64,000 nucleotides of DNA from Phycobacter azelaicus (lineage in GTDB: Bacteria > Pseudomonadota > Alphaproteobacteria > Rhodobacterales > Rhodobacteraceae). Location: the NCBI RefSeq assembly GCF_014884385.1, contig NZ_WKFH01000003.1, positions 1,440,001-1,504,000 of the forward strand, given 5' to 3'. Numbering within the stretch: position 1 is the stretch's first letter; the number at the start of each line of letters is the position of its first letter. The position numbers and the translations under genes are program-made. A model generated the notes under the pieces. It had not been told where the DNA came from. It did not search any database and saw nothing but the letters and a program-made list of their open reading frames with translations. This document shows, in pieces, positions 1-64,000 of the stretch.

Positions 1-1921
<1,921 letters not shown>

Positions 1922-2070
1922 GATCCAGTAAAAGACAGCCAAAAACCAAAAACGCATACACAAACACTTGGACAACACGTTGATTGACCTTCCGCTTTTG
2001 GAAAACCGCCCCGTGACATAACGGGGGTGCGGCAACGGGCATTTGCTTTGCAAATACCCTGCCTGCCGCC

Positions 2071-2099
2071 AATACCAAAAGCCGAAGGCTTTTGGTATT
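2071..2099 (+). other. Hairpin in the 23S-5S spacer, alternative to the 5S processing stem
   Basis: A perfect 13-bp stem with a 3-base loop (AATACCAAAAGCC at 2071-2083 with its complement at 2087-2099) sits just before 5S rRNA. Its 3' arm (ending TTTTGGTATT) can instead pair with AGTAAATACCAAAA at 2224-2237 beyond the 5S gene, extending the 5S closing helix by 14 bp (2090-2103 with 2224-2237). The two folds exclude each other. A role in precursor processing is inferred, not shown. Confidence 0.55.
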
Positions 2100-2104
2100 T
2101 ACTC

Positions 2105-2222
2105 GGTTTGGTGGTCATAGCACGAGCAAAACACCCGGTCCCATCCCGAACCCGGAAGTTAAGTGCCGTCGCGCCAATGGTACTTGGGCTTAAGCCCTGG
2201 GAGAGTAGGTCACCGCCAAACC
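2105..2222 (+). rRNA. rrf: 5S ribosomal RNA
   Basis: Typical bacterial 5S rRNA: the terminal helix GGTTTGGTGG (from 2105) pairs with CACCGCCAAACC ending at 2222, and the conserved loop sequence CCCATCCCGAACCCGGAAGTTAAG is centred near 2150. The length of about 118 nt fits the family. It lies 3' of 23S rRNA and 5' of tRNA-fMet, the usual operon order in Rhodobacteraceae. Sequence on both sides can prolong the terminal helix, so the mature ends are approximate. Confidence 0.96.
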
Positions 2223-2347
2223 TAGTAAATACCAAAACAAAAAACTCTCTAACCGAAAAAAAACGCACGCTACTTGATCCGAAAAAACATCGGTTCAACG
2301 ACAAAACAAAGTCCTCAAGTAGCAAAGCGGTAGGACAGACAAACTGC

Positions 2348-2424
<77 letters not shown>

Positions 2425-2789
2425 AATATCCGAACAAAATAAGATACTTAACGCCACAACCGGGTGGCTTCCGGCGTTTGTAACATTTGAGCAGTGCTAC
2501 AGCGGTGCTACGCCCCGCAGCAAACAACAGCATCATAAAGCAGGCGCCGAAAACACCAAAACCCGCTGCCAGCCCTCCCTCCGGCGAGGCCTCACTACAA
2601 GAATAACGCCTGGTCACCGTCAGTGCTGTCAGCACTGTCAGCCATCCCGATCAGAAACCAAAAAGCGCCCGACCCGAAAAAGGTCGAACGCTTGTACAGT
2701 CATTGTGTTGAAAGGACGGGCTACCCGTTGGTCTGCTCAATCACCCTCATTCCCGCCTTACCTTCGCGGCTGAAATCTATGGTCAACCC
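2425..2789. other. Gene-free stretch between tRNA-fMet and a truncated gene
   Basis: No convincing gene is seen in these 365 bases. It contains an 8-bp inverted repeat with a 1-base spacer around 2621-2637 (CAGTGCTG/CAGCACTG) and a minus-strand terminator-like hairpin at 2660-2693. Being directly 3' of a tRNA gene, it is a plausible old integration junction, but no duplicate of the tRNA 3' end was noticed elsewhere in the window. Confidence 0.5.
2660..2693 (-). terminator. Candidate rho-independent terminator
   Basis: On the minus strand, AAGCGTTCGACC pairs with GGTCGGGCGCTT across a short A/T loop, with one 2x2 internal mismatch, followed by a run of five T. It would serve the truncated minus-strand gene that ends at 2790. 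Confidence 0.45.
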
Positions 2790-3248
2790 CTAGCGGCGCA
2801 GTATCGGCTGAATCCGGCGCAGGGCCGCGCCAAAGCGCGCTTCGGAGCGGGGAAAGCTCTGGCTGTCTTCAGTGAGGCTGGGAAAACGGTCTCGCAGGGT
2901 CAGCTTCAACTCCGTATCCGTGCCGCTCCAATGCTTGCAGCCCTCCTTCAACGATAGGATCGCCAGGGCCACCGGGTTGGCTTCAATAGCAGCCTGGTCG
3001 CTTTTGGCGCGATTGGCCGCGTAGGAATCCAGAAACGCCCCTTGAGGCCACCCCAAAGCATTCTCGGCGGCTACCACCCATTTAGCGAAGTCGGCCATTC
3101 TGGGGGCCTCTGAGAGGCTGACAGAGTCGATCTGCCCCAGCGCGCAGGACACAGCGTCCAAGATGAACGGCTTGGCCGTTGCAAACTCCCTATGAAAACT
3201 GCCCAACGTCCTGCGTTTGCTGGCGAGGATGGTGGGCAGGTGAACCCC
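2790..3248 (-). pseudogene. 5'-truncated gene, C-terminal fragment of a mobile-element replication/ATPase-like protein
   Basis: The frame stays open from the stop at 2790 right up to the IS3-type boundary at 3248 (about 152 codons), so the upstream part was removed at the IS edge. The encoded segment (LPTILASKRRTL, then a helical stretch with RMADFAKWVVAAENALGW and GAFLDSYAANRA) resembles from memory the C-terminal tail of large ATP-binding/primase-helicase-like proteins carried by integrative elements and prophages. That assignment is by recall of motif style, not a search. No internal stop is present, but without the N-terminal catalytic part it is unlikely to be functional. A TTG at 3206 could act as an internal start. 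Confidence 0.5.
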
Positions 3249-3282
3249 TGATCAGCCCCACCTGAGTGGTCCGTTTTGATTG

Positions 3283-4134
3283 TTAGTGCATGACCGGTCT
3301 CGGGTCCATCGGGATGATGGTTTCCGGGGCGGGAGGGCGATAGCCCAAGGCACTATGTGGTCGTTTGGTATTGTAGTGTTTCCTCCATTGTTCGATCAGG
3401 ATTTCCGCTTCCCGAAGGCTGTAGAAGACTTCTCCGTTGAGCAGTTCATCGCGGAACCTGGCATTGAGGCTTTCGCAGTAGCCGTTCTCCCAAGGTGACC
3501 CGGGCGCGATGTAGGCGGTCTTGGCGCCGACGGCCCTGATCCAATCTTGAACGGCCTGAGCCACGAACTCCGGGCCGTTGTCAGACCGGATGTAATCCGG
3601 CACACCCCGCATGATGAACAGGTCGCTCAAGGCATCGATCACGTCACCCGAGTTCAGCTTGCGCTTCACCTTGATCGCCAAGCATTCCCGACTGTGCTCG
3701 TCCAAGATGTTGAGCGTCCGGAAGACCTTTCCGTCCTCCGTCCGGCAGTGGACAAAGTCATAGCTCCAGACGTGGTTGCGATACTCAGGGCGCAGCCGGA
3801 CACAGGATCCGTCATAAAGCCAGAGCCGTCCCTTCTTCGGTTGCTTCATTGGCACTTTCAGCCCCTCTCGTCGCCATAGGCGCTCGACCCGCTTGTCGTT
3901 CACCTCCCAGCCCGCATCTCTCAGCAAAGCCGCGATCCGACGATAGCCGTAACGGCCATACTGCCGCGCCAGTTCGACCATGTCCGCGACCAGACGCTCC
4001 TCATCGGCACGGCCATGCGGCACCTTCCTCTGCGTGGATCGGTGCTGACCCAAGACACGGCAGGCGCGTCTCTCGGACAGATGGAACCGGGTGCGAACGT
4101 GATCGATGCAGGCACGGCGGCGAGCGGGGCTCAA
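3283..4134 (-). CDS. IS3-family transposase OrfB, DDE catalytic domain
   Basis: A 283-residue integrase-core protein. An N-terminal HTH_21-like segment (RYGYRRIAALLRDAGWEVN) is followed by the rve domain with the DDE triad visible as YDFVHC (first Asp), RSDNGPEF (second Asp) and the Glu in NGYCESLNARFRDE. The C-terminal HYNTKRPHSALGYRPP is the standard IS3 ending. The listed start is a TTG overlapping the orfA stop; in practice the active enzyme is probably the OrfAB fusion produced by -1 frameshifting at 4137-4143. Length and motifs look intact. Confidence 0.93.
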   Translation of the reverse strand: MSPARRRACIDHVRTRFHLSERRACRVLGQHRSTQRKVPHGRADEERLVADMVELARQYGRYGYRRIAALLRDAGWEVNDKRVERLWRREGLKVPMKQPKKGRLWLYDGSCVRLRPEYRNHVWSYDFVHCRTEDGKVFRTLNILDEHSRECLAIKVKRKLNSGDVIDALSDLFIMRGVPDYIRSDNGPEFVAQAVQDWIRAVGAKTAYIAPGSPWENGYCESLNARFRDELLNGEVFYSLREAEILIEQWRKHYNTKRPHSALGYRPPAPETIIPMDPRPVMH

Positions 4135-4409
4135 AAGTTTCCCTTTGCCGCCTCCGCCAGGATCAGCTTGTCCAAAGTCAGATCCGAGACGGCTTTTCTC
4201 AACCGTTCGTTCTCTTTCTGGAGGCGCTTCAGTTCCCTGAGTTGGTCGGTTCCCATACCGCCGTATTTCTTGCGCCAGCGATAATAGGTCTGCTCAGTAA
4301 TGCGAACCTCGCGGATCGCATCCGCCCGCGCCATGCCTTGCCCGACAAGCACTTCAACCTGCCGCAGCTTCGTGACAATCTCTTCCGGCTTGTGTCTCTT
4401 CGTAGCCAT
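4131..4409 (-). CDS. IS3-family transposase OrfA, helix-turn-helix protein
   Basis: A 92-residue protein. HKPEEIVTKLRQVEVLVGQG and ITEQTYYRWRKKYGGM form the usual HTH that binds the terminal repeats, followed by a leucine-zipper-like coiled coil (LRELKRLQKENERLRKAVSD) used for dimerisation. The frame ends in TGA at 4131-4133, overlapping the orfB start region. The heptamer GGGAAAC lies in the correct phase just before the stop (on the minus strand, G GGA AAC), so part of the ribosomes should slip into orfB. RBS AGGATCAG lies upstream of the ATG. Confidence 0.92.
   Translation of the reverse strand: MATKRHKPEEIVTKLRQVEVLVGQGMARADAIREVRITEQTYYRWRKKYGGMGTDQLRELKRLQKENERLRKAVSDLTLDKLILAEAAKGNF
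4137..4143 (-). other. Programmed -1 frameshift heptamer (GGGAAAC)
   Basis: Read on the minus strand, the heptamer has the X XXY YYZ form (G GGA AAC) in orfA phase, two codons before the orfA stop. Slipping back by one base leads directly into the orfB frame without a stop. Frameshifting to make OrfAB is established for the IS3 family; use of this exact heptamer here is inferred from phase and position. Confidence 0.7.
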
Positions 4410-4465
4410 TCTGATCCTCCGTTTTCCTAAACATAACGGCGGACCACTTCAGTGGGGGAGGATCA

Positions 4466-5465
4466 GCGTTATCTGTTCCCGATCCTCAGCTTTTCCTACC
4501 TGACAGCGATCCTCTATCGCGGTCCCTTTTGGCACAAGGCGCTGCTCTTTCTCTTTGCCGCACCTCTTACGGTTTTCATGAATGCCTTCCGCATTGGCGT
4601 GATCGGGGTCTTGGTGAACTCCTATGGCATCGAACATGCCGAAGGGTTCCTGCACTTTTTCGAAGGTTGGGTGATCTTTGGCGCATGTGTCGCCATTCTG
4701 TTCCTCACGGCCGTTCTATTGCAGAGACTGAGTGGCAGTCATCTTTCACTGGCTGAGACTATTGATATGGATTTCAATGGTCTCGGCACCGAAGCGGCCA
4801 GGGTGCTCTCGTTTCCTGCAAGCCGCGCACTGGTTGCGTCAGTTGCACTTTGCTTTGCGGTTTCCGCCGCCTTCGTGCTGACGCCACAGGCGAACAACGA
4901 ACCGCCTCTTCGTGATTCCTTTTCACTGTTCCCCAGTCGCATTGACGGGTGGTCAGGCTACTTCCGGACTCTCGAGCCGGACGTGGAAGAGGTGCTTGGT
5001 GCAACCGACTATGCCAACTCGGCTTTCGTTGGACCGGACTCCGATATTCCGGTCGAATTCTTCGCGGCCTGGTATCATAGTCAGACCGAGGGAGAGGGCA
5101 TCCATTCCCCCGAAGTATGTCTGCCGAACGGCGGTTGGGAGATCTTTTCGCTTGACCCGTACGAGGTTTCGATGCCGGACACCGTCTACGGAACCTTCAC
5201 CGTCAACCGGGCTATTGTGGAAAAGGGTTTTGACCGGCAGCTCGTCTACTACTGGTTCGAACAACGTGGCGCGCGGATGACCAATGATGTGGTCGCGAAA
5301 CTGTCGGTTCTCAGGGATACGATGATCCGTGGGCGCAGCGACGGTGCCATGGTGCGCTTCGTGACCCGTATCGATCCGAATGAGACAGTGGATGATGCAA
5401 CTCGGCGTCTTGAAGCGCTGATGTCTCGCGTCCTGAACATCCTGCCGCGATATATCCCTGAGTAG
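4466..5465 (+). pseudogene. xrtD: 5'-truncated exosortase D / EpsI fusion (VPLPA-CTERM-type exosortase)
   Basis: The frame enters from the IS3 right end (a GTG at 4452 lies inside the IS) and gives about 330 residues. The first ~100 are the C-terminal half of an exosortase: RYLFPILSFSYL, the conserved Arg in NAFRIGVIGVL and His in EGFLHFFEGW, with transmembrane segments. The preceding segment with the catalytic Cys is missing, cut at the IS border. After a further TM segment (about residues 125-145), the rest is an EpsI-type periplasmic domain with HSPEVCLPNGGWEI. Exosortases process proteins with C-terminal sorting tails during exopolysaccharide-linked export. Loss of the catalytic Cys should abolish sorting, although the EpsI domain could still be made. 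Confidence 0.8.
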
Positions 5466-6036
5466 ACAGGGAACCTGTTTAGCGCGTTGGCTGTTGAGGT
5501 GTGCAGCTGTCGTCCCGAATTTTTGGCCAATCTTCGCAGAGGCTTCGCGCTCAGCCCAACCGCATCAATCATCGCATCCATAACGCGCGCTTTCCTTTGA
5601 CGTTGGGCGACAAGGGATGCGCTTGCCGTCCGTGGGCTTGATTGGTCGCGCCTTTTCCGTGCGTGAAGATCAGTGCAAAGAGATCCAGGCGACGTCGGTC
5701 ATAGCTGTGCGGTTGGCCTGAGTGCCCCTCAAGTTGATTAAATTTCATTGAGCTTCTTCGGTAAAAAGCGGGCAGAAGTCTCTTTCTGATTGCGCTTTTG
5801 ATAAGACCTTTTTGCCATCCTTATCCCGAAATCCACGGTGACTACCGTGCCGCCCAGACGCCAAAGGCAGTGGGACGAAAACCGTCCTGCCTCCGGGTGG
5901 GTGGGTGCGCCCCACCGCGAGCAGAAATGGCTCCGGTGAGCAGGCCAATAATTGACTGAAGAAAAGCAGGCGGGGCGACGGGGTCTAGGGTCGCAACCTT
6001 TCTTATCGGCGGAGCAATGCCGGGTGGAGTAGTGGA
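5466..6036. other. Gene-free stretch downstream of truncated xrtD
   Basis: In these 571 bases no frame has convincing coding character or recognisable domains. Composition is less GC-rich in places (5740-5800 and 6040 onward) than the backbone. It directly precedes the large glycosidase-like gene and should contain its promoter, but I see no clear -35/-10 pair. Confidence 0.4.
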
Positions 6037-9000
6037 ATGGACTGGAACGATACAGATGTCGTTACAAATGACGAAATAGTTTTTACAAATGGTGTTGGGC
6101 TCATCCCCGAGCAGACAACCCATTTGGAAACGCAGGACGATATGGATCCAGAACTCTACCTTGCCCTACAGCAGTCAGAGCAGATTGAGGTTTTTGAGGA
6201 TCACCCCTCCGGCACCGAAATCGGGATAAACGTCTCCTGGTTCTCGGGCAGTGCCGCGAACGACCTTGTGCCGTTCATCAACCAATTGAAGGGCGCGCGC
6301 CCGTTCGACGACCCCTCGAACTCGGGGCAGATCACATATGATGAGAACGGCTACCCGACCTCGGTTCCCAGCCATTATGTCGTCTCGTCCCTGCTGATCC
6401 GCTCAGTCGATGTTGAGGGCATCCCGCCCCACACTGGCGAGTTCCGTCTTTATGGTCAGGGCAGTGGTCTTATCTCTCTCAAAGGCAGTGCACAGGGCGT
6501 ATTGTACGAGCGCGCCGATACGGACTCTTTCGACCGCGAGGTCATCGACGGCGAGAGCTACTGGTATGTGGACCTCAACTTCAGCACGATGGGCGAGGAT
6601 CTCGCCCAGCTGATCATGCTCATTCACGACATCGACCAGAGTGACCATATTCGTGATCTGGCCTTGGTACATGAGACACATCTTGATCTGCACCGTGAGG
6701 GTGAGGTGTTTACGCCGGAAATCGTAAACGACCTGAAAGGCTATGAAACCCTGCGCCTGATGAATTGGATGCGGGCGAACCAGATTCAGGAAGACGGTAA
6801 CGGCTGGGGAGAAGAAGGATCGAACTGGACCTCACCGCAGCCGGAACAGCGCTACATCGGAACTGACTACTACACGTTCAACAACAATGCGGGAGGCAAG
6901 AAGAACGAAGGGCGCTTTGAAGTCTCTGTGCCGGTTGAATACCTTGTTCAGCTGGCCAATGAGGTCGGTGCGGACCCTTGGATCGCGGTTCCGGTCGACA
7001 TCACCGATTCCCGCGCTGCCCAACTGGCTGACTATGTCTCACTAAATCTCGATGATGGCCTGACCGCGCGATGGGAGTATGGCAACGAAATCTTCAACGA
7101 TGCGATTGGATTTGAAAGCTATCGCTATTCCCTTGCCATGGCAGGCAAGACCTTTGAGAACTTCAATGAGGTCGGTGCCGGCGCCGTGGCCGAATGGGCG
7201 GCCTATAGGGGCACACAGGTCTACAGTATCATCAAGGACGTGTTTGAGGAGGACGGCAACGAAGCTCGCTTTGTCGCACCTGGCTGGGCATTCTCCGGGT
7301 CTCTCAAGACCACCGGCTCACTGGTAGAGAACTCTTACCTCGTGAGATACTTCGCAGCCGAAGAGTCGCGGAAGATGGACGATGGCACTCCGCTGCCGCT
7401 CGAGGTTGTGACCGATTACTCCGTCGCCATGTACTATGGCGGTACCCTTGCCGGACGGCACCCGGATTCTTCGGTGGTGTATCACATCATGGAAACCGTT
7501 GAGGGGGTCGAAACTCAGGCTGACATGCTGGCGAAATGGCTGATGTTCGGCGCCTATGCTGAGCATTACAAACAGCTGACCAGTGACCACCTGGGCGCTC
7601 CGATGACTGGGGTGGCCTGGAGCGAAAAGCTGGATATCGGTGTTACCCCGCTCATCTGGGAGGATATCCAAGCCGGGCTTGATCCTCTGACTGAACTGGA
7701 TCATATCCTGCGCCTTGAGGACAATGTTCTGCAATACCGTGGGGTTAAGGCGCAGGACTGGACGGATGTAATCGTTTTTAACAGCACCCCGGGCAAGACC
7801 CTTGCTGAAATGATCAACGACGTGGATCTCGTCGGATATGGCGGCAAGATGAAGGGCGTCATTCATAGCGGCATCTATTCCAGCCTTGTGAACAGTGCCA
7901 CGATGCGTCTGGACGCCCATGCAGGATATGCGAAGGCGCTTGGTCTGAACTTCACCGCTTATGAAGGGGGCGGCCATGTCTCCTACCCGGTGGAAGGCGC
8001 CTTTGACATGTATGACGCCTATAACAACAGCGTCTCAGGAGCGCAGGTCTTTGCCCGCTGGCTGGAAATCATGAGCGAGAGTGGCCTCGACGAATACGTT
8101 CACTTCATGTCGCATGACCGGACGAATAGGAACGACTGGTGGGGAGTTCAGGATTATGTGGGACAGGATATCTCCTCCGAACCTGAAGCGATCGTATTGC
8201 GCAAGGCGATCGAGGCCTATGATCCAAACCACCAGACCACGGCCTCCGGAGCGCTGGCGACTGCAGAAAGCGTCAGAACGACCGCAACGGGTGGGCTTGT
8301 TGTAGATCTGCCAGTGGTCTGGGACGGAAATGACGTCTGGCACATCAACAGTGACGGATCAGCGACCGAAAACAGCGGATCCATCAAACAGCTGCTTCTC
8401 AAGGACTTGCTCCCTGTTGCGGGTGGCTCTGCCTACAATCTGTCGTTCGACGTTGGTCTGGAGGACGTGGATGAAACCGAAATTCGGGTCGTCGCACGTG
8501 CGATGGGCGGCGGGAGTGCCGACCTTCTGACATGGCGCGGCATGGTTTCCGATGGAGAGGCATTGGAATTTGATCTCGGGACCATCCCGGAAGAGCTGTC
8601 TTCTCTTTACGTGGTGGTGCAGCGCGTCGGTCAGGATCGCTCTGGCAGCCTCACCATCGAGAACGCCGATGTTGAAGAGGTGCGCGCCGATGACCAGGGG
8701 CAAGTCGATGTGCCTACAGAAGAGGGCGTAATCTGTACCCTGGCCGATGACTGCTGGCAGCCCGGCGCGGGATGGGCCATTTCCGATGCCGGGATTGCAA
8801 CGTCGGTATCTGACACTTCGGGAAAGTTGTCCCTGTCCGAATTGTTGCCTGTGGTCGCGGGCTCCAAGTACCAAGTCAGCTTCAAGGTTTCGCTTGATGG
8901 TGCGGACAGCACGCAGCTGCGTTTGGTTGGGCGCGCGATGGGTGGCGGTGCCGACGAGGTCCTACGCTGGCGCGGTGATGTTACCGACGGGCAGGTTGTT

Positions 9001-9585
9001 ACGCTTGACATGAGCGAGATTCCATCGGATCGGCGCCTTCTGGATGTGGTTATGATGCGCGGCGGACAAGCGGCCGGATCGCTGACCATTTCCGATTTCA
9101 AGATCAACCTCAGCGCAAGTGGTGATACGGGGCCGGATCCTGAGCCTCCGATTGGGGATGATGGTATGACCGGGACAGAGGGTGTTGCGCTTACGTCCGC
9201 CGTTTGGAACGGAGGGGACAAATGGGTGATGTCCGATGATGGACAGGCAAGTGTTGCAGAGGGGCAGCAGGACTTCCTGTCTCTGAAGGCGCCGATCCAA
9301 GTGACGCCGCAGGGGCGCTATGAAGTCAGCTTCAAGGTTTCGCTTGATGGTGCGGACAGTACACAGCTGCGTTTGGTGGGACGCGCCATGGGCGGTGGTG
9401 CCGACGAGGTTCTGCGCTGGCGGAGCGATGTGACCGATGGTCAGGTCGTAACCCTGACTCTCAACGAAATCCCCTCCGACCGGTCTTTGCTGGACTTGGT
9501 TGTATCTCGGGGAGGTGCGATGAAAGGGCAACTCACCCTCAGTGATTTTGCTGTCAAACCCGTTGTGGATAAGGTGCTGGCCTAG
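6037..9585 (+). CDS. Large glycoside-hydrolase-like protein with three tandem C-terminal domains
   Basis: 1182 residues. Residues ~60-740 resemble a TIM-barrel (clan GH-A-like) protein of the kind often annotated cellulose-binding or arabinofuranosidase-like: a GINVSWFSG start, a substrate-side segment LRLMNWMRANQ, VPVEYLVQLANEVGADPW, then candidate acid/base Glu351 in WEYGNEIFND and candidate nucleophile Glu643 in FTAYEGGGHVSYP. Residues ~760-885, 907-1025 and 1056-1182 are three related beta-rich domains sharing LRLVGRAMGGGADEVLRWR; the last two are nearly identical in DNA and are joined by an acidic Pro/Gly linker. No signal peptide is seen, so export could be non-classical, or the true start could differ. 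The chosen ATG follows GGTGGAG at a good distance. Its position beside exosortase/EpsI remnants suggests an exopolysaccharide role. Substrate unknown. Confidence 0.65.
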   Translation: MDWNDTDVVTNDEIVFTNGVGLIPEQTTHLETQDDMDPELYLALQQSEQIEVFEDHPSGTEIGINVSWFSGSAANDLVPFINQLKGARPFDDPSNSGQITYDENGYPTSVPSHYVVSSLLIRSVDVEGIPPHTGEFRLYGQGSGLISLKGSAQGVLYERADTDSFDREVIDGESYWYVDLNFSTMGEDLAQLIMLIHDIDQSDHIRDLALVHETHLDLHREGEVFTPEIVNDLKGYETLRLMNWMRANQIQEDGNGWGEEGSNWTSPQPEQRYIGTDYYTFNNNAGGKKNEGRFEVSVPVEYLVQLANEVGADPWIAVPVDITDSRAAQLADYVSLNLDDGLTARWEYGNEIFNDAIGFESYRYSLAMAGKTFENFNEVGAGAVAEWAAYRGTQVYSIIKDVFEEDGNEARFVAPGWAFSGSLKTTGSLVENSYLVRYFAAEESRKMDDGTPLPLEVVTDYSVAMYYGGTLAGRHPDSSVVYHIMETVEGVETQADMLAKWLMFGAYAEHYKQLTSDHLGAPMTGVAWSEKLDIGVTPLIWEDIQAGLDPLTELDHILRLEDNVLQYRGVKAQDWTDVIVFNSTPGKTLAEMINDVDLVGYGGKMKGVIHSGIYSSLVNSATMRLDAHAGYAKALGLNFTAYEGGGHVSYPVEGAFDMYDAYNNSVSGAQVFARWLEIMSESGLDEYVHFMSHDRTNRNDWWGVQDYVGQDISSEPEAIVLRKAIEAYDPNHQTTASGALATAESVRTTATGGLVVDLPVVWDGNDVWHINSDGSATENSGSIKQLLLKDLLPVAGGSAYNLSFDVGLEDVDETEIRVVARAMGGGSADLLTWRGMVSDGEALEFDLGTIPEELSSLYVVVQRVGQDRSGSLTIENADVEEVRADDQGQVDVPTEEGVICTLADDCWQPGAGWAISDAGIATSVSDTSGKLSLSELLPVVAGSKYQVSFKVSLDGADSTQLRLVGRAMGGGADEVLRWRGDVTDGQVVTLDMSEIPSDRRLLDVVMMRGGQAAGSLTISDFKINLSASGDTGPDPEPPIGDDGMTGTEGVALTSAVWNGGDKWVMSDDGQASVAEGQQDFLSLKAPIQVTPQGRYEVSFKVSLDGADSTQLRLVGRAMGGGADEVLRWRSDVTDGQVVTLTLNEIPSDRSLLDLVVSRGGAMKGQLTLSDFAVKPVVDKVLA
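8875..9423 (+). repeat. Direct repeat inside the glycosidase-like gene (units about 450 bp apart)
   Basis: A ~99-bp stretch at 8875-8973 recurs at 9325-9423 with only a handful of mostly silent differences. It encodes the shared core VSFKVSLDGADSTQ plus LRLVGRAMGGGADEV of the second and third C-terminal domains. A third, diverged unit lies at about 8437-8540. This shows recent duplication or gene conversion between domains. Confidence 0.85.
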
Positions 9586-9599
9586 GGATGGCGCCGGTG

Positions 9600-9624
9600 G
9601 GCATCGGGGGGCTGCCCCGGTGCC
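9600..9624 (+). terminator. GC-rich hairpin after the glycosidase-like gene
   Basis: GGCATCGGGG pairs with CCCCGGTGCC across a short loop, 15 bases after the stop codon. No T-run follows, so it may only slow or protect transcript ends; terminator function is uncertain. Confidence 0.35.
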
Positions 9625-9709
9625 TGCGGTAGATCACCACCAAGGTGGCAACAAGCCGTCCCCATGTAAGTGGGATTAAAGGCAACTCGCATGAATGTGA
9701 CGTGATATC

Positions 9710-9786
9710 TGGTCGGAGTGAGAGGATTCGAACCTCCGGCCCCTGCCTCCCGAAGACAGTGCTCTACCAGGCTGAGCTACACTCCG
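9710..9786 (-). tRNA. tRNA-Pro (CGG)
   Basis: On the minus strand a 77-nt cloverleaf begins CGGAGTGTAGCTCAG and ends CACTCCGACCA with encoded CCA. The anticodon arm CTGTC-TTCGGGA-GGCAG shows anticodon CGG, reading CCG proline codons. T-arm GGTTCGAATCC is canonical. It bounds the accessory segment on the right and is divergent from the Na/Pi transporter gene. Confidence 0.96.
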
Positions 9787-9919
9787 ACCGTGGCGCGGAA
9801 TTATACCCGGTCGTCTGGTTTTGCAAGCGCATTTGTCATGGTTTTTGTGGCACCTGCCAAATAGAAATGCTTGCTCCTGCCGAAGGGCAAAGCCATCCTG
9901 ATCGAAAAATGGCGTTGCA

Positions 9920-11533
9920 ATGACAGCAGACTATCTTTCGGTTCTGGGTGGGATCGGCATGTTCCTTGTGGGCATGAAGATCATGACAACGGCACTGCGC
10001 GATGCGGCGGGGCCAAACCTGCGGGCGATTCTGACCCGCTTCACTACGACACCGCTGAAGGGGGCGGTGACAGGAACCGTCTCGACCGCCGTAATCCAAT
10101 CCTCCAGTGCTACGACCGTGATGACAGTTGGGTTCGTTGGGGCAGGGCTTCTGACCATGCCCCAGGCTCTAGGAGTGATCTATGGCGCCAATATTGGAAC
10201 AACGGCGACAGGCTGGCTGGTGTCCATCCTTGGTTTCAAGCTGAAGCTTGGCAGCCTAGCCATGGCGGGGCTCTTGCTGTCTGGCCTTGCCGACCTTCTG
10301 GGGCGCGGTGTTGTTGCCCGAACGGGACGGATCATGTCCGGGCTTTGCCTGTTGTTGATCGGGCTGGACCTGATGCAATCGGGCATGTCGGATGTCACTG
10401 GTCTGATCACTCCCGAGATGCTGCCAACGCAAACTCTCTGGGGCATGGTGCTACTGGTTGGGCTGGGTGCTGGGATCACGATCCTTATGCAGTCTTCGTC
10501 TGCGGCCATGGCGCTGGCGCTCGTGATGCTGCAGGGCGGGGCGCTGACCATGCTGCAGGCGCTGGCGATCGTGATTGGCATGAATGTCGGAACCACATTT
10601 ACGGCCATTCTGGCAGCTGTTGGCGGATCACGGCCGATGCGGCAGACAGCCCTCGCAAACCTCGTGTTCAATATCGTGACTTCGCTCGTGGCCTTCGGAA
10701 TTCTTTTCCTAGGTGCAACATTGCTGTCTGATCTGGAGGCCGCCGTTGGCGCAGTGACGACGGTTCTTCTGTTTCATATGGGGTTCAACATTCTGGGGAC
10801 CGCGTTGTTCCTGCCGGTGACCGGGGCTTTTGCCACGCTCATAGCCCGATTGGTGCCGGACAAGCCCGCAGCGCCTGCAATCGATCTTGACCGTGCCCTC
10901 GTGCAGGATTCGGGGCTTGCCATCATGGCAGCAGCGGCTGCAGCGACCAGCACTTTTCAGCGTATGGCCGAGGCACTGTCCGCGGCCTTGATCGCGCCTC
11001 CAGACTATCGGCCTTTGGCGGCGCTGGGCCCTCTGCGGGAGGCTCTGCCGCAATTGACGGAGTTCCTTGCCGATATCCGCCTGCCAGAGGGGAGAGAGGA
11101 TCAGGAAGCCGCCTATGGCGCCCTTTTGCATGAGACGGATCACCTACTTCGCCTGATGGAGCGGTGCAAACAGACAAGCCAAATCTCGGACCTTTTGGAC
11201 GATCCTCTACTGCGCCGTCCGGCGCAGGCCTTTGCCATGGCCCTGGCATCTATCGCGGATGAAAGTGCAGATCTGGATAAGGCGGCCGTTCGCCTGCAGC
11301 GGCTTACGGCGCTGGTGGAGCGGCGCACCAGACGTCACCGGCGGGCGCTGATGCTGGGTGAGCATGCTGGGATGTACAAGTTGTCCGAGGTATTTGCCCA
11401 TACGGATGCGATGCGGTGGCTCCAGCGCAGTCTGCATCACGCAGAGCGTATCGCGCACTATGGGCATGTCGCGCACGAAGCTTTGGCTGCGGCAAAACCT
11501 GCTGCCGCAGCCGATCCTGTTGAGGTGGTTTAG
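9920..11533 (+). CDS. Na+/phosphate cotransporter family protein (NptA/PhoU type)
   Basis: 537 residues. The N-terminal ~310 residues are hydrophobic with the two Na/Pi-cotransporter repeats, each carrying the signature QSSSA (about residues 60 and 195), which line the transport pathway. The C-terminal ~200 residues are soluble, helical and PhoU-like ([17 protein letters not shown] and following), as in the bacterial two-domain form. It would import inorganic phosphate with sodium across the inner membrane, or regulate phosphate flux. The stop overlaps the convergent leuB stop by three bases, leaving no terminator between them. Confidence 0.88.
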
Positions 11534-12633
11534 AGGCTCGCTTCAAGCGCGGCGACGACGGCATCGCCCATTTCGCTGGTGGAGACGGGATCGACACCCT
11601 CTTCACCCAGAAGGTCCGCGGTGCGTACGCCATCTGCCAGAACCTTTTCGACAGCCGCTTCGAGGCGGTCTGCCTCAGCACCCATGTCGAAGGAATAGCG
11701 CAGCGCCATGGCAAAGCTGAGGATACAGGCAATCGGGTTCGCCTTGCCCTGACCGGCAATGTCGGGGGCCGAGCCGTGCACGGGTTCGTACAGAGCCTTG
11801 GGTCGGCCATTGGCCATCGGCTTGCCAAGGCTCGCAGAGGGTAGCATGCCAAGCGAGCCGGTCAGCATGGCTGCAGCATCGGACAGCAGATCGCCAAACA
11901 GGTTGTCGGTCACGATCACGTCGAACTGCTTGGGCCAGCGGCACAGCTGCATGGCGCCTGCGTCTGCATACATGTGGGACAGCTCGACCTCGGGGTAGTC
12001 CTTGGCCACTTCGGTGACGACTTCGCGCCACAGGATGCCCGACTCCATGACGTTGGCCTTTTCCATCGAGCACAGCTTCTTGTTCCGGCGCATGGCTAGC
12101 TCGAAAGCCGATCGGGCAACGCGGTCGATCTCGCTTTCGGTGTAGCGCTGGGTGTTGATGCCGACGCGTTCATTGCCTTCTTCGATGATGCCGCGGGGCT
12201 CACCAAAGTAGATGCCAGAGGTCAGCTCGCGCACGATCATGATGTCGAGGCCCGCGACTACGTCCTTTTTCAGCGAGGAGAAATCCGCCAGCGCGTCAAA
12301 GCACTGCGCCGGGCGCAGGTTGGCGTAAAGGTCCATCTCCTTGCGCAGGCGCAACAGGCCGCGCTCGGGTTTCACCGAGAAATCCAGCACGTCATACTTG
12401 GGGCCGCCCACGGCGCCCAGAAGCACGGCGTCGACGTCTTGCGCCTTGGCCATGGTATCGTCATGCAGCGGGGTCCCGTGCGCGTCATAGGCGGCGCCGC
12501 CGACCAGATCCTCGCTCACATCGAACTGAAGGTCACGCTTCTCGCCGTACCAGCCGATGACCTTGCGGACCTCTGCCATGACTTCGGGGCCGATGCCGTC
12601 ACCGGGCAGAATCAGGATCGATGGGTTGGACAT
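11530..12633 (-). CDS. leuB: 3-isopropylmalate dehydrogenase
   Basis: 367 residues. It oxidatively decarboxylates 3-isopropylmalate to 2-oxoisocaproate with NAD+, the third step of leucine synthesis in the cytoplasm. Family marks: [12 protein letters not shown] at the N terminus, [25 protein letters not shown], and the metal-binding signature [20 protein letters not shown]. The start ATG ([13 protein letters not shown]) follows AAGGAGG at 7-base spacing; the frame is open further upstream but without homology. leuCD lie about 5 kb away on the same strand with unrelated genes between, so the leucine genes here are not one operon. Confidence 0.97.
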
Positions 12634-12707
12634 GCACTTCCTCCTTGAAATAGCTGGGGATGGGGTACTCTTCGGAACGGCCAGCGTCAATAACATGCCC
12701 TTTGCTT

Positions 12708-13616
12708 TTAAGGGGCTGTGGCCTGTTTCGCAGCCCTTTCGAGGCCCTGCGCCAGCAGGTCCCATACAGCGCGGATGCGCGGGGTGTGCCGCATGATGCC
12801 GTGGGCCGCCAGCCAGACGTGCAGGGGGGGCAGCGCCAAGTCCAGATCCAGTTCCTCTATCTCGGGGTCCAGCAGGGCCGGACCGCGCTGCGAAAAACCT
12901 ATCCCGCAGCCCGCGCGCAGCAGTTGCCAATAGGCCGATTGATTGTCGCAGCGGACCGCAAAGCTGTGCCGGTCGGCCTGAAATCCCATGGCCGCCATTG
13001 TCTTGAGGATCAGATCGTCCGCATCATACCCGATCAGGTCGTGTTCCCAGAGTTCCGCTATCGTCTTCGGGCGCCCGCGTTGCGCAAGGTAGGTCTTGGC
13101 GGCAAAGACCCCAAGCGGCAGATCGGCGACATGGCGCGCCACGATATCGAGCTGCGCCGGGCGATACATGCGCACCGCGATGTCGGCTGCGCGGAATACC
13201 AGGTTTTCCGAAGCATCGCTGGGCACCAATTCCAGTTCGATCCCCGGCTGGGCGCGGCGGATCTCGGCCAGGATGCGAGGCAGAACGTAATGCGAGGCAA
13301 AGACGCTGGCGGTAATGCGCACCGTGCCCGTCAGATCCTGAGATTGGCCAGCTGCGGTCAGGCTAATCGCATTCATACGCGCGTTGATCTCTTGTGCCAG
13401 CGGCAGCAACTTCTCGCCTTCGGGAGCCAGGGTCAGGCCGCGCGGATGACGATGAAACAGGCGTTGGTCCAGCTCACGCTCAAGCGTCTGGATGTGGCGG
13501 CCAAGGGTGGGCTGGCTGCGCCGCAACCGTTTGGCCGCCGCCGACAGAGAGCCGGTCTCTGCAACGGCAAGAAAGCTCTGGATCAGGGTCCAGTCGGTCA
13601 GGTGTGGCTTGTCCAT
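12708..13616 (-). CDS. LysR-family transcriptional regulator
   Basis: 302 residues. N-terminal winged HTH ([20 protein letters not shown], with [12 protein letters not shown]) and a C-terminal LysR substrate-binding domain ([10 protein letters not shown] onward) of normal length. It is transcribed divergently from the NAD-dependent epimerase-like gene at 13710, with a 93-bp gap, the classic LysR arrangement, so that gene is the likely target. The inducer cannot be told. It could also autoregulate. Confidence 0.92.
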
Positions 13617-13709
13617 TCAGTAATGAATGGCAGGTCTGCACATCCATGCAATATGAATAGTGGCTGTTAGGGCATATTCTGGGGCCGTTCAGGATGAAAG
13701 GAACCGGTC

Positions 13710-14579
13710 ATGCCCCGCAATGTGCTTATCCTTGGTGCCACAGGCCGGTTCGGCCGCGCTGCCTCTCACGCGTTTCGCGCGGCAGGCGATCACGTTACGG
13801 CCTTTGACCGCAAAAAAGACGATCTGATGCGATCAGCGGTGGGCAAGCATATCATTGTTGTGGGCTGGAACCCGGCCTACCCGGAATGGGCCGAGCAGGT
13901 CCCGCGGCTCCATGCGAAGGTGATCGCGGCGGCGCGGGCCAGTGGCTCCACCGTGATCGTTCCCGGCAATGTTTATGTCTTTGGCCCTCAGACGCCGACG
14001 CCCTGGTCCGAGCACTCGCCGCACCAGGCGCAGAATCCACTGGGGCGCATTCGGATTGCGATGGAGGAGGCCTATCGCGCTTCCGGTGTGCGAACGATCC
14101 TTCTACGAGCCGGAGATTTTCTCGATACCGAAGCATCAGGCAACTGGTTCGATGCAGTGATGACGGCCAAGCTGTCCAAGGGGAAGTTTGTCTATCCCGG
14201 CGATCCTGATGTTCCCCATGCCTGGGCCTACCTTCCCGACATGGCGCGGGCGGCAGTGGCCTTGGCAGATCAGGCAGATAGCCTGGCGGTCTTCTCGGAT
14301 ATTCCCTTTCCTGGATACACGTTGAGCGGGCGCGAGTTGCATGCTGCCGTGAACGCCGGACTTGCCGTTCCTGTTGAGCTCAAGCCCATGTCCTGGCTGC
14401 CCCTCCAGTTTGCACGTCCGTTCTGGCCGATGGGCCGCGGCCTTCTGGAGATGCGCTACCTTTGGAACACGGGGCATAGCCTTGATGGAAGCCTGATCCA
14501 TAGATTGCTGCCGAATTTCAAAGCGACACCGCTCTCAGAGGCCATCAAGAAGGTCCTGCCAAGCGATTTGCTGAGATAG
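13710..14579 (+). CDS. NAD(P)-dependent epimerase/reductase-like protein (SDR fold)
   Basis: 289 residues. The Rossmann signature VLILGATGRFGRAA is at the N terminus, with VIVPGNVYVFG and a Tyr-containing central part, as in extended or atypical short-chain dehydrogenases (NAD-dependent epimerase/dehydratase group). RBS GAAAGGAA precedes the ATG. It is divergent from the LysR gene, which probably controls it. The substrate is unknown. The family covers sugar-nucleotide epimerases and NAD(P)H-binding reductases, and nothing in the context distinguishes these. Confidence 0.8.
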   Translation: MPRNVLILGATGRFGRAASHAFRAAGDHVTAFDRKKDDLMRSAVGKHIIVVGWNPAYPEWAEQVPRLHAKVIAAARASGSTVIVPGNVYVFGPQTPTPWSEHSPHQAQNPLGRIRIAMEEAYRASGVRTILLRAGDFLDTEASGNWFDAVMTAKLSKGKFVYPGDPDVPHAWAYLPDMARAAVALADQADSLAVFSDIPFPGYTLSGRELHAAVNAGLAVPVELKPMSWLPLQFARPFWPMGRGLLEMRYLWNTGHSLDGSLIHRLLPNFKATPLSEAIKKVLPSDLLR

Positions 14580-14699
14580 AGGATCGGAAAAACATGCTCT
14601 CCCGCCCCCCCGCAGGTGACCTGGCTGTTGCCAGATCTCTTTGGTAGCGTTGGGCGTATGACCAGAGGCAATGACGAGTGGGGGGGGCGACCCCTTCGG

Positions 14700-15791
14700 T
14701 TACTCGGTCCCGTGAGTAGGGTTTGGTGTCGGCAATTTGATGTCTACCCAGACCAGCCTGTGTCGGCTGGCGCGGGCGGCGGTCTCCGTATCCGGCAAGG
14801 ACCAGCCGACACCCGCTTTTTCAATTTTGAGAGCTGCAGAGGGCAACACATAATCGACCCGCATGCGCCCTGGCCTGCTCCACTCCACTGTGTCGAGGCT
14901 GCCTGCTCGGCTCGCGGGGCGTGGATCCACCACTCTTGGGTCACCAAGGAGATCTGCAATTGCATGGTGCAGGCCCTCTCCTTTTTCCGGGTCAAGATTA
15001 GCGCCTCCCACAATCACAAAGAGCCGACCTATCTTTCGCCGATAGGGCTCAGGAAGGCCGTTATCCAGCAGGATCTGCCACAAGCGGATCTCATCGTGAT
15101 TGCGACGGCCGTTGCGGTCTTCGGGGCCATCGAACACAGGCGGTCCGGCCTGGAAGGTCATCAGGTCGAGCTGGGCACCCTGCGGAAGTTGGATCGGAAC
15201 AACCCAATGGGCAGTAGATGAAAGACGCTGGACCTGCTGGGCTTCGGCAGAGGGGTAGGGACGCCCGTCCGGATGACGGGGCAGGAGGGAACCGGGCAGA
15301 TCTCGCCACAAGAGCGCTGACAGGTCCAGCGCCTCGGTTGCCAAGATTGGAAACCGGGACAGCACGGCGATCCCGCCTTTGCCGGTGAAGTCGCCGAACC
15401 CCTGGGCGTCCCCGGGCCCGCCAATGCGGCCGTCCCCATCGAGATCCACCCCTGAGGAAAGCCCTGCGTTCGGCTGCCGAGCGAAGATGTAAGGATAGGG
15501 AGCGCCTGCAAGGGCCAGACGGCGCTCCAGCGCCTCGAGGCCGCGGTTCTCATAGTCCCAGTCGATGCCCTGAAGGGCGATGATATCTGGATCTGCCGCC
15601 GCGATGACCTTGATAACGGCTGCAATCTGCGCATCTTCGCCTTTTTCGATGTCACGCAGCATCAATCCTGGCCCTTTGCGGGACAGTTCGATGTTGTAGG
15701 TCGCGATCCGCAGAGTGTCGGATCGCGCAGGCAGGCAGGCGAGTAGAAAGGTTGAGAGCAAGGCCGCAATGAAGACGGCCAACCGCCTCAT
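14700..15791 (-). CDS. Secreted endonuclease/exonuclease/phosphatase-fold protein, catalytic residues altered
   Basis: 363 residues. A signal peptide (residues ~1-24, hydrophobic core AVFIAALLSTFLLACLP) is followed by an EEP fold: RIATYNIEL, DPDIIALQG, AVLSRFPI, EDRNGRRNHDE, a RVDYVLPS segment and final SRHRLVWVD. In canonical members the metal and catalytic residues are Glu in LQE, Asp in GDxN and Asp in SDH; here these positions read LQG, GGAN and SRH. It may be a non-catalytic or divergent member. Its start overlaps the end of the upstream membrane gene by four bases, so the two are translationally coupled. Confidence 0.75.
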   Translation of the reverse strand: MRRLAVFIAALLSTFLLACLPARSDTLRIATYNIELSRKGPGLMLRDIEKGEDAQIAAVIKVIAAADPDIIALQGIDWDYENRGLEALERRLALAGAPYPYIFARQPNAGLSSGVDLDGDGRIGGPGDAQGFGDFTGKGGIAVLSRFPILATEALDLSALLWRDLPGSLLPRHPDGRPYPSAEAQQVQRLSSTAHWVVPIQLPQGAQLDLMTFQAGPPVFDGPEDRNGRRNHDEIRLWQILLDNGLPEPYRRKIGRLFVIVGGANLDPEKGEGLHHAIADLLGDPRVVDPRPASRAGSLDTVEWSRPGRMRVDYVLPSAALKIEKAGVGWSLPDTETAARASRHRLVWVDIKLPTPNPTHGTE

Positions 15792-16621
15792 GCGGTTTGC
15801 AGAACGTCAGGATCGGCATAGGCGGCCCGGCGCCTTTGGGCTATCAGCTCGGCCACGCGCAACAGCGCCAGCCCCCGCATGATCATCGAGGCTGGCACAA
15901 AGGCCCAGGCGCTGATCGTCCAGATCAGTGTCTGTGGTGTCGCAAGAATAGCAGGGTCGAAAAGCCCCTGACCCAGTTTGACCAGCGCCGGGATCGCAAA
16001 GGGCAACAGCACTCCGATTACCATGTTGATCCGCCCGTCCCGCTGCAGACGCAGGACAACGTCACCGCCGGTGGTGGGATCGAACAGCGGCAGGTTGACC
16101 CAGACATTGAACGCCCCATTGCCAAGAGGCCAGTTTCCAACACGGATTGCCACGGCGAAGCCGGCAATGGTCAAAATCGCCAGAACATAGCTGAGGCCGG
16201 CGGCCGAGCGTACGGCGAGCACCAGCGCATCGGGGACTTCGGCGGGCATCATCAGGGTTGTAAGACGCACGGGCGAGTAGGCGAAATCCATGATCGCCCC
16301 AAGGCGCGCTCCCAATTCATGGATCAGTGCTGTCAGACTGGTCGGATCCAAAGGATGGCGGGCCAGAAGGGTCAACAGGCCCACTGCTGTAAACAAGGAC
16401 ACGAACCGGATGCGGTTCAGCGGGGGCGCCTGGCGGAACTCCACAAAGCTTGGGAAGTTCGAGAAGTACTCCGCAAAGGTCAGTGCAGCGCCTAAGAGCG
16501 CCATGAACACGACGATTTCCGGGGATTCCGTGGCCGATACCGGCAGCAGCAAAGACGGCATCGCGATCAGCAATGCCACCAATACGCCGCGGATTGCCGC
16601 GCCTATGATGCGTGCAAACAC
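15788..16621 (-). CDS. Multi-pass membrane protein of unknown function
   Basis: 277 residues with about six hydrophobic segments (near residues 10-30, 35-55, 75-92, 135-165, 200-222 and 235-260) and short loops. I recognise no family motif. Its stop overlaps the start of the secreted EEP-fold gene (ATGA type), so the pair forms an operon; a joint envelope role is inferred from that only. Confidence 0.7.
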   Translation of the reverse strand: MFARIIGAAIRGVLVALLIAMPSLLLPVSATESPEIVVFMALLGAALTFAEYFSNFPSFVEFRQAPPLNRIRFVSLFTAVGLLTLLARHPLDPTSLTALIHELGARLGAIMDFAYSPVRLTTLMMPAEVPDALVLAVRSAAGLSYVLAILTIAGFAVAIRVGNWPLGNGAFNVWVNLPLFDPTTGGDVVLRLQRDGRINMVIGVLLPFAIPALVKLGQGLFDPAILATPQTLIWTISAWAFVPASMIMRGLALLRVAELIAQRRRAAYADPDVLQTA

Positions 16622-16987
16622 TACGATCTGTTCCCTTCAACCTGGACCGGCCGGTACTTTGCCGTGCCATTTTTCCAACTTGTGTTCTTTGGCGTAGGCC
16701 AAAGAGTCTGCCTCAATTGTGCCTTATTTCAACATGGCGGAGGGGCAGCACTCAAGTGGCTTGGCTCTCCCAGCCTGAATGAAACCGGCTTTCGCAGCGA
16801 AACTGATGCCGGTTTACATCAGCAGATGCCCAGTGTTTCAGCGCCTTATTGATGGGGGCACAACATCTTGGGTGTTGGGGTTGCTTCTGCGCAAGTCGTT
16901 TTCGGCTGGTCCTGGTGGGCGCATATGAAGTGAATCAAGCTTTAGTAAATATGTCTCAAATATGGCGGAATGTGCGGGCTTACCGAC
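16622..16987. other. Gene-free stretch upstream of a membrane-protein operon
   Basis: 366 bases with no supported gene. It contains a small hairpin CTTTGGC-GTAG-GCCAAAG around 16689-16706. It lies between the 3' end of the HdeD-like gene and the start of the 15788-16621 gene, so it should hold that operon's promoter; none is obvious. Confidence 0.4.
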
Positions 16988-17512
16988 TCATTGCCGCCCG
17001 CCAGAGCGAAGGATCAGGCTCCATAGGATCAGCCCCGCACCGTTCAAGACCAATTCAATGCCCATCAGAATTCCAAGAAGGGACAGCGTTGCCGCTGCAA
17101 AATTAACCCAGATGTACCCGGCCAGCAGGACGGACAAAGCACCTGAAAGAAGAAGCGGGAAAAACAGGGGAGCTTCACGCACACGCCATGCGAAAACGAT
17201 CCTGAGGATACCGCTGGTGGCCAACAGGATCATTATGAGCATGGTCAGCGAAATGGCCCCGGCCAGCGGATTGAACAGGAAGTTGACACCAAGGGAGCTC
17301 ATCAGGATACCCATCAGAACCGCGAAGATCCTGCTTCCTGTCTGACGGTCTCCGGACAGGCCGCCAATGATCTGCAGGACGCCAGCGATCAGCAGGGCCG
17401 CGCCGGTCAGCGTTGTCACCGCCAATGTTGCAATGACTGTGTTCCCGAGCACCAGAATGCCGAACAGAACCGAGACCAGCCCAAGAAGAAGCCATTTGTT
17501 TGCTTCCGACAT
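16988..17512 (-). CDS. HdeD-family (DUF308) membrane protein
   Basis: 174 residues with six regularly spaced hydrophobic helices, each pair separated by short Arg-containing turns, as in the HdeD/DUF308 repeat family associated with acid resistance in Escherichia coli. The ATG at 17512 (MSEANKWLLLG) follows GGAGA at 5-6 bases; an in-frame TTG four codons upstream overlaps that RBS and is not preferred. It stands alone between leuD and the membrane operon. The role outside enterics is not established. Confidence 0.8.
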   Translation of the reverse strand: MSEANKWLLLGLVSVLFGILVLGNTVIATLAVTTLTGAALLIAGVLQIIGGLSGDRQTGSRIFAVLMGILMSSLGVNFLFNPLAGAISLTMLIMILLATSGILRIVFAWRVREAPLFFPLLLSGALSVLLAGYIWVNFAAATLSLLGILMGIELVLNGAGLILWSLILRSGGRQ

Positions 17513-17601
17513 CGTATTCTCCAATCGTTCTAATGGACCAAAATCTGAAAAGCAGATGGAATATCCCTAGAGTATAGCCCGGCCGACAGTCGTTACAGAG
17601 C

Positions 17602-17625
17602 AAAAAAGCCGCCCAAAAGGGCGGC
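17602..17625 (-). terminator. Rho-independent terminator of leuCD
   Basis: On the minus strand GCCGCCC pairs with GGGCGGC across TTTT, followed by six T. It lies 36 bases after the leuD stop codon. Confidence 0.85.
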
Positions 17626-17660
17626 TTTCGAAAGTGCTCGAACCTTTAAGGCGAGGCCAA

Positions 17661-18266
17661 TCACACCCAGGGGCGTTCCTGAGCCATCTTGGTCTCAAAG
17701 CTCTGGATTGCGTCGGCTTTCTCCAAGGTGAGGCCGATATCATCAAGGCCGTTCAGCAGGCAGTGCTTCTTGAAGGCATCGACCTCGAACTTGATCACTT
17801 CCCCGTCCGAGGTGGTGATTTCCTGTGCTTCCAGATCCACGGTCATACGGGCGTTCTCACCCTTTTCCGCGTCCTTCATCAACAGGTCCACCTGCTCTTG
17901 TGGCAGCACGATGGGCAGGATGCCGTTCTTGAAGCAGTTGTTGAAGAAGATGTCGGCAAAGGAGGTGGAGATCACGCATTTGATGCCGAAATCCGCAATC
18001 GCCCAAGGGGCGTGTTCGCGGGAGGAGCCGCAGCCAAAGTTGTCTCCCGCCACCAGGATCTCGGCCTTGCGGTACTGGGGCTTGTTCAGAACGAAATCCT
18101 CGATCTCGTTGCCCTGACGGTCATAGCGCATCTCGTCAAAGAGATTCACGCCAAGGCCCGAACGTTTGATCGTCTTCAGGAAGACCTTGGGGATGATCAT
18201 ATCGGTGTCGATATTGACCAGCGGCATGGGCGCCGCGATACCGTGCAGTTTTTTGAACTTTTCCAT
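17661..18266 (-). CDS. leuD: 3-isopropylmalate dehydratase small subunit
   Basis: 201 residues, the swivelling-domain subunit of isopropylmalate isomerase, which works with LeuC to convert 2- to 3-isopropylmalate. [18 protein letters not shown] at the N terminus and [18 protein letters not shown] are diagnostic. Normal length. It begins 12 bases after the leuC stop, so leuC-leuD is an operon ended by the hairpin at 17602-17625. Confidence 0.97.
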
Positions 18267-18278
18267 ATCGCTGGCTCC

Positions 18279-19685
18279 TTACATCAGCTCGCGGACATCG
18301 GTCAGGTGACCGGTGATGGCGGCAGCGGCGGCCATGGCCGGGCTGACCAGGTGGGTGCGGCCCTTGTAGCCCTGACGCCCCTCGAAGTTGCGGTTCGAGG
18401 TGGCGGCGCAGCGCTCACCCTCGCTCAACTGGTCGGGGTTCATCGCCAGACACATGGAGCAGCCCGCAAGGCGCCATTCGAAACCTGCCTCTTTGAAGAT
18501 ATCTGCCAGGCCCTCTTCTTCGGCCTGAGCACGCACCAGGCCTGAGCCGGGCACGATCATGGCGCGCAGACCATCCTTGATCTTCTTGCCCTTGACCACT
18601 TCGGCCACTGCGCGCAGATCCTCGATCCGGCCATTGGTGCAGGAGCCGATAAAGACGGTGTCGATCTCGATATCGGTCAGTTTCTGACCGGGGGTCAGAC
18701 CCATGTAATCGAGCGCACGGCGGGCCGCCTCGACCTTGCCGCCTTCGAAGTCCTCAGGCGCGGGAACGGTCGCAGTGATCGGCAAAACATCCTCGGGGGA
18801 AGTGCCCCAGGTCACGACGGGCTGGATGTCTTCGCCTTTGAGGGTCACGACCTTGTCGAAGTGAGCGCCTTCGTCGGTGTAAAGCGTTTTCCACCAGTTC
18901 ATCGCGGCTTCCCACTGAGCGCCCTTGGGGGCATGCGGGCGGCCTTTGACGTATTCGAACGTGGTTTCATCCGGCGCGATCAGGCCCGCGCGTGCGCCGC
19001 CTTCGATGGCCATGTTGCAGACGGTCATGCGCCCTTCCATCGACAGATCGCGGATCGCTTCACCGCAGTATTCGATCACATAGCCGGTGCCGCCGGCTGT
19101 GCCGGTCTCGCCGATCACCGCAAGAGTGATGTCCTTGGCGGTCACGCCCGGCTTCAGCTTGCCGGTGATCTCCACCTTCATGTTTTTGGATTTCTTCTGG
19201 ATTAGCGTCTGGGTGGCCAGCACATGCTCCACCTCGGAGGTGCCGATGCCGTGCGCCAGCGCGCCGAATGCGCCATGAGTCGCGGTGTGGCTGTCGCCGC
19301 AGACCACGGTCATGCCGGGCAGGGTCCAGCCCTGTTCAGGGCCGACGATATGCACGATGCCCTGGCGAATGTCGCTGACCGGGTAATAATGCACGCCGAA
19401 TTCCTTGGCGTTCTTGTCGAGCGCCTCGACCTGGATGCGGCTTTCCTCGGTCATCTGCTTTGGGTCTTCGCGGCCTGTCGTTGTGGGCACGTTGTGGTCC
19501 GGCACGGCGATGGTTTTATCCGGCGAATGCACTTTGCGGCCTGCCATGCGCAGACCTTCAAAGGCCTGCGGGCTGGTCACTTCGTGGACCAGGTGGCGGT
19601 CGATATAAAGCAGGCAGGTGCCGTCCTCTGCTTCATGCGCAACATGCGCATCCCAGATTTTGTCATAGAGTGTTTTGGGGGACAT
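18279..19685 (-). CDS. leuC: 3-isopropylmalate dehydratase large subunit
   Basis: 468 residues, aconitase-family subunit carrying the 4Fe-4S cluster for the leucine pathway isomerase. Cluster ligands are seen in [13 protein letters not shown] (about residue 349) and [11 protein letters not shown] (about residues 409-412); [14 protein letters not shown] is also typical. The ATG giving [14 protein letters not shown] follows GGGAGAGGA at a good distance; the frame extends upstream but without family similarity. No leader peptide or attenuator is visible upstream. Confidence 0.97.
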
Positions 19686-19939
19686 GGGTCCTCTCCCGTT
19701 CTGTATTGGATAAGCTGGCTTTGGGCTGGGCTGCAGCCTTATAGGCGCGCCAGGACCGTGCGGGCGGCGCCATAGAACCGCTCGCGCAGACGAGCGCGGT
19801 CTTGCAGTTCGATATTCTGGGCCAATACGAAGGTCATGCCTGTCAGATACAACCGGGCTGCGCGACAATCAAGGTTCCACGCAAAGGCGTTGTGCCATTG
19901 TTCTTGCATATTTCCCTTGGCCACCGGCATGCTGGCCCA

Positions 19940-21364
19940 ATGGAGCAAGAGACCGTTCAAGACACGCAGCCCGAGACCCTGACTGAGGATTTGCCAGAGA
20001 ATCTGCCAGATAGCTTGCCGGACAGCCTCTCGCATCTTCTGGGTTGGCTTCTGGCCGAAGCGCAATCAATGGTGACCCTGTTTGTGACTCCGGGCTGGCG
20101 GCAATATCAGCTGTTCCTGATCCTCGGTCTTGCTCTGTCGGCCTATCTGGTAAAGCTGGTCACGCGCGGCGGTTGGGATCGCTGGGCGCACCGGCGCGCG
20201 GGCTGGCCCAAATGGCGGCTGCGGGTGCTGCTTCATGTGCTGCGGCGGCTGACGCTAATCTACTTCGTTGTGTTTTCCTGGAGCCTTTATTGGGTGATGC
20301 AAGAGGTCACCTGGCCCTCACGTAGCTACCTGATCGGAATCGCGGCCACGGTGGCGACGGCCTGGCTGCTGATAGGGTTTCTGGCCCGGCTGGTGCGCAA
20401 TCACACGCTGCGGCGGATTTTTACCTGGAGCCTCTGGATCTATGCGACGCTTTTTGCGCTGAACCTGGTCGACGATGTGGCTGCGGCGCTCGACAGCATC
20501 GCCATCACCTTTGGCCAGATGCACCTTTCGGTGTTGGCGGTTCTCAAGGCACTGATGCTGGCGGCGGTCTTGCTCACTCTGGCGCGGCTTGGGTCCAATG
20601 CGGCCACGCGGGGGCTCAAAGGCAACAGCGATATTTCCCCTTCGATGCAAGTGTTGATTGGCAAGGGGATTCAGCTGGCTCTTTATGGTCTTGCGATCGT
20701 AGTTAGCATCCGCGCGATCGGGTTTGACCTGACGGGGCTGGCAGTCCTGTCCGGTGCGGTGGGCGTCGGCATCGGTTTCGGCCTGCAGAAGGTCGTTTCG
20801 AACCTCGTGTCCGGGATCATCATCCTGATGGACCGGTCGATCAAACCGGGGGATGTGATTTCCCTAGGAGAGACCTTTGGCTGGATCAATGCACTGGGCG
20901 CACGCTATGTCTCGGTGGTGACGCGGGATGGGCGCGAGTACCTGATTCCGAACGAGGATCTCATCACCTCGCAGGTGGTGAACTGGTCCCACTCCGACCG
21001 CTATGTGCGGCTCGATATCAATTTTGGTACGGCCTATGGAGACGATCCGCACAAAGTGCGTAAGGTCGCCATCGCGGCGGCGCGCTCGGTCAGCCGGGTG
21101 CTATCGACCCCCGGCAAGGCGCCGGTTTGCCATATCGTTGGCTTTGGTGACAGCAGCGTCGACTACGTGCTGCGCTTCTGGATCGGCGATCCGACCTCTG
21201 GCCTCACCAATATCCGGGGCAACGTCTATCTGGCGCTTTGGGATGCCTTTCAGGCCGAGGGCATATCGATTCCCTTCCCGCAGCGAGAGATGCGTGTCCT
21301 GAACGAACCTTTGACCGTAGCCGAAGGCGCATCTGCACCACCTCGGACAGTGCCAAGCGACTGA
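19940..21364 (+). CDS. MscS-type mechanosensitive ion channel
   Basis: 474 residues. After an acidic N-terminal stretch with near-repeats (LPENLPDSLPDSL), several TM segments lead to the MscS pore helix and beta domain: GAVGVGIGFGLQKVVSNLVSG, then MDRSIKPGDVISLGETFGW and YLIPNEDLITSQVVNWS. It releases solutes under hypo-osmotic shock. The chosen ATG (MEQETVQD) has only a weak RBS, and in-frame starts up to 19802 exist but sit in non-conserved sequence overlapping the leuC promoter side. Likely monocistronic. Confidence 0.88.
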   Translation: MEQETVQDTQPETLTEDLPENLPDSLPDSLSHLLGWLLAEAQSMVTLFVTPGWRQYQLFLILGLALSAYLVKLVTRGGWDRWAHRRAGWPKWRLRVLLHVLRRLTLIYFVVFSWSLYWVMQEVTWPSRSYLIGIAATVATAWLLIGFLARLVRNHTLRRIFTWSLWIYATLFALNLVDDVAAALDSIAITFGQMHLSVLAVLKALMLAAVLLTLARLGSNAATRGLKGNSDISPSMQVLIGKGIQLALYGLAIVVSIRAIGFDLTGLAVLSGAVGVGIGFGLQKVVSNLVSGIIILMDRSIKPGDVISLGETFGWINALGARYVSVVTRDGREYLIPNEDLITSQVVNWSHSDRYVRLDINFGTAYGDDPHKVRKVAIAAARSVSRVLSTPGKAPVCHIVGFGDSSVDYVLRFWIGDPTSGLTNIRGNVYLALWDAFQAEGISIPFPQREMRVLNEPLTVAEGASAPPRTVPSD

Positions 21365-21470
21365 ACCAAAGGCGGCTTTGATCCCTCTTTTGCGCCTGCG
21401 GCAGCGCAGCGAAGCTTGATTGAAAACAGCCCTCCGGCTTGCTACATTAACAGTATCACCAGCGCCGGGG

Positions 21471-21917
21471 ATGTCGGCGCGCTGCAAGGAGGACACTGTC
21501 CTGTCACCCGAAACCCTGGCGGCCGCTGCCGCTGACACCGAGGCCGCCGTGACGGCGACCAAGACACGCCCCAGCAGCGAGGTGCTGATGGCGCGGATCC
21601 TTTCCTCACTTGATGACGACAAGGCCGAAGAGGTTGTGCAGATTGATTTGCGCGGCAAGTCTGCCATTGGCGATTTCATGGTCATCGCTTCGGGCCGTTC
21701 GACCCGGCAGGTGGCCGCGATGGCGGAAAAGCTGACAGACCGGCTCAAGCAGGAGTACGGCATCATCAGCAAGGTCGAGGGCAAGGATACCGGCGACTGG
21801 GTGTTGATCGATACGGGCGACGTGATCGTCCATATCTTCCGCCCCGAAGTGCGTGAGTTCTACCAGCTGGAAAAGATGTGGGTTCCCGGCGCGGCCAGCG
21901 CGGCGACCGGCAACTGA
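21471..21917 (+). CDS. rsfS: Ribosome silencing factor RsfS (DUF143)
   Basis: 148 residues from the ATG at 21471. The core (ILSSLDDDKAEEVVQIDL, GDFMVIASGRSTRQVAAMA, GKDTGDWVLIDTGDVIVHIF, REFYQLEKMW) is the RsfS/Iojap fold, which binds ribosomal protein L14 and blocks subunit joining in slow growth. The start is uncertain. A strong AAGGAGG at 21486-21492 lies inside this frame and is best placed for a CTG codon at 21501, which would give 138 residues and still keep the whole domain. It precedes rlmH, its usual neighbour. Confidence 0.93.
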   Translation: MSARCKEDTVLSPETLAAAAADTEAAVTATKTRPSSEVLMARILSSLDDDKAEEVVQIDLRGKSAIGDFMVIASGRSTRQVAAMAEKLTDRLKQEYGIISKVEGKDTGDWVLIDTGDVIVHIFRPEVREFYQLEKMWVPGAASAATGN

Positions 21918-21994
21918 TCCGGTAAACGGGGCGCGTTCCGTAAGCCGCCCCACAACTGTTCCGGGCGTCGGCCCCGGAGGACAGGATCAGTGTC

Positions 21995-22465
21995 ATGCGT
22001 GTCCATATCTACGCGGTCGGGCGACTCCGCTCTGGCCCGGAAAAGTCTCTGATCGACGATTATCTGACGCGCTTTGACCGCACCGGCCGGGCGCTGGGTC
22101 TTGGGCCTGCCCGCGTGATCGAGGTCGAGGACAAGAAGAACCTCGGCATGGGGGCCGAAGCGGATCTTCTGCGCAAGGCGCTGCCCAAGGGCGCGGTGGT
22201 CTGCACGCTGGATGAGCGCGGAAAGCTACTGTCCTCCCCTGATTTTGCAGACAAGATGGCAGGCTGGCGGGACAGTGGCCGGCAGGATCTGGCGCTGATC
22301 ATCGGCGGTGCGGATGGGATTGACCCAAGCCTGCGCGCCGAGGCGGATTTCTCCATCTCGTTCGGCAAGATGGTCTGGCCGCATATGCTGGTCCGGGTGA
22401 TGCTGGCCGAGCAGATCTACCGCGCCGCCACCATCCTGTCTGGAAGCCCCTATCACCGCAGCTGA
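21995..22465 (+). CDS. rlmH: 23S rRNA pseudouridine-1915 N3-methyltransferase
   Basis: 156 residues, a SPOUT (trefoil-knot) methyltransferase that methylates pseudouridine 1915 of 23S rRNA using S-adenosylmethionine on assembled 70S ribosomes. Family marks: DERGKLLSSPDFADK, the knot segment LIIGGADGIDPSLR, and the C terminus ILSGSPYHRS. It lies 77 bases after rsfS in the conserved rsfS-rlmH order. It is convergent with the next gene, with only six bases between stops. Confidence 0.96.
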   Translation: MRVHIYAVGRLRSGPEKSLIDDYLTRFDRTGRALGLGPARVIEVEDKKNLGMGAEADLLRKALPKGAVVCTLDERGKLLSSPDFADKMAGWRDSGRQDLALIIGGADGIDPSLRAEADFSISFGKMVWPHMLVRVMLAEQIYRAATILSGSPYHRS

Positions 22466-22471
22466 GGCGGT

Positions 22472-22831
22472 CTAGGGCAGGGTCAGGCGAAAGAGCTCAT
22501 CCTCCCAGCCATCCACATTACAACGCGCCTGAATCATGACGGATGTGGCGCCTTCGGGCAGCGTGATCCCACCCAGGCTGCGGGTAAAAGGCTGCTCGTT
22601 CACATGCGGATGGGCCAGTACACGCAGTCCCAGCTCAGTCCCGTCATTATCCAAGACCCGCCAACCGTCGGCATAGTGATCCCAGCCAGTGTCGGGATGC
22701 GACAGCGTCACGCTGATGGTCCACGTGCCGCCGTTTTGCCGCGCGGTGGCTTGTTCGACCCGGGGGGCATCTGCAAAAGCGGGCAGTGCGGTGCAAAGGT
22801 TGAAATACAGGAATAACAAAGCGGTTTTCAT
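22472..22831 (-). CDS. Small secreted protein of unknown function
   Basis: 119 residues. A clear signal peptide (MKTALLFLYFNLCTALPAFA, cleavage after AFA-DA) is followed by ~100 residues with TISVTLSHPDTGWDHYADGW and EQPFTRSLGGITLPEGATS, predicted beta-rich and periplasmic. Similar small proteins occur in Rhodobacteraceae without a named function. An upstream in-frame start exists, but the ATG at 22831 uniquely yields the signal peptide. Confidence 0.7.
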   Translation of the reverse strand: MKTALLFLYFNLCTALPAFADAPRVEQATARQNGGTWTISVTLSHPDTGWDHYADGWRVLDNDGTELGLRVLAHPHVNEQPFTRSLGGITLPEGATSVMIQARCNVDGWEDELFRLTLP

Positions 22832-22871
22832 GGCCCGTAGGATAGGCCCAGACTTGGCAGCGGCGAAATCA

Positions 22872-23603
22872 CTATGCCGTGTCTTTTTCGGTCGTTCGCT
22901 TTGTCTCCGGCGGAATGCGCAGGAGCACGCTGCGCGATTGGGAGGCAAATTCGCGCCGGTAGAGCACGGCGATGGTGATCAGCGTTGCCAGAATCAGTGG
23001 GATCGCGCCTGCCAGCCAGGCGGCAGAGGCCAGAGCGAAATAGGTGCAGCGCATGCCGCGATTGAAGCTCCGGGCTGCCGTGATCGATAGATCTGCCGCC
23101 TGTGCTGCGCGGGGCAGAGCGAGCGGGTTCTCTGCATCATTAGGAACGGCAGCCATCAGCACCGAGCAGTAGCCAAAAAGCCGGTGGGCCCAGACGTATT
23201 TCAGGAAGGCGTTTGCCAGGAACAGCAGGATCGTCAAGATCTTCACCTCCCAGACAAAGGCGGGGGCACTGTCTTGGATCAGGTCTTCCGCAACTCCGGC
23301 TAACTCCTCGGTGTTGCCGATCAGTGCCAGCCCGCCACCCATGGCGATCATTGCAGCAGAGGCAAAGAACGTAGTGCCCTGGCGCAAGCCGCTGATCAGC
23401 TGCGCATCGAACATGCGAGGCTGGCGCGTCACCATCTGGACCATCCAGTCGCGTCGGAAATCCGCCATCAGATAGGAAACAGAGGGTTTTCCGGCTGGTG
23501 GATTTTCGATCCGCCAGCCAATCCAGATCCAGCCCGCGACAATCAGTGTCAGTGCGGCATAATCCAGCGGAGAAAACAGGGCGATACGGTCTATCCAATT
23601 CAT
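22872..23603 (-). CDS. DUF599 family membrane protein
   Basis: 243 residues. The first TM segment (LDYAALTLIVAGWIWIGW) and the segment SVSYLMADFRRDWMVQMVTRQPR with RMFDAQLISGLRQGTTFFAS are characteristic of DUF599, found in Proteobacteria and in plants. About four TM helices, inner membrane, function unknown. It lies 40 bases upstream of the small secreted gene on the same strand, so they may be cotranscribed. Confidence 0.85.
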   Translation of the reverse strand: MNWIDRIALFSPLDYAALTLIVAGWIWIGWRIENPPAGKPSVSYLMADFRRDWMVQMVTRQPRMFDAQLISGLRQGTTFFASAAMIAMGGGLALIGNTEELAGVAEDLIQDSAPAFVWEVKILTILLFLANAFLKYVWAHRLFGYCSVLMAAVPNDAENPLALPRAAQAADLSITAARSFNRGMRCTYFALASAAWLAGAIPLILATLITIAVLYRREFASQSRSVLLRIPPETKRTTEKDTA

Positions 23604-23685
23604 GCCGCCACCCTAGCGGAGCAACTGGTCCCTTGCCAGATGGTGTGAATTGGTAATATAATTTTACCAAAGAGGAGAGCCCGCC

Positions 23686-25134
23686 ATGGAAATGCCAGCC
23701 CCGGATCCCGCCATCCTTTCGCGCAAAGCCCATCTGGCGGCGCGCCTGTCAAAGGTCCTGCCCGCAGATGCCCTGATCGTGGATGAAGCTGAAACCCGCG
23801 CCTACGAATGCGATGCGCTGACGGCCTACAAATGCCCGCCTCTGCTGGCGGTGCTGCCGCGAAACACCAAAGAAGTCTCGGACGTATTGCGCATCTGCCA
23901 TGAGGAAGGCGTCCCCGTGGTGCCGCGCGGATCGGGAACGTCGCTGGCCGGGGGGGCGCTGCCGACTGCCGATAGCGTGATCCTGGGTGTGGCTCGCATG
24001 AACGACGTGCTGGAAACCGATTACGAGAACCGCATCATCCGGGTGCAGACCGGGCGCACCAACCTCAGCGTTTCCGGCGCGGTGGAGGAAGAGGATTTCT
24101 TCTATGCCCCCGATCCCTCAAGCCAACTGGCCTGCGCCATTGCCGGCAATATCGCGATGAATTCGGGTGGGGCGCATTGCCTCAAATACGGCGTTACAAC
24201 CAACAACCTGATGGGTGTCACCATGGTGATGATGGACGGCACCGTGGTCGAGATTGGCGGCGCGCACCTTGATGCGGGCGGCTTGGATCTCTTGGGCGTG
24301 ATCTGCGGTAGCGAGGGGCAGCTTGGCGTGGTGACCGAGGCGACCCTGCGTATCCTGCGCAAACCCGAAGGCGCGCGCCCGGTGCTGATCGGCTATGACA
24401 GCAACGAGGTGGCGGGCGCCTGCGTGTCCGACATAATCAAGGCGGGCGTCCTGCCCGTTGCCATCGAGTTCATGGATCGTCCTTGCATCGAGGCCTGCGA
24501 GGCCTTTGCCAAGGCGGGCTACCCCATGTGCGAGGCCCTGCTGATCATCGAGGTCGAAGGCAGCGATGCGGAAATCGACGCGCAACTGGCGGTGATCAAA
24601 GAGATCGCCCAGTCCCACAACCCGGTTGAGCTTCGCGAGGCAACCGACGCGGATGAGGCCGCGCGGATCTGGCTGGGCCGCAAATCCGCCTTTGGCGCCA
24701 TGGGGCAGATCAACGACTACATGTGTTTGGATGGCACCATCCCGGTGTCCTCTCTGCCTTATGTGCTGCGCCGTATAGGTGAGCTGAGCCAGCAATTCGG
24801 CCTCGCCGTGGCCAATGTTTTTCATGCGGGCGACGGTAACATGCATCCTCTGATCCTGTTTGACGCCAACAAGCCCGGCGATCTTGAACTCTGTGAAGAG
24901 TTCGGCGCCGAGATCCTGAAGCTTTGTGTCGAGGTGGGTGGCTGTCTCACTGGCGAACATGGCGTCGGCATCGAAAAGCGTGACCTGATGCTGCATCAGT
25001 ACACGGCTGAGGATCTGGAGGCACAGTTGAGGGTCAAGGATGTCTTTGACCCGCAGTGGCTGCTCAATCCGGCCAAGGTCTTCCCGCTGTCAGTGACACA
25101 AAACCGCCGCGCGCCCGCCCTGGCGGCGGAATGA
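23686..25134 (+). CDS. glcD: Glycolate oxidase subunit GlcD, FAD-linked
   Basis: 482 residues. FAD-binding PCMH domain (VVPRGSGTSLAGGALP, then CAIAGNIAMNSGGAHCLKYG) and the FAD-oxidase C-terminal domain with VFHAGDGNMHPLILFD and GCLTGEHGVGIEKRDLM. It forms the catalytic FAD subunit of the membrane-associated glycolate oxidase GlcDEF, producing glyoxylate and passing electrons to quinone through GlcF. RBS GAGGAGAG precedes the ATG. It is the first gene of the glcD-glcE-CPCC-glcF cluster. Confidence 0.96.
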   Translation: MEMPAPDPAILSRKAHLAARLSKVLPADALIVDEAETRAYECDALTAYKCPPLLAVLPRNTKEVSDVLRICHEEGVPVVPRGSGTSLAGGALPTADSVILGVARMNDVLETDYENRIIRVQTGRTNLSVSGAVEEEDFFYAPDPSSQLACAIAGNIAMNSGGAHCLKYGVTTNNLMGVTMVMMDGTVVEIGGAHLDAGGLDLLGVICGSEGQLGVVTEATLRILRKPEGARPVLIGYDSNEVAGACVSDIIKAGVLPVAIEFMDRPCIEACEAFAKAGYPMCEALLIIEVEGSDAEIDAQLAVIKEIAQSHNPVELREATDADEAARIWLGRKSAFGAMGQINDYMCLDGTIPVSSLPYVLRRIGELSQQFGLAVANVFHAGDGNMHPLILFDANKPGDLELCEEFGAEILKLCVEVGGCLTGEHGVGIEKRDLMLHQYTAEDLEAQLRVKDVFDPQWLLNPAKVFPLSVTQNRRAPALAAE

Positions 25135-25177
25135 CCCGGCGCCCTCAGAAACAGTCTAGATAAGTTTGGAACAGACC

Positions 25178-26302
25178 ATGATGCGACCCGAAAGCGAGGC
25201 CGATCTGGCCCGTATGATCGCCGAGGCCAAGGGGCCGCTCAACATCGAAGGCGGCGGTACCCGTGGCATGGATGTCGAGGGAGAGACCCTGTCCCTGTCG
25301 GCCCTGAGCGGCGTTGAACTCTATGAGCCCGGCGCGCTGACGCTGGTGGCCAAAGCCGGAACACCCGTGTCCGAGATTGAAGAGCTGCTGGCGGGCGAGA
25401 ACCAGCGCCTTGCATTCGAGCCAGCCGATTATCGCGGGTTGCTGGGGACGGAAGGCGCGCCCACGATCGGCGGGGTTTTCGCCGGCAATATCTCTGGCCC
25501 GCGCCGCATTCAGGCGGGCGCCGCGCGGGACTTCCTTCTGGGCGTGCGCTTCGTCGATGGTGTCGGCCAGATCGTCAAGAACGGTGGTCGGGTGATGAAG
25601 AACGTAACCGGCTATGATCTGGTGAAACTGATGTCGGGGGCACAAGGCACGCTGGGCGTGCTAAGCGAGGTTTCCTTCCAGGTGCTGCCACAGGCCGCCA
25701 GCATGGCAACGGTCTCGGTCTCGGGGCTGGATCTGCCGGGGGCGGTTCGGGTGATGTCGGCGGCGCTGGGCTCGCCTTTTGACGTCACTGGTGCTGCATA
25801 TGACCCAGACAGCATGACGGCCCATATCCGTGTCGAAGGGTTTGCCGAGTCGGTCGACTACCGCTGCGGGGAACTGGTCAAGATCCTTGGGTCACATGGA
25901 AGCGCCGAACGACAGGATGACACCGCCGAACTGTGGCAGGGTATCCGCGATGTCTCGGCCTTTCACGGGCAGAGCGGAGATGTCTGGCGGATCAGCGTGA
26001 AGCCGTCGGATGCGGTGGCACTTGCCCCGCGCCTGGGGGCAACCGCCCTGCAATTCGACTGGGGTGGAGGCCTTGTCTGGGCGCTCATGCCCGAGGGGCG
26101 CGATCTGCGCAAGGCCATGTCCGGTGCAGGAACCGGGATGGAGGCAGTCGCTGGCCATGCAACACTGATCCGCGCCAGCGCTGAGACCCGCACGCGGTTG
26201 CAGCGTTTCGAGCCGCAACCGGCCCCCTTGGCGGCCCTGTCCAAAGGACTGCGTAACCAGTTCGATCCGCGCGGCATTCTGAACCCGGGACTGATGGGAT
26301 GA
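25178..26302 (+). CDS. glcE: Glycolate oxidase subunit GlcE, FAD-binding
   Basis: 374 residues. A shorter FAD-binding PCMH protein (PLNIEGGGTRGM, YEPGALTLVAKAGTPVSEIE, GGVFAGNISGPRRIQAGAAR, GGRVMKNVTGYDLVKLMSG) with a GlcD-like tail ending QFDPRGILNPGLMG. It is an accessory subunit of GlcDEF. Its start is 43 bases after the glcD stop; two adjacent ATGs (25178 and 25181) are possible, with a weak RBS. The stop overlaps the ATG of the CPCC gene, so the two are translationally coupled. Confidence 0.94.
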   Translation: MMRPESEADLARMIAEAKGPLNIEGGGTRGMDVEGETLSLSALSGVELYEPGALTLVAKAGTPVSEIEELLAGENQRLAFEPADYRGLLGTEGAPTIGGVFAGNISGPRRIQAGAARDFLLGVRFVDGVGQIVKNGGRVMKNVTGYDLVKLMSGAQGTLGVLSEVSFQVLPQAASMATVSVSGLDLPGAVRVMSAALGSPFDVTGAAYDPDSMTAHIRVEGFAESVDYRCGELVKILGSHGSAERQDDTAELWQGIRDVSAFHGQSGDVWRISVKPSDAVALAPRLGATALQFDWGGGLVWALMPEGRDLRKAMSGAGTGMEAVAGHATLIRASAETRTRLQRFEPQPAPLAALSKGLRNQFDPRGILNPGLMG

Positions 26303-26607
26303 TCACACGGGGCCGCCGCAAACAGGCCGCACGCCGCACCGCGCGCGCACTGCAGGACAGCGCTCCAAAGATCGCCTGCCATTGTTGCGGCGGTCTGACA
26401 ATTACTGACCGGGGTCGCCATGAGATATGCCCGGTCTGCTTCTGGGAGGATGACCCGGACCAGACACCTGAGCAGGATCTTGGGGGCGCCAACCCCCTGT
26501 CCCTGACAGAGGCGAAAGCCAACTACAGAAACATCGGTGCATGCGAGCCAGCCATGGTGCAATACGTGCGCGCTCCGCGCCCCGAAGAACACTCTCCGGA
26601 GATCTGA
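26299..26607 (+). CDS. CPCC family cysteine-rich protein
   Basis: 102 residues with a basic N-terminal tail and a zinc-ribbon-like motif (CHCCGGLTITDRGRHEICPVCFWEDD), as in the CPCC domain family. It is followed by a conserved SLTEAKANYRNIGACEP segment. Function unknown; metal binding by the four Cys is inferred. It is coupled by overlap to glcE (ATGA) and its stop ends only one base before the glcF start, so it belongs to the glycolate oxidase operon. Confidence 0.85.
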   Translation: MITRGRRKQAARRTARALQDSAPKIACHCCGGLTITDRGRHEICPVCFWEDDPDQTPEQDLGGANPLSLTEAKANYRNIGACEPAMVQYVRAPRPEEHSPEI

Positions 26608-26608
26608 C

Positions 26609-27943
26609 ATGCAGACAGTATTTACAGAAGACCAGCTCAAGGATCCCGGCATTCAGCGCTCGAACGAGATCCTGCGCACCTGCGTTCATTGCGGGTTCTG
26701 CACCGCGACCTGTCCGACCTATCAGGTGCTCGGCGATGAGCTCGACAGCCCGCGCGGGCGGATCTACCTGATCAAGGACATGCTGGAAAACAACCGCGTG
26801 CCTGATGAGAAGACAGTCAAACACATCGATCGCTGCCTGTCCTGTCTGGCGTGCATGACCACTTGCCCGTCGGGGGTGCATTACATGCACCTGATCGACC
26901 ATGCCCGCGCCTATATCGACAAGAATTACAAGCGCCCCTTCACCGACCGCGCCCTGCGCTGGGTGCTGGCACGGATCCTGCCCTATCCGATGCGGTTCCG
27001 CGTGGCCCTGTTCGGTGCGAAACTGGCGCGGCCCTTTCGGGGGTTGATGCCTGATGCCCGCCTGCGCGCGATGCTGGACATGGCGCCAAAAGAGATCCCG
27101 CCGGTCAGCCGCAACGATGATCCGCAAAGCTTTGCCCCCGTTGCCCCGCGCCGTAAACGCGTGGCGTTGATGACGGGCTGCGCGCAAAAAGCGCTCAACA
27201 CCGATATCAATGATGCCACAGTCCGCCTGCTGACGCGGCTTGGCTGCGAGGTGGTCGTGGCCAAGGGCGCGGGCTGCTGCGGGGCGCTGACCCATCACAT
27301 GGGCCGCGAAGACGAAAGTCATGCCACCGCGGCCAAGAACATCCGCGCCTGGTGCGCTGAGATCGACGGCGAGGGGCTGGATGCCATCGTGATCAACACC
27401 TCGGGCTGCGGCACCACGGTGAAGGACTACGGCCATATGTTCCGCAATGATGCCCTTGCAGCGGATGCGGCGCGGGTGTCGGAGCGGGCGATGGATATCT
27501 CGGAACTCCTGATGCAGCTCGACCTGCCCGAGGGCGGCGATAAAGGGCTGACGGTGGCCTATCACGCGGCTTGTTCCTTGCAGCATGGTCAGCAGATCAA
27601 GACGCACCCCAAGACGCTGCTGAAACGCGCCGGCTTCAAGGTGGTGGAGCCGGCCGACAGCCACCTCTGCTGCGGCTCGGCCGGGACCTATAACCTGATG
27701 CAGCCCGAGATTTCGGGGCAGCTCAAGGAACGCAAGGTCAGAACGCTTGAGGCCAAGAATCCCGACCTGATCGCCGCGGGCAATATCGGCTGCATGATGC
27801 AGATCGGATCGGGCACCAAACTGCCCATCGTCCACACGGTAGAACTGCTCGATTGGGCCACGGGAGGCCCCAAGCCCCCTGCGATGATAAAGGGCAACGG
27901 TCACGTCGCGAGCGGAAAAGATCAGGTGCCGATCCTTCGGTGA
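26609..27943 (+). CDS. glcF: Glycolate oxidase iron-sulfur subunit
   Basis: 444 residues. Two ferredoxin-type 4Fe-4S motifs at the N terminus (CVHCGFCTATCP and CLSCLACMTTCP) and two CCG domains (GAGCCGALTHHMG and HLCCGSAGTYN), the heterodisulfide-reductase-like pattern of GlcF/LutA-type proteins. It carries electrons from the flavin subunits to the quinone pool at the inner membrane. The ATG (MQTVFTEDQLKD) follows the CPCC stop; GGAGAT serves as RBS. It is the last gene of the operon. Confidence 0.96.
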   Translation: MQTVFTEDQLKDPGIQRSNEILRTCVHCGFCTATCPTYQVLGDELDSPRGRIYLIKDMLENNRVPDEKTVKHIDRCLSCLACMTTCPSGVHYMHLIDHARAYIDKNYKRPFTDRALRWVLARILPYPMRFRVALFGAKLARPFRGLMPDARLRAMLDMAPKEIPPVSRNDDPQSFAPVAPRRKRVALMTGCAQKALNTDINDATVRLLTRLGCEVVVAKGAGCCGALTHHMGREDESHATAAKNIRAWCAEIDGEGLDAIVINTSGCGTTVKDYGHMFRNDALAADAARVSERAMDISELLMQLDLPEGGDKGLTVAYHAACSLQHGQQIKTHPKTLLKRAGFKVVEPADSHLCCGSAGTYNLMQPEISGQLKERKVRTLEAKNPDLIAAGNIGCMMQIGSGTKLPIVHTVELLDWATGGPKPPAMIKGNGHVASGKDQVPILR

Positions 27944-28052
27944 TCACAGATGTAATTTTTTTATTGGGCCGGGCTGTCTTAGCGCGGCCCTTGCCGTATT
28001 TTCGCCCCAAGCGATACCTATCCTGGCGGCAGGATTGTGAGGGAGAACCGGG

Positions 28053-28862
28053 GTGCGGGGTTGGATTTTTGCGGTATTGGCAGCCTTTCTGCCAGTGATG
28101 GCGTTGGCGGGCGACAGTCGTCTCTTGCGCCTTGATACAACGGACGCGGGCCGCGACTGGGAGGCGGTTGGCCGTCTTGATGTCAACGGTGAGGGCTTTT
28201 GCACAGGCTCGCTCATCGCGCCGGATCTGGTTCTGACCGCTGCGCATTGCCTGTTCGACGGACGCACCGGGCAAAAGATTGCACCCGAAACGATCGAGTT
28301 TCTGGCCGGGTGGCGCAACGGGCGGGCCTCGGCCTATCGTTCGGTGCGGCGGGCAGTTATCCACCCGGACTATGTATACGATGGCGCGGTCTCAACGGGC
28401 CGTGTGCGCAAGGATATCGCGCTGTTGCAGCTGCAACGGCCCATCCGCAATACCACCGTGATCCCGTTCGAGACCGACCGGCGCCCCCGCAAGGGTAGTC
28501 GCATTGGTGTTGTTTCATACGCCCATGACCGGTCCGAGGCACCGTCTTTGCAGGAGGTCTGCGCTGTCACCGCGCAGCAGCAGGGAGTGCTGGTGATGTC
28601 CTGCGATGTGGATTTCGGCTCATCCGGCGCGCCGGTTTTTTCATTCGACGGACAGGTGCCGCGTATCGTTTCGGTCGTCTCGGCCAAGGCCGAGGTGAAC
28701 GGGCAGCGGGTGTCTTTGGGCGCGTCGCTGGGTGAGGAACTGGATCTCTTGCAGGCACAGTTGACGGGCACCCATATCGGCAGCCGCATGCCGTCGGGCG
28801 TAGGTCGTGTTCAGGTGGGCGATGGCCAACGCGCGGGCGGGGCAAAGTTCATCCGCAACTAG
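28053..28862 (+). CDS. Secreted trypsin-like serine protease
   Basis: 269 residues from a GTG start. A signal peptide (WIFAVLAAFLPVMALAG) precedes a chymotrypsin-fold domain with the triad visible: His65 in LTAAHCLF, Asp121 in RKDIALLQL and Ser191 in DFGSSGAPVF. Cys50/66 and Cys170/184 are placed for disulfides. It probably acts in the periplasm or outside the cell; the substrate is unknown. The GSSGAP serine motif places it nearer to the V8/glutamyl-endopeptidase-like bacterial group than to trypsin itself. It appears monocistronic; RBS GGGAGAA precedes the start. Confidence 0.85.
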   Translation: MRGWIFAVLAAFLPVMALAGDSRLLRLDTTDAGRDWEAVGRLDVNGEGFCTGSLIAPDLVLTAAHCLFDGRTGQKIAPETIEFLAGWRNGRASAYRSVRRAVIHPDYVYDGAVSTGRVRKDIALLQLQRPIRNTTVIPFETDRRPRKGSRIGVVSYAHDRSEAPSLQEVCAVTAQQQGVLVMSCDVDFGSSGAPVFSFDGQVPRIVSVVSAKAEVNGQRVSLGASLGEELDLLQAQLTGTHIGSRMPSGVGRVQVGDGQRAGGAKFIRN

Positions 28863-28898
28863 CACTTCAGGGCTTCTGGCGCTCTATGTGCGCAGCCT

Positions 28899-28924
28899 CT
28901 TGAAACGTCATTTTCAATCCATAT
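28899..28924 (+). promoter_or_regulatory. Candidate heat-shock (sigma-32) promoter of hsp20
   Basis: CTTGAAA at 28899-28905 is followed after 13 bases by CCATAT at 28919-28924, matching the RpoH pattern CTTGAAA-N11-15-CCCCAT in the -35 and most of the -10. It lies about 100 bases before the hsp20 start, leaving a GC-rich, foldable leader. Confidence 0.5.
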
Positions 28925-29026
28925 GTCGGTTGTGTCCGGGTCGCCGCCGAGCGGGGCCCGGTGAATACCGCCCGGCCCGATGAGGGCGGGCACGCTTGAA
29001 AATCGCTCTAGGATGAGGATGACACT

Positions 29027-29491
29027 ATGCGTACCTTTGATTTTGCACCGTTGCACCGTGCAACCGTGGGCTTTGACCAGATTGCCGACCTGATGGACCG
29101 GGTCATGAGCAGTGACGTCAGCCAGCCCAGCTACCCCCCTTACAACATCGAAAAGACCGACGCTGACAGCTATCGCATCTCGATTGCCGTTGCCGGGTTT
29201 TCCGAGGCCGACCTCAGTGTTGAGGTCAAGGAAGGCGCGCTCGTTGTATCCGCCCGCAAGGCTGATACGGATGAGGAACGCACCTTCCTGCACCGTGGCA
29301 TCGCGACCCGTGCCTTTGAGCGCCGCTTCACCCTGGCCGACCATGTGCGCGTCAAAGGCGCCAGCCATGCGGATGGCATGCTGCATATCGACCTGCAGCG
29401 CGAAGTGCCCGAAGCGCTGAAGCCGCGCCGGATCGAGATCGCCTCTGCCACGCCCCAGCGCGCTGCACTCGACGCGCAGCAGGTGAACTGA
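29027..29491 (+). CDS. Small heat-shock protein Hsp20 (IbpA-like)
   Basis: 154 residues. The alpha-crystallin domain spans about 40-130 (YNIEKTDADSYRISIAVAGF, LVVSARKA, then FERRFTLADHVRVKGASHADGMLHIDL) with the N-terminal FDFAPL motif of the IbpA type. It is an ATP-independent holdase that keeps unfolded proteins soluble in the cytoplasm. Preceded by a candidate sigma-32 promoter and followed by a terminator hairpin, so it appears monocistronic and heat-inducible. Confidence 0.93.
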   Translation: MRTFDFAPLHRATVGFDQIADLMDRVMSSDVSQPSYPPYNIEKTDADSYRISIAVAGFSEADLSVEVKEGALVVSARKADTDEERTFLHRGIATRAFERRFTLADHVRVKGASHADGMLHIDLQREVPEALKPRRIEIASATPQRAALDAQQVN

Positions 29492-29560
29492 TCCCCCCCA
29501 CGGGTTCAACCTGTTCTGACACTCCCCGAGGCCGCACCCCACCACCGGCGGCCTGACCTA

Positions 29561-29596
29561 CCCCCGTGTCCATCACCCGGATGCGGGGGCTTTTCG
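29561..29596 (+). terminator. Terminator after hsp20
   Basis: CCCCCG at 29561-29566 pairs with CGGGGG at 29584-29589 around a loop, followed by CTTTTCGG. It is 70 bases downstream of the hsp20 stop. Confidence 0.6.
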
Positions 29597-29684
29597 GTTT
29601 TTGCCGGATACATCCCAGCTACATGGGCTGACCGTATGGTAGGCCGACTTCTTTTCTGGTAAGAGTATCTGGAGAGGACCGACC

Positions 29685-30284
29685 ATGCCCGAGACCAAAG
29701 GCCCCGAAGACTTTATCGCTGCCGCCACAGGGCTGTTTGCAGCGAAGGGCTACTACGGTGCTTCTATCGCGATGATCGCTGCGGAGCTGGACCTGACGAA
29801 ACAGGCACTATTGCATCATTTTGGCAGCAAGGACGCACTCTATGAACGGGTGCTTACGGGCGTGGCGGATCGCATGATGCTGCTTCTGATGGAGGTGCAG
29901 GAAGACGCGGAGACGCCCGAAAAGCGCCTTGAGGCCTTTTTTATCAGCTACTTGGAGCAGGCGCTGGCAGGGGCTTCGGACAGCCGTTTGATGTTGCGGG
30001 AACTTCTGGATGATCGCCAGCAGGATCGCGCGGCCGAGCGGTGGTTCTTGCGCCCGGTCCTGCAAGAACTGGTCGCCATGGTTCAGGATGCCCCGGCCTG
30101 GCACGCTGCACCGCCCGAACAGGCTCTGGCGGCTGTTTGCGACCTCTTGGGGGCAATCAGCTATTTCGCCATGGCGCAGCCGGTTTTGCCGCGCCTGCCG
30201 GGGCAGGCTGGGGCGGTCGATGCCTTTCGCGTGCAGATCATGAAAAGGGTCCGCGACCTGTGTAGCCACGGACCCCAATCCTGA
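29685..30284 (+). CDS. TetR-family transcriptional regulator
   Basis: 199 residues. N-terminal TetR HTH (GYYGASIAMIAAELDLTKQ then HHFGSKDALYERVL) followed by an all-helical ligand domain. RBS GGAGAGG precedes the ATG. It is convergent with gabD and stands alone upstream, so its target is not apparent from position; autoregulation is likely. The two genes' ends are separated by 15 bases. Confidence 0.9.
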   Translation: MPETKGPEDFIAAATGLFAAKGYYGASIAMIAAELDLTKQALLHHFGSKDALYERVLTGVADRMMLLLMEVQEDAETPEKRLEAFFISYLEQALAGASDSRLMLRELLDDRQQDRAAERWFLRPVLQELVAMVQDAPAWHAAPPEQALAAVCDLLGAISYFAMAQPVLPRLPGQAGAVDAFRVQIMKRVRDLCSHGPQS

Positions 30285-30285
30285 T

Positions 30286-30306
30286 GGTCTGATACCGGAT
30301 CAGACC
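30286..30306. terminator. Perfect hairpin between convergent TetR and gabD genes
   Basis: GGTCTGAT pairs perfectly with ATCAGACC across ACCGG. It overlaps the gabD stop codon and begins two bases after the TetR stop. There is no T-run on either side; a shared bidirectional stop or RNA-stabilising role is possible. Confidence 0.35.
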
Positions 30307-31775
30307 GACATGCAGATGTATTTCATCTCAAGATAATCCTCGATGCCGTGGTGGCTGCCTTCGCGGCCCAGCCCCGACTGCTTCACGCCACCAAAGGGGG
30401 CAACCTCGGTCGAGATGATGCCAGTGTTGACGCCGACAATGCCGTATTCCAGCGCCTCGGCCACCTTGTAGACGCGGCTCAGATCCTTGGCGTAGAAGTA
30501 TGAGGCAAGGCCAAAGATCGTGTCATTGGCCATGGCGATGACTTCTTCCTCATCCTCGAACTTGAAGAGCGGAGCCAGCGGGCCAAAGGTTTCCTCGGTC
30601 GAGAACTGCATGTCGGTGGTCGCGCCAGTCACGATGGTCGGCTGGAAGAAGAAGCCGCCCAATTCCGATGGGTTGCCCCCAAGAACCACCTGAGCGCCCT
30701 TGGCTTTTGCATCGGCCAGATGGCTTTGGACCTTTTCAACCGCCTTGGCATTGATCAGCGGGCCGAACTGCACGCCCTCGTCAAGACCGTCACCGACCTT
30801 CATCTTGGCAACGGCCTCTGTCAGCTTGGCTGCGAATTCATCATAGACACCAGCCTGCACGTAGATCCGGTTGGCGCAGACACAGGTCTGGCCGTTGTTG
30901 CGGAACTTGCACATGATCGCGCCTTCGACGGCTGCGTCCAGATCGGCGTCGTCAAAGACGATGAAAGGCGCGTTGCCGCCCAGTTCCATTGAGCATTTCA
31001 TCACCTGATCGGCAGCCTGGCGCAGCAGGATTCGGCCCACAGGGGTCGAACCTGTAAAGGTCAGCTTGCGCACGGCAGGGTTCTCGCAGAACTCAAGGCC
31101 TGTGTCCGGGGCATCCGAAGTGGTGACCACGTTGAACACGCCCGCCGGGATGCCTGCGCGCTCCGCCAGCACCGCCAGCGCTGTGGCTGACAGAGGCGTT
31201 TCATCCGCCGGGCGCGCCACAAAGGCACAGCCTGCAGCCAGCGCCGGGCCAGCCTTGCGGGTGATCATCGCATTGGGGAAGTTCCACGGCGTGATCGAAG
31301 CGGCAACACCGATGGGCTGTTTCAACACGGTGATGCGCTTGTCGCGCTGATGGCCGGGTATGGTCTCGCCATAGATGCGCTTGGCCTCTTCACCGAAAAA
31401 TTCAATGAAGGAAGCGCCATAGGCGATCTCGCCCTTGGCTTCGGCCAGGGGCTTGCCCATTTCCGCAGTCAGGATGGTGGCGAGATCATCCTGGTTCTCC
31501 ATCATCAGGTCGAACCATTTGCGCAGCACCTGTGCACGTTCCTTGCCGGTCCACTTTGCCCAGTCTTTTTGCGCGGCCTCTGCCTGTGCAATCGCACCTG
31601 CCACCTGCGAACGGCTGAGATCGGCCACCTGTGCCACCACGTCGCCGCGCGCCGGGTTCAGAACATCAAAGGTGCCCTTGTCTCCGTTCACGAATTGGCC
31701 GCCCACATAGGCGCGGGGTTCAAGCAGGGTCGGGTCCTTCAGAAGGGACTTCAGCTCAGTGTTTTTTGTCAGCAT
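30300..31775 (-). CDS. gabD: NAD(P)-dependent succinate-semialdehyde dehydrogenase
   Basis: 491 residues, aldehyde dehydrogenase family. Catalytic Glu in MELGGNAPFIV, catalytic Cys in NNGQTCVCANRIYVQ, cofactor loop FTGSTPVGR, and the ITPWNFPNAMITRK motif; together with the C-terminal GLGREGSHHGIEDYLEMKY this is the GabD pattern. It oxidises succinate semialdehyde to succinate at the end of the GABA shunt. The ATG at 31775 follows GGGGAGA; ten extra codons upstream are unlikely. No gabT is nearby in the window. Confidence 0.92.
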   Translation of the reverse strand: MLTKNTELKSLLKDPTLLEPRAYVGGQFVNGDKGTFDVLNPARGDVVAQVADLSRSQVAGAIAQAEAAQKDWAKWTGKERAQVLRKWFDLMMENQDDLATILTAEMGKPLAEAKGEIAYGASFIEFFGEEAKRIYGETIPGHQRDKRITVLKQPIGVAASITPWNFPNAMITRKAGPALAAGCAFVARPADETPLSATALAVLAERAGIPAGVFNVVTTSDAPDTGLEFCENPAVRKLTFTGSTPVGRILLRQAADQVMKCSMELGGNAPFIVFDDADLDAAVEGAIMCKFRNNGQTCVCANRIYVQAGVYDEFAAKLTEAVAKMKVGDGLDEGVQFGPLINAKAVEKVQSHLADAKAKGAQVVLGGNPSELGGFFFQPTIVTGATTDMQFSTEETFGPLAPLFKFEDEEEVIAMANDTIFGLASYFYAKDLSRVYKVAEALEYGIVGVNTGIISTEVAPFGGVKQSGLGREGSHHGIEDYLEMKYICMSV

Positions 31776-31966
31776 TGGTGTCTCCCCAGCTAGATTTGCA
31801 GGCATGCAAACCAGTTGACCCTTGATATGTCCAGAACATTTGATGAGTCCAGAATATGATCAAAAAATTATCGATCCTTGGACTGGTGTTCGATACAGGA
31901 TAGCGATTTGACAAGCCTCAGGGCCGGATGCAGTTTTGTTGCAAAAGAAGTATCGGGGAGACTGTC

Positions 31967-32752
31967 ATGGATCTGGACGACGCCTATGCCAACGGCGCCT
32001 ATATCAAAGGGGCGGAGGATTATCCGCCACGTTGGCTCGCCTCTGCCGAGGACTTCCGCAACAGTCTGCACGAGCGCGCGCAGCTGGATATCCCTTATGG
32101 TCCGGCCGCGCGGCAAAAGTTCGATCTGTTCCTGCCCGAAGGGACGCCCAAGGGGTTGTTCATCTTCGTACACGGTGGATACTGGCTGAAGTTCGACAAA
32201 AGCAGCTGGTCGCATCTGGCGGTTGGCCCGTTGGCGCATGGCTGGGCGGTGGCAATGCCCTCCTATGATCTGTGCCCCGATGTTTCGATCGCCGATATCA
32301 CCCGGCAGGTGGCCTCGGCTGTTGTTCATATCGCCGAAGAGGTGGACGGCCCCATCGTTCTGGCCGGTCACTCTGCCGGGGGGCATCTGGTTGCCCGTAT
32401 GCTGGACCGGGCGCTTGTGCCTGATGATATTGGCGCGCGCCTGAAAACCGTGATCCCGATCTCTCCACTGTCTGATCTGGTGCCGCTGCTCCGCACCTCG
32501 ATGAACAAGGAGTTCAAGATGGATGCCGAGGCTGCACGTGCCGAAAGCCCGGTTGAGATGCAGGACCGCTATGACGTGCCGGTCACCGTCTGGGTCGGCG
32601 CCGAGGAACGCCCGGCCTTCCTGGATCAGGCGGTCTGGCTCTCGGACGCTTGGGGCGCGGATCATGTCATCGCCTTTGGCAAGCATCATTTCAACGTGAT
32701 CGACCCGCTGGCGGATCCCGAAAGCGATTTGGTGGCGCTGATCGTGAATTAG
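31967..32752 (+). CDS. Alpha/beta hydrolase (arylformamidase/BD-FAE-like)
   Basis: 261 residues. Oxyanion motif HGGYW (FIFVHGGYWLKFDKSSW), nucleophile elbow GHSAGGHL and a C-terminal His (FGKHHFNVIDPL) complete the hydrolase triad pattern of kynurenine-formamidase-like esterases. The ATG at 31967 (MDLDDAYANGAYIKGAEDYP) follows GGGAGA. It lies 196 bases upstream of the creatinase gene on the same strand. A role with that enzyme is possible but unproven; the true substrate is unknown. Confidence 0.82.
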   Translation: MDLDDAYANGAYIKGAEDYPPRWLASAEDFRNSLHERAQLDIPYGPAARQKFDLFLPEGTPKGLFIFVHGGYWLKFDKSSWSHLAVGPLAHGWAVAMPSYDLCPDVSIADITRQVASAVVHIAEEVDGPIVLAGHSAGGHLVARMLDRALVPDDIGARLKTVIPISPLSDLVPLLRTSMNKEFKMDAEAARAESPVEMQDRYDVPVTVWVGAEERPAFLDQAVWLSDAWGADHVIAFGKHHFNVIDPLADPESDLVALIVN

Positions 32753-32948
32753 GCAATTTGCCAAGCCTGCGCGGTCTCCTGAAAAAGCTGCGCAGAAAAC
32801 ACTTGCCAGAGCCTCGGTTCCGCAGCATGTCTTGGCTCAGGGCCGGGCGATGGCGTCGCCGCGTGGAGCCGATTCCACGGGCCTTGAACATACCAAAAAT
32901 CTGTCCTGTACGCCGGGACCTTTCTTATCTGTAAAGGAAGGATCCAGC

Positions 32949-34157
32949 ATGACTGCACGTCCTGACATGTACCGTTTTCACAATGGCGAAAAGGCGCCGT
33001 TGCAATTCCCCGTGGCCGAGTATGAGGCACGCATCGCGGGCCTGCGCAAGATCATGGAGGCGTTTGGCGTTTCCGCCGCCGTCTTCACCTCGATGCATAA
33101 TATCTCTTATTATTCGGGCTTTACCTACTGCGCTTTTGGCCGTCCCTATGGCCTTGTTGTGACCGCCGACAGTGCCGTCACCATCAGCGCCGGTATCGAT
33201 GCGGGCCAGCCCTGGCGGCGAAGCTTCTGCGACAACATCACCTATACCGACTGGCAGCGCGACAACTTCTGGCGGGCGATCCTGTCGGTCGCGGGCTCCG
33301 GCGCACGGGTCGGTTACGAGAGCGACCACCTGACCCTGCTGCAAAAGGGCAAACTCGAATCCTTCCTGCAACCGGCTGAGATGATTGACCTTTACGAGCC
33401 GACCATGCGCCAGCGCATGCATAAATCGCCTGCCGAGATCGAGTTGATCCGTGCTGGTGCCGCGGTGGCCGATGTGGGCGGCTATGCCATCCGCGATGCG
33501 ATCCGCGAGGGGGTGCGTGAGATCGATGTGGCGATGGCGGGGCGGGATGCGATGGAGCTGGAGATCGCCAAACGCTTCCCGGATGCCGAATACCGCGACA
33601 CCTGGGTCTGGTTCCAGTCGGGCATCAACACCGATGGCGCCCACAACCCGGTGACTGCACGCAAGCTACAGCGCGGTGATATCCTGTCGCTCAACACCTT
33701 CCCGATGATCTCGGGCTATTACACCGCGCTGGAGCGGACCCTGTTCGTCGGAGAGGTCGATCCCGACAGCCTGAAGGTCTGGCAGGCCAATGTCGCCGCC
33801 CATGAATACGGCATCTCGCTCTTGAAACCCGGGTCAAGCTGCGCCGAAATCACCCATAAGATCAACGCCTTCTTTGAAGAGCGCGACCTTCTGCAATATC
33901 GCACCTTCGGCTATGGGCACTCGTTTGGCGTCTTGTCCCACTACTACGGGCGCGAGGCTGGGCTGGAGCTGCGCGAGGACATCGACACGGTGCTGGAGCC
34001 GGGCATGGTCATTTCGATGGAGCCGATGCTGACCATCGCCGAAGGCAACCCCGGAGCGGGTGGCTACCGCGAACATGACATCCTGGTGATCACCGAAGAC
34101 GGCAACGAGAACATCACCGGCTACCCCTACGGCCCGGAGTTCAATATCGTCGAGTGA
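32949..34157 (+). CDS. Creatinase (creatine amidinohydrolase), M24 family
   Basis: 402 residues. N-terminal creatinase domain (FTSMHNISYYSGFTYCAFGR, IDAGQPWRRSF, TDWQRDNF) and the pita-bread C-terminal domain with GINTDGAHNPVT, holding the catalytic His region, and YGHSFGVLSHYYGREAGL. These stretches match known Pseudomonas-type creatinase closely from memory, and not the metal-ligand set of methionine or proline aminopeptidases. It hydrolyses creatine to sarcosine and urea. The ATG (MTARPDMYRF) follows AAAGGAAGG. No sarcosine oxidase or urease genes are in this window. Confidence 0.88.
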   Translation: MTARPDMYRFHNGEKAPLQFPVAEYEARIAGLRKIMEAFGVSAAVFTSMHNISYYSGFTYCAFGRPYGLVVTADSAVTISAGIDAGQPWRRSFCDNITYTDWQRDNFWRAILSVAGSGARVGYESDHLTLLQKGKLESFLQPAEMIDLYEPTMRQRMHKSPAEIELIRAGAAVADVGGYAIRDAIREGVREIDVAMAGRDAMELEIAKRFPDAEYRDTWVWFQSGINTDGAHNPVTARKLQRGDILSLNTFPMISGYYTALERTLFVGEVDPDSLKVWQANVAAHEYGISLLKPGSSCAEITHKINAFFEERDLLQYRTFGYGHSFGVLSHYYGREAGLELREDIDTVLEPGMVISMEPMLTIAEGNPGAGGYREHDILVITEDGNENITGYPYGPEFNIVE

Positions 34158-34317
34158 GGCGCGTCCCGGAAACGCTCTGGGAGAGCGTTTCAGCGCCGAA
34201 CGGGCGGAGCCCCGGCTGAGGAGACATCCGGGGGGTGACATCCGTACACCCCCCGTACACCGGCTGTGCAGCAATAACAGAACCTCTTCGTCCCGAATGC
34301 ATTACACGTAGCTATGG

Positions 34318-35814
34318 CTACAGGTTTGCTATCGAATTCGGAGCCCATGTTTGCGCCCAAGGCGCAGCCTCTTCAAGCTCGTATGCCAGCGAGAGCAGCA
34401 GATCCTCGCGACCTGCCGATGCGACAAAGTGGCTGCCGATGGGCAATCCGGCTGTGCTCAATCCTGCAGGAATCGACATTCCGGGAAGGCCGAGCGCATT
34501 CTGGATTGGCGTATACGAAACCGCCTCGGACAAGCGCGAAAACATCTCTTCGAATGGCACAGTAGGATCGTAGTGCACGCCCAGTTTCGGGGGCGGAGCC
34601 TTGGTGACCGGAGACAGAAAAACATCAATCTCGGTCAACCACTGTGCATAAGCCACCCCGAGCTCCTGCATATAGCGGTTGGCATCGGCCACATCCTCTG
34701 GCGTATATTTGCGCGCGTAGTCTGCCCATTGGCTCACAAAGACTTCAAGCAGTCCTGTTTCGGCAGGAGGACGACCGGATTTTGCCATAGCCGCATCGGC
34801 GAGACCCACCATTCGGAACCCGAAGATCTGATTGAAGCGGGTCTCGAACTCTGGGCCAACCGGGCTCTGGGTTTCCACGACCGTATGACCCAGTTGTTCG
34901 CAAACCTCAGCCATCGCTTCAACCGCAGCCTGAACTTCCGGGTCGGGCATGTCACCGAAGTAGTTCTTCAAATCGATCCCGATCGTGAGACGCTCTTTCG
35001 ATGGCCCGCTTACAAAAGGAAGGGGACGGAAGGGAGCGGTTGGCGAGCGGTCCTGTCCCAACGCAAAGAGCATTGCTCCGTCTCGGACTGATCGGCTGAC
35101 ACAGTTGTCCGCCGCGTAGGTGGTCTGATCGCTCGACCCCCACAACATCCGTCTGCGGCTCGGCTTCAGCCCGAAGATGCCGCAATGCGCTGCCGGGATC
35201 CGGATTGACCCGCCGCCATCGCTGGCATGAGCAACTGGCACAAGGCCGGCAGCAACGGCGGCAGCCGATCCGCCGCTAGAACCACCCGAGGAATACGCCG
35301 TGTCCCAAGGGTTGCTGCACGGGCCTAGCAATTGACCCTCGCTCGTGGAAAGCGCCCCAACTTCGGGCATGTTGGTCTTGCCAATCAGATTGAAACCTGC
35401 AGCGTCCTGCACAAGCGCCAGCGGCGCTGAGTGTTGCGCATATGAATCCTCGTATACTTTCGAGCCGTGCGTCGTGTATTGCCCGGCAACATCAAGGTTG
35501 TCCTTCACCGCAAATGGAACTCCGGCGAAAGGACCCTGCGGACGCATAACGGCCGCTTTTGCCAGCGCCTGCTCATACATGGGGGTGGTGATCGCGTTCA
35601 GCTCTCCATTGAGCGCGAGTGCATTCTCAACCGCCGTTTCAGCCAGCTCCAGCGGCGTGACCTCGCCAGCTTTCACCAGTTCGGCAAGGCCAAGGCCATC
35701 GGTCTTGATGAAAAGCTCCTTGATGTCTGCGGTTTGCGCCGACGCCATTCGGCCAACGCTGGAAATTGCAATTGAGGCTGCAGTAGAGCCTAGAAATTCT
35801 CGTCTTGAAAGCAT
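34318..35814 (-). CDS. Tat-exported amidase (amidase signature family)
   Basis: 498 residues. The N terminus [19 protein letters not shown] has a twin-arginine motif and an Ala-rich exit (MASAQ), predicting export of a folded protein to the periplasm. The amidase signature follows: Lys in PFAVKDNLD, the Ser pair in [18 protein letters not shown], and [19 protein letters not shown]. Normal length. It would hydrolyse an amide or nitrile-derived amide. Two starts are possible; only the ATG at 35814 makes a clean Tat peptide. Neighbouring creatinase and hydrolase genes suggest nitrogen-compound use. Confidence 0.88.
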
Positions 35815-36238
35815 TTTTGTCTCCGTGATGCATGCGAGTGACAGAATCACGAACGCCGCAGTGTTGCCTAAGAGCAGGGTCCTTCGGTGGATATGTAGCC
35901 GCGTTGAAACCCGGTTGCCTTGACCGAGATCAGTCTCATCATGGCAGATTGGTTTGCTTTGAAAATAAAAACGACAGACCGGTCCGGCCAGCGTTATGCG
36001 CTTTGCAGGGGCGGGTGTCTGTGTGGTCCTTTAGCTGCTTTCAGGGCCGACGACATCAAAGCCAAAGAGCGCGCAAGACCCGGTTTTGACTCCCCGCGGA
36101 CTGCTTTTAGGAACCTTGCCTCTGTTCTTTGTATCCATTGCACGCCCCCCTGTGATCAGGCATAGCGGGGGCGGCTCTGCTGCGCTATGCAGGGGAGGGT
36201 GGGGCTTTGGACCTTTGCCTCCCCCGCCATGACCTCAT
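35815..36238. other. Gene-free stretch between amidase and pssA
   Basis: 424 bases. A short open frame at 35920-36165 has four Cys but no recognisable family or strong RBS and is not called. The end (36160-36235) has GC-rich hairpin-forming sequence with GGCATAGCGGGG and its partial complement. Divergent promoters for the amidase and pssA genes are expected here; none is clearly seen. Confidence 0.4.
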
Positions 36239-37012
36239 ATGACCTCTGACAAGACTGACCTCCGCCCCATGGACGATCTGCCCAAGAAGACGAAGAACGA
36301 ATACGCCCTGATCCAGCTGCTGCCGAACATCATGACGGTGGGGGCGATCTGTGCGGGGCTTTCGGCGATCCGGTTCGGGGTGCAGGGCAATTACGTGCTG
36401 GCGGTGCAGCTGATCCTTCTGGCGGCGCTGCTCGATGGGCTTGACGGGCGGTTGGCGCGGGCGCTGGGTAGCGATAGCAAGATGGGGTCCGAGCTGGACT
36501 CGCTGGCCGATTTCCTCAACTTCGGCGTTGCCGCGCCGCTGGTGATCTATTTCTGGGCCTTGCAGGATATGCGCAGTGCCGGGTGGATCTCGGTCCTGGT
36601 GTTCTCGGTTTGCTGCGTGGTGCGGCTGGCGCGGTTCAACGTGGCCGCGAAATCCGAAGAACCGGTGATCGGGGAGCGCCTTGGCTATTTCACCGGCATC
36701 CCCTCGCCCGCCGGGGCGATGCTGGCGATGCTGCCGATGTTCTTGTCGTTTTCCTTTGCCGAGGGGCTGGTCATCCCGGGTCTGTTGATCTGTTTCCACA
36801 TGGTGGTGATCGGCTTTTTGATGATCAGCCGCATTCCCACATGGTCGCCGAAAGCGATGAAAATCAGCCGCGAGAATGTAAAGTACTTCCTTGTAGGTTG
36901 TGCCTTTGCGGGGGCGGCGGTTCTGACCTATGCTTGGACGACTCTGGTTGTTCTGTGCCTTGCTTATGTGGTTCTGGTGATCTGGGGGTTGATCCGTAAG
37001 GTGCCGGATTGA
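36239..37012 (+). CDS. pssA: CDP-diacylglycerol-serine O-phosphatidyltransferase
   Basis: 257 residues. The CDP-alcohol phosphotransferase signature DGLDGRLARALGSDSKMGSELDSLAD lies at about residues 68-93 (Asp residues bind two metals), with ~7 TM segments. It makes phosphatidylserine from CDP-diacylglycerol and serine at the inner membrane, the precursor of phosphatidylethanolamine. It is followed 29 bases later by pmtA, so one operon covers PS synthesis and PE methylation. Confidence 0.93.
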   Translation: MTSDKTDLRPMDDLPKKTKNEYALIQLLPNIMTVGAICAGLSAIRFGVQGNYVLAVQLILLAALLDGLDGRLARALGSDSKMGSELDSLADFLNFGVAAPLVIYFWALQDMRSAGWISVLVFSVCCVVRLARFNVAAKSEEPVIGERLGYFTGIPSPAGAMLAMLPMFLSFSFAEGLVIPGLLICFHMVVIGFLMISRIPTWSPKAMKISRENVKYFLVGCAFAGAAVLTYAWTTLVVLCLAYVVLVIWGLIRKVPD

Positions 37013-37041
37013 TCTCGTAACACAAACGGGGAGGCAGGCGA

Positions 37042-37662
37042 TTGGAACTGAAAGCGGTTCAATCAACCTATGCGCGCTGGGCGCCGATTTACGACAAGAC
37101 ATTCGGAGCGGTGACTGGCGCCGGGCGACGGCGCGTGGTGGGCTATATCAATAAGCGTGGCGGCTCGGTACTGGAGGTGGGCGTGGGTACGGGGCTGTCG
37201 CTGCCGCACTACGGCTCAGATGTGCGCGTCACGGGCATCGATTTCAGCCAAGATATGCTGGCCAAGGCCAAGAAACGCGTGGCCGAGATGAACCTGCAGA
37301 ACGTTGAGGCCCTGCGCCAGATGGATGCCCGCAGCCTCGATTTTCCGGATGCCTCTTTTGACACGGTCGCGGCCATGCATGTGCTGTCGGTGGTGCCCGA
37401 GCCGCAAAAGGTGATGGCCGAAATCGCCCGCGTGCTGAAACCGGGGGGTGAGGTGGTAATCAGCAACCACTTCAAAAGCACCGATGGCGTGCTGGCGACG
37501 ATGGAAAGGATCTCGGCACCCTTCGCCAATGTGCTGGGCTGGCACTCCGATTTCGAGATCGAAACGATCCTGAGCGAGGGCAGCCTTGCCCTGACAGAGC
37601 AGGAAAGCCTGCCGCCGCTTGGAATGATGACGTTCCTTGTGCTGAGTGTTGATTGTCACTGA
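37042..37662 (+). CDS. pmtA: Phosphatidylethanolamine N-methyltransferase, 3' end altered by IS21 insertion
   Basis: 206 residues from a TTG start preceded by GGGGAGG. Class I SAM-dependent methyltransferase of the Rhodobacter PmtA type: TYARWAPIYDKTFG, SAM loop LEVGVGTGLSLPHYG, TGIDFSQDML, and LPPLGMMTFLVL at the end. It methylates PE toward phosphatidylcholine. An IS21-type element begins at 37647, within the last codons. Reading across the insertion site restores an ending of R-K-A-P-H-I and stop at 40166-40168, whereas the present gene ends S-V-D-C-H from IS sequence. Five substitute residues replace the last six, so the enzyme is probably still active. Confidence 0.9.
   Translation: MELKAVQSTYARWAPIYDKTFGAVTGAGRRRVVGYINKRGGSVLEVGVGTGLSLPHYGSDVRVTGIDFSQDMLAKAKKRVAEMNLQNVEALRQMDARSLDFPDASFDTVAAMHVLSVVPEPQKVMAEIARVLKPGGEVVISNHFKSTDGVLATMERISAPFANVLGWHSDFEIETILSEGSLALTEQESLPPLGMMTFLVLSVDCH
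37640..37646 (+). repeat. Target-site duplication of the IS21 element, left copy
   Basis: TGCTGAG here is repeated at 40143-40149, directly flanking the element ends. Seven bases is within the IS21-family range (4-8). Confidence 0.9.
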
Positions 37663-37718
37663 GAACTGACCCGGTATTTTCACCGAGATTTGACCCACCC
37701 TCAGTTATGCGTCGTGGT

Positions 37719-38510
37719 TTATGACGCGGTCAATGTTTTGGCCTCCTTTCGTGTTTTTTTTGCAGCCTCAGCGCTGGCCTTGAAGCGGTAGCTGTCGTTT
37801 CCGGTTTCGAGGATGTGGCAGCGGTGAGTCAGCCTATCGAGGAGCGCGGTTGTCATCTTTGCATCCCCGAAGACCTGCGCCCATTCTGAGAAGCTGAGGT
37901 TTGTGGTGATGATGACGCTGGTGCGCTCGTAGAGCTTGCTGAGCAGATGGAAGAGCAGCGCCCCGCCAGATGAACTGAACGGCAGGTAGCCGAGTTCGTC
38001 CAAGATGACCAAGTCGACCTTCGTCAGCATCTCAGCCAGTTTCCCTGCCTTACCAAGCGCCTTCTCCTGCTCCAGCGCGTTGACCAATTCCACGGTCGAG
38101 AAGAAGCGCACCTTACGCCGGTGATGTTCGATGGCTTGGACGCCGATTGCTGTGGCTGTGTGGCTCTTGCCCGTTCCGGGACCGCCGATCAAAACGACAT
38201 TCTCGGCCGCTTCGATAAACTCGCATCGGTGTAGCTGCCGCACTGTCGCTTCGTTGATCTCACTCGATGCAAAGTCGAAGCCCGTCAGATCCTTGTATGC
38301 GGGGAAGCGGGCGACCTTCGTGTGGTAGGCGATGGACCGTACCTCGCGTTCGGCGATCTCGGCCTTGAGCAGCTGTGACAGCATTGGTGTGGCAGCTTCG
38401 AACGCTGGCGCGCCCTGGGCGACCAAGTCTTCAATCGCATTTGCCATGCCATAGAGCTTAAGACTGCGCAGCATGATGACGATAGAGGCTCCTGCTGGGT
38501 CATGACGCAT
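37719..38510 (-). CDS. istB: IS21-family helper ATPase IstB
   Basis: 263 residues, AAA+ DnaC-like ATPase. Walker [16 protein letters not shown], Walker [16 protein letters not shown], sensor-type [13 protein letters not shown]. It assembles on target DNA and stimulates the IstA transposase. The start ATG at 38510 overlaps the istA 3' end (istA stops at 38500) and is preceded by GAGGAG, so it is translationally coupled. Confidence 0.95.
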
Positions 38511-40029
38511 GGCGCTTCTCCTCAGTCTGTCGCAACCCGTCATAGCGACCGACGTTGGCCACTGGCGTTGTCTGCAATGCCAGTGCGTCCGGCGGATCGA
38601 CCTCGGGGTGATCTGTCGGTCTGCGGTCGATCAATCGATGCAACAGGTTCAGGATGTGCGTCTTGGTGGGGACGCCTGCTTCAAGTGCCAGCTCCACTGC
38701 ACACAAAACGTCCTCTTCGTTGTGCTGAAGGACCAAAGACAGAATGTCGACCATCTCTCGGTCACCGCCTTCTTTACGCAGCATGTGATCCTGCAATTGA
38801 CGGAAGGCATCCGGCATCTCCGTGAACGGCGCACCATTCCGAAGTGCGCCCGGTTTGCGTTGGATAACAGCGAGATAGTGGCGCCAGTCATAGATGACCT
38901 TGCCGGGCTTGCGATGAGACCGCTCGATGATCCGCGCATGCTTGCAAACCGTTTGCCCTTCAGCGACCACGATCAGCCGTTCGGGATAGACATGCAAACT
39001 GACACGGCGGTTCGCAAAGCTGGCGGGAACGCTGTAGCGATTGCGTTCGAAAGTGATCAGGCATGTGGGTGACACACGCTTACTGTGTTCGATAAAGCCA
39101 TCGAATGCCGGCGGCAGTGCCATCAGCGTAGGCTTCTCGGCCTCCCACACGTCAGCGATGGACCCCGGCAAAGCCTTGTGCGGCGTCTCTGTCCAAAGGG
39201 CGATACAGCGATCTTCAAGCCATTGGTTCAGCTCTGCCAGATCGGCGCAGACCGGCATGACCTGCCACATGCGGTTGCGCGCATCCTGCACGTTCTTCTC
39301 AACCTGGCCTTTCTCCCAACCGGCCGCCGGATTGCAGAACTCGGGCTCAAACACGTAGTGGCTGGCCATAGCCTTGAAGCGTGCATTGACGTCCCGCTGC
39401 TTGCCTTTGCCCACACGATCAACGGCGGTCTTCATATTGTCATAGATCCCGCGACCAGGCACACCGCCGAACACGCGGAATGCATGCCAGTGGGCGTCAA
39501 ACAGCATCTCGTGCGTTTGCAGCGGGTAGGCCCGCACCAAGAAAGCGCGGCTGTGCGATAGCTTGATATGAGCGACCTGAAGTTTGACGCGCTCACCGCC
39601 GATGTTGGCCCAGTCCTCGCTCCAATCGAATTGGAAGGCTTCGCCGGGCGCGAACACCAAAGGCACGTAGGTGCCGCGCCCCGTCGTCTGTTCCGCTCGA
39701 TGCCGATCTTCACGCCATGCCCGGGCGAAAGCTGCCACGCGTTCATAGGAACCATTATATCCCAGCTTCACAAGATCAGCATGCATTTGCTTCACTGTCC
39801 GCCGCTCTTTGCGTGACTTCCGCGTCTGGATTAAAAGCCAGGCTGACAGCCGATCCGCGTAGGGGTCCAGCTTGCTTGGACGCTTGGGCGTCTTGAACTG
39901 CGGTTCCACCGCACCTTCACGCAGATACTTCTTGATCGTGTTCCGAGACAAACCCGTCCGCCGGGCAATCTCCCTGATTGGCATTTTGTCACGCAATGCC
40001 CAGCGTCGAATGACACTCAAAAATCCCAT
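38500..40029 (-). CDS. istA: IS21-family transposase IstA
   Basis: 509 residues. N-terminal HTH ([20 protein letters not shown]), a DDE integrase core starting with [19 protein letters not shown] and a later [16 protein letters not shown], the third acid in [16 protein letters not shown], and a C-terminal beta/helical tail. Complete length for IS21. The ATG ([10 protein letters not shown]) follows AGGAG at 6-7 bases; an upstream in-frame ATG inside the terminal repeats is less likely. Confidence 0.95.
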
Positions 40030-40142
40030 GTCGATCACTCCTAATCCCCCCAACCAAAACCGTCGGGGAAGTGTGTTCACATGGGTCAATTCTCAGTGAC
40101 AATTTATAGGGCTACCGGGTCAGTTCTCAGTGACAATCAACA

Positions 40143-40149
40143 TGCTGAG
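40143..40149 (+). repeat. Target-site duplication of the IS21 element, right copy
   Basis: TGCTGAG, identical to 37640-37646. The following bases continue the original pmtA frame (AGG AAA GCG CCG CAC ATC TAG), ending at 40168. Confidence 0.9.
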
Positions 40150-40249
40150 GAAAGCGCCGCACATCTAGGCATGCCTGCCCGGCATTGGCATCCCTCCTAA
40201 AGTGCTTATGTTCACAGTATCAGCCACGGATGCTTTCGTGGCTTGACGC

Positions 40250-40531
40250 GTGCAGGGGGCAGAGGCTTTGGCGTTTATTCGGCTGGTTTTCTTTTTGATG
40301 TTCGTGCTCACGGTGGTCTATGGGATCCTGTGGTTCTATTCACGACAAATGCACCGGGCCAAACTGAACCGACGCTGGGCAGACAAGGGGTTGACCGGGG
40401 ACCGCGCGGCGTTCATCCAGCGGGGACTGAGACAGTTCGACCGGTCTGTTCGGCGCAAGCTGCTGCTCCTGGTCTACATCGTGCCGCTGAGCCTGATTGC
40501 TTTGGTGATTTACATGGTCAATTTCGCATAG
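40250..40531 (+). CDS. Small membrane protein of unknown function
   Basis: 93 residues with two TM helices (AFIRLVFFLMFVLTVVYGIL and LLLLVYIVPLSLIALVIYMV) around a basic cytoplasmic loop (HRAKLNRRWADKG and FDRSVRRK). The start is uncertain: GTG at 40250, or a TTG at 40268 better placed after AGGGGG. It ends 9 bases before the DUF1523 gene, so the pair is one operon. No named family recognised. Confidence 0.7.
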   Translation: MQGAEALAFIRLVFFLMFVLTVVYGILWFYSRQMHRAKLNRRWADKGLTGDRAAFIQRGLRQFDRSVRRKLLLLVYIVPLSLIALVIYMVNFA

Positions 40532-40540
40532 GAGACCGTA

Positions 40541-41182
40541 ATGGGTTACATCAAATGGGGTTTTCTGATCACCATCTGGGTACTGTTCGGTGCCTTTCTG
40601 CATTACACGCTGCCGCAATACGACGTGGTGCGCATCGTCAATACCTACGAGGAGCGCATCGAGCTGAACGACTGGACCCGTATTTTCTGGTCTACCCCGG
40701 ATACCCAGTCGGCGACGATCAGCAACCGTGATGTGCAGTTCATTCAAGCCGTGCGACCCGATGGTGATGCGGTGGTCTACCGGAACGAGGATACAGGTTG
40801 GAACTGGCCGCCCTATTTCAAGTTCGACACGGCCAATCTTTATACCGAGGCAAACGACTCGATCTCCAACAAGGCGGACCCCGAATGGGTCGCAGTGCTG
40901 CACTATGGCTGGCGCAGCGAGTTCCTGTCGGCTTTTCCCAACGCTGTTGCGATCCGTGCGGTTGCGGGACCGGGGGACAAGCCGCTCAACTGGGTGAGCA
41001 TGGTGATCCTGGTGCTGATTGCGGCCTTGTTCTGGGCTGTCTACGTCCGGTGGCGCAGGTTCCGGCGAAACCGGCTGGATCCGATGATCGAGGATGTGGA
41101 AGACAGCCTTTATGCGGCTGGTGATGCGATCGCCGAAAAGAAGAGCCGCCTGCGCCGCTGGTTTGGCCGGAAGGGGTCTTGA
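40541..41182 (+). CDS. DUF1523 family protein
   Basis: 213 residues. An N-terminal TM anchor (KWGFLITIWVLFGAFLHYTL), a periplasmic domain with YDVVRIVNTYEERIELNDW and NRDVQFIQAVRPDG, YRNEDTGWNWPPYFKFDTANL, then a second TM (VSMVILVLIAALFWAVYVRW) and a basic tail. This is the DUF1523 pattern, common in alphaproteobacteria and of unknown function. AGGAGA precedes the ATG. Confidence 0.88.
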   Translation: MGYIKWGFLITIWVLFGAFLHYTLPQYDVVRIVNTYEERIELNDWTRIFWSTPDTQSATISNRDVQFIQAVRPDGDAVVYRNEDTGWNWPPYFKFDTANLYTEANDSISNKADPEWVAVLHYGWRSEFLSAFPNAVAIRAVAGPGDKPLNWVSMVILVLIAALFWAVYVRWRRFRRNRLDPMIEDVEDSLYAAGDAIAEKKSRLRRWFGRKGS

Positions 41183-41197
41183 TCAGCTCCCTGTCGG

Positions 41198-42775
41198 CTA
41201 GTCGGCGAACACGCCCTTGTCCCAGGTCATGCGCTCTACCTCCTGTGCCGACAGGCCAAAGGCCGCGTTCAGCGTCTGGGCAATCTGGGCCCTGTCATCG
41301 CTTTCACGCAAGGCGTGGTAATCGGAGAACCCTGCCTCGCGGATCCGGTCGACTTCGTGGTTGATGTCGTTGCGTATGGTGGGAAGGATCCTGTCCCGTG
41401 TCTGTGCAGGCGTCTGCGGGCCAAGCAGCCCGCTGCGCTGGGCATGATCAAGTAGGTCCTGGTCCGAGAAACGACATTCTAGGTTCAGGATTCGGGTCGT
41501 CGATCTGTCTGACGAAAAATCCTGCAACAGCTCAAGTCCGGATGGATCGACACAAACGATCATCCGCTTGGCCCCGAAATAATCGAACAGCATACGCATC
41601 AACGCACGGCGATGGCGGTTGCGCTTGTCCAGAGAGGTCTCGATCCCGCCAAGTTCGGGCAGAGGCGTCTGCTCCTCATGGAACAGATATCCAAGGGCAG
41701 GGGTACCGGTCATCTCCTCAACCCTGTGAACAAGGCGTTTGGCCAGATGCCATTTCTTGCACACCACCATGATCAGTTCGCGGTCGCGCCCCAGAGTGCT
41801 TTCGGCCTCCCAGAAGCGGGGGGCAAACCGTTGCCCGATGCGGCCGCGCTGTGCGAGGAACTGATAGAGGTTCCGCCCCTCGTCAGAGATCTGGAACTCC
41901 ACGTCCTCTGCCATGTAGAGACGCCCGAGACGGCGTTTCAAATCCTTGGCCTCGGGGCTGATCTTGCGGGCAAAGAGAAAATCCTGGCCTAGCAGTAAAT
42001 CGTAGTGATCATTGTAGAAGTTCACTGGCATCCCGTAGTCGGTGAACACCAGGAAGGTCAACGTGCGGCTTTGTATTTCAGGCTCTGGTACCAGGTGGCG
42101 CACCAGTGTCTGAAAGAAGGTCTCATCCGGGATCCATGTGGTGCGGAAAAAGCGGATGATGTCGCGACGCTTCTTCACAAGATCAATGATGGATTCGACC
42201 GTGCGGCGCCGTAGGCACCACCATTGGCTGCCGATCTGCATCTGTAGATCGGCTGGGATCTTGCGCTCAAGTCCCAACTTTTGCTGGAGTGCAACGCTCA
42301 TCTCGAACAGGCGCTTGTGTTTGCGCTCATTGAAGTAGTGCCGGTAGATCAGCCGCTCCTCTTTCATGCCGGTCTTGATCCAGTTGCTTTCGAAGAAGTC
42401 GACGCTCTCGATGAAATCACAGTCGTGTCGGTCCAGGAACTGATGCGCGTATTGAGCGGTCTTGATCGCCATGCAGTCGCCAGAGAGCATGTAGAAATGG
42501 CTTGCCCGCGGGAAGGCTTCGAGCCCTGCTTCAATGGCTTTGAGTGTTGCCTGAACCAGTGACCATTCCCCCCAGCCGCACTTGATGCGGCGTCGGGTAA
42601 AACAGACGTTGGGGTTGTCTTTCAGCGTTGCGCGGATCTCGTCGAATTCCTGATCGCTTGCGTGTCCGTCGAAATGGATAACCATGTAATCGCCAGCCGC
42701 GGTCAGCCGCTCAGCCTGCTGGATGATGGCCTCTGGGTCCTTGTGGCAGAGCAGGAGATACGCGATTTTTGCCAT
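41198..42775 (-). CDS. GT14-like (core-2/I-branching) beta-1,6-N-acetylglucosaminyltransferase with C-terminal extension
   Basis: 525 residues. The first ~290 residues match bacterial core-2/I-branching enzymes: YLLLCHKDPEAIIQQAERL, MVIHFDGHASDQEF, RRIKCGWGEWSLVQATLKAI, HFYMLSGDCMAIKT, GSQWWCLRRRTVESI and WIPDETFFQTLV. The last ~230 residues form a second domain (RELIMVVCKKWHLAKRLVHR onward) that looks like a nucleotide- or ligand-binding fold, known in Rhodobacteraceae as a DUF (DUF5927/5928-type). It would transfer a sugar to a surface glycan from the cytoplasm. It is divergent from a sulfotransferase gene 139 bases away, suggesting both act on the same polymer. Confidence 0.85.
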   Translation of the reverse strand: MAKIAYLLLCHKDPEAIIQQAERLTAAGDYMVIHFDGHASDQEFDEIRATLKDNPNVCFTRRRIKCGWGEWSLVQATLKAIEAGLEAFPRASHFYMLSGDCMAIKTAQYAHQFLDRHDCDFIESVDFFESNWIKTGMKEERLIYRHYFNERKHKRLFEMSVALQQKLGLERKIPADLQMQIGSQWWCLRRRTVESIIDLVKKRRDIIRFFRTTWIPDETFFQTLVRHLVPEPEIQSRTLTFLVFTDYGMPVNFYNDHYDLLLGQDFLFARKISPEAKDLKRRLGRLYMAEDVEFQISDEGRNLYQFLAQRGRIGQRFAPRFWEAESTLGRDRELIMVVCKKWHLAKRLVHRVEEMTGTPALGYLFHEEQTPLPELGGIETSLDKRNRHRRALMRMLFDYFGAKRMIVCVDPSGLELLQDFSSDRSTTRILNLECRFSDQDLLDHAQRSGLLGPQTPAQTRDRILPTIRNDINHEVDRIREAGFSDYHALRESDDRAQIAQTLNAAFGLSAQEVERMTWDKGVFAD

Positions 42776-42914
42776 TCTGACGACGATATGCCCGGTTTTC
42801 GGTGAATTGTACTCTTGATAAGGCGGCGCGCTCCGGGGTGAAACAAGATTATTTGTCTTTTGAAGGCGATATGGGCATTGTTGCCGCGAACTACAGGCGG
42901 AAAGAGGGCGGCAA

Positions 42915-43733
42915 ATGGGGTTTCCGGGAACCTGGATGACCGAAAGCGAAAGCGTGATCTATCGCGTGGTGCCCAAATGCGCCTGCTCGACCATTGGGCA
43001 GATCCTCTACTATTCGGATCACGGCCGCTTCTTTGACGGGGATATCCACGATTCCACCGAGGGTCTGCACAAATGGGCTCAGGAGCACAGCCAGGAACGT
43101 ATCACTCAGGCGGTGCAGGGGCATGAGACCTATGCCTTTACCTGCGTGCGTAACCCCTACACGCGTATCCTTAGCTCGTTCTTTGACAAGATCTGCGGCA
43201 TCCAGCGCAATGGCAGGAGATACCGCGGCAATCTGGTACCCAAGCTGGCCTATGATTACGGGATCGAGGTCGGCGGCGAGGACGGCAAGCAGGAGTTTGA
43301 CCAGATCAGGAGCTTTCGACGGTTCCTCTTGTTCGCGCGTGACACCATCCGCTGGCGCCGTCCGATGGATCCGGACATCCACTGGTCGGCGACTTCGGGC
43401 CATGTATCGACCTTCATCGTGAACGGCGGCAAATACGACAAGATCATCTGGACCGAGGCCTTCAACGACGGGATGCAAGAGGTGCTTGATGCGATCGAGA
43501 CGCCGCACAAGGTGGATCTGGCAACGATCCCGCGCTTCAACGAAAGCGAAGGCCACGGCCCCAAACGCGCGCACCCGGTGGAGGATTACTTCGACGATCT
43601 GTCCATGCATCTGGTCTACGAGATCTACAAGCGGGATTTCGAGCTGTTCAAATACGATTTCGAAAACCCCGCCAACAAGATGCCAGTGGGAGAGATTGAT
43701 CTTGACGAGGTGCACGCCAAGCTTGGCGACTGA
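42915..43733 (+). CDS. Sulfotransferase family protein (Sulfotransfer_2 type)
   Basis: 272 residues. The PAPS 5'-phosphosulfate loop is VVPKCACSTIGQIL and the 3'-phosphate motif is CVRNPYTRILSSFFDKI, the arrangement of carbohydrate (HNK-1/chondroitin-type) sulfotransferases. Downstream IIWTEAFNDGMQEVLDAI is also typical. It has no signal peptide, so it is cytoplasmic. It would sulfate a glycan precursor with PAPS. It is divergent from the GT14-like gene; sulfated exopolysaccharide is a reasonable but unproven product. A GAAAGAGG-type RBS is weakly visible. Confidence 0.87.
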   Translation: MGFPGTWMTESESVIYRVVPKCACSTIGQILYYSDHGRFFDGDIHDSTEGLHKWAQEHSQERITQAVQGHETYAFTCVRNPYTRILSSFFDKICGIQRNGRRYRGNLVPKLAYDYGIEVGGEDGKQEFDQIRSFRRFLLFARDTIRWRRPMDPDIHWSATSGHVSTFIVNGGKYDKIIWTEAFNDGMQEVLDAIETPHKVDLATIPRFNESEGHGPKRAHPVEDYFDDLSMHLVYEIYKRDFELFKYDFENPANKMPVGEIDLDEVHAKLGD

Positions 43734-43754
43734 CCTGTTCAGACAAGCGGGGTG

Positions 43755-44061
43755 CTCCCGCCCATCGTTCTGGCATTGAAAATGCCTATCCGATGGTTGG
43801 GCGTGGCGCCGCTGACGCGGCGCCAAGGGTTTTGGCTCAGAAGCGGTTCAGGGGCAGGTCTGCCCTGAACGCGCCATGCCGATTGTGAAAAGGACCCCAC
43901 CCCGCCTCAAGGGAACCCCGCGCTTCGCGCGAGGCCGCTGGCGCGGCCCTTGACCCGCGGTGCGATCCGGTTCGGCTGGAGGGGCGGCGCCGCGTATGCG
44001 GCGCCGGGCCCAAGGCCGCAAAGGGGAATTGCCGAAGGTAAGGCACCTGCGGGCGCGGGAG
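43755..44061 (+). repeat. Structured intergenic repeat element, copy 1
   Basis: A 307-bp element bounded by CTCCCGC at 43755 and GCGGGAG at 44055-44061. Order: arm X, hairpin A (GGCGCCGC-TGAC-GCGGCGCC, 43805-43824), core with hairpin B (GTTCAGGG...CCCTGAAC, 43846-43870) and a branched fold closed by TCAAGGG/CCCTTGA (43907-43953) holding two small hairpins, hairpin A' (43984-44003), then arm Y'. It shares ~150 bp of core and one arm with 51845-52169. No open frame is supported. It lies between convergent genes. Confidence 0.85.
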
Positions 44062-44097
44062 GGCGTCGGTTTACCTAATTCGGGAAAAGGCTCTGAT

Positions 44098-44135
44098 GAA
44101 AAAGGCCCCTCAGCCGGTTTGGCGAGGGGCCTTTA
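44098..44135 (-). terminator. Terminator of ilvD
   Basis: On the minus strand AAAGGCCCCTC pairs with GAGGGGCCTTT followed by T-rich sequence. It lies 17 bases after the ilvD stop. Confidence 0.85.
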
Positions 44136-44151
44136 TGGGTTCTTGTAGAGG

Positions 44152-45996
44152 TTACGCGTCGTCCGGCAGCGCGCGGACGGCGCCTTTGGCGGCGCTGGTG
44201 GTCAGCATGGCGTAGGCCTTGAGCGCGGTCGAGACCTTGCGCTTGCGCGGTTTTGCCGGTTTCCAGCCTGCCGCATCCTGCGCGGCGCGGCGGGTGGCGA
44301 GCTCTTCGTCCGAAACTGCCAGGTGGATCGACCGGTTCGGGATGTCGATCTCGATGGTGTCGCCGGTCTGCACCAGGCCGATGGCGCCGCCTTCCGCTGC
44401 CTCAGGCGAGACGTGACCGATCGACAACCCCGAGGTGCCGCCCGAGAAACGACCGTCGGTCAGAAGCGCGCAGGCTTTGCCCAGACCTTTGGATTTGAGG
44501 TATGAGGTCGGGTAAAGCATTTCCTGCATCCCCGGACCGCCGCGCGGGCCCTCATAGCGGATCACCACCACGTCGCCCTCCTTGACCTTGCCTGTCAGGA
44601 TGTCGCTGACGGCCTGATCCTGGCTTTCGCAGACATAGGCCGAGCCGGTAAATTTGAGGATGCTTTCATCCACGCCCGCGGTTTTCACGATGCAGCCGTC
44701 CTCGGCGATATTGCCGAATAGCACCGCAAGCCCCCCGTCCTTGGAAAACGCATGTTCGGCCGAGCGGATCACGCCGCCTTTGCGGTCGGTGTCCAACTCC
44801 TTGTAGCGGTTGGACTGACTGAACGCCTGCGTGGTGCGCACGCCGCCCGGGGCGGCCTTGAACAGTTCTTCGGCCTCGGGGTTGTTGGCAACGGCGATAT
44901 CCCATTTGGCGATTGCCTCGCCCATGGTGCTGGAATGTACCGTCGAGCAGTCGTTGTGCAAAAGGCCCGCGCGCGAAAGCTCGCCCAGGATCGAGAAGAT
45001 GCCACCGGCGCGGTGCACGTCCTCCATGTGGACGTTTTCGATATTGGGCGCGACCTTGCACAGGCACGGCACCTTGCGGCTGAGCTGGTCCATGTGGGAC
45101 ATGTTGAAATCAACCTTGCCTTCGTTGGCGATGGCCAGAAGGTGCAGCACGGTATTGGTCGAGCCGCCCATGGCGATATCGAGGCTCATGGCGTTCTCGA
45201 AGGCCTCGAAGGTGGCAATTTCGCGCGGCAGCAGGCCCTTTTCCTCGCCCACGTAGTGACGCTTGGTGATGTCGACGATGCGACGGCCGGCCTCAAGGAA
45301 CAGCTGCTTGCGGTCGGCGTGGGTCGCCAGGGTCGAGCCGTTTCCGGGCAGGGCGAGCCCCAGCGCCTCGGCCAGGCAGTTCATCGAGTTTGCCGTGAAC
45401 ATGCCCGAGCAGGAGCCGCAGGTGGGGCAGGCGTTTTCCTCGATGTGCTTGACCTGCTCGTCGGTGAAGGTCTCGCTGGCTGCGGCGACCATGGCGTCCA
45501 CCAGGTCGATTTTTTTGGCGTCTAGATCAGCGATGTCGATCTTGCCCGCTTCCATCGGACCACCTGAGACAAAGATCGCCGGGATATTCAGGCGCATTGC
45601 GGCCATGAGCATGCCGGGCGTGATCTTGTCGCAGTTGGAAATGCAGACCATGGCGTCGGCGCAGTGGGCGTTGACCATGTATTCTACCGAATCCGCGATC
45701 ACCTCGCGCGAGGGCAGCGAGTAGAGCATACCGTCATGTCCCATGGCGATGCCGTCATCCACCGCGATGGTGTTGAATTCCTTGGCAACGCCGCCTGCAG
45801 CCTCCACCTCGCGGGCGACCATCTGGCCGAGATCCTTGAGGTGGACGTGACCGGGCACGAATTGGGTGAAGGAGTTGACAATGGCGATGATCGGCTTGCC
45901 GAAATCATCGTCCTTCATGCCGGTTGCGCGCCAAAGGCCACGCGCGCCGGCCATGTTGCGTCCATGGGTGGAGGTTCTGGATCGGTACATTGGCAT
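44152..45996 (-). CDS. ilvD: Dihydroxy-acid dehydratase
   Basis: 614 residues. It dehydrates 2,3-dihydroxy-isovalerate and its methyl homologue to 2-oxo acids, an iron-sulfur and Mg2+-dependent step of valine, isoleucine and leucine synthesis. Fe-S ligands lie in [10 protein letters not shown] and [19 protein letters not shown]. The start [20 protein letters not shown] matches the family N terminus, so the ATG at 45996 is chosen over an upstream in-frame start. It is preceded on the same strand by the BenE-like gene, but with 111 bp between and its own terminator. Confidence 0.97.
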
Positions 45997-46107
45997 GTGG
46001 CTATTTCCCTTTTTTACCCTCAGGGACATGATTTGCGAAACAAATGCAATAACTGAGGAACGGTTTTGGTTGTTTTGCTCTGCATTGTAGAGCTGTTCTG
46101 GATGGGA

Positions 46108-47289
46108 TCATGTTGTTTTCCGGAATAGGGCCGGTGCAGGGCGGCTGAGGGTGATGTGCGCGACAAGGCCAATCAGCAGGGCCCAGAAGGGCGCTCCGAT
46201 ACCCAGGAAGCTGATGCCGGAAACCGTGCCCATGAAACACAGGAGCGCGGCCTCACGGCCCGCTGTCGGCTCCAGCGCATGGGACAGCCCGTTGCCGATT
46301 GTCGATAGCAAGGCAAGCCCGGCAACGGTGGCCACCAAAGCATGGGGCGCGATCAGGAAAAGTGAGATCACCGCCGCGCCGCCCAGCCCCACAAGGCAGT
46401 AGATCACCCCGGCGGCGACCACGGCCAGATAGCGGGTCTTTGGGTCTTCATCGGCCTCGGGGCCTGCACAAATGGCAGCGGTTATGGCGGCAAGGTTGAA
46501 AGTATAGCCGCCAAAGGGCGCCAGGATCAGCGAGGCAAGCCCGGTCACCGTCATTGCAGCGGAAACAGGCGGAACATAGCCCGCGCTGCGCAGGGTCACG
46601 ACGCCGGGCATGTTCTGCGAGCACATGGTGACGATATAAAGCGGCAGACCAAGGCCGATGAACGCTGAAAGCGTGAATTCGGGTTTCACGGCCTCTGGGG
46701 TGGCAAGAGTCAAATTCAACTGGGCGATGTCACCAAAGCTGCCCGCCGCGCTGGCCCAGAGAATGCCTGCCAGCAGCACCAGCGGGATCGCATAACGCGG
46801 GGCATATAGCTTTGCCATCAGGAAAGCTGCGCCCATGACGGCGACAAGCCAGATGTCTTCTTCCATAGATGAGAACGCCTCTAGCCCAAAGCGGAACAGG
46901 ATTCCGGCCAAAAGCGCATTTGCCAGCGTGTCCGGGATCAGGCACGCCAGCCGTTCAAACCAGCCGGTAAGGCCCGTCAGCGTCAGCAGGACTGCGCAGA
47001 ACAGGAAGGCGCCGGTCGCCTCGGGCAGGGTGGTCGCGCCGCCGCCCAACGCAAGCAGAGCTGCGCCGGGCGTGGACCAGGCGGTCAGCACCGGCATGCG
47101 GAACCGAAACGACAGGATCAGGCTGGTCACCCCCATGCCAATCCCCAGCGCCAGAAGCCAGCTGTTGGCCTGCGCCTGTGTCGCGCCGAGCGCATCGATG
47201 GCCTGAAAGATGATCGCCACCGAACTGGTGTAGCCCACCAGAACGGCGACAGCACCGGCCGTGATATGGGAGAGTTTCAGCTGCGGCAT
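46108..47289 (-). CDS. Benzoate/H+ symporter family transporter (BenE type)
   Basis: 393 residues, about 12 TM segments. The family core is seen in VGYTSSVAIIFQAIDALGA, TAWSTPGAALL, CSQNMPGVVTLRSAGYVPPV and PFGGYTFNLAAITAAICAGP. It probably imports benzoate or another aromatic acid with protons. Chosen ATG: MPQLKLSHITAG. It is divergent from the cupin XRE regulator, and the 126-bp gap contains two inverted operators (47346-47387), so repression by that regulator is likely. No benzoate-degradation genes are in this window. Confidence 0.9.
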   Translation of the reverse strand: MPQLKLSHITAGAVAVLVGYTSSVAIIFQAIDALGATQAQANSWLLALGIGMGVTSLILSFRFRMPVLTAWSTPGAALLALGGGATTLPEATGAFLFCAVLLTLTGLTGWFERLACLIPDTLANALLAGILFRFGLEAFSSMEEDIWLVAVMGAAFLMAKLYAPRYAIPLVLLAGILWASAAGSFGDIAQLNLTLATPEAVKPEFTLSAFIGLGLPLYIVTMCSQNMPGVVTLRSAGYVPPVSAAMTVTGLASLILAPFGGYTFNLAAITAAICAGPEADEDPKTRYLAVVAAGVIYCLVGLGGAAVISLFLIAPHALVATVAGLALLSTIGNGLSHALEPTAGREAALLCFMGTVSGISFLGIGAPFWALLIGLVAHITLSRPAPALFRKTT

Positions 47290-47345
47290 CGGGGTGCTTT
47301 CTGAAAGGGGTTTTCCTAGGTTTTTGGCTCTTGTAGGATCAGCCT

Positions 47346-47387
47346 GTGCGTTATAGCGCACAATATGCGCCGTGCGCTATAACGCAC
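47346..47387 (+). promoter_or_regulatory. Twin palindromic operators between benE-like and XRE genes
   Basis: GTGCGTTATAGCGCAC (47346-47361) and GTGCGCTATAACGCAC (47372-47387) are exact reverse complements of one another and each is itself palindromic in its arms (GTGCG/CGCAC). Centre spacing is 26 bp. Such an array fits cooperative binding of two regulator dimers, controlling both divergent genes. Confidence 0.75.
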
Positions 47388-47415
47388 AAGCCTTTTTTGA
47401 AGAGACCTGACACAG

Positions 47416-47985
47416 ATGCCGACCCCACCCGCGTCATCCCCTTTGAGCGAAGACAAGATTGCCCAGAATCTGAAGCAGATAAGGGCCGAGGCGGGTTTCA
47501 GCCTGTCGCGCGCGGCGGAGGCCACTGGCGTGTCCAAAGCGATGTTGGGGCAGATCGAACGGGGCGAATCAAGCCCGACCATCGCGACGCTCTGGAAGAT
47601 CGCGAAGGGGTTTCACCTGCCTCTGACTGCCCTGATCGAGGACGCCAACCGCCCCAAGATCCTGGGCGAAAGCGTGTTTCGCACCGTGCAGTTCCCCGGC
47701 AGCATCGCGGTCAAGATCGTCTTTCCCTATGATCCCATCCTTGGCGCCGAGACCTTTCATGTGCGCCTGAAGCCGGATCAATGCCACCAATCCCAAGCCC
47801 ATGATGCGGGCGTCACCGAAGAAGTTTTCGTGCTCGAAGGACCTCTTGAGGTGCTGAGCGACGGGGCATGGAAGCGGCTGGAGGTGGGGGAAGGGCTGCG
47901 CTTTGCCGCCGATCAGTCCCATGGTTATCGCGCAGGAAAAGACGGGGCGGCCTTTCTCAACATGCATCACTATCGAACGGCCTGA
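47416..47985 (+). CDS. XRE-family regulator with cupin sensor domain
   Basis: 189 residues. N-terminal lambda-type HTH (IAQNLKQIRAEAGFSLSRAA then KAMLGQIERGESSPTIATLW) and a C-terminal cupin domain (KPDQCHQSQAHDAGVTEEVFVLEG, with HGYRAG near the end). This is the standard small-molecule-sensing XRE/cupin architecture. It is divergent from the BenE-type transporter and next to twin palindromes at 47346-47387, so it is the likely repressor or activator there and autoregulated. Confidence 0.92.
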   Translation: MPTPPASSPLSEDKIAQNLKQIRAEAGFSLSRAAEATGVSKAMLGQIERGESSPTIATLWKIAKGFHLPLTALIEDANRPKILGESVFRTVQFPGSIAVKIVFPYDPILGAETFHVRLKPDQCHQSQAHDAGVTEEVFVLEGPLEVLSDGAWKRLEVGEGLRFAADQSHGYRAGKDGAAFLNMHHYRTA

Positions 47986-48119
47986 ACTGGTCAGATGATC
48001 ACGCTGCACCCGCGGGTGGATCACGATATTGTGCCAAGCCCGCTGACAGCGCTTGTTCATCCTGTGCGGCCTGACTAGGGCTAGGGCATAGATGCAAAGG
48101 CCGATTGGAGGACGCACCG

Positions 48120-48986
48120 ATGGAGACGCTGCGCGGCAGCCTGTTGATGGTGCTGGCCATGGCCGCCTTCGCGCTGGAGGATATGTTTATCAAATCCGCA
48201 GCCCAAAGCCTGCCGGTGGGGCTGATCCTTTTGATATTCGGCTGTGGCGGTATGGTGATCTTTGCGGCCATGGCGCGTGCGCAGGGTCAGCCCCTGTGGC
48301 ATCCGGGTTTTTGCACGCGCGCGATGGCGTTGCGCTCTTTGTCAGAGGTGGCGGGGCGGCTTTGCTATACGCTGGCCATCGCGCTGACGCCGCTTTCTTC
48401 GGCATCGGCAATCCTGCAGGCGACACCGCTGGTGGTGGCGGCTGGCGCGGTAGTCTTCTTTGGCGAGACGGTCGGCTGGCGGCGCTGGCTGGCAATCCTG
48501 GCCGGATTCATTGGCGTTTTGATCATCCTGCGCCCCGGGTTGAGCGGGTTCGAGCCTGCCTCTTTGTTTGCCGTGGCCGGAACGCTCGGCTTTGCCGGTC
48601 GCGATCTGGCAACCCGCGCTGCGCCAAAGGACATGCACAACAGCCAGCTGGGTCTTTTAGGCTTTGCCATGCTGGTGATTGCCGGCGTCATCATGCTGGG
48701 TTGGACTGGGCTCGGTGAGATGCAGGCCGCAGATCTGTCGCCTCGTATATGGCTTGATCTGACCTGTGCCACGGTCATCGGAGTTCTGGCCTATACGGCC
48801 CTGACAGGTGCGATGCGACTGGGCGAAATCTCGGTTGTGGCACCCTTCCGCTATACGCGGCTGGTCTTTGCCATGGTGCTAGGCGTGCTGGTTTTTGGCG
48901 AACGGCCCGATGCATTGACCCTGATCGGCAGTGCGGTAATCGTGGCCAGTGGAGTATTCACCCTGCTCCGCAGTCACCGTGCCTGA
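48120..48986 (+). CDS. DMT-superfamily (EamA) transporter
   Basis: 288 residues with ten TM segments in two EamA repeats (first ~1-140, second ~150-288; [20 protein letters not shown] and [20 protein letters not shown] are typical). It likely exports amino acids or metabolites from the cytoplasm. The ATG at 48120 follows GGAGGACGC; a TTG five codons upstream overlaps that RBS. It is 134 bases after the XRE gene, same strand, and could be cotranscribed. Substrate unknown. Confidence 0.87.
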
Positions 48987-49042
48987 CAGGCTATGCTGAG
49001 TCATCTTGCGTCTGCCGCCGGGCGCGCTTACATCTGCCTGCC

Positions 49043-49519
49043 ATGGCCAAACAGAAATCAGATCCGAACTACAAGGTAATTGCCGAAAACCGCCGGGCGC
49101 GGTTCGACTATGCTATCGAAGAGGATCTGGAGTGTGGGATCATCCTGGAAGGCTCCGAGGTGAAGTCCCTGCGTGCGGGCGGCTCGAACATCTCGGAATC
49201 CTACGCGACCGTGGATGACGGAGAGCTGTGGCTCGTGAACTCCTACATTGCGCCTTATGAGCAGGCCAAGATGTTCAAGCACGAGGAGCGTCGCCGCCGC
49301 AAGCTTTTGGTTTCGCGCAAGGAGCTGGCGCGGCTGTGGAATGCGACCCAGCGCAAGGGGATGACCCTGGTGCCGCTGGTCCTGTATTTCAACCATCGCG
49401 GCATCGCCAAGCTGAAGATCGGCATCGCCAAGGGCAAGAAGAATCACGACAAGCGTGAAACCCAGGCAAAGCGTGACTGGTCCCGCCAGAAGCAGCGTCT
49501 TTTGAAGGACGCGCGCTAA
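49043..49519 (+). CDS. smpB: SsrA-binding protein SmpB
   Basis: 158 residues. It binds tmRNA and brings it to stalled ribosomes. Family marks: [62 protein letters not shown] and the basic C-terminal tail [14 protein letters not shown], which mimics the mRNA in the A site. Complete length. The tmRNA gene itself is not in this window. Confidence 0.97.
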
Positions 49520-49690
49520 AGGCCGTTTTGGCGTGCCATTTGTGTCGTGAAGTTGCAAATATTGTACCGCGTCGGTGCGCTCTCTTGCGCCTTGTGGCGG
49601 TGGGTTGTACCCATGCCCGAGCGTTTGTTGCCCGGCACATATGGCCTGGGCGGTATTGGCCCTGCGAACCTGAAGGGGAGGCCTCGAAAG

Positions 49691-50542
49691 ATGGATGATC
49701 CGAAAACCCTGGTGTCGACCGATTGGCTGGCGGCCCATTTGAAGGACCCCGACCTGCGCATTCTGGACGGCTCCTGGTACTTGCCGAACGAAAACCGCGA
49801 TCCCAAGGCCGAATATGACGCCGCTCATATACCCGGCGCGCGCTTTTTCGATATCGACGATGTGGCCGATCACCGCTCGGATCTGCCGCATATGGCGCCG
49901 CCGGTGGAAAAGTTCATGTCGCGCCTGCGGGCGATGGGCGTGGGCGACGGGCACCAGGTGGTGGTCTATGATGGTGCCGGTCTGAAATCTGCGGCGCGCG
50001 TCTGGTGGCTGTTCCGCCTGATGGGGCAGACCAACGTAGCCGTTCTGGATGGCGGTCTGCCGAAATGGCAGGCCGAGGGACACCCGGTGGAGGACCTGCC
50101 GCCGGTGATCCGTGATCGCCACATGACCGTGCGGGTGCAAAACAGCCTGGTGCGCGATGTGACGCAGGTGTCGGCTGCGGCCAAGCTGGGCGATCACGAG
50201 ATCATCGACGCCCGCGCTGCCGCCCGGTTCCGCGGCGAAGCGCCCGAACCCCGCGAAGGGCTGCGGGCAGGCCATATTCCGGGATCGAAAAACGTGCCCT
50301 ACACCGACCTTCTGAATTCCGATGGCACCATGAAGGACGCGGCCGGTATCCGCGCCACCTTCGAAGGCGCCGGTGTCGACCTCAAGAAACCTGCCATCAC
50401 CACCTGCGGCTCGGGCGTGACCGCCGCCGTTCTCAGCCTGGCCCTGGAGCGGATCGGCAAAACCGATCATGCGCTTTATGACGGCTCCTGGTCCGAATGG
50501 GGCGCCTTCCCGACCCTACCCGTTGCAACCGGAGAGAACTGA
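49691..50542 (+). CDS. sseA: 3-mercaptopyruvate sulfurtransferase
   Basis: 283 residues, two rhodanese domains (first ~8-125 with DGSWYLPNENRDPKAEYDAA, second ~160-283). The active-site loop CGSGVTA near residue 238 is the SseA/MST form rather than the thiosulfate rhodanese form. It transfers sulfur from 3-mercaptopyruvate to acceptors. RBS GGGGAGG precedes the ATG (MDDPKTLVST). Its stop overlaps the aminotransferase start, which fits, since aminotransferases can make 3-mercaptopyruvate from cysteine. Confidence 0.93.
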   Translation: MDDPKTLVSTDWLAAHLKDPDLRILDGSWYLPNENRDPKAEYDAAHIPGARFFDIDDVADHRSDLPHMAPPVEKFMSRLRAMGVGDGHQVVVYDGAGLKSAARVWWLFRLMGQTNVAVLDGGLPKWQAEGHPVEDLPPVIRDRHMTVRVQNSLVRDVTQVSAAAKLGDHEIIDARAAARFRGEAPEPREGLRAGHIPGSKNVPYTDLLNSDGTMKDAAGIRATFEGAGVDLKKPAITTCGSGVTAAVLSLALERIGKTDHALYDGSWSEWGAFPTLPVATGEN

Positions 50543-51726
50543 TGTTCGAGACCCTCAAACCCCAGCCAGCCGACAAGATCCTGGCGCTGATGCAGATGTA
50601 CCGCGAAGATCCGCGGGAGCAGAAGATCGACCTTGGCGTCGGTGTCTACAAGAACGCCGAGGGCGTCACCCCGGTGATGCGCGCGATCAAGGCGGCCGAG
50701 CACAAGCTGTGGGAAGAAGAAACCACCAAGGCCTACACCGGACTTGCGGGCGATCCTGGCTACGCCGATGCCATGATCAAGCTGATCCTTGCGGATAGCG
50801 TCGCGCGCGGAAATATTGCCGCCGCCGCCACTCCGGGCGGCACCGGCGCGGTGCGTCAGGCCTTTGAACTGATCAAGATGGCCAACCCCAAGGCGCGCGT
50901 GTTCGTGTCGGATCCGACCTGGCCGAACCACATTTCGATCCTGAAATACGTTGGCATCGAGACCGTCACCTATCGCTATTTCGACCGCGAAACCCGCGGC
51001 GTGAACTTTGGCGGGATGATCGAGGATCTGAAGGGCGCCGAAAAGGGCGATGTTGTGCTGCTGCACGGCTGCTGCCACAACCCGACCGGCGCCAACCTGA
51101 ACGTGAGCCAGTGGCAGGAGGTGATCGACCTTCTGAACGCCCGCGGCCTGATCCCGATGATCGACATCGCCTACCAGGGCTTTGGCGACGGCTTGGAGGA
51201 AGACGCGGCAGGCGTGCGCATGGTGGCGGCCCAGACGCCCGAATGCCTGATCGCGGCGAGCTGCTCCAAGAACTTCGGCATCTATCGTGAGCGCACCGGC
51301 CTTCTGATGGCGGTCAGCCAGGATGGCAGCGCCCAGGCGCTGAACCAGGGCACGCTGGCGTTCCTCAACCGGCAGAACTTCTCTTTCCCGCCGGATCATG
51401 GCGCGCGCCTGGTGACGATGATCCTCAATGATGACGCCCTGCGCGCCGATTGGGCTTCTGAGCTGGAAGAAGTACGTCTGGGCATGCTTGATCTGCGTCA
51501 GCAGCTGGCGGATGAGTTGCTGCGGCTCAGCGGCTCGGACCGGTTCGGCTTCATCGCGCAGCACCGTGGCATGTTCTCGCTGCTGGGGACCACGCCGGAC
51601 CTTGTCGAGAAGATGCGCGTTGACAATGGCATCTACATGGTCGGCGACAGCCGTATGAACATCGCGGGGCTGAACAAGACCACCGTGCCGCTGCTGGCCA
51701 AGGCCATCATCGACGCGGGCGTCTGA
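50542..51726 (+). CDS. Aspartate/aromatic amino-acid aminotransferase (class I)
   Basis: 394 residues, PLP enzyme of the AspC/TyrB type: KIDLGVGVYKNAEGVTPVM, ATPGGTGAVRQAF, CCHNPTGANL, PMIDIAYQGFGDGLEED, the PLP lysine in SCSKNFGIYRERTG, and FSFPPDHGARLV. It exchanges amino groups between aspartate or aromatic amino acids and 2-oxoglutarate. The ATG sits on the sseA stop (TGATG), so translation is coupled; a shared role in cysteine-sulfur metabolism is possible. Exact specificity cannot be decided from sequence. Confidence 0.93.
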   Translation: MFETLKPQPADKILALMQMYREDPREQKIDLGVGVYKNAEGVTPVMRAIKAAEHKLWEEETTKAYTGLAGDPGYADAMIKLILADSVARGNIAAAATPGGTGAVRQAFELIKMANPKARVFVSDPTWPNHISILKYVGIETVTYRYFDRETRGVNFGGMIEDLKGAEKGDVVLLHGCCHNPTGANLNVSQWQEVIDLLNARGLIPMIDIAYQGFGDGLEEDAAGVRMVAAQTPECLIAASCSKNFGIYRERTGLLMAVSQDGSAQALNQGTLAFLNRQNFSFPPDHGARLVTMILNDDALRADWASELEEVRLGMLDLRQQLADELLRLSGSDRFGFIAQHRGMFSLLGTTPDLVEKMRVDNGIYMVGDSRMNIAGLNKTTVPLLAKAIIDAGV

Positions 51727-51784
51727 ACGCCTGAACAAATTGACTTGGACAAATTCACCTGGGCCAAGTGAGATGAGAACGACG

Positions 51785-51814
51785 AAACGCGCTCCTGACT
51801 GGGGGCGCGTTTTC
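51785..51814 (+). terminator. Terminator of sseA-aminotransferase operon
   Basis: AAACGCGCTCC at 51785 pairs with GGGGCGCGTTT around a short loop, followed by TTTCATTT. It is 58 bases after the stop codon. Confidence 0.8.
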
Positions 51815-51844
51815 ATTTGGATGAGGGACCTTCACGAAGGGGGG

Positions 51845-52169
51845 CTCCCGCGCCCGCAGGTGCCTTGCCTGCGGCAAGACCCCTTTGCGGCCATGGGCCC
51901 GGCGCCGCTGACGCGGCGCTGGGGATTTGGCTGAGAGGCGGTTTAAGGGCAGGCCTGCCCTTAAACGCGCCTTGATCATTGTCAAGGACAGCGCACCGCG
52001 CCTCAAGGGAACCCCGCGCTTTGCGCGAGGCCGCTTATGCGGCCCTTGACCCACGGCGCGCTTTGATGAGCGGGGCTTTGACGGCAGAGGAGAGCAGCAG
52101 GTGCCGCGATAGCGGCGCCGGGCCCAACCGTAGAGGCCCAGTCTTTGACTGTGCCGGAATGGGCGGGAG
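51845..52169 (+). repeat. Structured intergenic repeat element, copy 2
   Basis: A 325-bp element with the same boundaries (CTCCCGC ... GCGGGAG) and core as 43755-44061. Hairpin A (51901-51920), hairpin B (51941-51966, now a perfect 26-base palindrome with two compensatory base-pair changes versus copy 1), the TCAAGGG/CCCTTGA branched fold (52003-52049) and hairpin A' (52100-52119) are all kept. Its arms are exchanged relative to copy 1: arm Y lies on the left and arm X' on the right. It also lies between convergent genes. Confidence 0.85.
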
Positions 52170-52205
52170 GGCGCGTCCGATGCTGGGTGAAAGAAGGTTG
52201 GACAA

Positions 52206-52234
52206 AGAAAAACGCGGCCCCGAGAGGCCGCGTT
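52206..52234 (-). terminator. Terminator of glnK-amtB operon
   Basis: On the minus strand AACGCGGCC pairs with GGCCGCGTT over a short loop, followed by TTTCTTTG. It lies just after the amtB stop. Confidence 0.85.
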
Positions 52235-52260
52235 CCTGCATCGTTGTAAGGTGGCTGGGT

Positions 52261-53571
52261 TTAGCCTGCCTTGAACTCCGGATAGGCTTCCATGCCCAGC
52301 TCCGACATGTCGAGACCATTGATCTCATCCTCTTCGGAGACACGGATGCCCATGGTTGCCTTGAGGATGAACCAGACGATCAGCGAGGCCACGAAGGTGA
52401 AGACACCGTAGGCGATGATGCCGGTCAGCTGGGTCACGAGGCTGGCGTCGCCGTAGAAGATGACCGCGATGGTGCCCCAGATGCCTGCCAGCAGGTGAAC
52501 CGGAATGGCGCCTACCACATCGTCGATCTTGAACTTGTCCAGCATCGGCACGGTGAAGACCACGATTACACCACCGACGGCACCGATCCAGAGCGCGCCA
52601 AAGAGCGTGGGGGCCAGAGGCTCAGCCGTGATCGACACGAGACCGGCCAGAGCGCCGTTCAGAACCATGGTCAGGTCGACCTTCTTGTACATCACCTGCG
52701 TCAGGATCAGTGCGGTCACAGCACCGGCCGCAGCGGCCATGTTGGTGTTGGCAAAGATGCGCGACACGTCGGAAACATCACCCACGGTGCCCATTGCCAG
52801 CTGCGAGCCGCCGTTGAAGCCGAACCAGCCGAGCCACAGGATGAATGTGCCGAGCGTTGCCAGAGCCAGGTTGGAACCGGGCATCGGGTTGACGCGGCCA
52901 TCCTTGTACTTGCCCAGACGCGGGCCGAGGACGATGGCGCCGGCCAGAGCAGCCCAGCCACCTACGGAGTGAACGACGGTGGAGCCTGCGAAATCGGAGA
53001 AGCCCATTTCAGACAGCCAGCCGCCACCCCACTGCCAGGACCCGGAAATCGGGTACATGAAGCCGGTCAGGACAACGACAAAGGCCAGGAAAGGCCACAG
53101 TTTGATGCGCTCGGCCAGGGCACCGGACACGATGGACGCGGTTGCCGCCACAAACACCAGCTGGAAGAAGAAGTCAGAGCCGACCGAAGCGTAGTCAAGC
53201 GCGGCATCTGCTGCGGATACGCCAACCGCATCCAGCACGGTCTGACCACCGAGCGAGAAGAAGCCGTTGAACTCGCCCGGATACATGGTGTTGAAGCCGA
53301 CCAGCCAGTACATGATGGCCGCGATCGAGTAGAGCGCGATGTTCTTGGTCATCTGCATGGTGACGTTCTTCGAACGCACCAGCCCGCCTTCGAGCATCGC
53401 GAAACCCGCAGCCATGAAGAACACCAGGAAGCCTGCCATGCAGAACAGCAGGGTCGTCATGATGTAGGGACCGATTTCGTCAAAACCCGGCGCAGCCGCG
53501 TCCTGGGCCAGTGCCAGACCCGGCAGGGCGGCAAACCCAAGGGTGGCAAGTGAAAGTTTCAGTTTACGCAT
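52261..53571 (-). CDS. amtB: Ammonium transporter AmtB
   Basis: 436 residues. A signal peptide (LATLGFAALPGLALAQ) is followed by the eleven-helix Amt fold: FMAAGFAMLEGGLVRSKN, DFAGSTVVHSVGGWAALAGA (conserved His of the pore), WFGFNGGSQ, and PVHLLAGIWGTIAV (second pore His). It conducts ammonium into the cell when nitrogen is scarce. It is downstream of glnK by 25 bases, the usual glnK-amtB operon, so GlnK is its partner regulator. Confidence 0.96.
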   Translation of the reverse strand: MRKLKLSLATLGFAALPGLALAQDAAAPGFDEIGPYIMTTLLFCMAGFLVFFMAAGFAMLEGGLVRSKNVTMQMTKNIALYSIAAIMYWLVGFNTMYPGEFNGFFSLGGQTVLDAVGVSAADAALDYASVGSDFFFQLVFVAATASIVSGALAERIKLWPFLAFVVVLTGFMYPISGSWQWGGGWLSEMGFSDFAGSTVVHSVGGWAALAGAIVLGPRLGKYKDGRVNPMPGSNLALATLGTFILWLGWFGFNGGSQLAMGTVGDVSDVSRIFANTNMAAAAGAVTALILTQVMYKKVDLTMVLNGALAGLVSITAEPLAPTLFGALWIGAVGGVIVVFTVPMLDKFKIDDVVGAIPVHLLAGIWGTIAVIFYGDASLVTQLTGIIAYGVFTFVASLIVWFILKATMGIRVSEEDEINGLDMSELGMEAYPEFKAG

Positions 53572-53596
53572 CTGTATTTTCCTCCAGAACGAGCGC

Positions 53597-53935
53597 TTAG
53601 AGCGCCTCGAGGTTGGTTTCGCCGGTGCGCACACGCACGGCCTGTGCCACATCCAGGACAAAGATCTTCCCATCGCCGATCTTGCCCGTGCGCGCGGTGG
53701 ACGAGATGGTGTCCACCACCTGGTCTGCCAGCTCGCTCGGCACTACGATTTCCAGTTTGACCTTGGGTACGAAGTTCACTTCGTATTCGGCACCACGGTA
53801 GATTTCCGTGTGGCCTGCCTGGGCTCCAAAGCCTTTGATTTCCGTCACCATCAGACCTGAAACACCGATTTTGGTCAGCGCTTCGCGGACCTCCTCGAGT
53901 TTGAAGGGTTTGATGGCTGCTATGATCATTTTCAT
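53597..53935 (-). CDS. glnK: Nitrogen regulatory PII protein GlnK
   Basis: 112 residues, complete. MKMIIAAIKPFKLEEVREAL, the T-loop with uridylylation Tyr51 in GHTEIYRGAEYEVNF, and the nucleotide-binding GKIGDGKIFVLDV. It binds ATP/ADP and 2-oxoglutarate and plugs AmtB under nitrogen excess. It leads the operon. A GG-N10-GC sequence at 53981-53995, of -24/-12 (sigma-54) type, lies upstream and could provide nitrogen control. Confidence 0.97.
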   Translation of the reverse strand: MKMIIAAIKPFKLEEVREALTKIGVSGLMVTEIKGFGAQAGHTEIYRGAEYEVNFVPKVKLEIVVPSELADQVVDTISSTARTGKIGDGKIFVLDVAQAVRVRTGETNLEAL

Positions 53936-54274
53936 CTCGACACCCTTTTCTGGACGGTTCTGTCCGCTCCATTCGCACCCGCAGAAAAGCGGCCACCCCG
54001 AGTCGGGGGAACAGGAAGGGGCCTGTTTGGCGGGGCAGGAGGGGGCATTGGCCTAATTATTTTGCTTAAAAAAGCATCAATGCTGTATTTTTGGGCGATT
54101 TGAGGAGGGAGTTTGCTGCAAAACTGCCCCTCTACAAAGCAGATGGATCGGTTTATTGTTCCCAAAACGGGCAAACCGGGCAGCAGAGCAATAAAGCATT
54201 AACCAGAACTTTGGTCTCGGCGCCGGGCGGAATACTGGACGGCACACCGGGTAGATACTGGGCAGGATACGGAC
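53936..54274. other. Divergent promoter region between glnK and a PBP gene
   Basis: 339 bases without a supported gene. It holds the candidate sigma-54 site for glnK (53981-53995) and an AT-richer patch (54055-54095, with ATTATTTTGCTTAAAAAAGC) that could contain promoters for the penicillin-binding protein gene at 54275. Confidence 0.45.
53981..53995 (-). promoter_or_regulatory. Candidate sigma-54 (-24/-12) promoter of glnK-amtB
   Basis: Minus strand TGGCCGCTTTTCTGC keeps the invariant GG and GC with exactly ten bases between, and matches TGGC and TGC of the consensus. It ends 45 bases before the glnK start. It is a single short match, so moderate only. Confidence 0.35.
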
Positions 54275-56485
54275 ATGGCACAAGGTTCAGGGCGCAGGCC
54301 ACTGGTAGCGGACAAGCGCTATCCCAAGAGTGGATCCCGAAGGACGGCAAAGTCGGCACGCAAGCCCGCGCAAGGCCGGAAATCTCCGGGCCTGTTAAAG
54401 CGCCTGTTCTTTGGGTCTTCGAAAAAGAAGCCAGCCACCCGTCAGGCTGCGCGGCGCAAACGCGGCTTTATCGGAACACTGCTTTTGCCGTTTCGCTGGC
54501 TCTTTCGACTCGTCTGGGGGTTTACCTGGCGTGTTGGGCTGATCTGCACTGCATTGGTCGCGCTGGCCGTTGGCTATCAATACGTGAACCTGCCTGAGGT
54601 TTCGGCTCTTTTGGACGGGCGGGCCCGCGGCTCTGTCACGCTTTTGGACGAAAAAGGTGAGGTCTTTGCATGGCGTGGAGACCAGTTCGGCGGGGTCGTG
54701 ACCACCGAGACGGTTTCAAGGCATCTCAAAAACGCGATAGTCGCCACCGAGGACAAGCGGTTCTACCGTCATTTCGGCATCTCGCCGCGCGGCATCGCAA
54801 GCGCGGTGCGCATCAACCTGAGCGAAGGGCGCGGGCCGCTCTCGGGTCATGGTGGCTCGACCATCACCCAGCAGACGGCGAAACTCTTGTGCCTCGGTCA
54901 GGTTTATGACCCCGATGTCTGGGAGAGCGAACGCGCCTATGAGGCGGATTGTCGGCAGGGCTCCTTGTGGCGCAAAGCGACCGAGGCGGTCTACGCAATG
55001 GCGATGGAGGCTAAGTACACCAAGGACGAAATCCTCTCTATCTATATGAACCGCGCCTATATGGGCGGAGGCGCTTACGGGGCAGAGGCCGCCGCGCAGC
55101 GCTATTTTGGCAAATCCGCAAACCAGGTGAGCGCTGCCGAGGGCGCCATGATTGCCGGCTTGCTGACGGCGCCGTCCTCTCTTGCGCCGACCAACAACCT
55201 CAAACGCTCACAGGATCGCGCGGCGACCGTGCTGCGCCTGATGAACGAGCAGGGGTACCTCTCGGCAGAGGAAACCCGGTATGCCCAGAGCAATCCGGCC
55301 GAGCTGAGCGAGGCGGCTGAGGCCCGGGCAGGCGGCTATTTTGCCGATTGGGTCATGGATACCGTGCCTAGCTTCCTTGGCGATCAGACGACCGAGGATG
55401 TCGTGATCCGCACAACTCTGGACCAGCGCCTGCAGGCGGCGGTCGAAGAAGCGATGAAGCATGTCTTTGCGACCAAGGTGCGCGAAGGCTCGAAAGCGCA
55501 GGCCGCCATCGTGGTGATGAGCGCTGATGGCGCCGTGCGGGCCATGGTGGGTGGGCGCAAAACGCGCGTCTCTGGCGTGTTCAACCGGGCCACACAGGCC
55601 AAGCGGCAGACCGGTTCGGCCTTCAAGCCGTTTGTCTATGCCACCGCGCTGGAGCTTGGCTATTCTCCGCTCGATATGGTGCTGGATGCACCCTATTGCC
55701 TGAATATTCCGGGGTCAGGCGAGTGGTGCCCGCAGAACTACACGCGTAAATACTATGGTGAGATCACCCTGACGCAGGCGTTGCGGGACTCTCTGAATGT
55801 CCCGGCGGTCAAGATTTCCGAAGCTGTCGGCCGTGATCTTGTGCGCCGCGTGGCGGGAGATTTTGGCATCGACAACAAGATGGCGGAAGGGCCGGCTCTG
55901 GCCCTGGGCGCTTCGGAGAGCACGCTTCTGGAGATGACAGGCGCATATGCCGGTATCCTGAACGGCGGCTCTTCGGTAACGCCTTACGGGCTGACGTCTC
56001 TCAGTCTCGTGGAGGATACGGAGCCTCTGATGGGGACCAGTGGCGGCATGGGCGAGAGGGTGATCCGCCCGGAGGCAGCAAGGCAACTGGTCTGGATGAT
56101 GGAAAAGGTGATCTCCGAAGGCACTGGCCAGCGCGCTCAGATCCCCGGCTGGCAGGCGGCTGGGAAATCCGGCACCACGCAGGCTGCGCGCGATGCCTGG
56201 TTCATCGGCTTCACTGCGGACTACGTGGCAGGCGTCTGGATGGGCTATGATGACAATACGCCGCTGACCGGCGTGACCGGGGGCGGCTTGCCGGCTGAGA
56301 TCTGGCACGAGGCCATGGTGCGTGTGCATGAAGGGCTGGAACCGAAGCCGCTTCCAATGCAGGAACCGGCGCCGGTGGCGCGGACTGAACAGCGAAACAA
56401 CGGGTCAGGCAACAGACCTCGTCTGGGACAAGAACTTGGTCGCGCGGTCGATGGCATCCTGCGGGATATTTTCGGGAACAACTGA
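54275..56485 (+). CDS. Class A penicillin-binding protein (PBP1A family)
   Basis: 736 residues. A strongly basic cytoplasmic N terminus (~60 residues) and one TM helix (VGLICTALVALAVGYQYV) precede the GT51 glycosyltransferase (EDKRFYRHFGISPRG with catalytic Glu, GGSTITQQTAKLL) and the transpeptidase domain with Ser448 in RQTGSAFKPF, SLN (DSLNVP) and KSGTTQ. It polymerises and cross-links peptidoglycan on the outer face of the inner membrane. The Pro-rich/basic C terminus is likely a linker. ATG placed after GGATACGGAC; upstream region AT-rich. Confidence 0.92.
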   Translation: MAQGSGRRPLVADKRYPKSGSRRTAKSARKPAQGRKSPGLLKRLFFGSSKKKPATRQAARRKRGFIGTLLLPFRWLFRLVWGFTWRVGLICTALVALAVGYQYVNLPEVSALLDGRARGSVTLLDEKGEVFAWRGDQFGGVVTTETVSRHLKNAIVATEDKRFYRHFGISPRGIASAVRINLSEGRGPLSGHGGSTITQQTAKLLCLGQVYDPDVWESERAYEADCRQGSLWRKATEAVYAMAMEAKYTKDEILSIYMNRAYMGGGAYGAEAAAQRYFGKSANQVSAAEGAMIAGLLTAPSSLAPTNNLKRSQDRAATVLRLMNEQGYLSAEETRYAQSNPAELSEAAEARAGGYFADWVMDTVPSFLGDQTTEDVVIRTTLDQRLQAAVEEAMKHVFATKVREGSKAQAAIVVMSADGAVRAMVGGRKTRVSGVFNRATQAKRQTGSAFKPFVYATALELGYSPLDMVLDAPYCLNIPGSGEWCPQNYTRKYYGEITLTQALRDSLNVPAVKISEAVGRDLVRRVAGDFGIDNKMAEGPALALGASESTLLEMTGAYAGILNGGSSVTPYGLTSLSLVEDTEPLMGTSGGMGERVIRPEAARQLVWMMEKVISEGTGQRAQIPGWQAAGKSGTTQAARDAWFIGFTADYVAGVWMGYDDNTPLTGVTGGGLPAEIWHEAMVRVHEGLEPKPLPMQEPAPVARTEQRNNGSGNRPRLGQELGRAVDGILRDIFGNN

Positions 56486-56680
56486 TCGCGCCTCGGAAGA
56501 AACGGACTCCCCGCCCGTCTAGGCTGTGCTGACGGATCTAAAAGACAGCTGAGCATGACGCCGCCGCTCACTGCGCGGCACCATGCTCAAAGGAACAGAG
56601 GGCTTACCGGGACAGAGGCATTTTCTAATGCAGATGTCCGGGCGGGAGCACCCTGACCGATGGACGAAAGACCGGTTGGG

Positions 56681-57268
56681 TCAGCTCAGGCGCTTCAGCT
56701 CCGCGATCATCTTGTCGATGTCACCGCGGTTCCGGTCAAGGATCGCGCCAATCTCGGTCCGTTCGGTCAGCAGCAGGTTCACGCCTTCGATGTACATATT
56801 GAAGAACAGATCCTTGCCAGAGCGGTCCGACACAAGGAAGGTCACTTCGAAAGGGGACTGCCCCTGCAGATAAGCGATGGTCGAAACCTCGTACCATTTT
56901 TTCACGCGCTTGACGCCCGTCACCTCAAGTCGCCCGCCAATGAATTCGCGGAAGCGCTGGCCGTATTTGCGCGAGATGTAGCCCTGGAAAGCCTTTGAAA
57001 AGGCTTTTTTCTGCGCGGCGCTTGCGCGGCGGCCGTCAACACCCATGGCATAGGCCGCAATATAGGAGGTATCGCTGTAGCGCCCGAAGATACGTTCGAA
57101 ATCCCGGTACATCGCAGTTTCCGATTTGCCCGAGGCGATGACATTGTTGATGTCGGTCACGAGAGCATTGATCAGACGGCCTGCGGATCCCTCATCGAGG
57201 GCAGACAGTGCGGCTGGTGCGACCAGAGTTGCGGCCCCTGCGGCGGCAAGAAACATACGACGTTTCAT
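56681..57268 (-). CDS. mlaC: MlaC/Ttg2D family lipid-binding protein
   Basis: 195 residues. An N-terminal signal (FLAAAGAATLVAPAALSA) leads to the MlaC fold: MYRDFERIFGRYSDTSYIAAYAMG, AFSKAFQGYISRKYGQRFREF, RVKKWYEVSTIAYLQGQSPFEV and LFFNMYIEGVNLLLTERTEIG. It ferries phospholipids across the periplasm between outer and inner membrane. It begins 2 bases after mlaA ends, so mlaA-mlaC is an operon; the Mla ABC genes are not adjacent here. Confidence 0.88.
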   Translation of the reverse strand: MKRRMFLAAAGAATLVAPAALSALDEGSAGRLINALVTDINNVIASGKSETAMYRDFERIFGRYSDTSYIAAYAMGVDGRRASAAQKKAFSKAFQGYISRKYGQRFREFIGGRLEVTGVKRVKKWYEVSTIAYLQGQSPFEVTFLVSDRSGKDLFFNMYIEGVNLLLTERTEIGAILDRNRGDIDKMIAELKRLS

Positions 57269-57270
57269 CG

Positions 57271-58035
57271 TTAAAACCCTTCAGTATCCAATTCGAACGG
57301 ATCGATTTCCGTGATTTCGGCGCTTTGTCCCAACTCAAAGCGGCGATTTTGCAAGTAGATCAGACGCGCCTGAGCATAGCTATCGGCGCTGTCGTAAAGA
57401 ATGGAGTCAATTGTGTCGGAATATCTGCCACGATCTCCAAGGCGACGCACGATCTCAGCGTAGACACCGATATTGTCGGCTGGATTTTGCCGGGCAAAGG
57501 TGATCGGGTTGGTGAAAAAGTCGGCAATCACGCCGACAGCATCCCGAGAGGTCGACGGCCCATAGACCGGCAACTCCACATAGGCGCCCTCGCCGAAGCC
57601 CCAAACATGCAAGGTCTCGCCAAAGTTGGTGTCCACCGTTGGAATGTCAAAGGCGCTGGCCGGATCGGACAGTCCGCCAACACCCACGACCGTGTTGATC
57701 GCAAACCGGGCCAGCGCGATGCCCGATTCTTTGACGTTGCCCTGCAAAAGCGCGTTTATGGCCTGCCCGGGCATCGAAAGGTTTTCTGCGAAATGCGAAA
57801 AACTGGTCACCATCGGCTCCGGGACGATCGCGACATAGCCTTTGGATGCCGGACGAAAGGCCAGCCGATCTACGCCACGGTTAAACTTGTGAATGGCCCG
57901 GTTGGTATTCTCATATGGGTCGAATATCTCGCCTGCGGCTTTTGCCGCAGGGTCCTGTGTCGCGCAGCCGCTCATCAAGACCCCTGAAAAAAACAGGGTA
58001 ACCACAACAAAGATCGATCGGGGAAAATAAGACAT
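57271..58035 (-). CDS. mlaA: MlaA/VacJ family lipoprotein
   Basis: 254 residues. A lipoprotein signal with lipobox MSGC (SGVLMSGCATQDP) and the VacJ domain: DPYENTNRAIHKFNRGVDRL, GIALARFAINTVVGVGGLSDPA, GETLHVWGFGEGAYVELPV and PITFARQNPADN. It sits in the outer membrane and removes mislocalised phospholipids from the outer leaflet, handing them to MlaC. The ATG at 58035 is preferred over upstream frame because it alone gives the signal peptide. Confidence 0.93.
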   Translation of the reverse strand: MSYFPRSIFVVVTLFFSGVLMSGCATQDPAAKAAGEIFDPYENTNRAIHKFNRGVDRLAFRPASKGYVAIVPEPMVTSFSHFAENLSMPGQAINALLQGNVKESGIALARFAINTVVGVGGLSDPASAFDIPTVDTNFGETLHVWGFGEGAYVELPVYGPSTSRDAVGVIADFFTNPITFARQNPADNIGVYAEIVRRLGDRGRYSDTIDSILYDSADSYAQARLIYLQNRRFELGQSAEITEIDPFELDTEGF

Positions 58036-58223
58036 CAGCTCCGGGTTTTCCTTGGTCCAGATTTGCCGCACATACTGGGCACATATTGGGAATGTTCTTC
58101 TATCCCACCCATGAAACGTTTTGAGTATCAGACTGTGACAGATATGGAACAGGTTTGCGTCGCCCAGCCTTGATCCCTGCTTTAATATGAACTGGGCGGA
58201 TTGAACAGGTATTGGATCCTGAC

Positions 58224-59957
58224 ATGAAGGAAAAACAACTTAAACCCGGATTGGATGAGCTGCGCGCCGTTCGGCGCCGCAGTCGCGGGCTTTACTGGTC
58301 CACCGGCATTTTCAGCTTTTTCGTGAATATGCTGATGCTGACCGGACCGCTTTACATGATGCAAGTCTACGATCGGGTGCTGGGCAGCCGGTCCGAGGCG
58401 ACCCTTGTTGCGCTATCGCTTCTGGTGGTCTTTCTCTATGGGATGATGGGGCTTTTGGACTATGCCAGGGGGCGTCTTCTGGCGCGGGCGGGTGCACGTT
58501 TCCAGTCGGCTTTGGACCATCGGGTTTTTGATGCGATGATACGGCGCTCGGCCGTGGCCCGCGATCCTGTTGCGCAGACCGGCCTGAACGATCTGGAATC
58601 TGTCCAGCGGTTTATCTCGTCTCCGGTCCTTGGAGCGGCCTTTGATTTGCCGTGGACGCCCATTTTCCTTGCTGGCATCGCCCTGTTCCATCCTTGGCTG
58701 GGCATTCTCGCGCTCGCCGGGGGGACCATTCTGATCGGAATCGCGCTTCTCAATCAGCTGTTCAGCCGCACGCCGCAGCAAAAGGCAAGTGCGTCCGGTC
58801 ACAAGGCCAATCTGATGTCGGAGGAGATCCGTACGGAAGCAGAGATGATCCAGGCGATGGGCATGCGTGATGCCGCGTTCCAGCGTTGGACCACAGCCCG
58901 CAGCGCAGCCTTGAGAGACAACCTTGTTGCCAATGATACCGGTGGCGGGTTCACCACATTGACCAAGACCCTGCGCCTGTTCCTACAGTCTGCCATGCTC
59001 GGGCTTGGCGCTTACCTTGTCTTGCAAGGAGAGATGACACCTGGAGCCATGATTGCCGGTTCCATTCTGATGGGCCGGGCCCTCGCTCCGATCGAGCTCG
59101 GTTTGGGGCAATGGCCTTTGGTGCAGCGCGCCATGAAGGGCTGGGACAACCTGGGTGAGCTTTTGGCCAAGGTCCCCCCCGAACAGGAGCGTACCGCCCT
59201 GCCGAAACCCAAGGCTCTGCTGGAAGTGCAGGGATTGGCCGTCGTTGCGCCCGGCGACAAAAGGCCCCTTCTGCGCAATGTGAGCTTTCGCGTTCAACCC
59301 GGGCAGGCCATTGGCGTCATCGGCCCGTCGGGATCGGGAAAATCGACCCTTGCCAAAGCCCTGACAGGTGCCTGGCGTCCTGCGGCCGGTACCGTACGGC
59401 TGGATGGGGCCTCTGTCGATCAATACGCGCCCGAAGTTCTGGGTAAGCATATCGGCTACCTGCCGCAGCGCGTGCAGCTGTTCGATGGCACGATTGCCCA
59501 GAACATAGCTCGGCTGAGTGCGCAGCCTGATGCCGAGAAGGTCGTGGCCGCCGCCAAGAAAGCTGCCGCCCATGATATGATCGTCAAACTGCCCGAAGGC
59601 TATGACACGCCTGTTTCTGCTGGGGGCGGGCGCCTTTCGGGCGGGCAGATGCAACGCATTGCGCTGGCGCGCGCGCTTTATGATGATCCGGTGATCGTCA
59701 TTCTGGATGAGCCCAACTCCAACCTTGATAACGATGGCTCGGTGGCTCTCAATCACGCGATCAAACAGCTCAAGGCTGATGGCAAATCCGTGCTCATCAT
59801 GGCTCATCGCCCGGCAGCGATTCAGGAATGCGACACGCTTCTTGTGATCGATCAGGGTGTTCAGGCCGCCTTTGGTCCGAAGGACAAGGTACTGAAAGAA
59901 ATGGTGGCCAACCATCAGACGATCCAGAAGTCCAAGACGGCCGGAGGTGTGCAATGA
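58224..59957 (+). CDS. Type I secretion ABC transporter (PrtD/HlyB-type permease-ATPase)
   Basis: 577 residues. A TM domain (~25-310; [21 protein letters not shown] and [21 protein letters not shown] are typical of PrtD-like exporters) is fused to an ATPase with Walker [16 protein letters not shown]-loop [12 protein letters not shown], signature [16 protein letters not shown] and Walker [16 protein letters not shown]. It works with the HlyD protein encoded next, whose start overlaps its stop. No outer-membrane factor or RTX substrate gene is adjacent. Confidence 0.93.
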
Positions 59958-61258
59958 GCGTTGAACAGGAATGGTCTGCCCGCCGACCTCTGATCATCGG
60001 TCTGATCGGACTGGTGGTTCTTGTCGGCGGTTTTGGCAGCTGGGCTGTCATGTCCTCAATCGCAGGTGCGGTTGTTGCCAGCGGCCGGATCGAGGTGGAT
60101 CGCAACCGTCAGGTGGTGCAGCATCTGGACGGTGGGATCGTTTCGGAAATCCTGGTGGACGAGGGCGACACCGTGATTGCGGGCGATGTCCTGTTTCGCC
60201 TTGATGCGACAGGTCTGAAATCGCGTTTGACCATCACCGAAGGGCAGTTGTTCGAACTCATGGCTCGTCGTGGCCGCCTTGAGGCGGAACGGGACGAGAC
60301 GGACGAGATCAGTTTCGACCCCGAACTGATGGCCCTTGCCGCTGAACGGGACGAAGTCCGCGACCTGATGGAGGGACAGCAGCGGCTGTTTCTGGCCCGG
60401 CGCGATTCTCGGGCGCGTGAGATTGAACAGCTGGAAAAGCGCGGTGCCCAGATTGAGGACCAGATCGTCGGCATCAAGGCGCAGCAGGATTCGATACGCG
60501 TTCAGCTGGATCTGATCGGCGAGGAGCTGAAGAATCAGGAAACTTTGCTGCAACGTGGTTTGGCCCAAGCCGGGACCGTACTGAACCTGCGCCGAACGCA
60601 GGCCAATCTCAGCGGCTCTCTCGGTGAACTTCTGGCCAATCAGGCGCAGGCCGAGGGCCGGATTACCGAGATCGACATCCAGATCCTGTCGCTGGAAACC
60701 CAGCAGCGCGAAGAGGCAATCACTCGCCTGCGCGATCTGCGCTACCAGGAGTTGGAGCTTGCGGAAACACGCCGCTCGATCCTGGAAAAGCTGAACAGGC
60801 TGGATATCACGGCCCCTGTTTCGGGAGTCATCTACGGGCTTCAGGTTCACACGCCCCGCTCGGTCATACGCCCGGCGGAACCAGTGCTGTATCTGGTGCC
60901 GCAGGACAGACCTCTGGTGATTGCGGTTCAGGTTGCCCCCACGGACATTGACCAGCTGTTTGTCGGGCAATCCGCGGCGCTGCGCTTTTCGGCTTTGGAC
61001 CAGCGGCAGACACCTGAGCTGTTCGGAAAGGTGTCGCAGGTTTCGGCCGATGCTTTCGAGCAGGAAGGCACCGGCCTGTCCTACTATCGCGCCGAGGTCG
61101 AACTGGACGAAGGCGAATTGGAGCGCCTGCCCGAGGGAACGGTGCTCATTCCAGGAATGCCGGTGGAAAGCTACATCCGCACCAATGACCGCTCGCCCAT
61201 GGCCTATCTGCTGAAACCTCTGACAGACTATTTCGTCAAGGCCTTCCGGGAAACATGA
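59954..61258 (+). CDS. Type I secretion periplasmic adaptor (HlyD/PrtE family)
   Basis: 434 residues. N-terminal TM ([20 protein letters not shown]), biotinyl-lipoyl-like half motifs ([20 protein letters not shown]), a long coiled coil (~90-285) and a C-terminal barrel ending [14 protein letters not shown]. It links the inner-membrane ABC exporter to a TolC-like channel. The ATG overlaps the ABC gene stop (ATGA), so the two are translationally coupled. Confidence 0.94.
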
Positions 61259-61360
61259 TCCGCAGCGCCTCGGCCGCGTGCTGGGGCGGTTTTGCTCTTT
61301 TCGACCGCGTGTATCGGCGCTAGCGTCGCCGACAACACAGAGATTGAAAGGACACAGATC

Positions 61361-61819
61361 ATGAGCATCGAAGCCAAACTCGCAGAACTGGGGGTCACCC
61401 TGCCCGAAGCCCCGGCGCCGGCGGCGAACTATGTGCCCTTCGTCATTGCGGGCGACATGGTCTATGTGTCCGGTCAGATCTCGGCGGATGAGAACGGGCT
61501 GATCACCGGCACTCTGGGCGATGATATGGATGTCGAAGCCGGTCAGGCGGCGGCGAAACGCTGTGCGATTTCCCTGCTGGCGCAGCTCAAGGCAGCTTGC
61601 GGTGGCGATTTGGAGCGCTTGGTGCGGGTCGTGAAGCTGGGCGCCTTTGTGAATTCCACTGCCGACTTCACTCAGCAGCCACAAGTGGTCAACGGCGCCT
61701 CCGATTTTCTGGTCGAGGCTCTGGGCGATGCGGGCCGTCATGCACGTTCTGCCGTGAGCAGCCCCTCGCTGCCCCTTGGCGTTGCCGTTGAAATCGACGC
61801 GGTGTTCCAGATCAAATGA
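61361..61819 (+). CDS. RidA family protein
   Basis: 152 residues, YjgF/RidA fold: NYVPFVIAGDMVYVSGQIS, GDDMDVEAGQAAAKRCAISL, VRVVKLGAFVNSTADFTQQP and HARSAVSSPSLPLGVAVEIDA. Length matches the longer RidA subgroup. Many members deaminate reactive enamines made by PLP enzymes. The Arg that contacts substrate in RidA is plausible in HARSAV. Its stop overlaps the start of the glycerophosphodiester phosphodiesterase gene (ATGA), so these are coupled. Confidence 0.9.
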   Translation: MSIEAKLAELGVTLPEAPAPAANYVPFVIAGDMVYVSGQISADENGLITGTLGDDMDVEAGQAAAKRCAISLLAQLKAACGGDLERLVRVVKLGAFVNSTADFTQQPQVVNGASDFLVEALGDAGRHARSAVSSPSLPLGVAVEIDAVFQIK

Positions 61820-62589
61820 GGCCCCCGCTGCCGCAGTCCCTGCTCCGGTCGCCGGTGGCCCATCGCGCGCTGCATGATGTGGCGCGGGGCCGCCCTGAGA
61901 ACAGCCGCGCGGCGATCCGCGCGGCCATCGCGGCGGGCTATGCGATCGAGATCGACCTGCAGCTGTCCTCGGACGGCTGCCCAATGGTGTTTCATGACGA
62001 TGACCTCGACCGTCTTACGGATGAAAGGGGCCCGGTCCGCGCCCGCACCTGCGCGGAACTGAGACAGATCCCGCTGAAGGGCGGCGATGGCGAAGGCATA
62101 CCCGATCTGGCCGAGGTGCTTGATCTGGTGGCCGGGCAAGTGCCTTTGTTGATCGAGGTGAAAGACCAGGACGGGCAGATGGGGCGCAACGTGGGCGCGC
62201 TGGAGGCTGCGGCGGTCAAGGTGCTTGACGGGTACCAGGGGGATATCGCGCTGATGTCCTTCAATCCCCATTCGGTTGCCGAACTGGCCCGGCTGGCGCC
62301 CGGCATCGCGCGCGGGATCGTCACCAGCGCCTATGTGCCGGACGAGTGGCCCGAACTGCCCCGCGCGGTCTGCCACGACCTGCGCAATATCCCCGATTTC
62401 GAGCGCAGCGAAGCCTGTTTCATCAGCCACGAGGCCAGCGATTTGTCCCGTCCCCGCGTGCAGGGCTTGCGGGATGCGGGTGTGCCGGTTCTGTGCTGGA
62501 CCATCACCTCGCCCAGCGAGGAGGCAGAGGCGCGCGCCCTTGCGGACAATGTGACCTTTGAGGGTTATCTTTCCCCCCTGCCGACTTGA
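61816..62589 (+). CDS. Glycerophosphodiester phosphodiesterase family protein
   Basis: 257 residues, GDPD TIM barrel: HRALHDVARGRPENS (catalytic His and metal Glu), EIDLQLSSDGCPMVFHDDDLDRLT, VPLLIEVKDQDGQMG. It hydrolyses glycerophosphodiesters to glycerol-3-phosphate and an alcohol. No signal peptide, so cytoplasmic. It overlaps the RidA gene and lies 57 bases before the FemAB-like gene. Confidence 0.91.
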   Translation: MRPPLPQSLLRSPVAHRALHDVARGRPENSRAAIRAAIAAGYAIEIDLQLSSDGCPMVFHDDDLDRLTDERGPVRARTCAELRQIPLKGGDGEGIPDLAEVLDLVAGQVPLLIEVKDQDGQMGRNVGALEAAAVKVLDGYQGDIALMSFNPHSVAELARLAPGIARGIVTSAYVPDEWPELPRAVCHDLRNIPDFERSEACFISHEASDLSRPRVQGLRDAGVPVLCWTITSPSEEAEARALADNVTFEGYLSPLPT

Positions 62590-62646
62590 TCCGCGCCCAC
62601 AAGAGGCCAGATACTGAGGCAAAACGGGAAAGGCCAAACCGGGCAG

Positions 62647-63834
62647 ATGGAGCAGGCAGAAATCGAAATTCGGGTTCTGGAAAGCCTCGCGCAGATTGCG
62701 GAGAGCGACTGGGACGCTTGCGCCTGCCCCGAGGCGGCGGATGGCGGCCGCCCGCTTGATCCTTTCACCACGCATCGGTTTCTGCTGGCGCTGGAGCAAA
62801 GCGGCTCTGTCGGGCGCGGCACCGGCTGGCAGCCGCAGTACCTTACGGCCTATCAGGACGGTACGCTCATTGCCTGCGCGCCGCTTTATGCCAAATCCCA
62901 CAGCCAGGGCGAATATATCTTCGATCACAACTGGGCCCATGCCTATGAACGGGCCGGGGGGCGCTATTATCCGAAACTGCAGATCGCGGTGCCCTTCACG
63001 CCTGCCACCGGGCGGCGCTTTCTTGTGCGCCCGGGATATGAGGGGATCGGCCATTCGGCTTTGGTGCAGGGCGCGGTGCAACTGGCGGCGGACAATCGGC
63101 TGTCCTCTTTGCATGTGACCTTCTGCACCGAAACGGAGGCCGAGATCGGCGAAGAGATGGGGCTGATGAGCCGGGCGACACAGCAGTACCATTGGCTGAA
63201 CGATGGCTATCGCGATTTCGATGACTTCCTTGCGGCGCTGTCCTCGCGCAAGCGCAAAACCCTGCGCAAGGAACGGCGCGAGGCGCAAGCCTTTGGCGGT
63301 GAGATTAGCTGCTACACCGGCGCGCAGATCCAGCCTGAACACTGGGATGCCTTCTGGGCCTTTTACCAGGACACCGGCAGCCGCAAATGGGGCACGCCTT
63401 ACCTGACGCGGCAGTTCTTTGACATCGTGCATGAGACCATGGCCGATGACATGCTTCTGGTGCTGGCCGAGCGGGATGGATACCCCGTCGCGGGCGCGCT
63501 GAACTTTATCGGGCGCGAGACGCTTTTTGGCCGCTACTGGGGCTGCATCGAACATCCCCCCTTCCTGCATTTCGAACTGTGCTACTATCAGGCCATCGAA
63601 CAGGCCATCGCCATGGGGCTGTCGCGGGTCGAGGCGGGCGCACAGGGCGAGCACAAGCTGGCGCGCGGCTACCTGCCCACGCAGACCCACAGCCTGCACT
63701 GGATCGGCGATCCGGGCTTTGCCGATGCGGTGAAACGCTATTTGCAGGCCGAGCGCGCCGCCGTGGAAGAAGAGATCGAGATCCTGACGGACTATGGCCC
63801 TTTCAAAAAGGTGCAAGTGGAGGAACAGGAATGA
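62647..63834 (+). CDS. FemAB-like/DUF482 acyltransferase (GNAT fold)
   Basis: 395 residues. Matches the peptidogalycan-biosynthesis/DUF482 group: [92 protein letters not shown] and [19 protein letters not shown]. The fold is related to GNAT/FemAB transferases; the substrate is unknown. Its stop overlaps the ATG of the next gene, so they form an operon. Confidence 0.88.
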
Positions 63835-64000
63835 CCGAAAAACTATCCGAAGCCACCCGAGGCCCGCTGCTGGACCCGCTGTTTCAGGCGGGCTGGAGCA
63901 TGGTCGAGGGGCGCGATGCCATCACCAAGACCTACACCTTCGGCGGCTTTGACGAGGCCTTCGGCTGGATGACCCGCGCCGCGATCTGGGCCGAGAAATG
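63831..64000 (+). CDS. 4a-hydroxytetrahydrobiopterin dehydratase (PCD), 5' part
   Basis: The first 56 residues ([20 protein letters not shown], then [20 protein letters not shown] and [15 protein letters not shown]) match pterin-4a-carbinolamine dehydratase; the catalytic His pair expected just after AEK lies outside the window. It recycles the pterin cofactor of aromatic hydroxylases. The gene is cut by the window end, not truncated in nature as far as can be seen. Confidence 0.88.

Follow-up and report, generated by a model that had tools for sequence, protein, structure and literature searches.

The window analysed here, a 64,000-nucleotide stretch of Phycobacter azelaicus DNA (contig NZ_WKFH01000003.1, positions 1,440,001 to 1,504,000), contains two complete copies of a structured intergenic element, each located between a pair of convergent genes (Table 1). 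A preliminary description of the first copy had placed its ends at 43755 and 44061 and reported a core in common with a second copy at 51845–52169. These ends are exact, as terminal inverted repeats lie there and at the boundaries of the second copy, and the two cores are 82% identical over 167 bp. The earlier remark that no coding frame explains the element also holds: copy 1 lies between the convergent stop codons at 43733 and 44152, and no gene runs over it. The window additionally carries an IS21-like pair (37719-40089) with IstB and Mu-type transposase domains; in the whole genome, seven IstB-type matches, including that of the window, have an identical score, and an eighth nearly so.

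Table 1. Features of the two element copies in the window and their neighbouring genes. R2 is the broader of the two covariance models of the core described in the text.
Feature	Position	Strand	Detail
Complete element, copy 1	43755..44061	+	between sulfotransferase-like gene and ilvD
Sulfotransferase-like gene, left neighbour of copy 1	42915-43733	+	
ilvD, right neighbour of copy 1	44152-46029	-	
Copy 1 left terminal inverted repeat	43755..43761	+	CTCCCGC
Copy 1 left arm hairpin	43762..43796	+	type a
Copy 1 stalk, 5' side	43797..43824	+	TTGGGC + c1 (GGCGCCGC TGAC GCGGCGCC); fold prediction
Copy 1 core	43828..43986	+	R2 match, 127.3 bits, E 1.1e-35; final ~20 nt are model tail without pairing
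Copy 1 conserved unpaired motif	43835..43841	+	GCTGAGA-type, here GCTCAGA
Copy 1 hairpin B	43843..43872	+	
Copy 1 branched stem	43894..43967	+	outer part variable
Copy 1 inner stem of the branched stem	43907-43913 / 43947-43953	+	TCAAGGG / CCCTTGA
Copy 1 two small hairpins within the branched stem	about 43917-43934, 43935-43946	+	
Copy 1 stalk, 3' side	43986..44013	+	c2 (GGCGCCGC GTAT GCGGCGCC) + GGGCCCAA
Copy 1 right arm hairpin	44014..44054	+	type b
Copy 1 right terminal inverted repeat	44055..44061	+	GCGGGAG
Complete element, copy 2	51845..52169	+	between aminotransferase and ammonium transporter genes
Class I/II aminotransferase gene, left neighbour of copy 2	50497-51726	+	
Ammonium transporter gene, right neighbour of copy 2	52261-53673	-	
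Copy 2 left terminal inverted repeat	51845-51851		CTCCCGC
Copy 2 core	51923..52082	+	R2 match, 121.5 bits, E 5.5e-34
Copy 2 right terminal inverted repeat	52163-52169		GCGGGAG

Folding of the element as single-stranded DNA yielded z scores of -5.31 for copy 1 and -7.34 for copy 2, and in both cases none of 100 dinucleotide shuffles reached as low a value. In the predicted architecture, the terminal repeats pair and enclose the left and right arm hairpins, and a long stalk between these two hairpins presents the core in its loop. The stalk, as defined from the folds and the copies, is composed of TTGGGC, c1, c2 and GCCCAA (in copy 1, TTGGGC and c1 are the predicted pairing partners of c2 and GCCCAA). 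The core comprises a conserved unpaired GCTGAGA-type motif, then hairpin B, a spacer and a branched stem. In the branched stem the outer part varies strongly, the inner TCAAGG/CCTTGA stem is conserved, and two small hairpins complete the structure. The core of copy 2 has the same orientation as that of copy 1 and its arms are exchanged (b on the left, a on the right); one arm is common to the two in inverted order (91% over 75 bp). Core-less short forms composed of arms and stalk only are also recognizable by eye in the same genome.

Searching related genomes with the core uncovered many more copies. With the arms included, DNA searches returned 25 matches in the genome of origin (G000) and 24, 20 and 20 in its congeners G001, G002 and G003, while a covariance model of the core built from 15 sequences (R1) identified 16, 18, 19 and 20 copies, respectively, after removal of two opposite-strand overlaps; one of the 16 copies in G000, at 1562547, is degraded (35 bits). 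By flank similarity, the 73 copies of the four genomes fall into 20 loci, 14 of them occupied in all four species, five in three and one in two, with none private to a single species and with the orientation of the element relative to the flanking genes constant at all 20. At L326 (G000:C3 1891427-1891617), the sole locus with a missing core that was examined, the core has been deleted and an arm remnant is left, and G001, G002 and G003 keep the core; this state is a loss and not an empty site.

Beyond the genus, a survey of one genome per genus with strict filters found matches, often a single copy, in 33 of 198 genomes (G000 included) of the host family, which the relatives of the sequence suggest to be Rhodobacteraceae/Roseobacteraceae. 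The remaining 165 genera had no match under these filters, and the family as a whole can therefore do without the element. A broader covariance model (R2; 55 sequences, 39 pairs) matched in 32 of 40 chosen genomes, with 42 matches each, overlaps included, in G018 and G069; small opposite-strand overlaps on the same element were excluded from copy counts. Most of 41 copies in G018 are 81–97% identical to one of the two query copies (at least four of the 41, e.g. C2:11489 and C3:212765, are not among these), and the family thus expands within lineages. Some placements recur across genera: at six loci (L144, L147, L149, L165, L221 and L229) the element sits between one and the same gene pair, whose right member resembles a GMC dehydrogenase by eye, and L167 and L169 likewise agree in both of their neighbours. 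A covariance scan of the ilvD region at 80 named loci (1.62 Mb) gave no match at E values up to 0.01, and the element is therefore absent from the ilvD locus in those 80 records. Related sequence also occurs on Leisingera plasmids, where six records hold a stretch corresponding to 40–64% of the query; in one of the six, the 108-kb Leisingera caerulea plasmid NZ_CP081065.1, the core relative (L312) lies between caspase-family and DUF4384 genes.

The two window copies differ in a manner that had been attributed to compensatory change and to selection on a fold. The differences on which this proposal was built can all be read in the sequence: in hairpin B, pair 4 is C-G in copy 1 and T-A in copy 2, pair 6 is G-C versus A-T, and the loop of a small hairpin changes from TGGC to TTAT. 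Weak from two copies alone, the case for fold conservation becomes very strong once 72 copies from the genus and 50 matches from the family are considered. In the family set (n = 50; 47 loci and three opposite-strand rows), 91.6% of the cells are paired and changes on both sides occur at 33 of 39 pairs, with a covariation score of 0.476 compared with 0.129 (sd 0.008) in 500 shuffles and 0.037–0.088 when the partners are slid. The genus set (n = 72) behaves alike, with 93.1% of cells paired, both-sided change at 31 of 39 pairs and a score of 0.435 versus 0.112 shuffled and 0.044–0.078 slid. Because both alignments were fitted to the covariance model, a second test was carried out on orthologs aligned with MAFFT from sequence alone at the 20 loci (restricted to pairs with Watson-Crick bases in the reference copy and excluding the degraded copy L020). 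Stem sites differed at 6.0% and unpaired core sites at 31.8%. Changes on both sides were found at 67 pairs, 60 of which are still Watson-Crick, whereas about six would be expected at equal independent rates by our own estimate and slid partners gave 14–32; single-sided changes numbered 74 (32 A·C, 23 G·T and 19 other) versus 225–298 with slid partners. Paired changes thus preserve the fold of the core, and its stems are approximately fivefold less divergent than unpaired sites.

Structured RNA tolerates G·U far better than A·C. The element shows no such preference: G·T and T·G together amount to 19 in the family set versus 32 for A·C and C·A, and to 48 versus 61 in the genus set, G·T making up 1.1% and 1.9% of standard pairs, respectively. 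In the rRNA of the same window, by contrast, wobble and A·C pairs numbered 19 versus 0 in a 630-column part of the 23S and 5 versus 1 in the 5S. Covariation that lacks a wobble preference, set against the rRNA, points to a DNA rather than an RNA fold; the preliminary description had left the choice between an RNA and a single-stranded DNA fold, and of this, selection on a fold is strongly supported and the choice can be narrowed towards DNA. Its author also knew of no named family for the element, and Rfam agrees: Rfam 15 at the gathering score gave no match over the element in a search of the whole window, and at E values up to 5 no convincing match was obtained for eight family loci. The excerpted text of a paper on R. 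pomeroyi sRNAs contains nothing corresponding to the element (PMC4809877), and no prior description was found in the literature searched, a body of work that mostly excludes subscription journals.

The core is furthermore oriented relative to replication. Using parS as a marker of the origin region (in G000 the origin is inferred from parS alone), 15 of the 16 cores in G000 (p 5e-4) and 18 of the 19 in the single-contig genome G002 (p 7.6e-5) are oriented with the fork; the two counts have loci in common and hence are not independent, and one shared locus (locus 2, one of the 20) supplies the only exception in each. The sampled GC skew of G002 flips at parS, with a second sign change at 0.1–0.3 Mb. 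Most other genera are represented by draft assemblies. Same-strand pairs within contigs account for 71 of 72 in G018 (contig C1 split at parS; permutation p 5e-5), 22 of 22 in G069 (p 1.5e-4), 29 of 29 in G007 (p 2.5e-4, from the 19 of 25 matches that were listed) and 4 of 4 in G021 (p 0.10). On contig C1 of G018, nine copies below parS are on the minus strand and one above it is on the plus strand; contig C6, with one copy on each strand, provides the sole exception among the pairs of this genome. The G069 count excludes two matches of ~35 bits, C1:108238 (minus, against its contig) and C35:224464 (plus, with its contig), and G203 and the few-copy carriers G145, G117, G205, G192, G162, G212 and G023 lie outside the strand statistics. 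In G203, two of six copies fit by hand count if parS at 3.453 Mb is the origin, and the replication map of this genome is ambiguous because its sampled GC skew is scrambled. Local GC skew was concordant with the core in 31 of 39 samples and third-position skew in 30 of 39 (of 40 samples taken, the one around C1:108238, which disagrees, was excluded). A single orientation prevails in G000, G002, G018, G069 and G007, the exceptions being locus 2, contig C6 of G018, the weak G069 match and G203. In most judgeable genomes the core has the direction of the inferred fork, which makes its plus strand the lagging-strand template.

The direction of genes is insufficient to account for this polarity, since 42% of the coding sequence of G002 is on the leading strand (19 of 20 samples, the terminus sample at 0.09 Mb being excluded) and 56% is on the strand of the element in the 39 other samples (the crude gene finder recovered five of seven known window genes, with the strand right for all). 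At locus 11, both adjoining genes are opposite to the core and the polarity is intact in G000 and G002. Copies also lie closer to the origin than a uniform spread predicts (KS p 0.004 and 0.019), for which the placement of conserved genes could be an alternative cause. Beyond what the preliminary description contained, the family is mostly replication-oriented, fixed at 20 genus loci and modular. In G094 (L143), the element is flipped between the gene pair of the exception locus; this one convergent pair carries the element in opposite orientations in two genera (L123, L125, L136 and L188 versus L143).

A constrained DNA fold that is needed on the lagging template suggests a single-strand site for a replication-linked protein. 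We favor, with a probability of roughly 0.42, a DNA element that would fold on the lagging-strand template and be recognised by such a protein or serve as a polar chromosome mark. During replication the lagging-strand template is single-stranded, which would allow the core fold to form, and a replication or repair factor may then recognise it by structure before sequence; alternatively, the fold may give the chromosome a polar mark. On phage and plasmid DNA, folded single-strand initiation sites are recognised in this way by PriA or primase. By analogy, the elements might form a class of sites in roseobacter-type chromosomes at which a factor for replication, restart or segregation is loaded or steered, a chromosomal counterpart of those initiation sites, although in this specific form we regard the proposal as unlikely.

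Other explanations account for parts of these data. In an excerpt of its text, one study describes how template switching can fix the pairing of an existing stem and yield double changes (PMC8794818). Palindromes without a function, with arms that this process keeps alike during replication, would show double changes and would also lack a wobble preference; we nevertheless consider this the most improbable of the explanations, given that unbiased correction alone should not, by our reasoning, cut stem differences fivefold relative to unpaired sites, that unpaired motifs are conserved and that the element is retained at 20 loci. An RNA structure in the 3'-untranslated region of the upstream gene, acting in stability, termination or as an sRNA, seems only slightly less improbable. 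Upstream of the core there is usually a co-oriented gene with its stop codon 80–110 nt away, and at 17 of the 20 genus loci one or more species have such a gene directly upstream (loci 11 and 12 have a left gene opposite to the core, and locus 10 is ambiguous), an arrangement that a role at the RNA 3' end also predicts. Against it stand the G·U pairs, no more frequent than A·C here but 19 versus 0 in the analysed part of the 23S rRNA, the failure of coding direction to account for the polarity, the lack of a co-oriented upstream gene at locus 11 and the silence of Rfam.

Close behind the replication-site reading, if itself rather unlikely, comes a mobile element, old and non-autonomous, that would have travelled as a single strand from the lagging template or by another strand-biased route, in which case the fold was needed for movement and the polarity is a record of insertion. 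Terminal inverted repeats, hairpins and polarity are all consistent with such an origin, as is the expansion within lineages exemplified by G018; a Y1 transposase is encoded by six of 20 carriers versus none of eight non-carriers, and IS608 and ISDra2 target the lagging-strand template, according to the excerpted text of PMC6006769. The terminal inverted repeats characteristic of a MITE are present in both window copies (CTCCCGC/GCGGGAG), and the ends of the G018 elements are similar and longer by eye; inspection by eye of the sequence around the copies showed no target-site duplication. Recent movement within the genus, in contrast, finds no trace among the 73 copies, as none of their 20 loci is private and each is occupied in at least two of the four species. 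Further arguments against mobility are that the stems still look constrained at fixed loci, that the core missing from the single locus examined was lost by a deletion which left part of an arm rather than an empty site, and that no Y1 transposase (PF01797) match was detected in G000-G003, G069, G007, G021 or G203. Among the 12 carriers with at least five listed matches, the transposase is absent in eight and present in four (G018, G145, G117 and G205). As a general mobiliser it was rejected, with no match in 14 of the 20 carriers searched. Arms-only short forms are, by eye, too scarce and heterogeneous to serve as a control for polarity. At two G018 loci, L277 (C3, ~149.2-149.7 kb) and L285 (C8, ~62.8-63.3 kb), PF01797 matches start 127 nt 3' of the core and the right part of the element is replaced, as if by an IS200-like insertion at AATTCAC; the IS200-like sequence seems to have entered the repeat and not to have given rise to it.

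Comparison with known systems shows partial likenesses. BIME/REP and RIME sequences are intergenic, palindromic, modular, multi-copy and often situated between convergent genes, all of which is true of the element; unlike BIME/REP, it has a 150-nt covarying core, replication polarity and fixed loci, and unlike RAYT-dispersed REP/BIME it occurs mostly without a Y1 transposase match (14 of 20 carriers). Single-strand initiation or primosome assembly sites of phages and plasmids consist of folded single-stranded DNA and depend on their orientation on the lagging template; the element appears similar in size, predicted single-strand folding and single orientation on that template, but is chromosomal, multi-copy and known here from sequence rather than from priming. 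KOPS are polar with replication, as is the element, but they are linear and only about 8 bp long. The same length and linear form are given for AIMS in an excerpt of PMC5993296; unlike both, the element is a fold of considerable size, and its copies lie closer to the origin than a uniform spread would place them. Its hairpins and lagging-template polarity also resemble the ends of IS200/IS605 and the small elements derived from them (PMC6006769, excerpted text), from which it differs by its terminal inverted repeats, its stable loci and the absence of the family transposase in most carriers tested.

Covariation in bacterial intergenic sequence is normally taken as evidence of RNA, whereas here, without a wobble preference and with polarity, it points to a DNA fold. 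If this is true, selection can act on a single-strand DNA structure of one replication strand as a heritable feature of the chromosome, and simple tests such as counting G·T against A·C and comparing orientation with the fork could reclassify other 'structured RNA' candidates.

Two minor features concern other genera. In the outer stem (A6), GANTC, the CcrM site, occurs at least twice per copy in 26 of 47 copies, with 1.28 per copy versus 0.44 in shuffles, and its middle base seems to covary by eye. It is not enriched in the genus of origin (0.25 per copy versus 0.52 in shuffles), and GANTC was set aside as a common feature of the element. In addition, at L151, L221, L229, L150, L220 and L222 a hairpin whose loop is rich in C, for example CCCACCCGCCCACCC, can be recognised by eye upstream of the core; this hairpin occupies the place of the CTCCCGCC arm of the genus and presents a G-quadruplex motif on the opposite strand.
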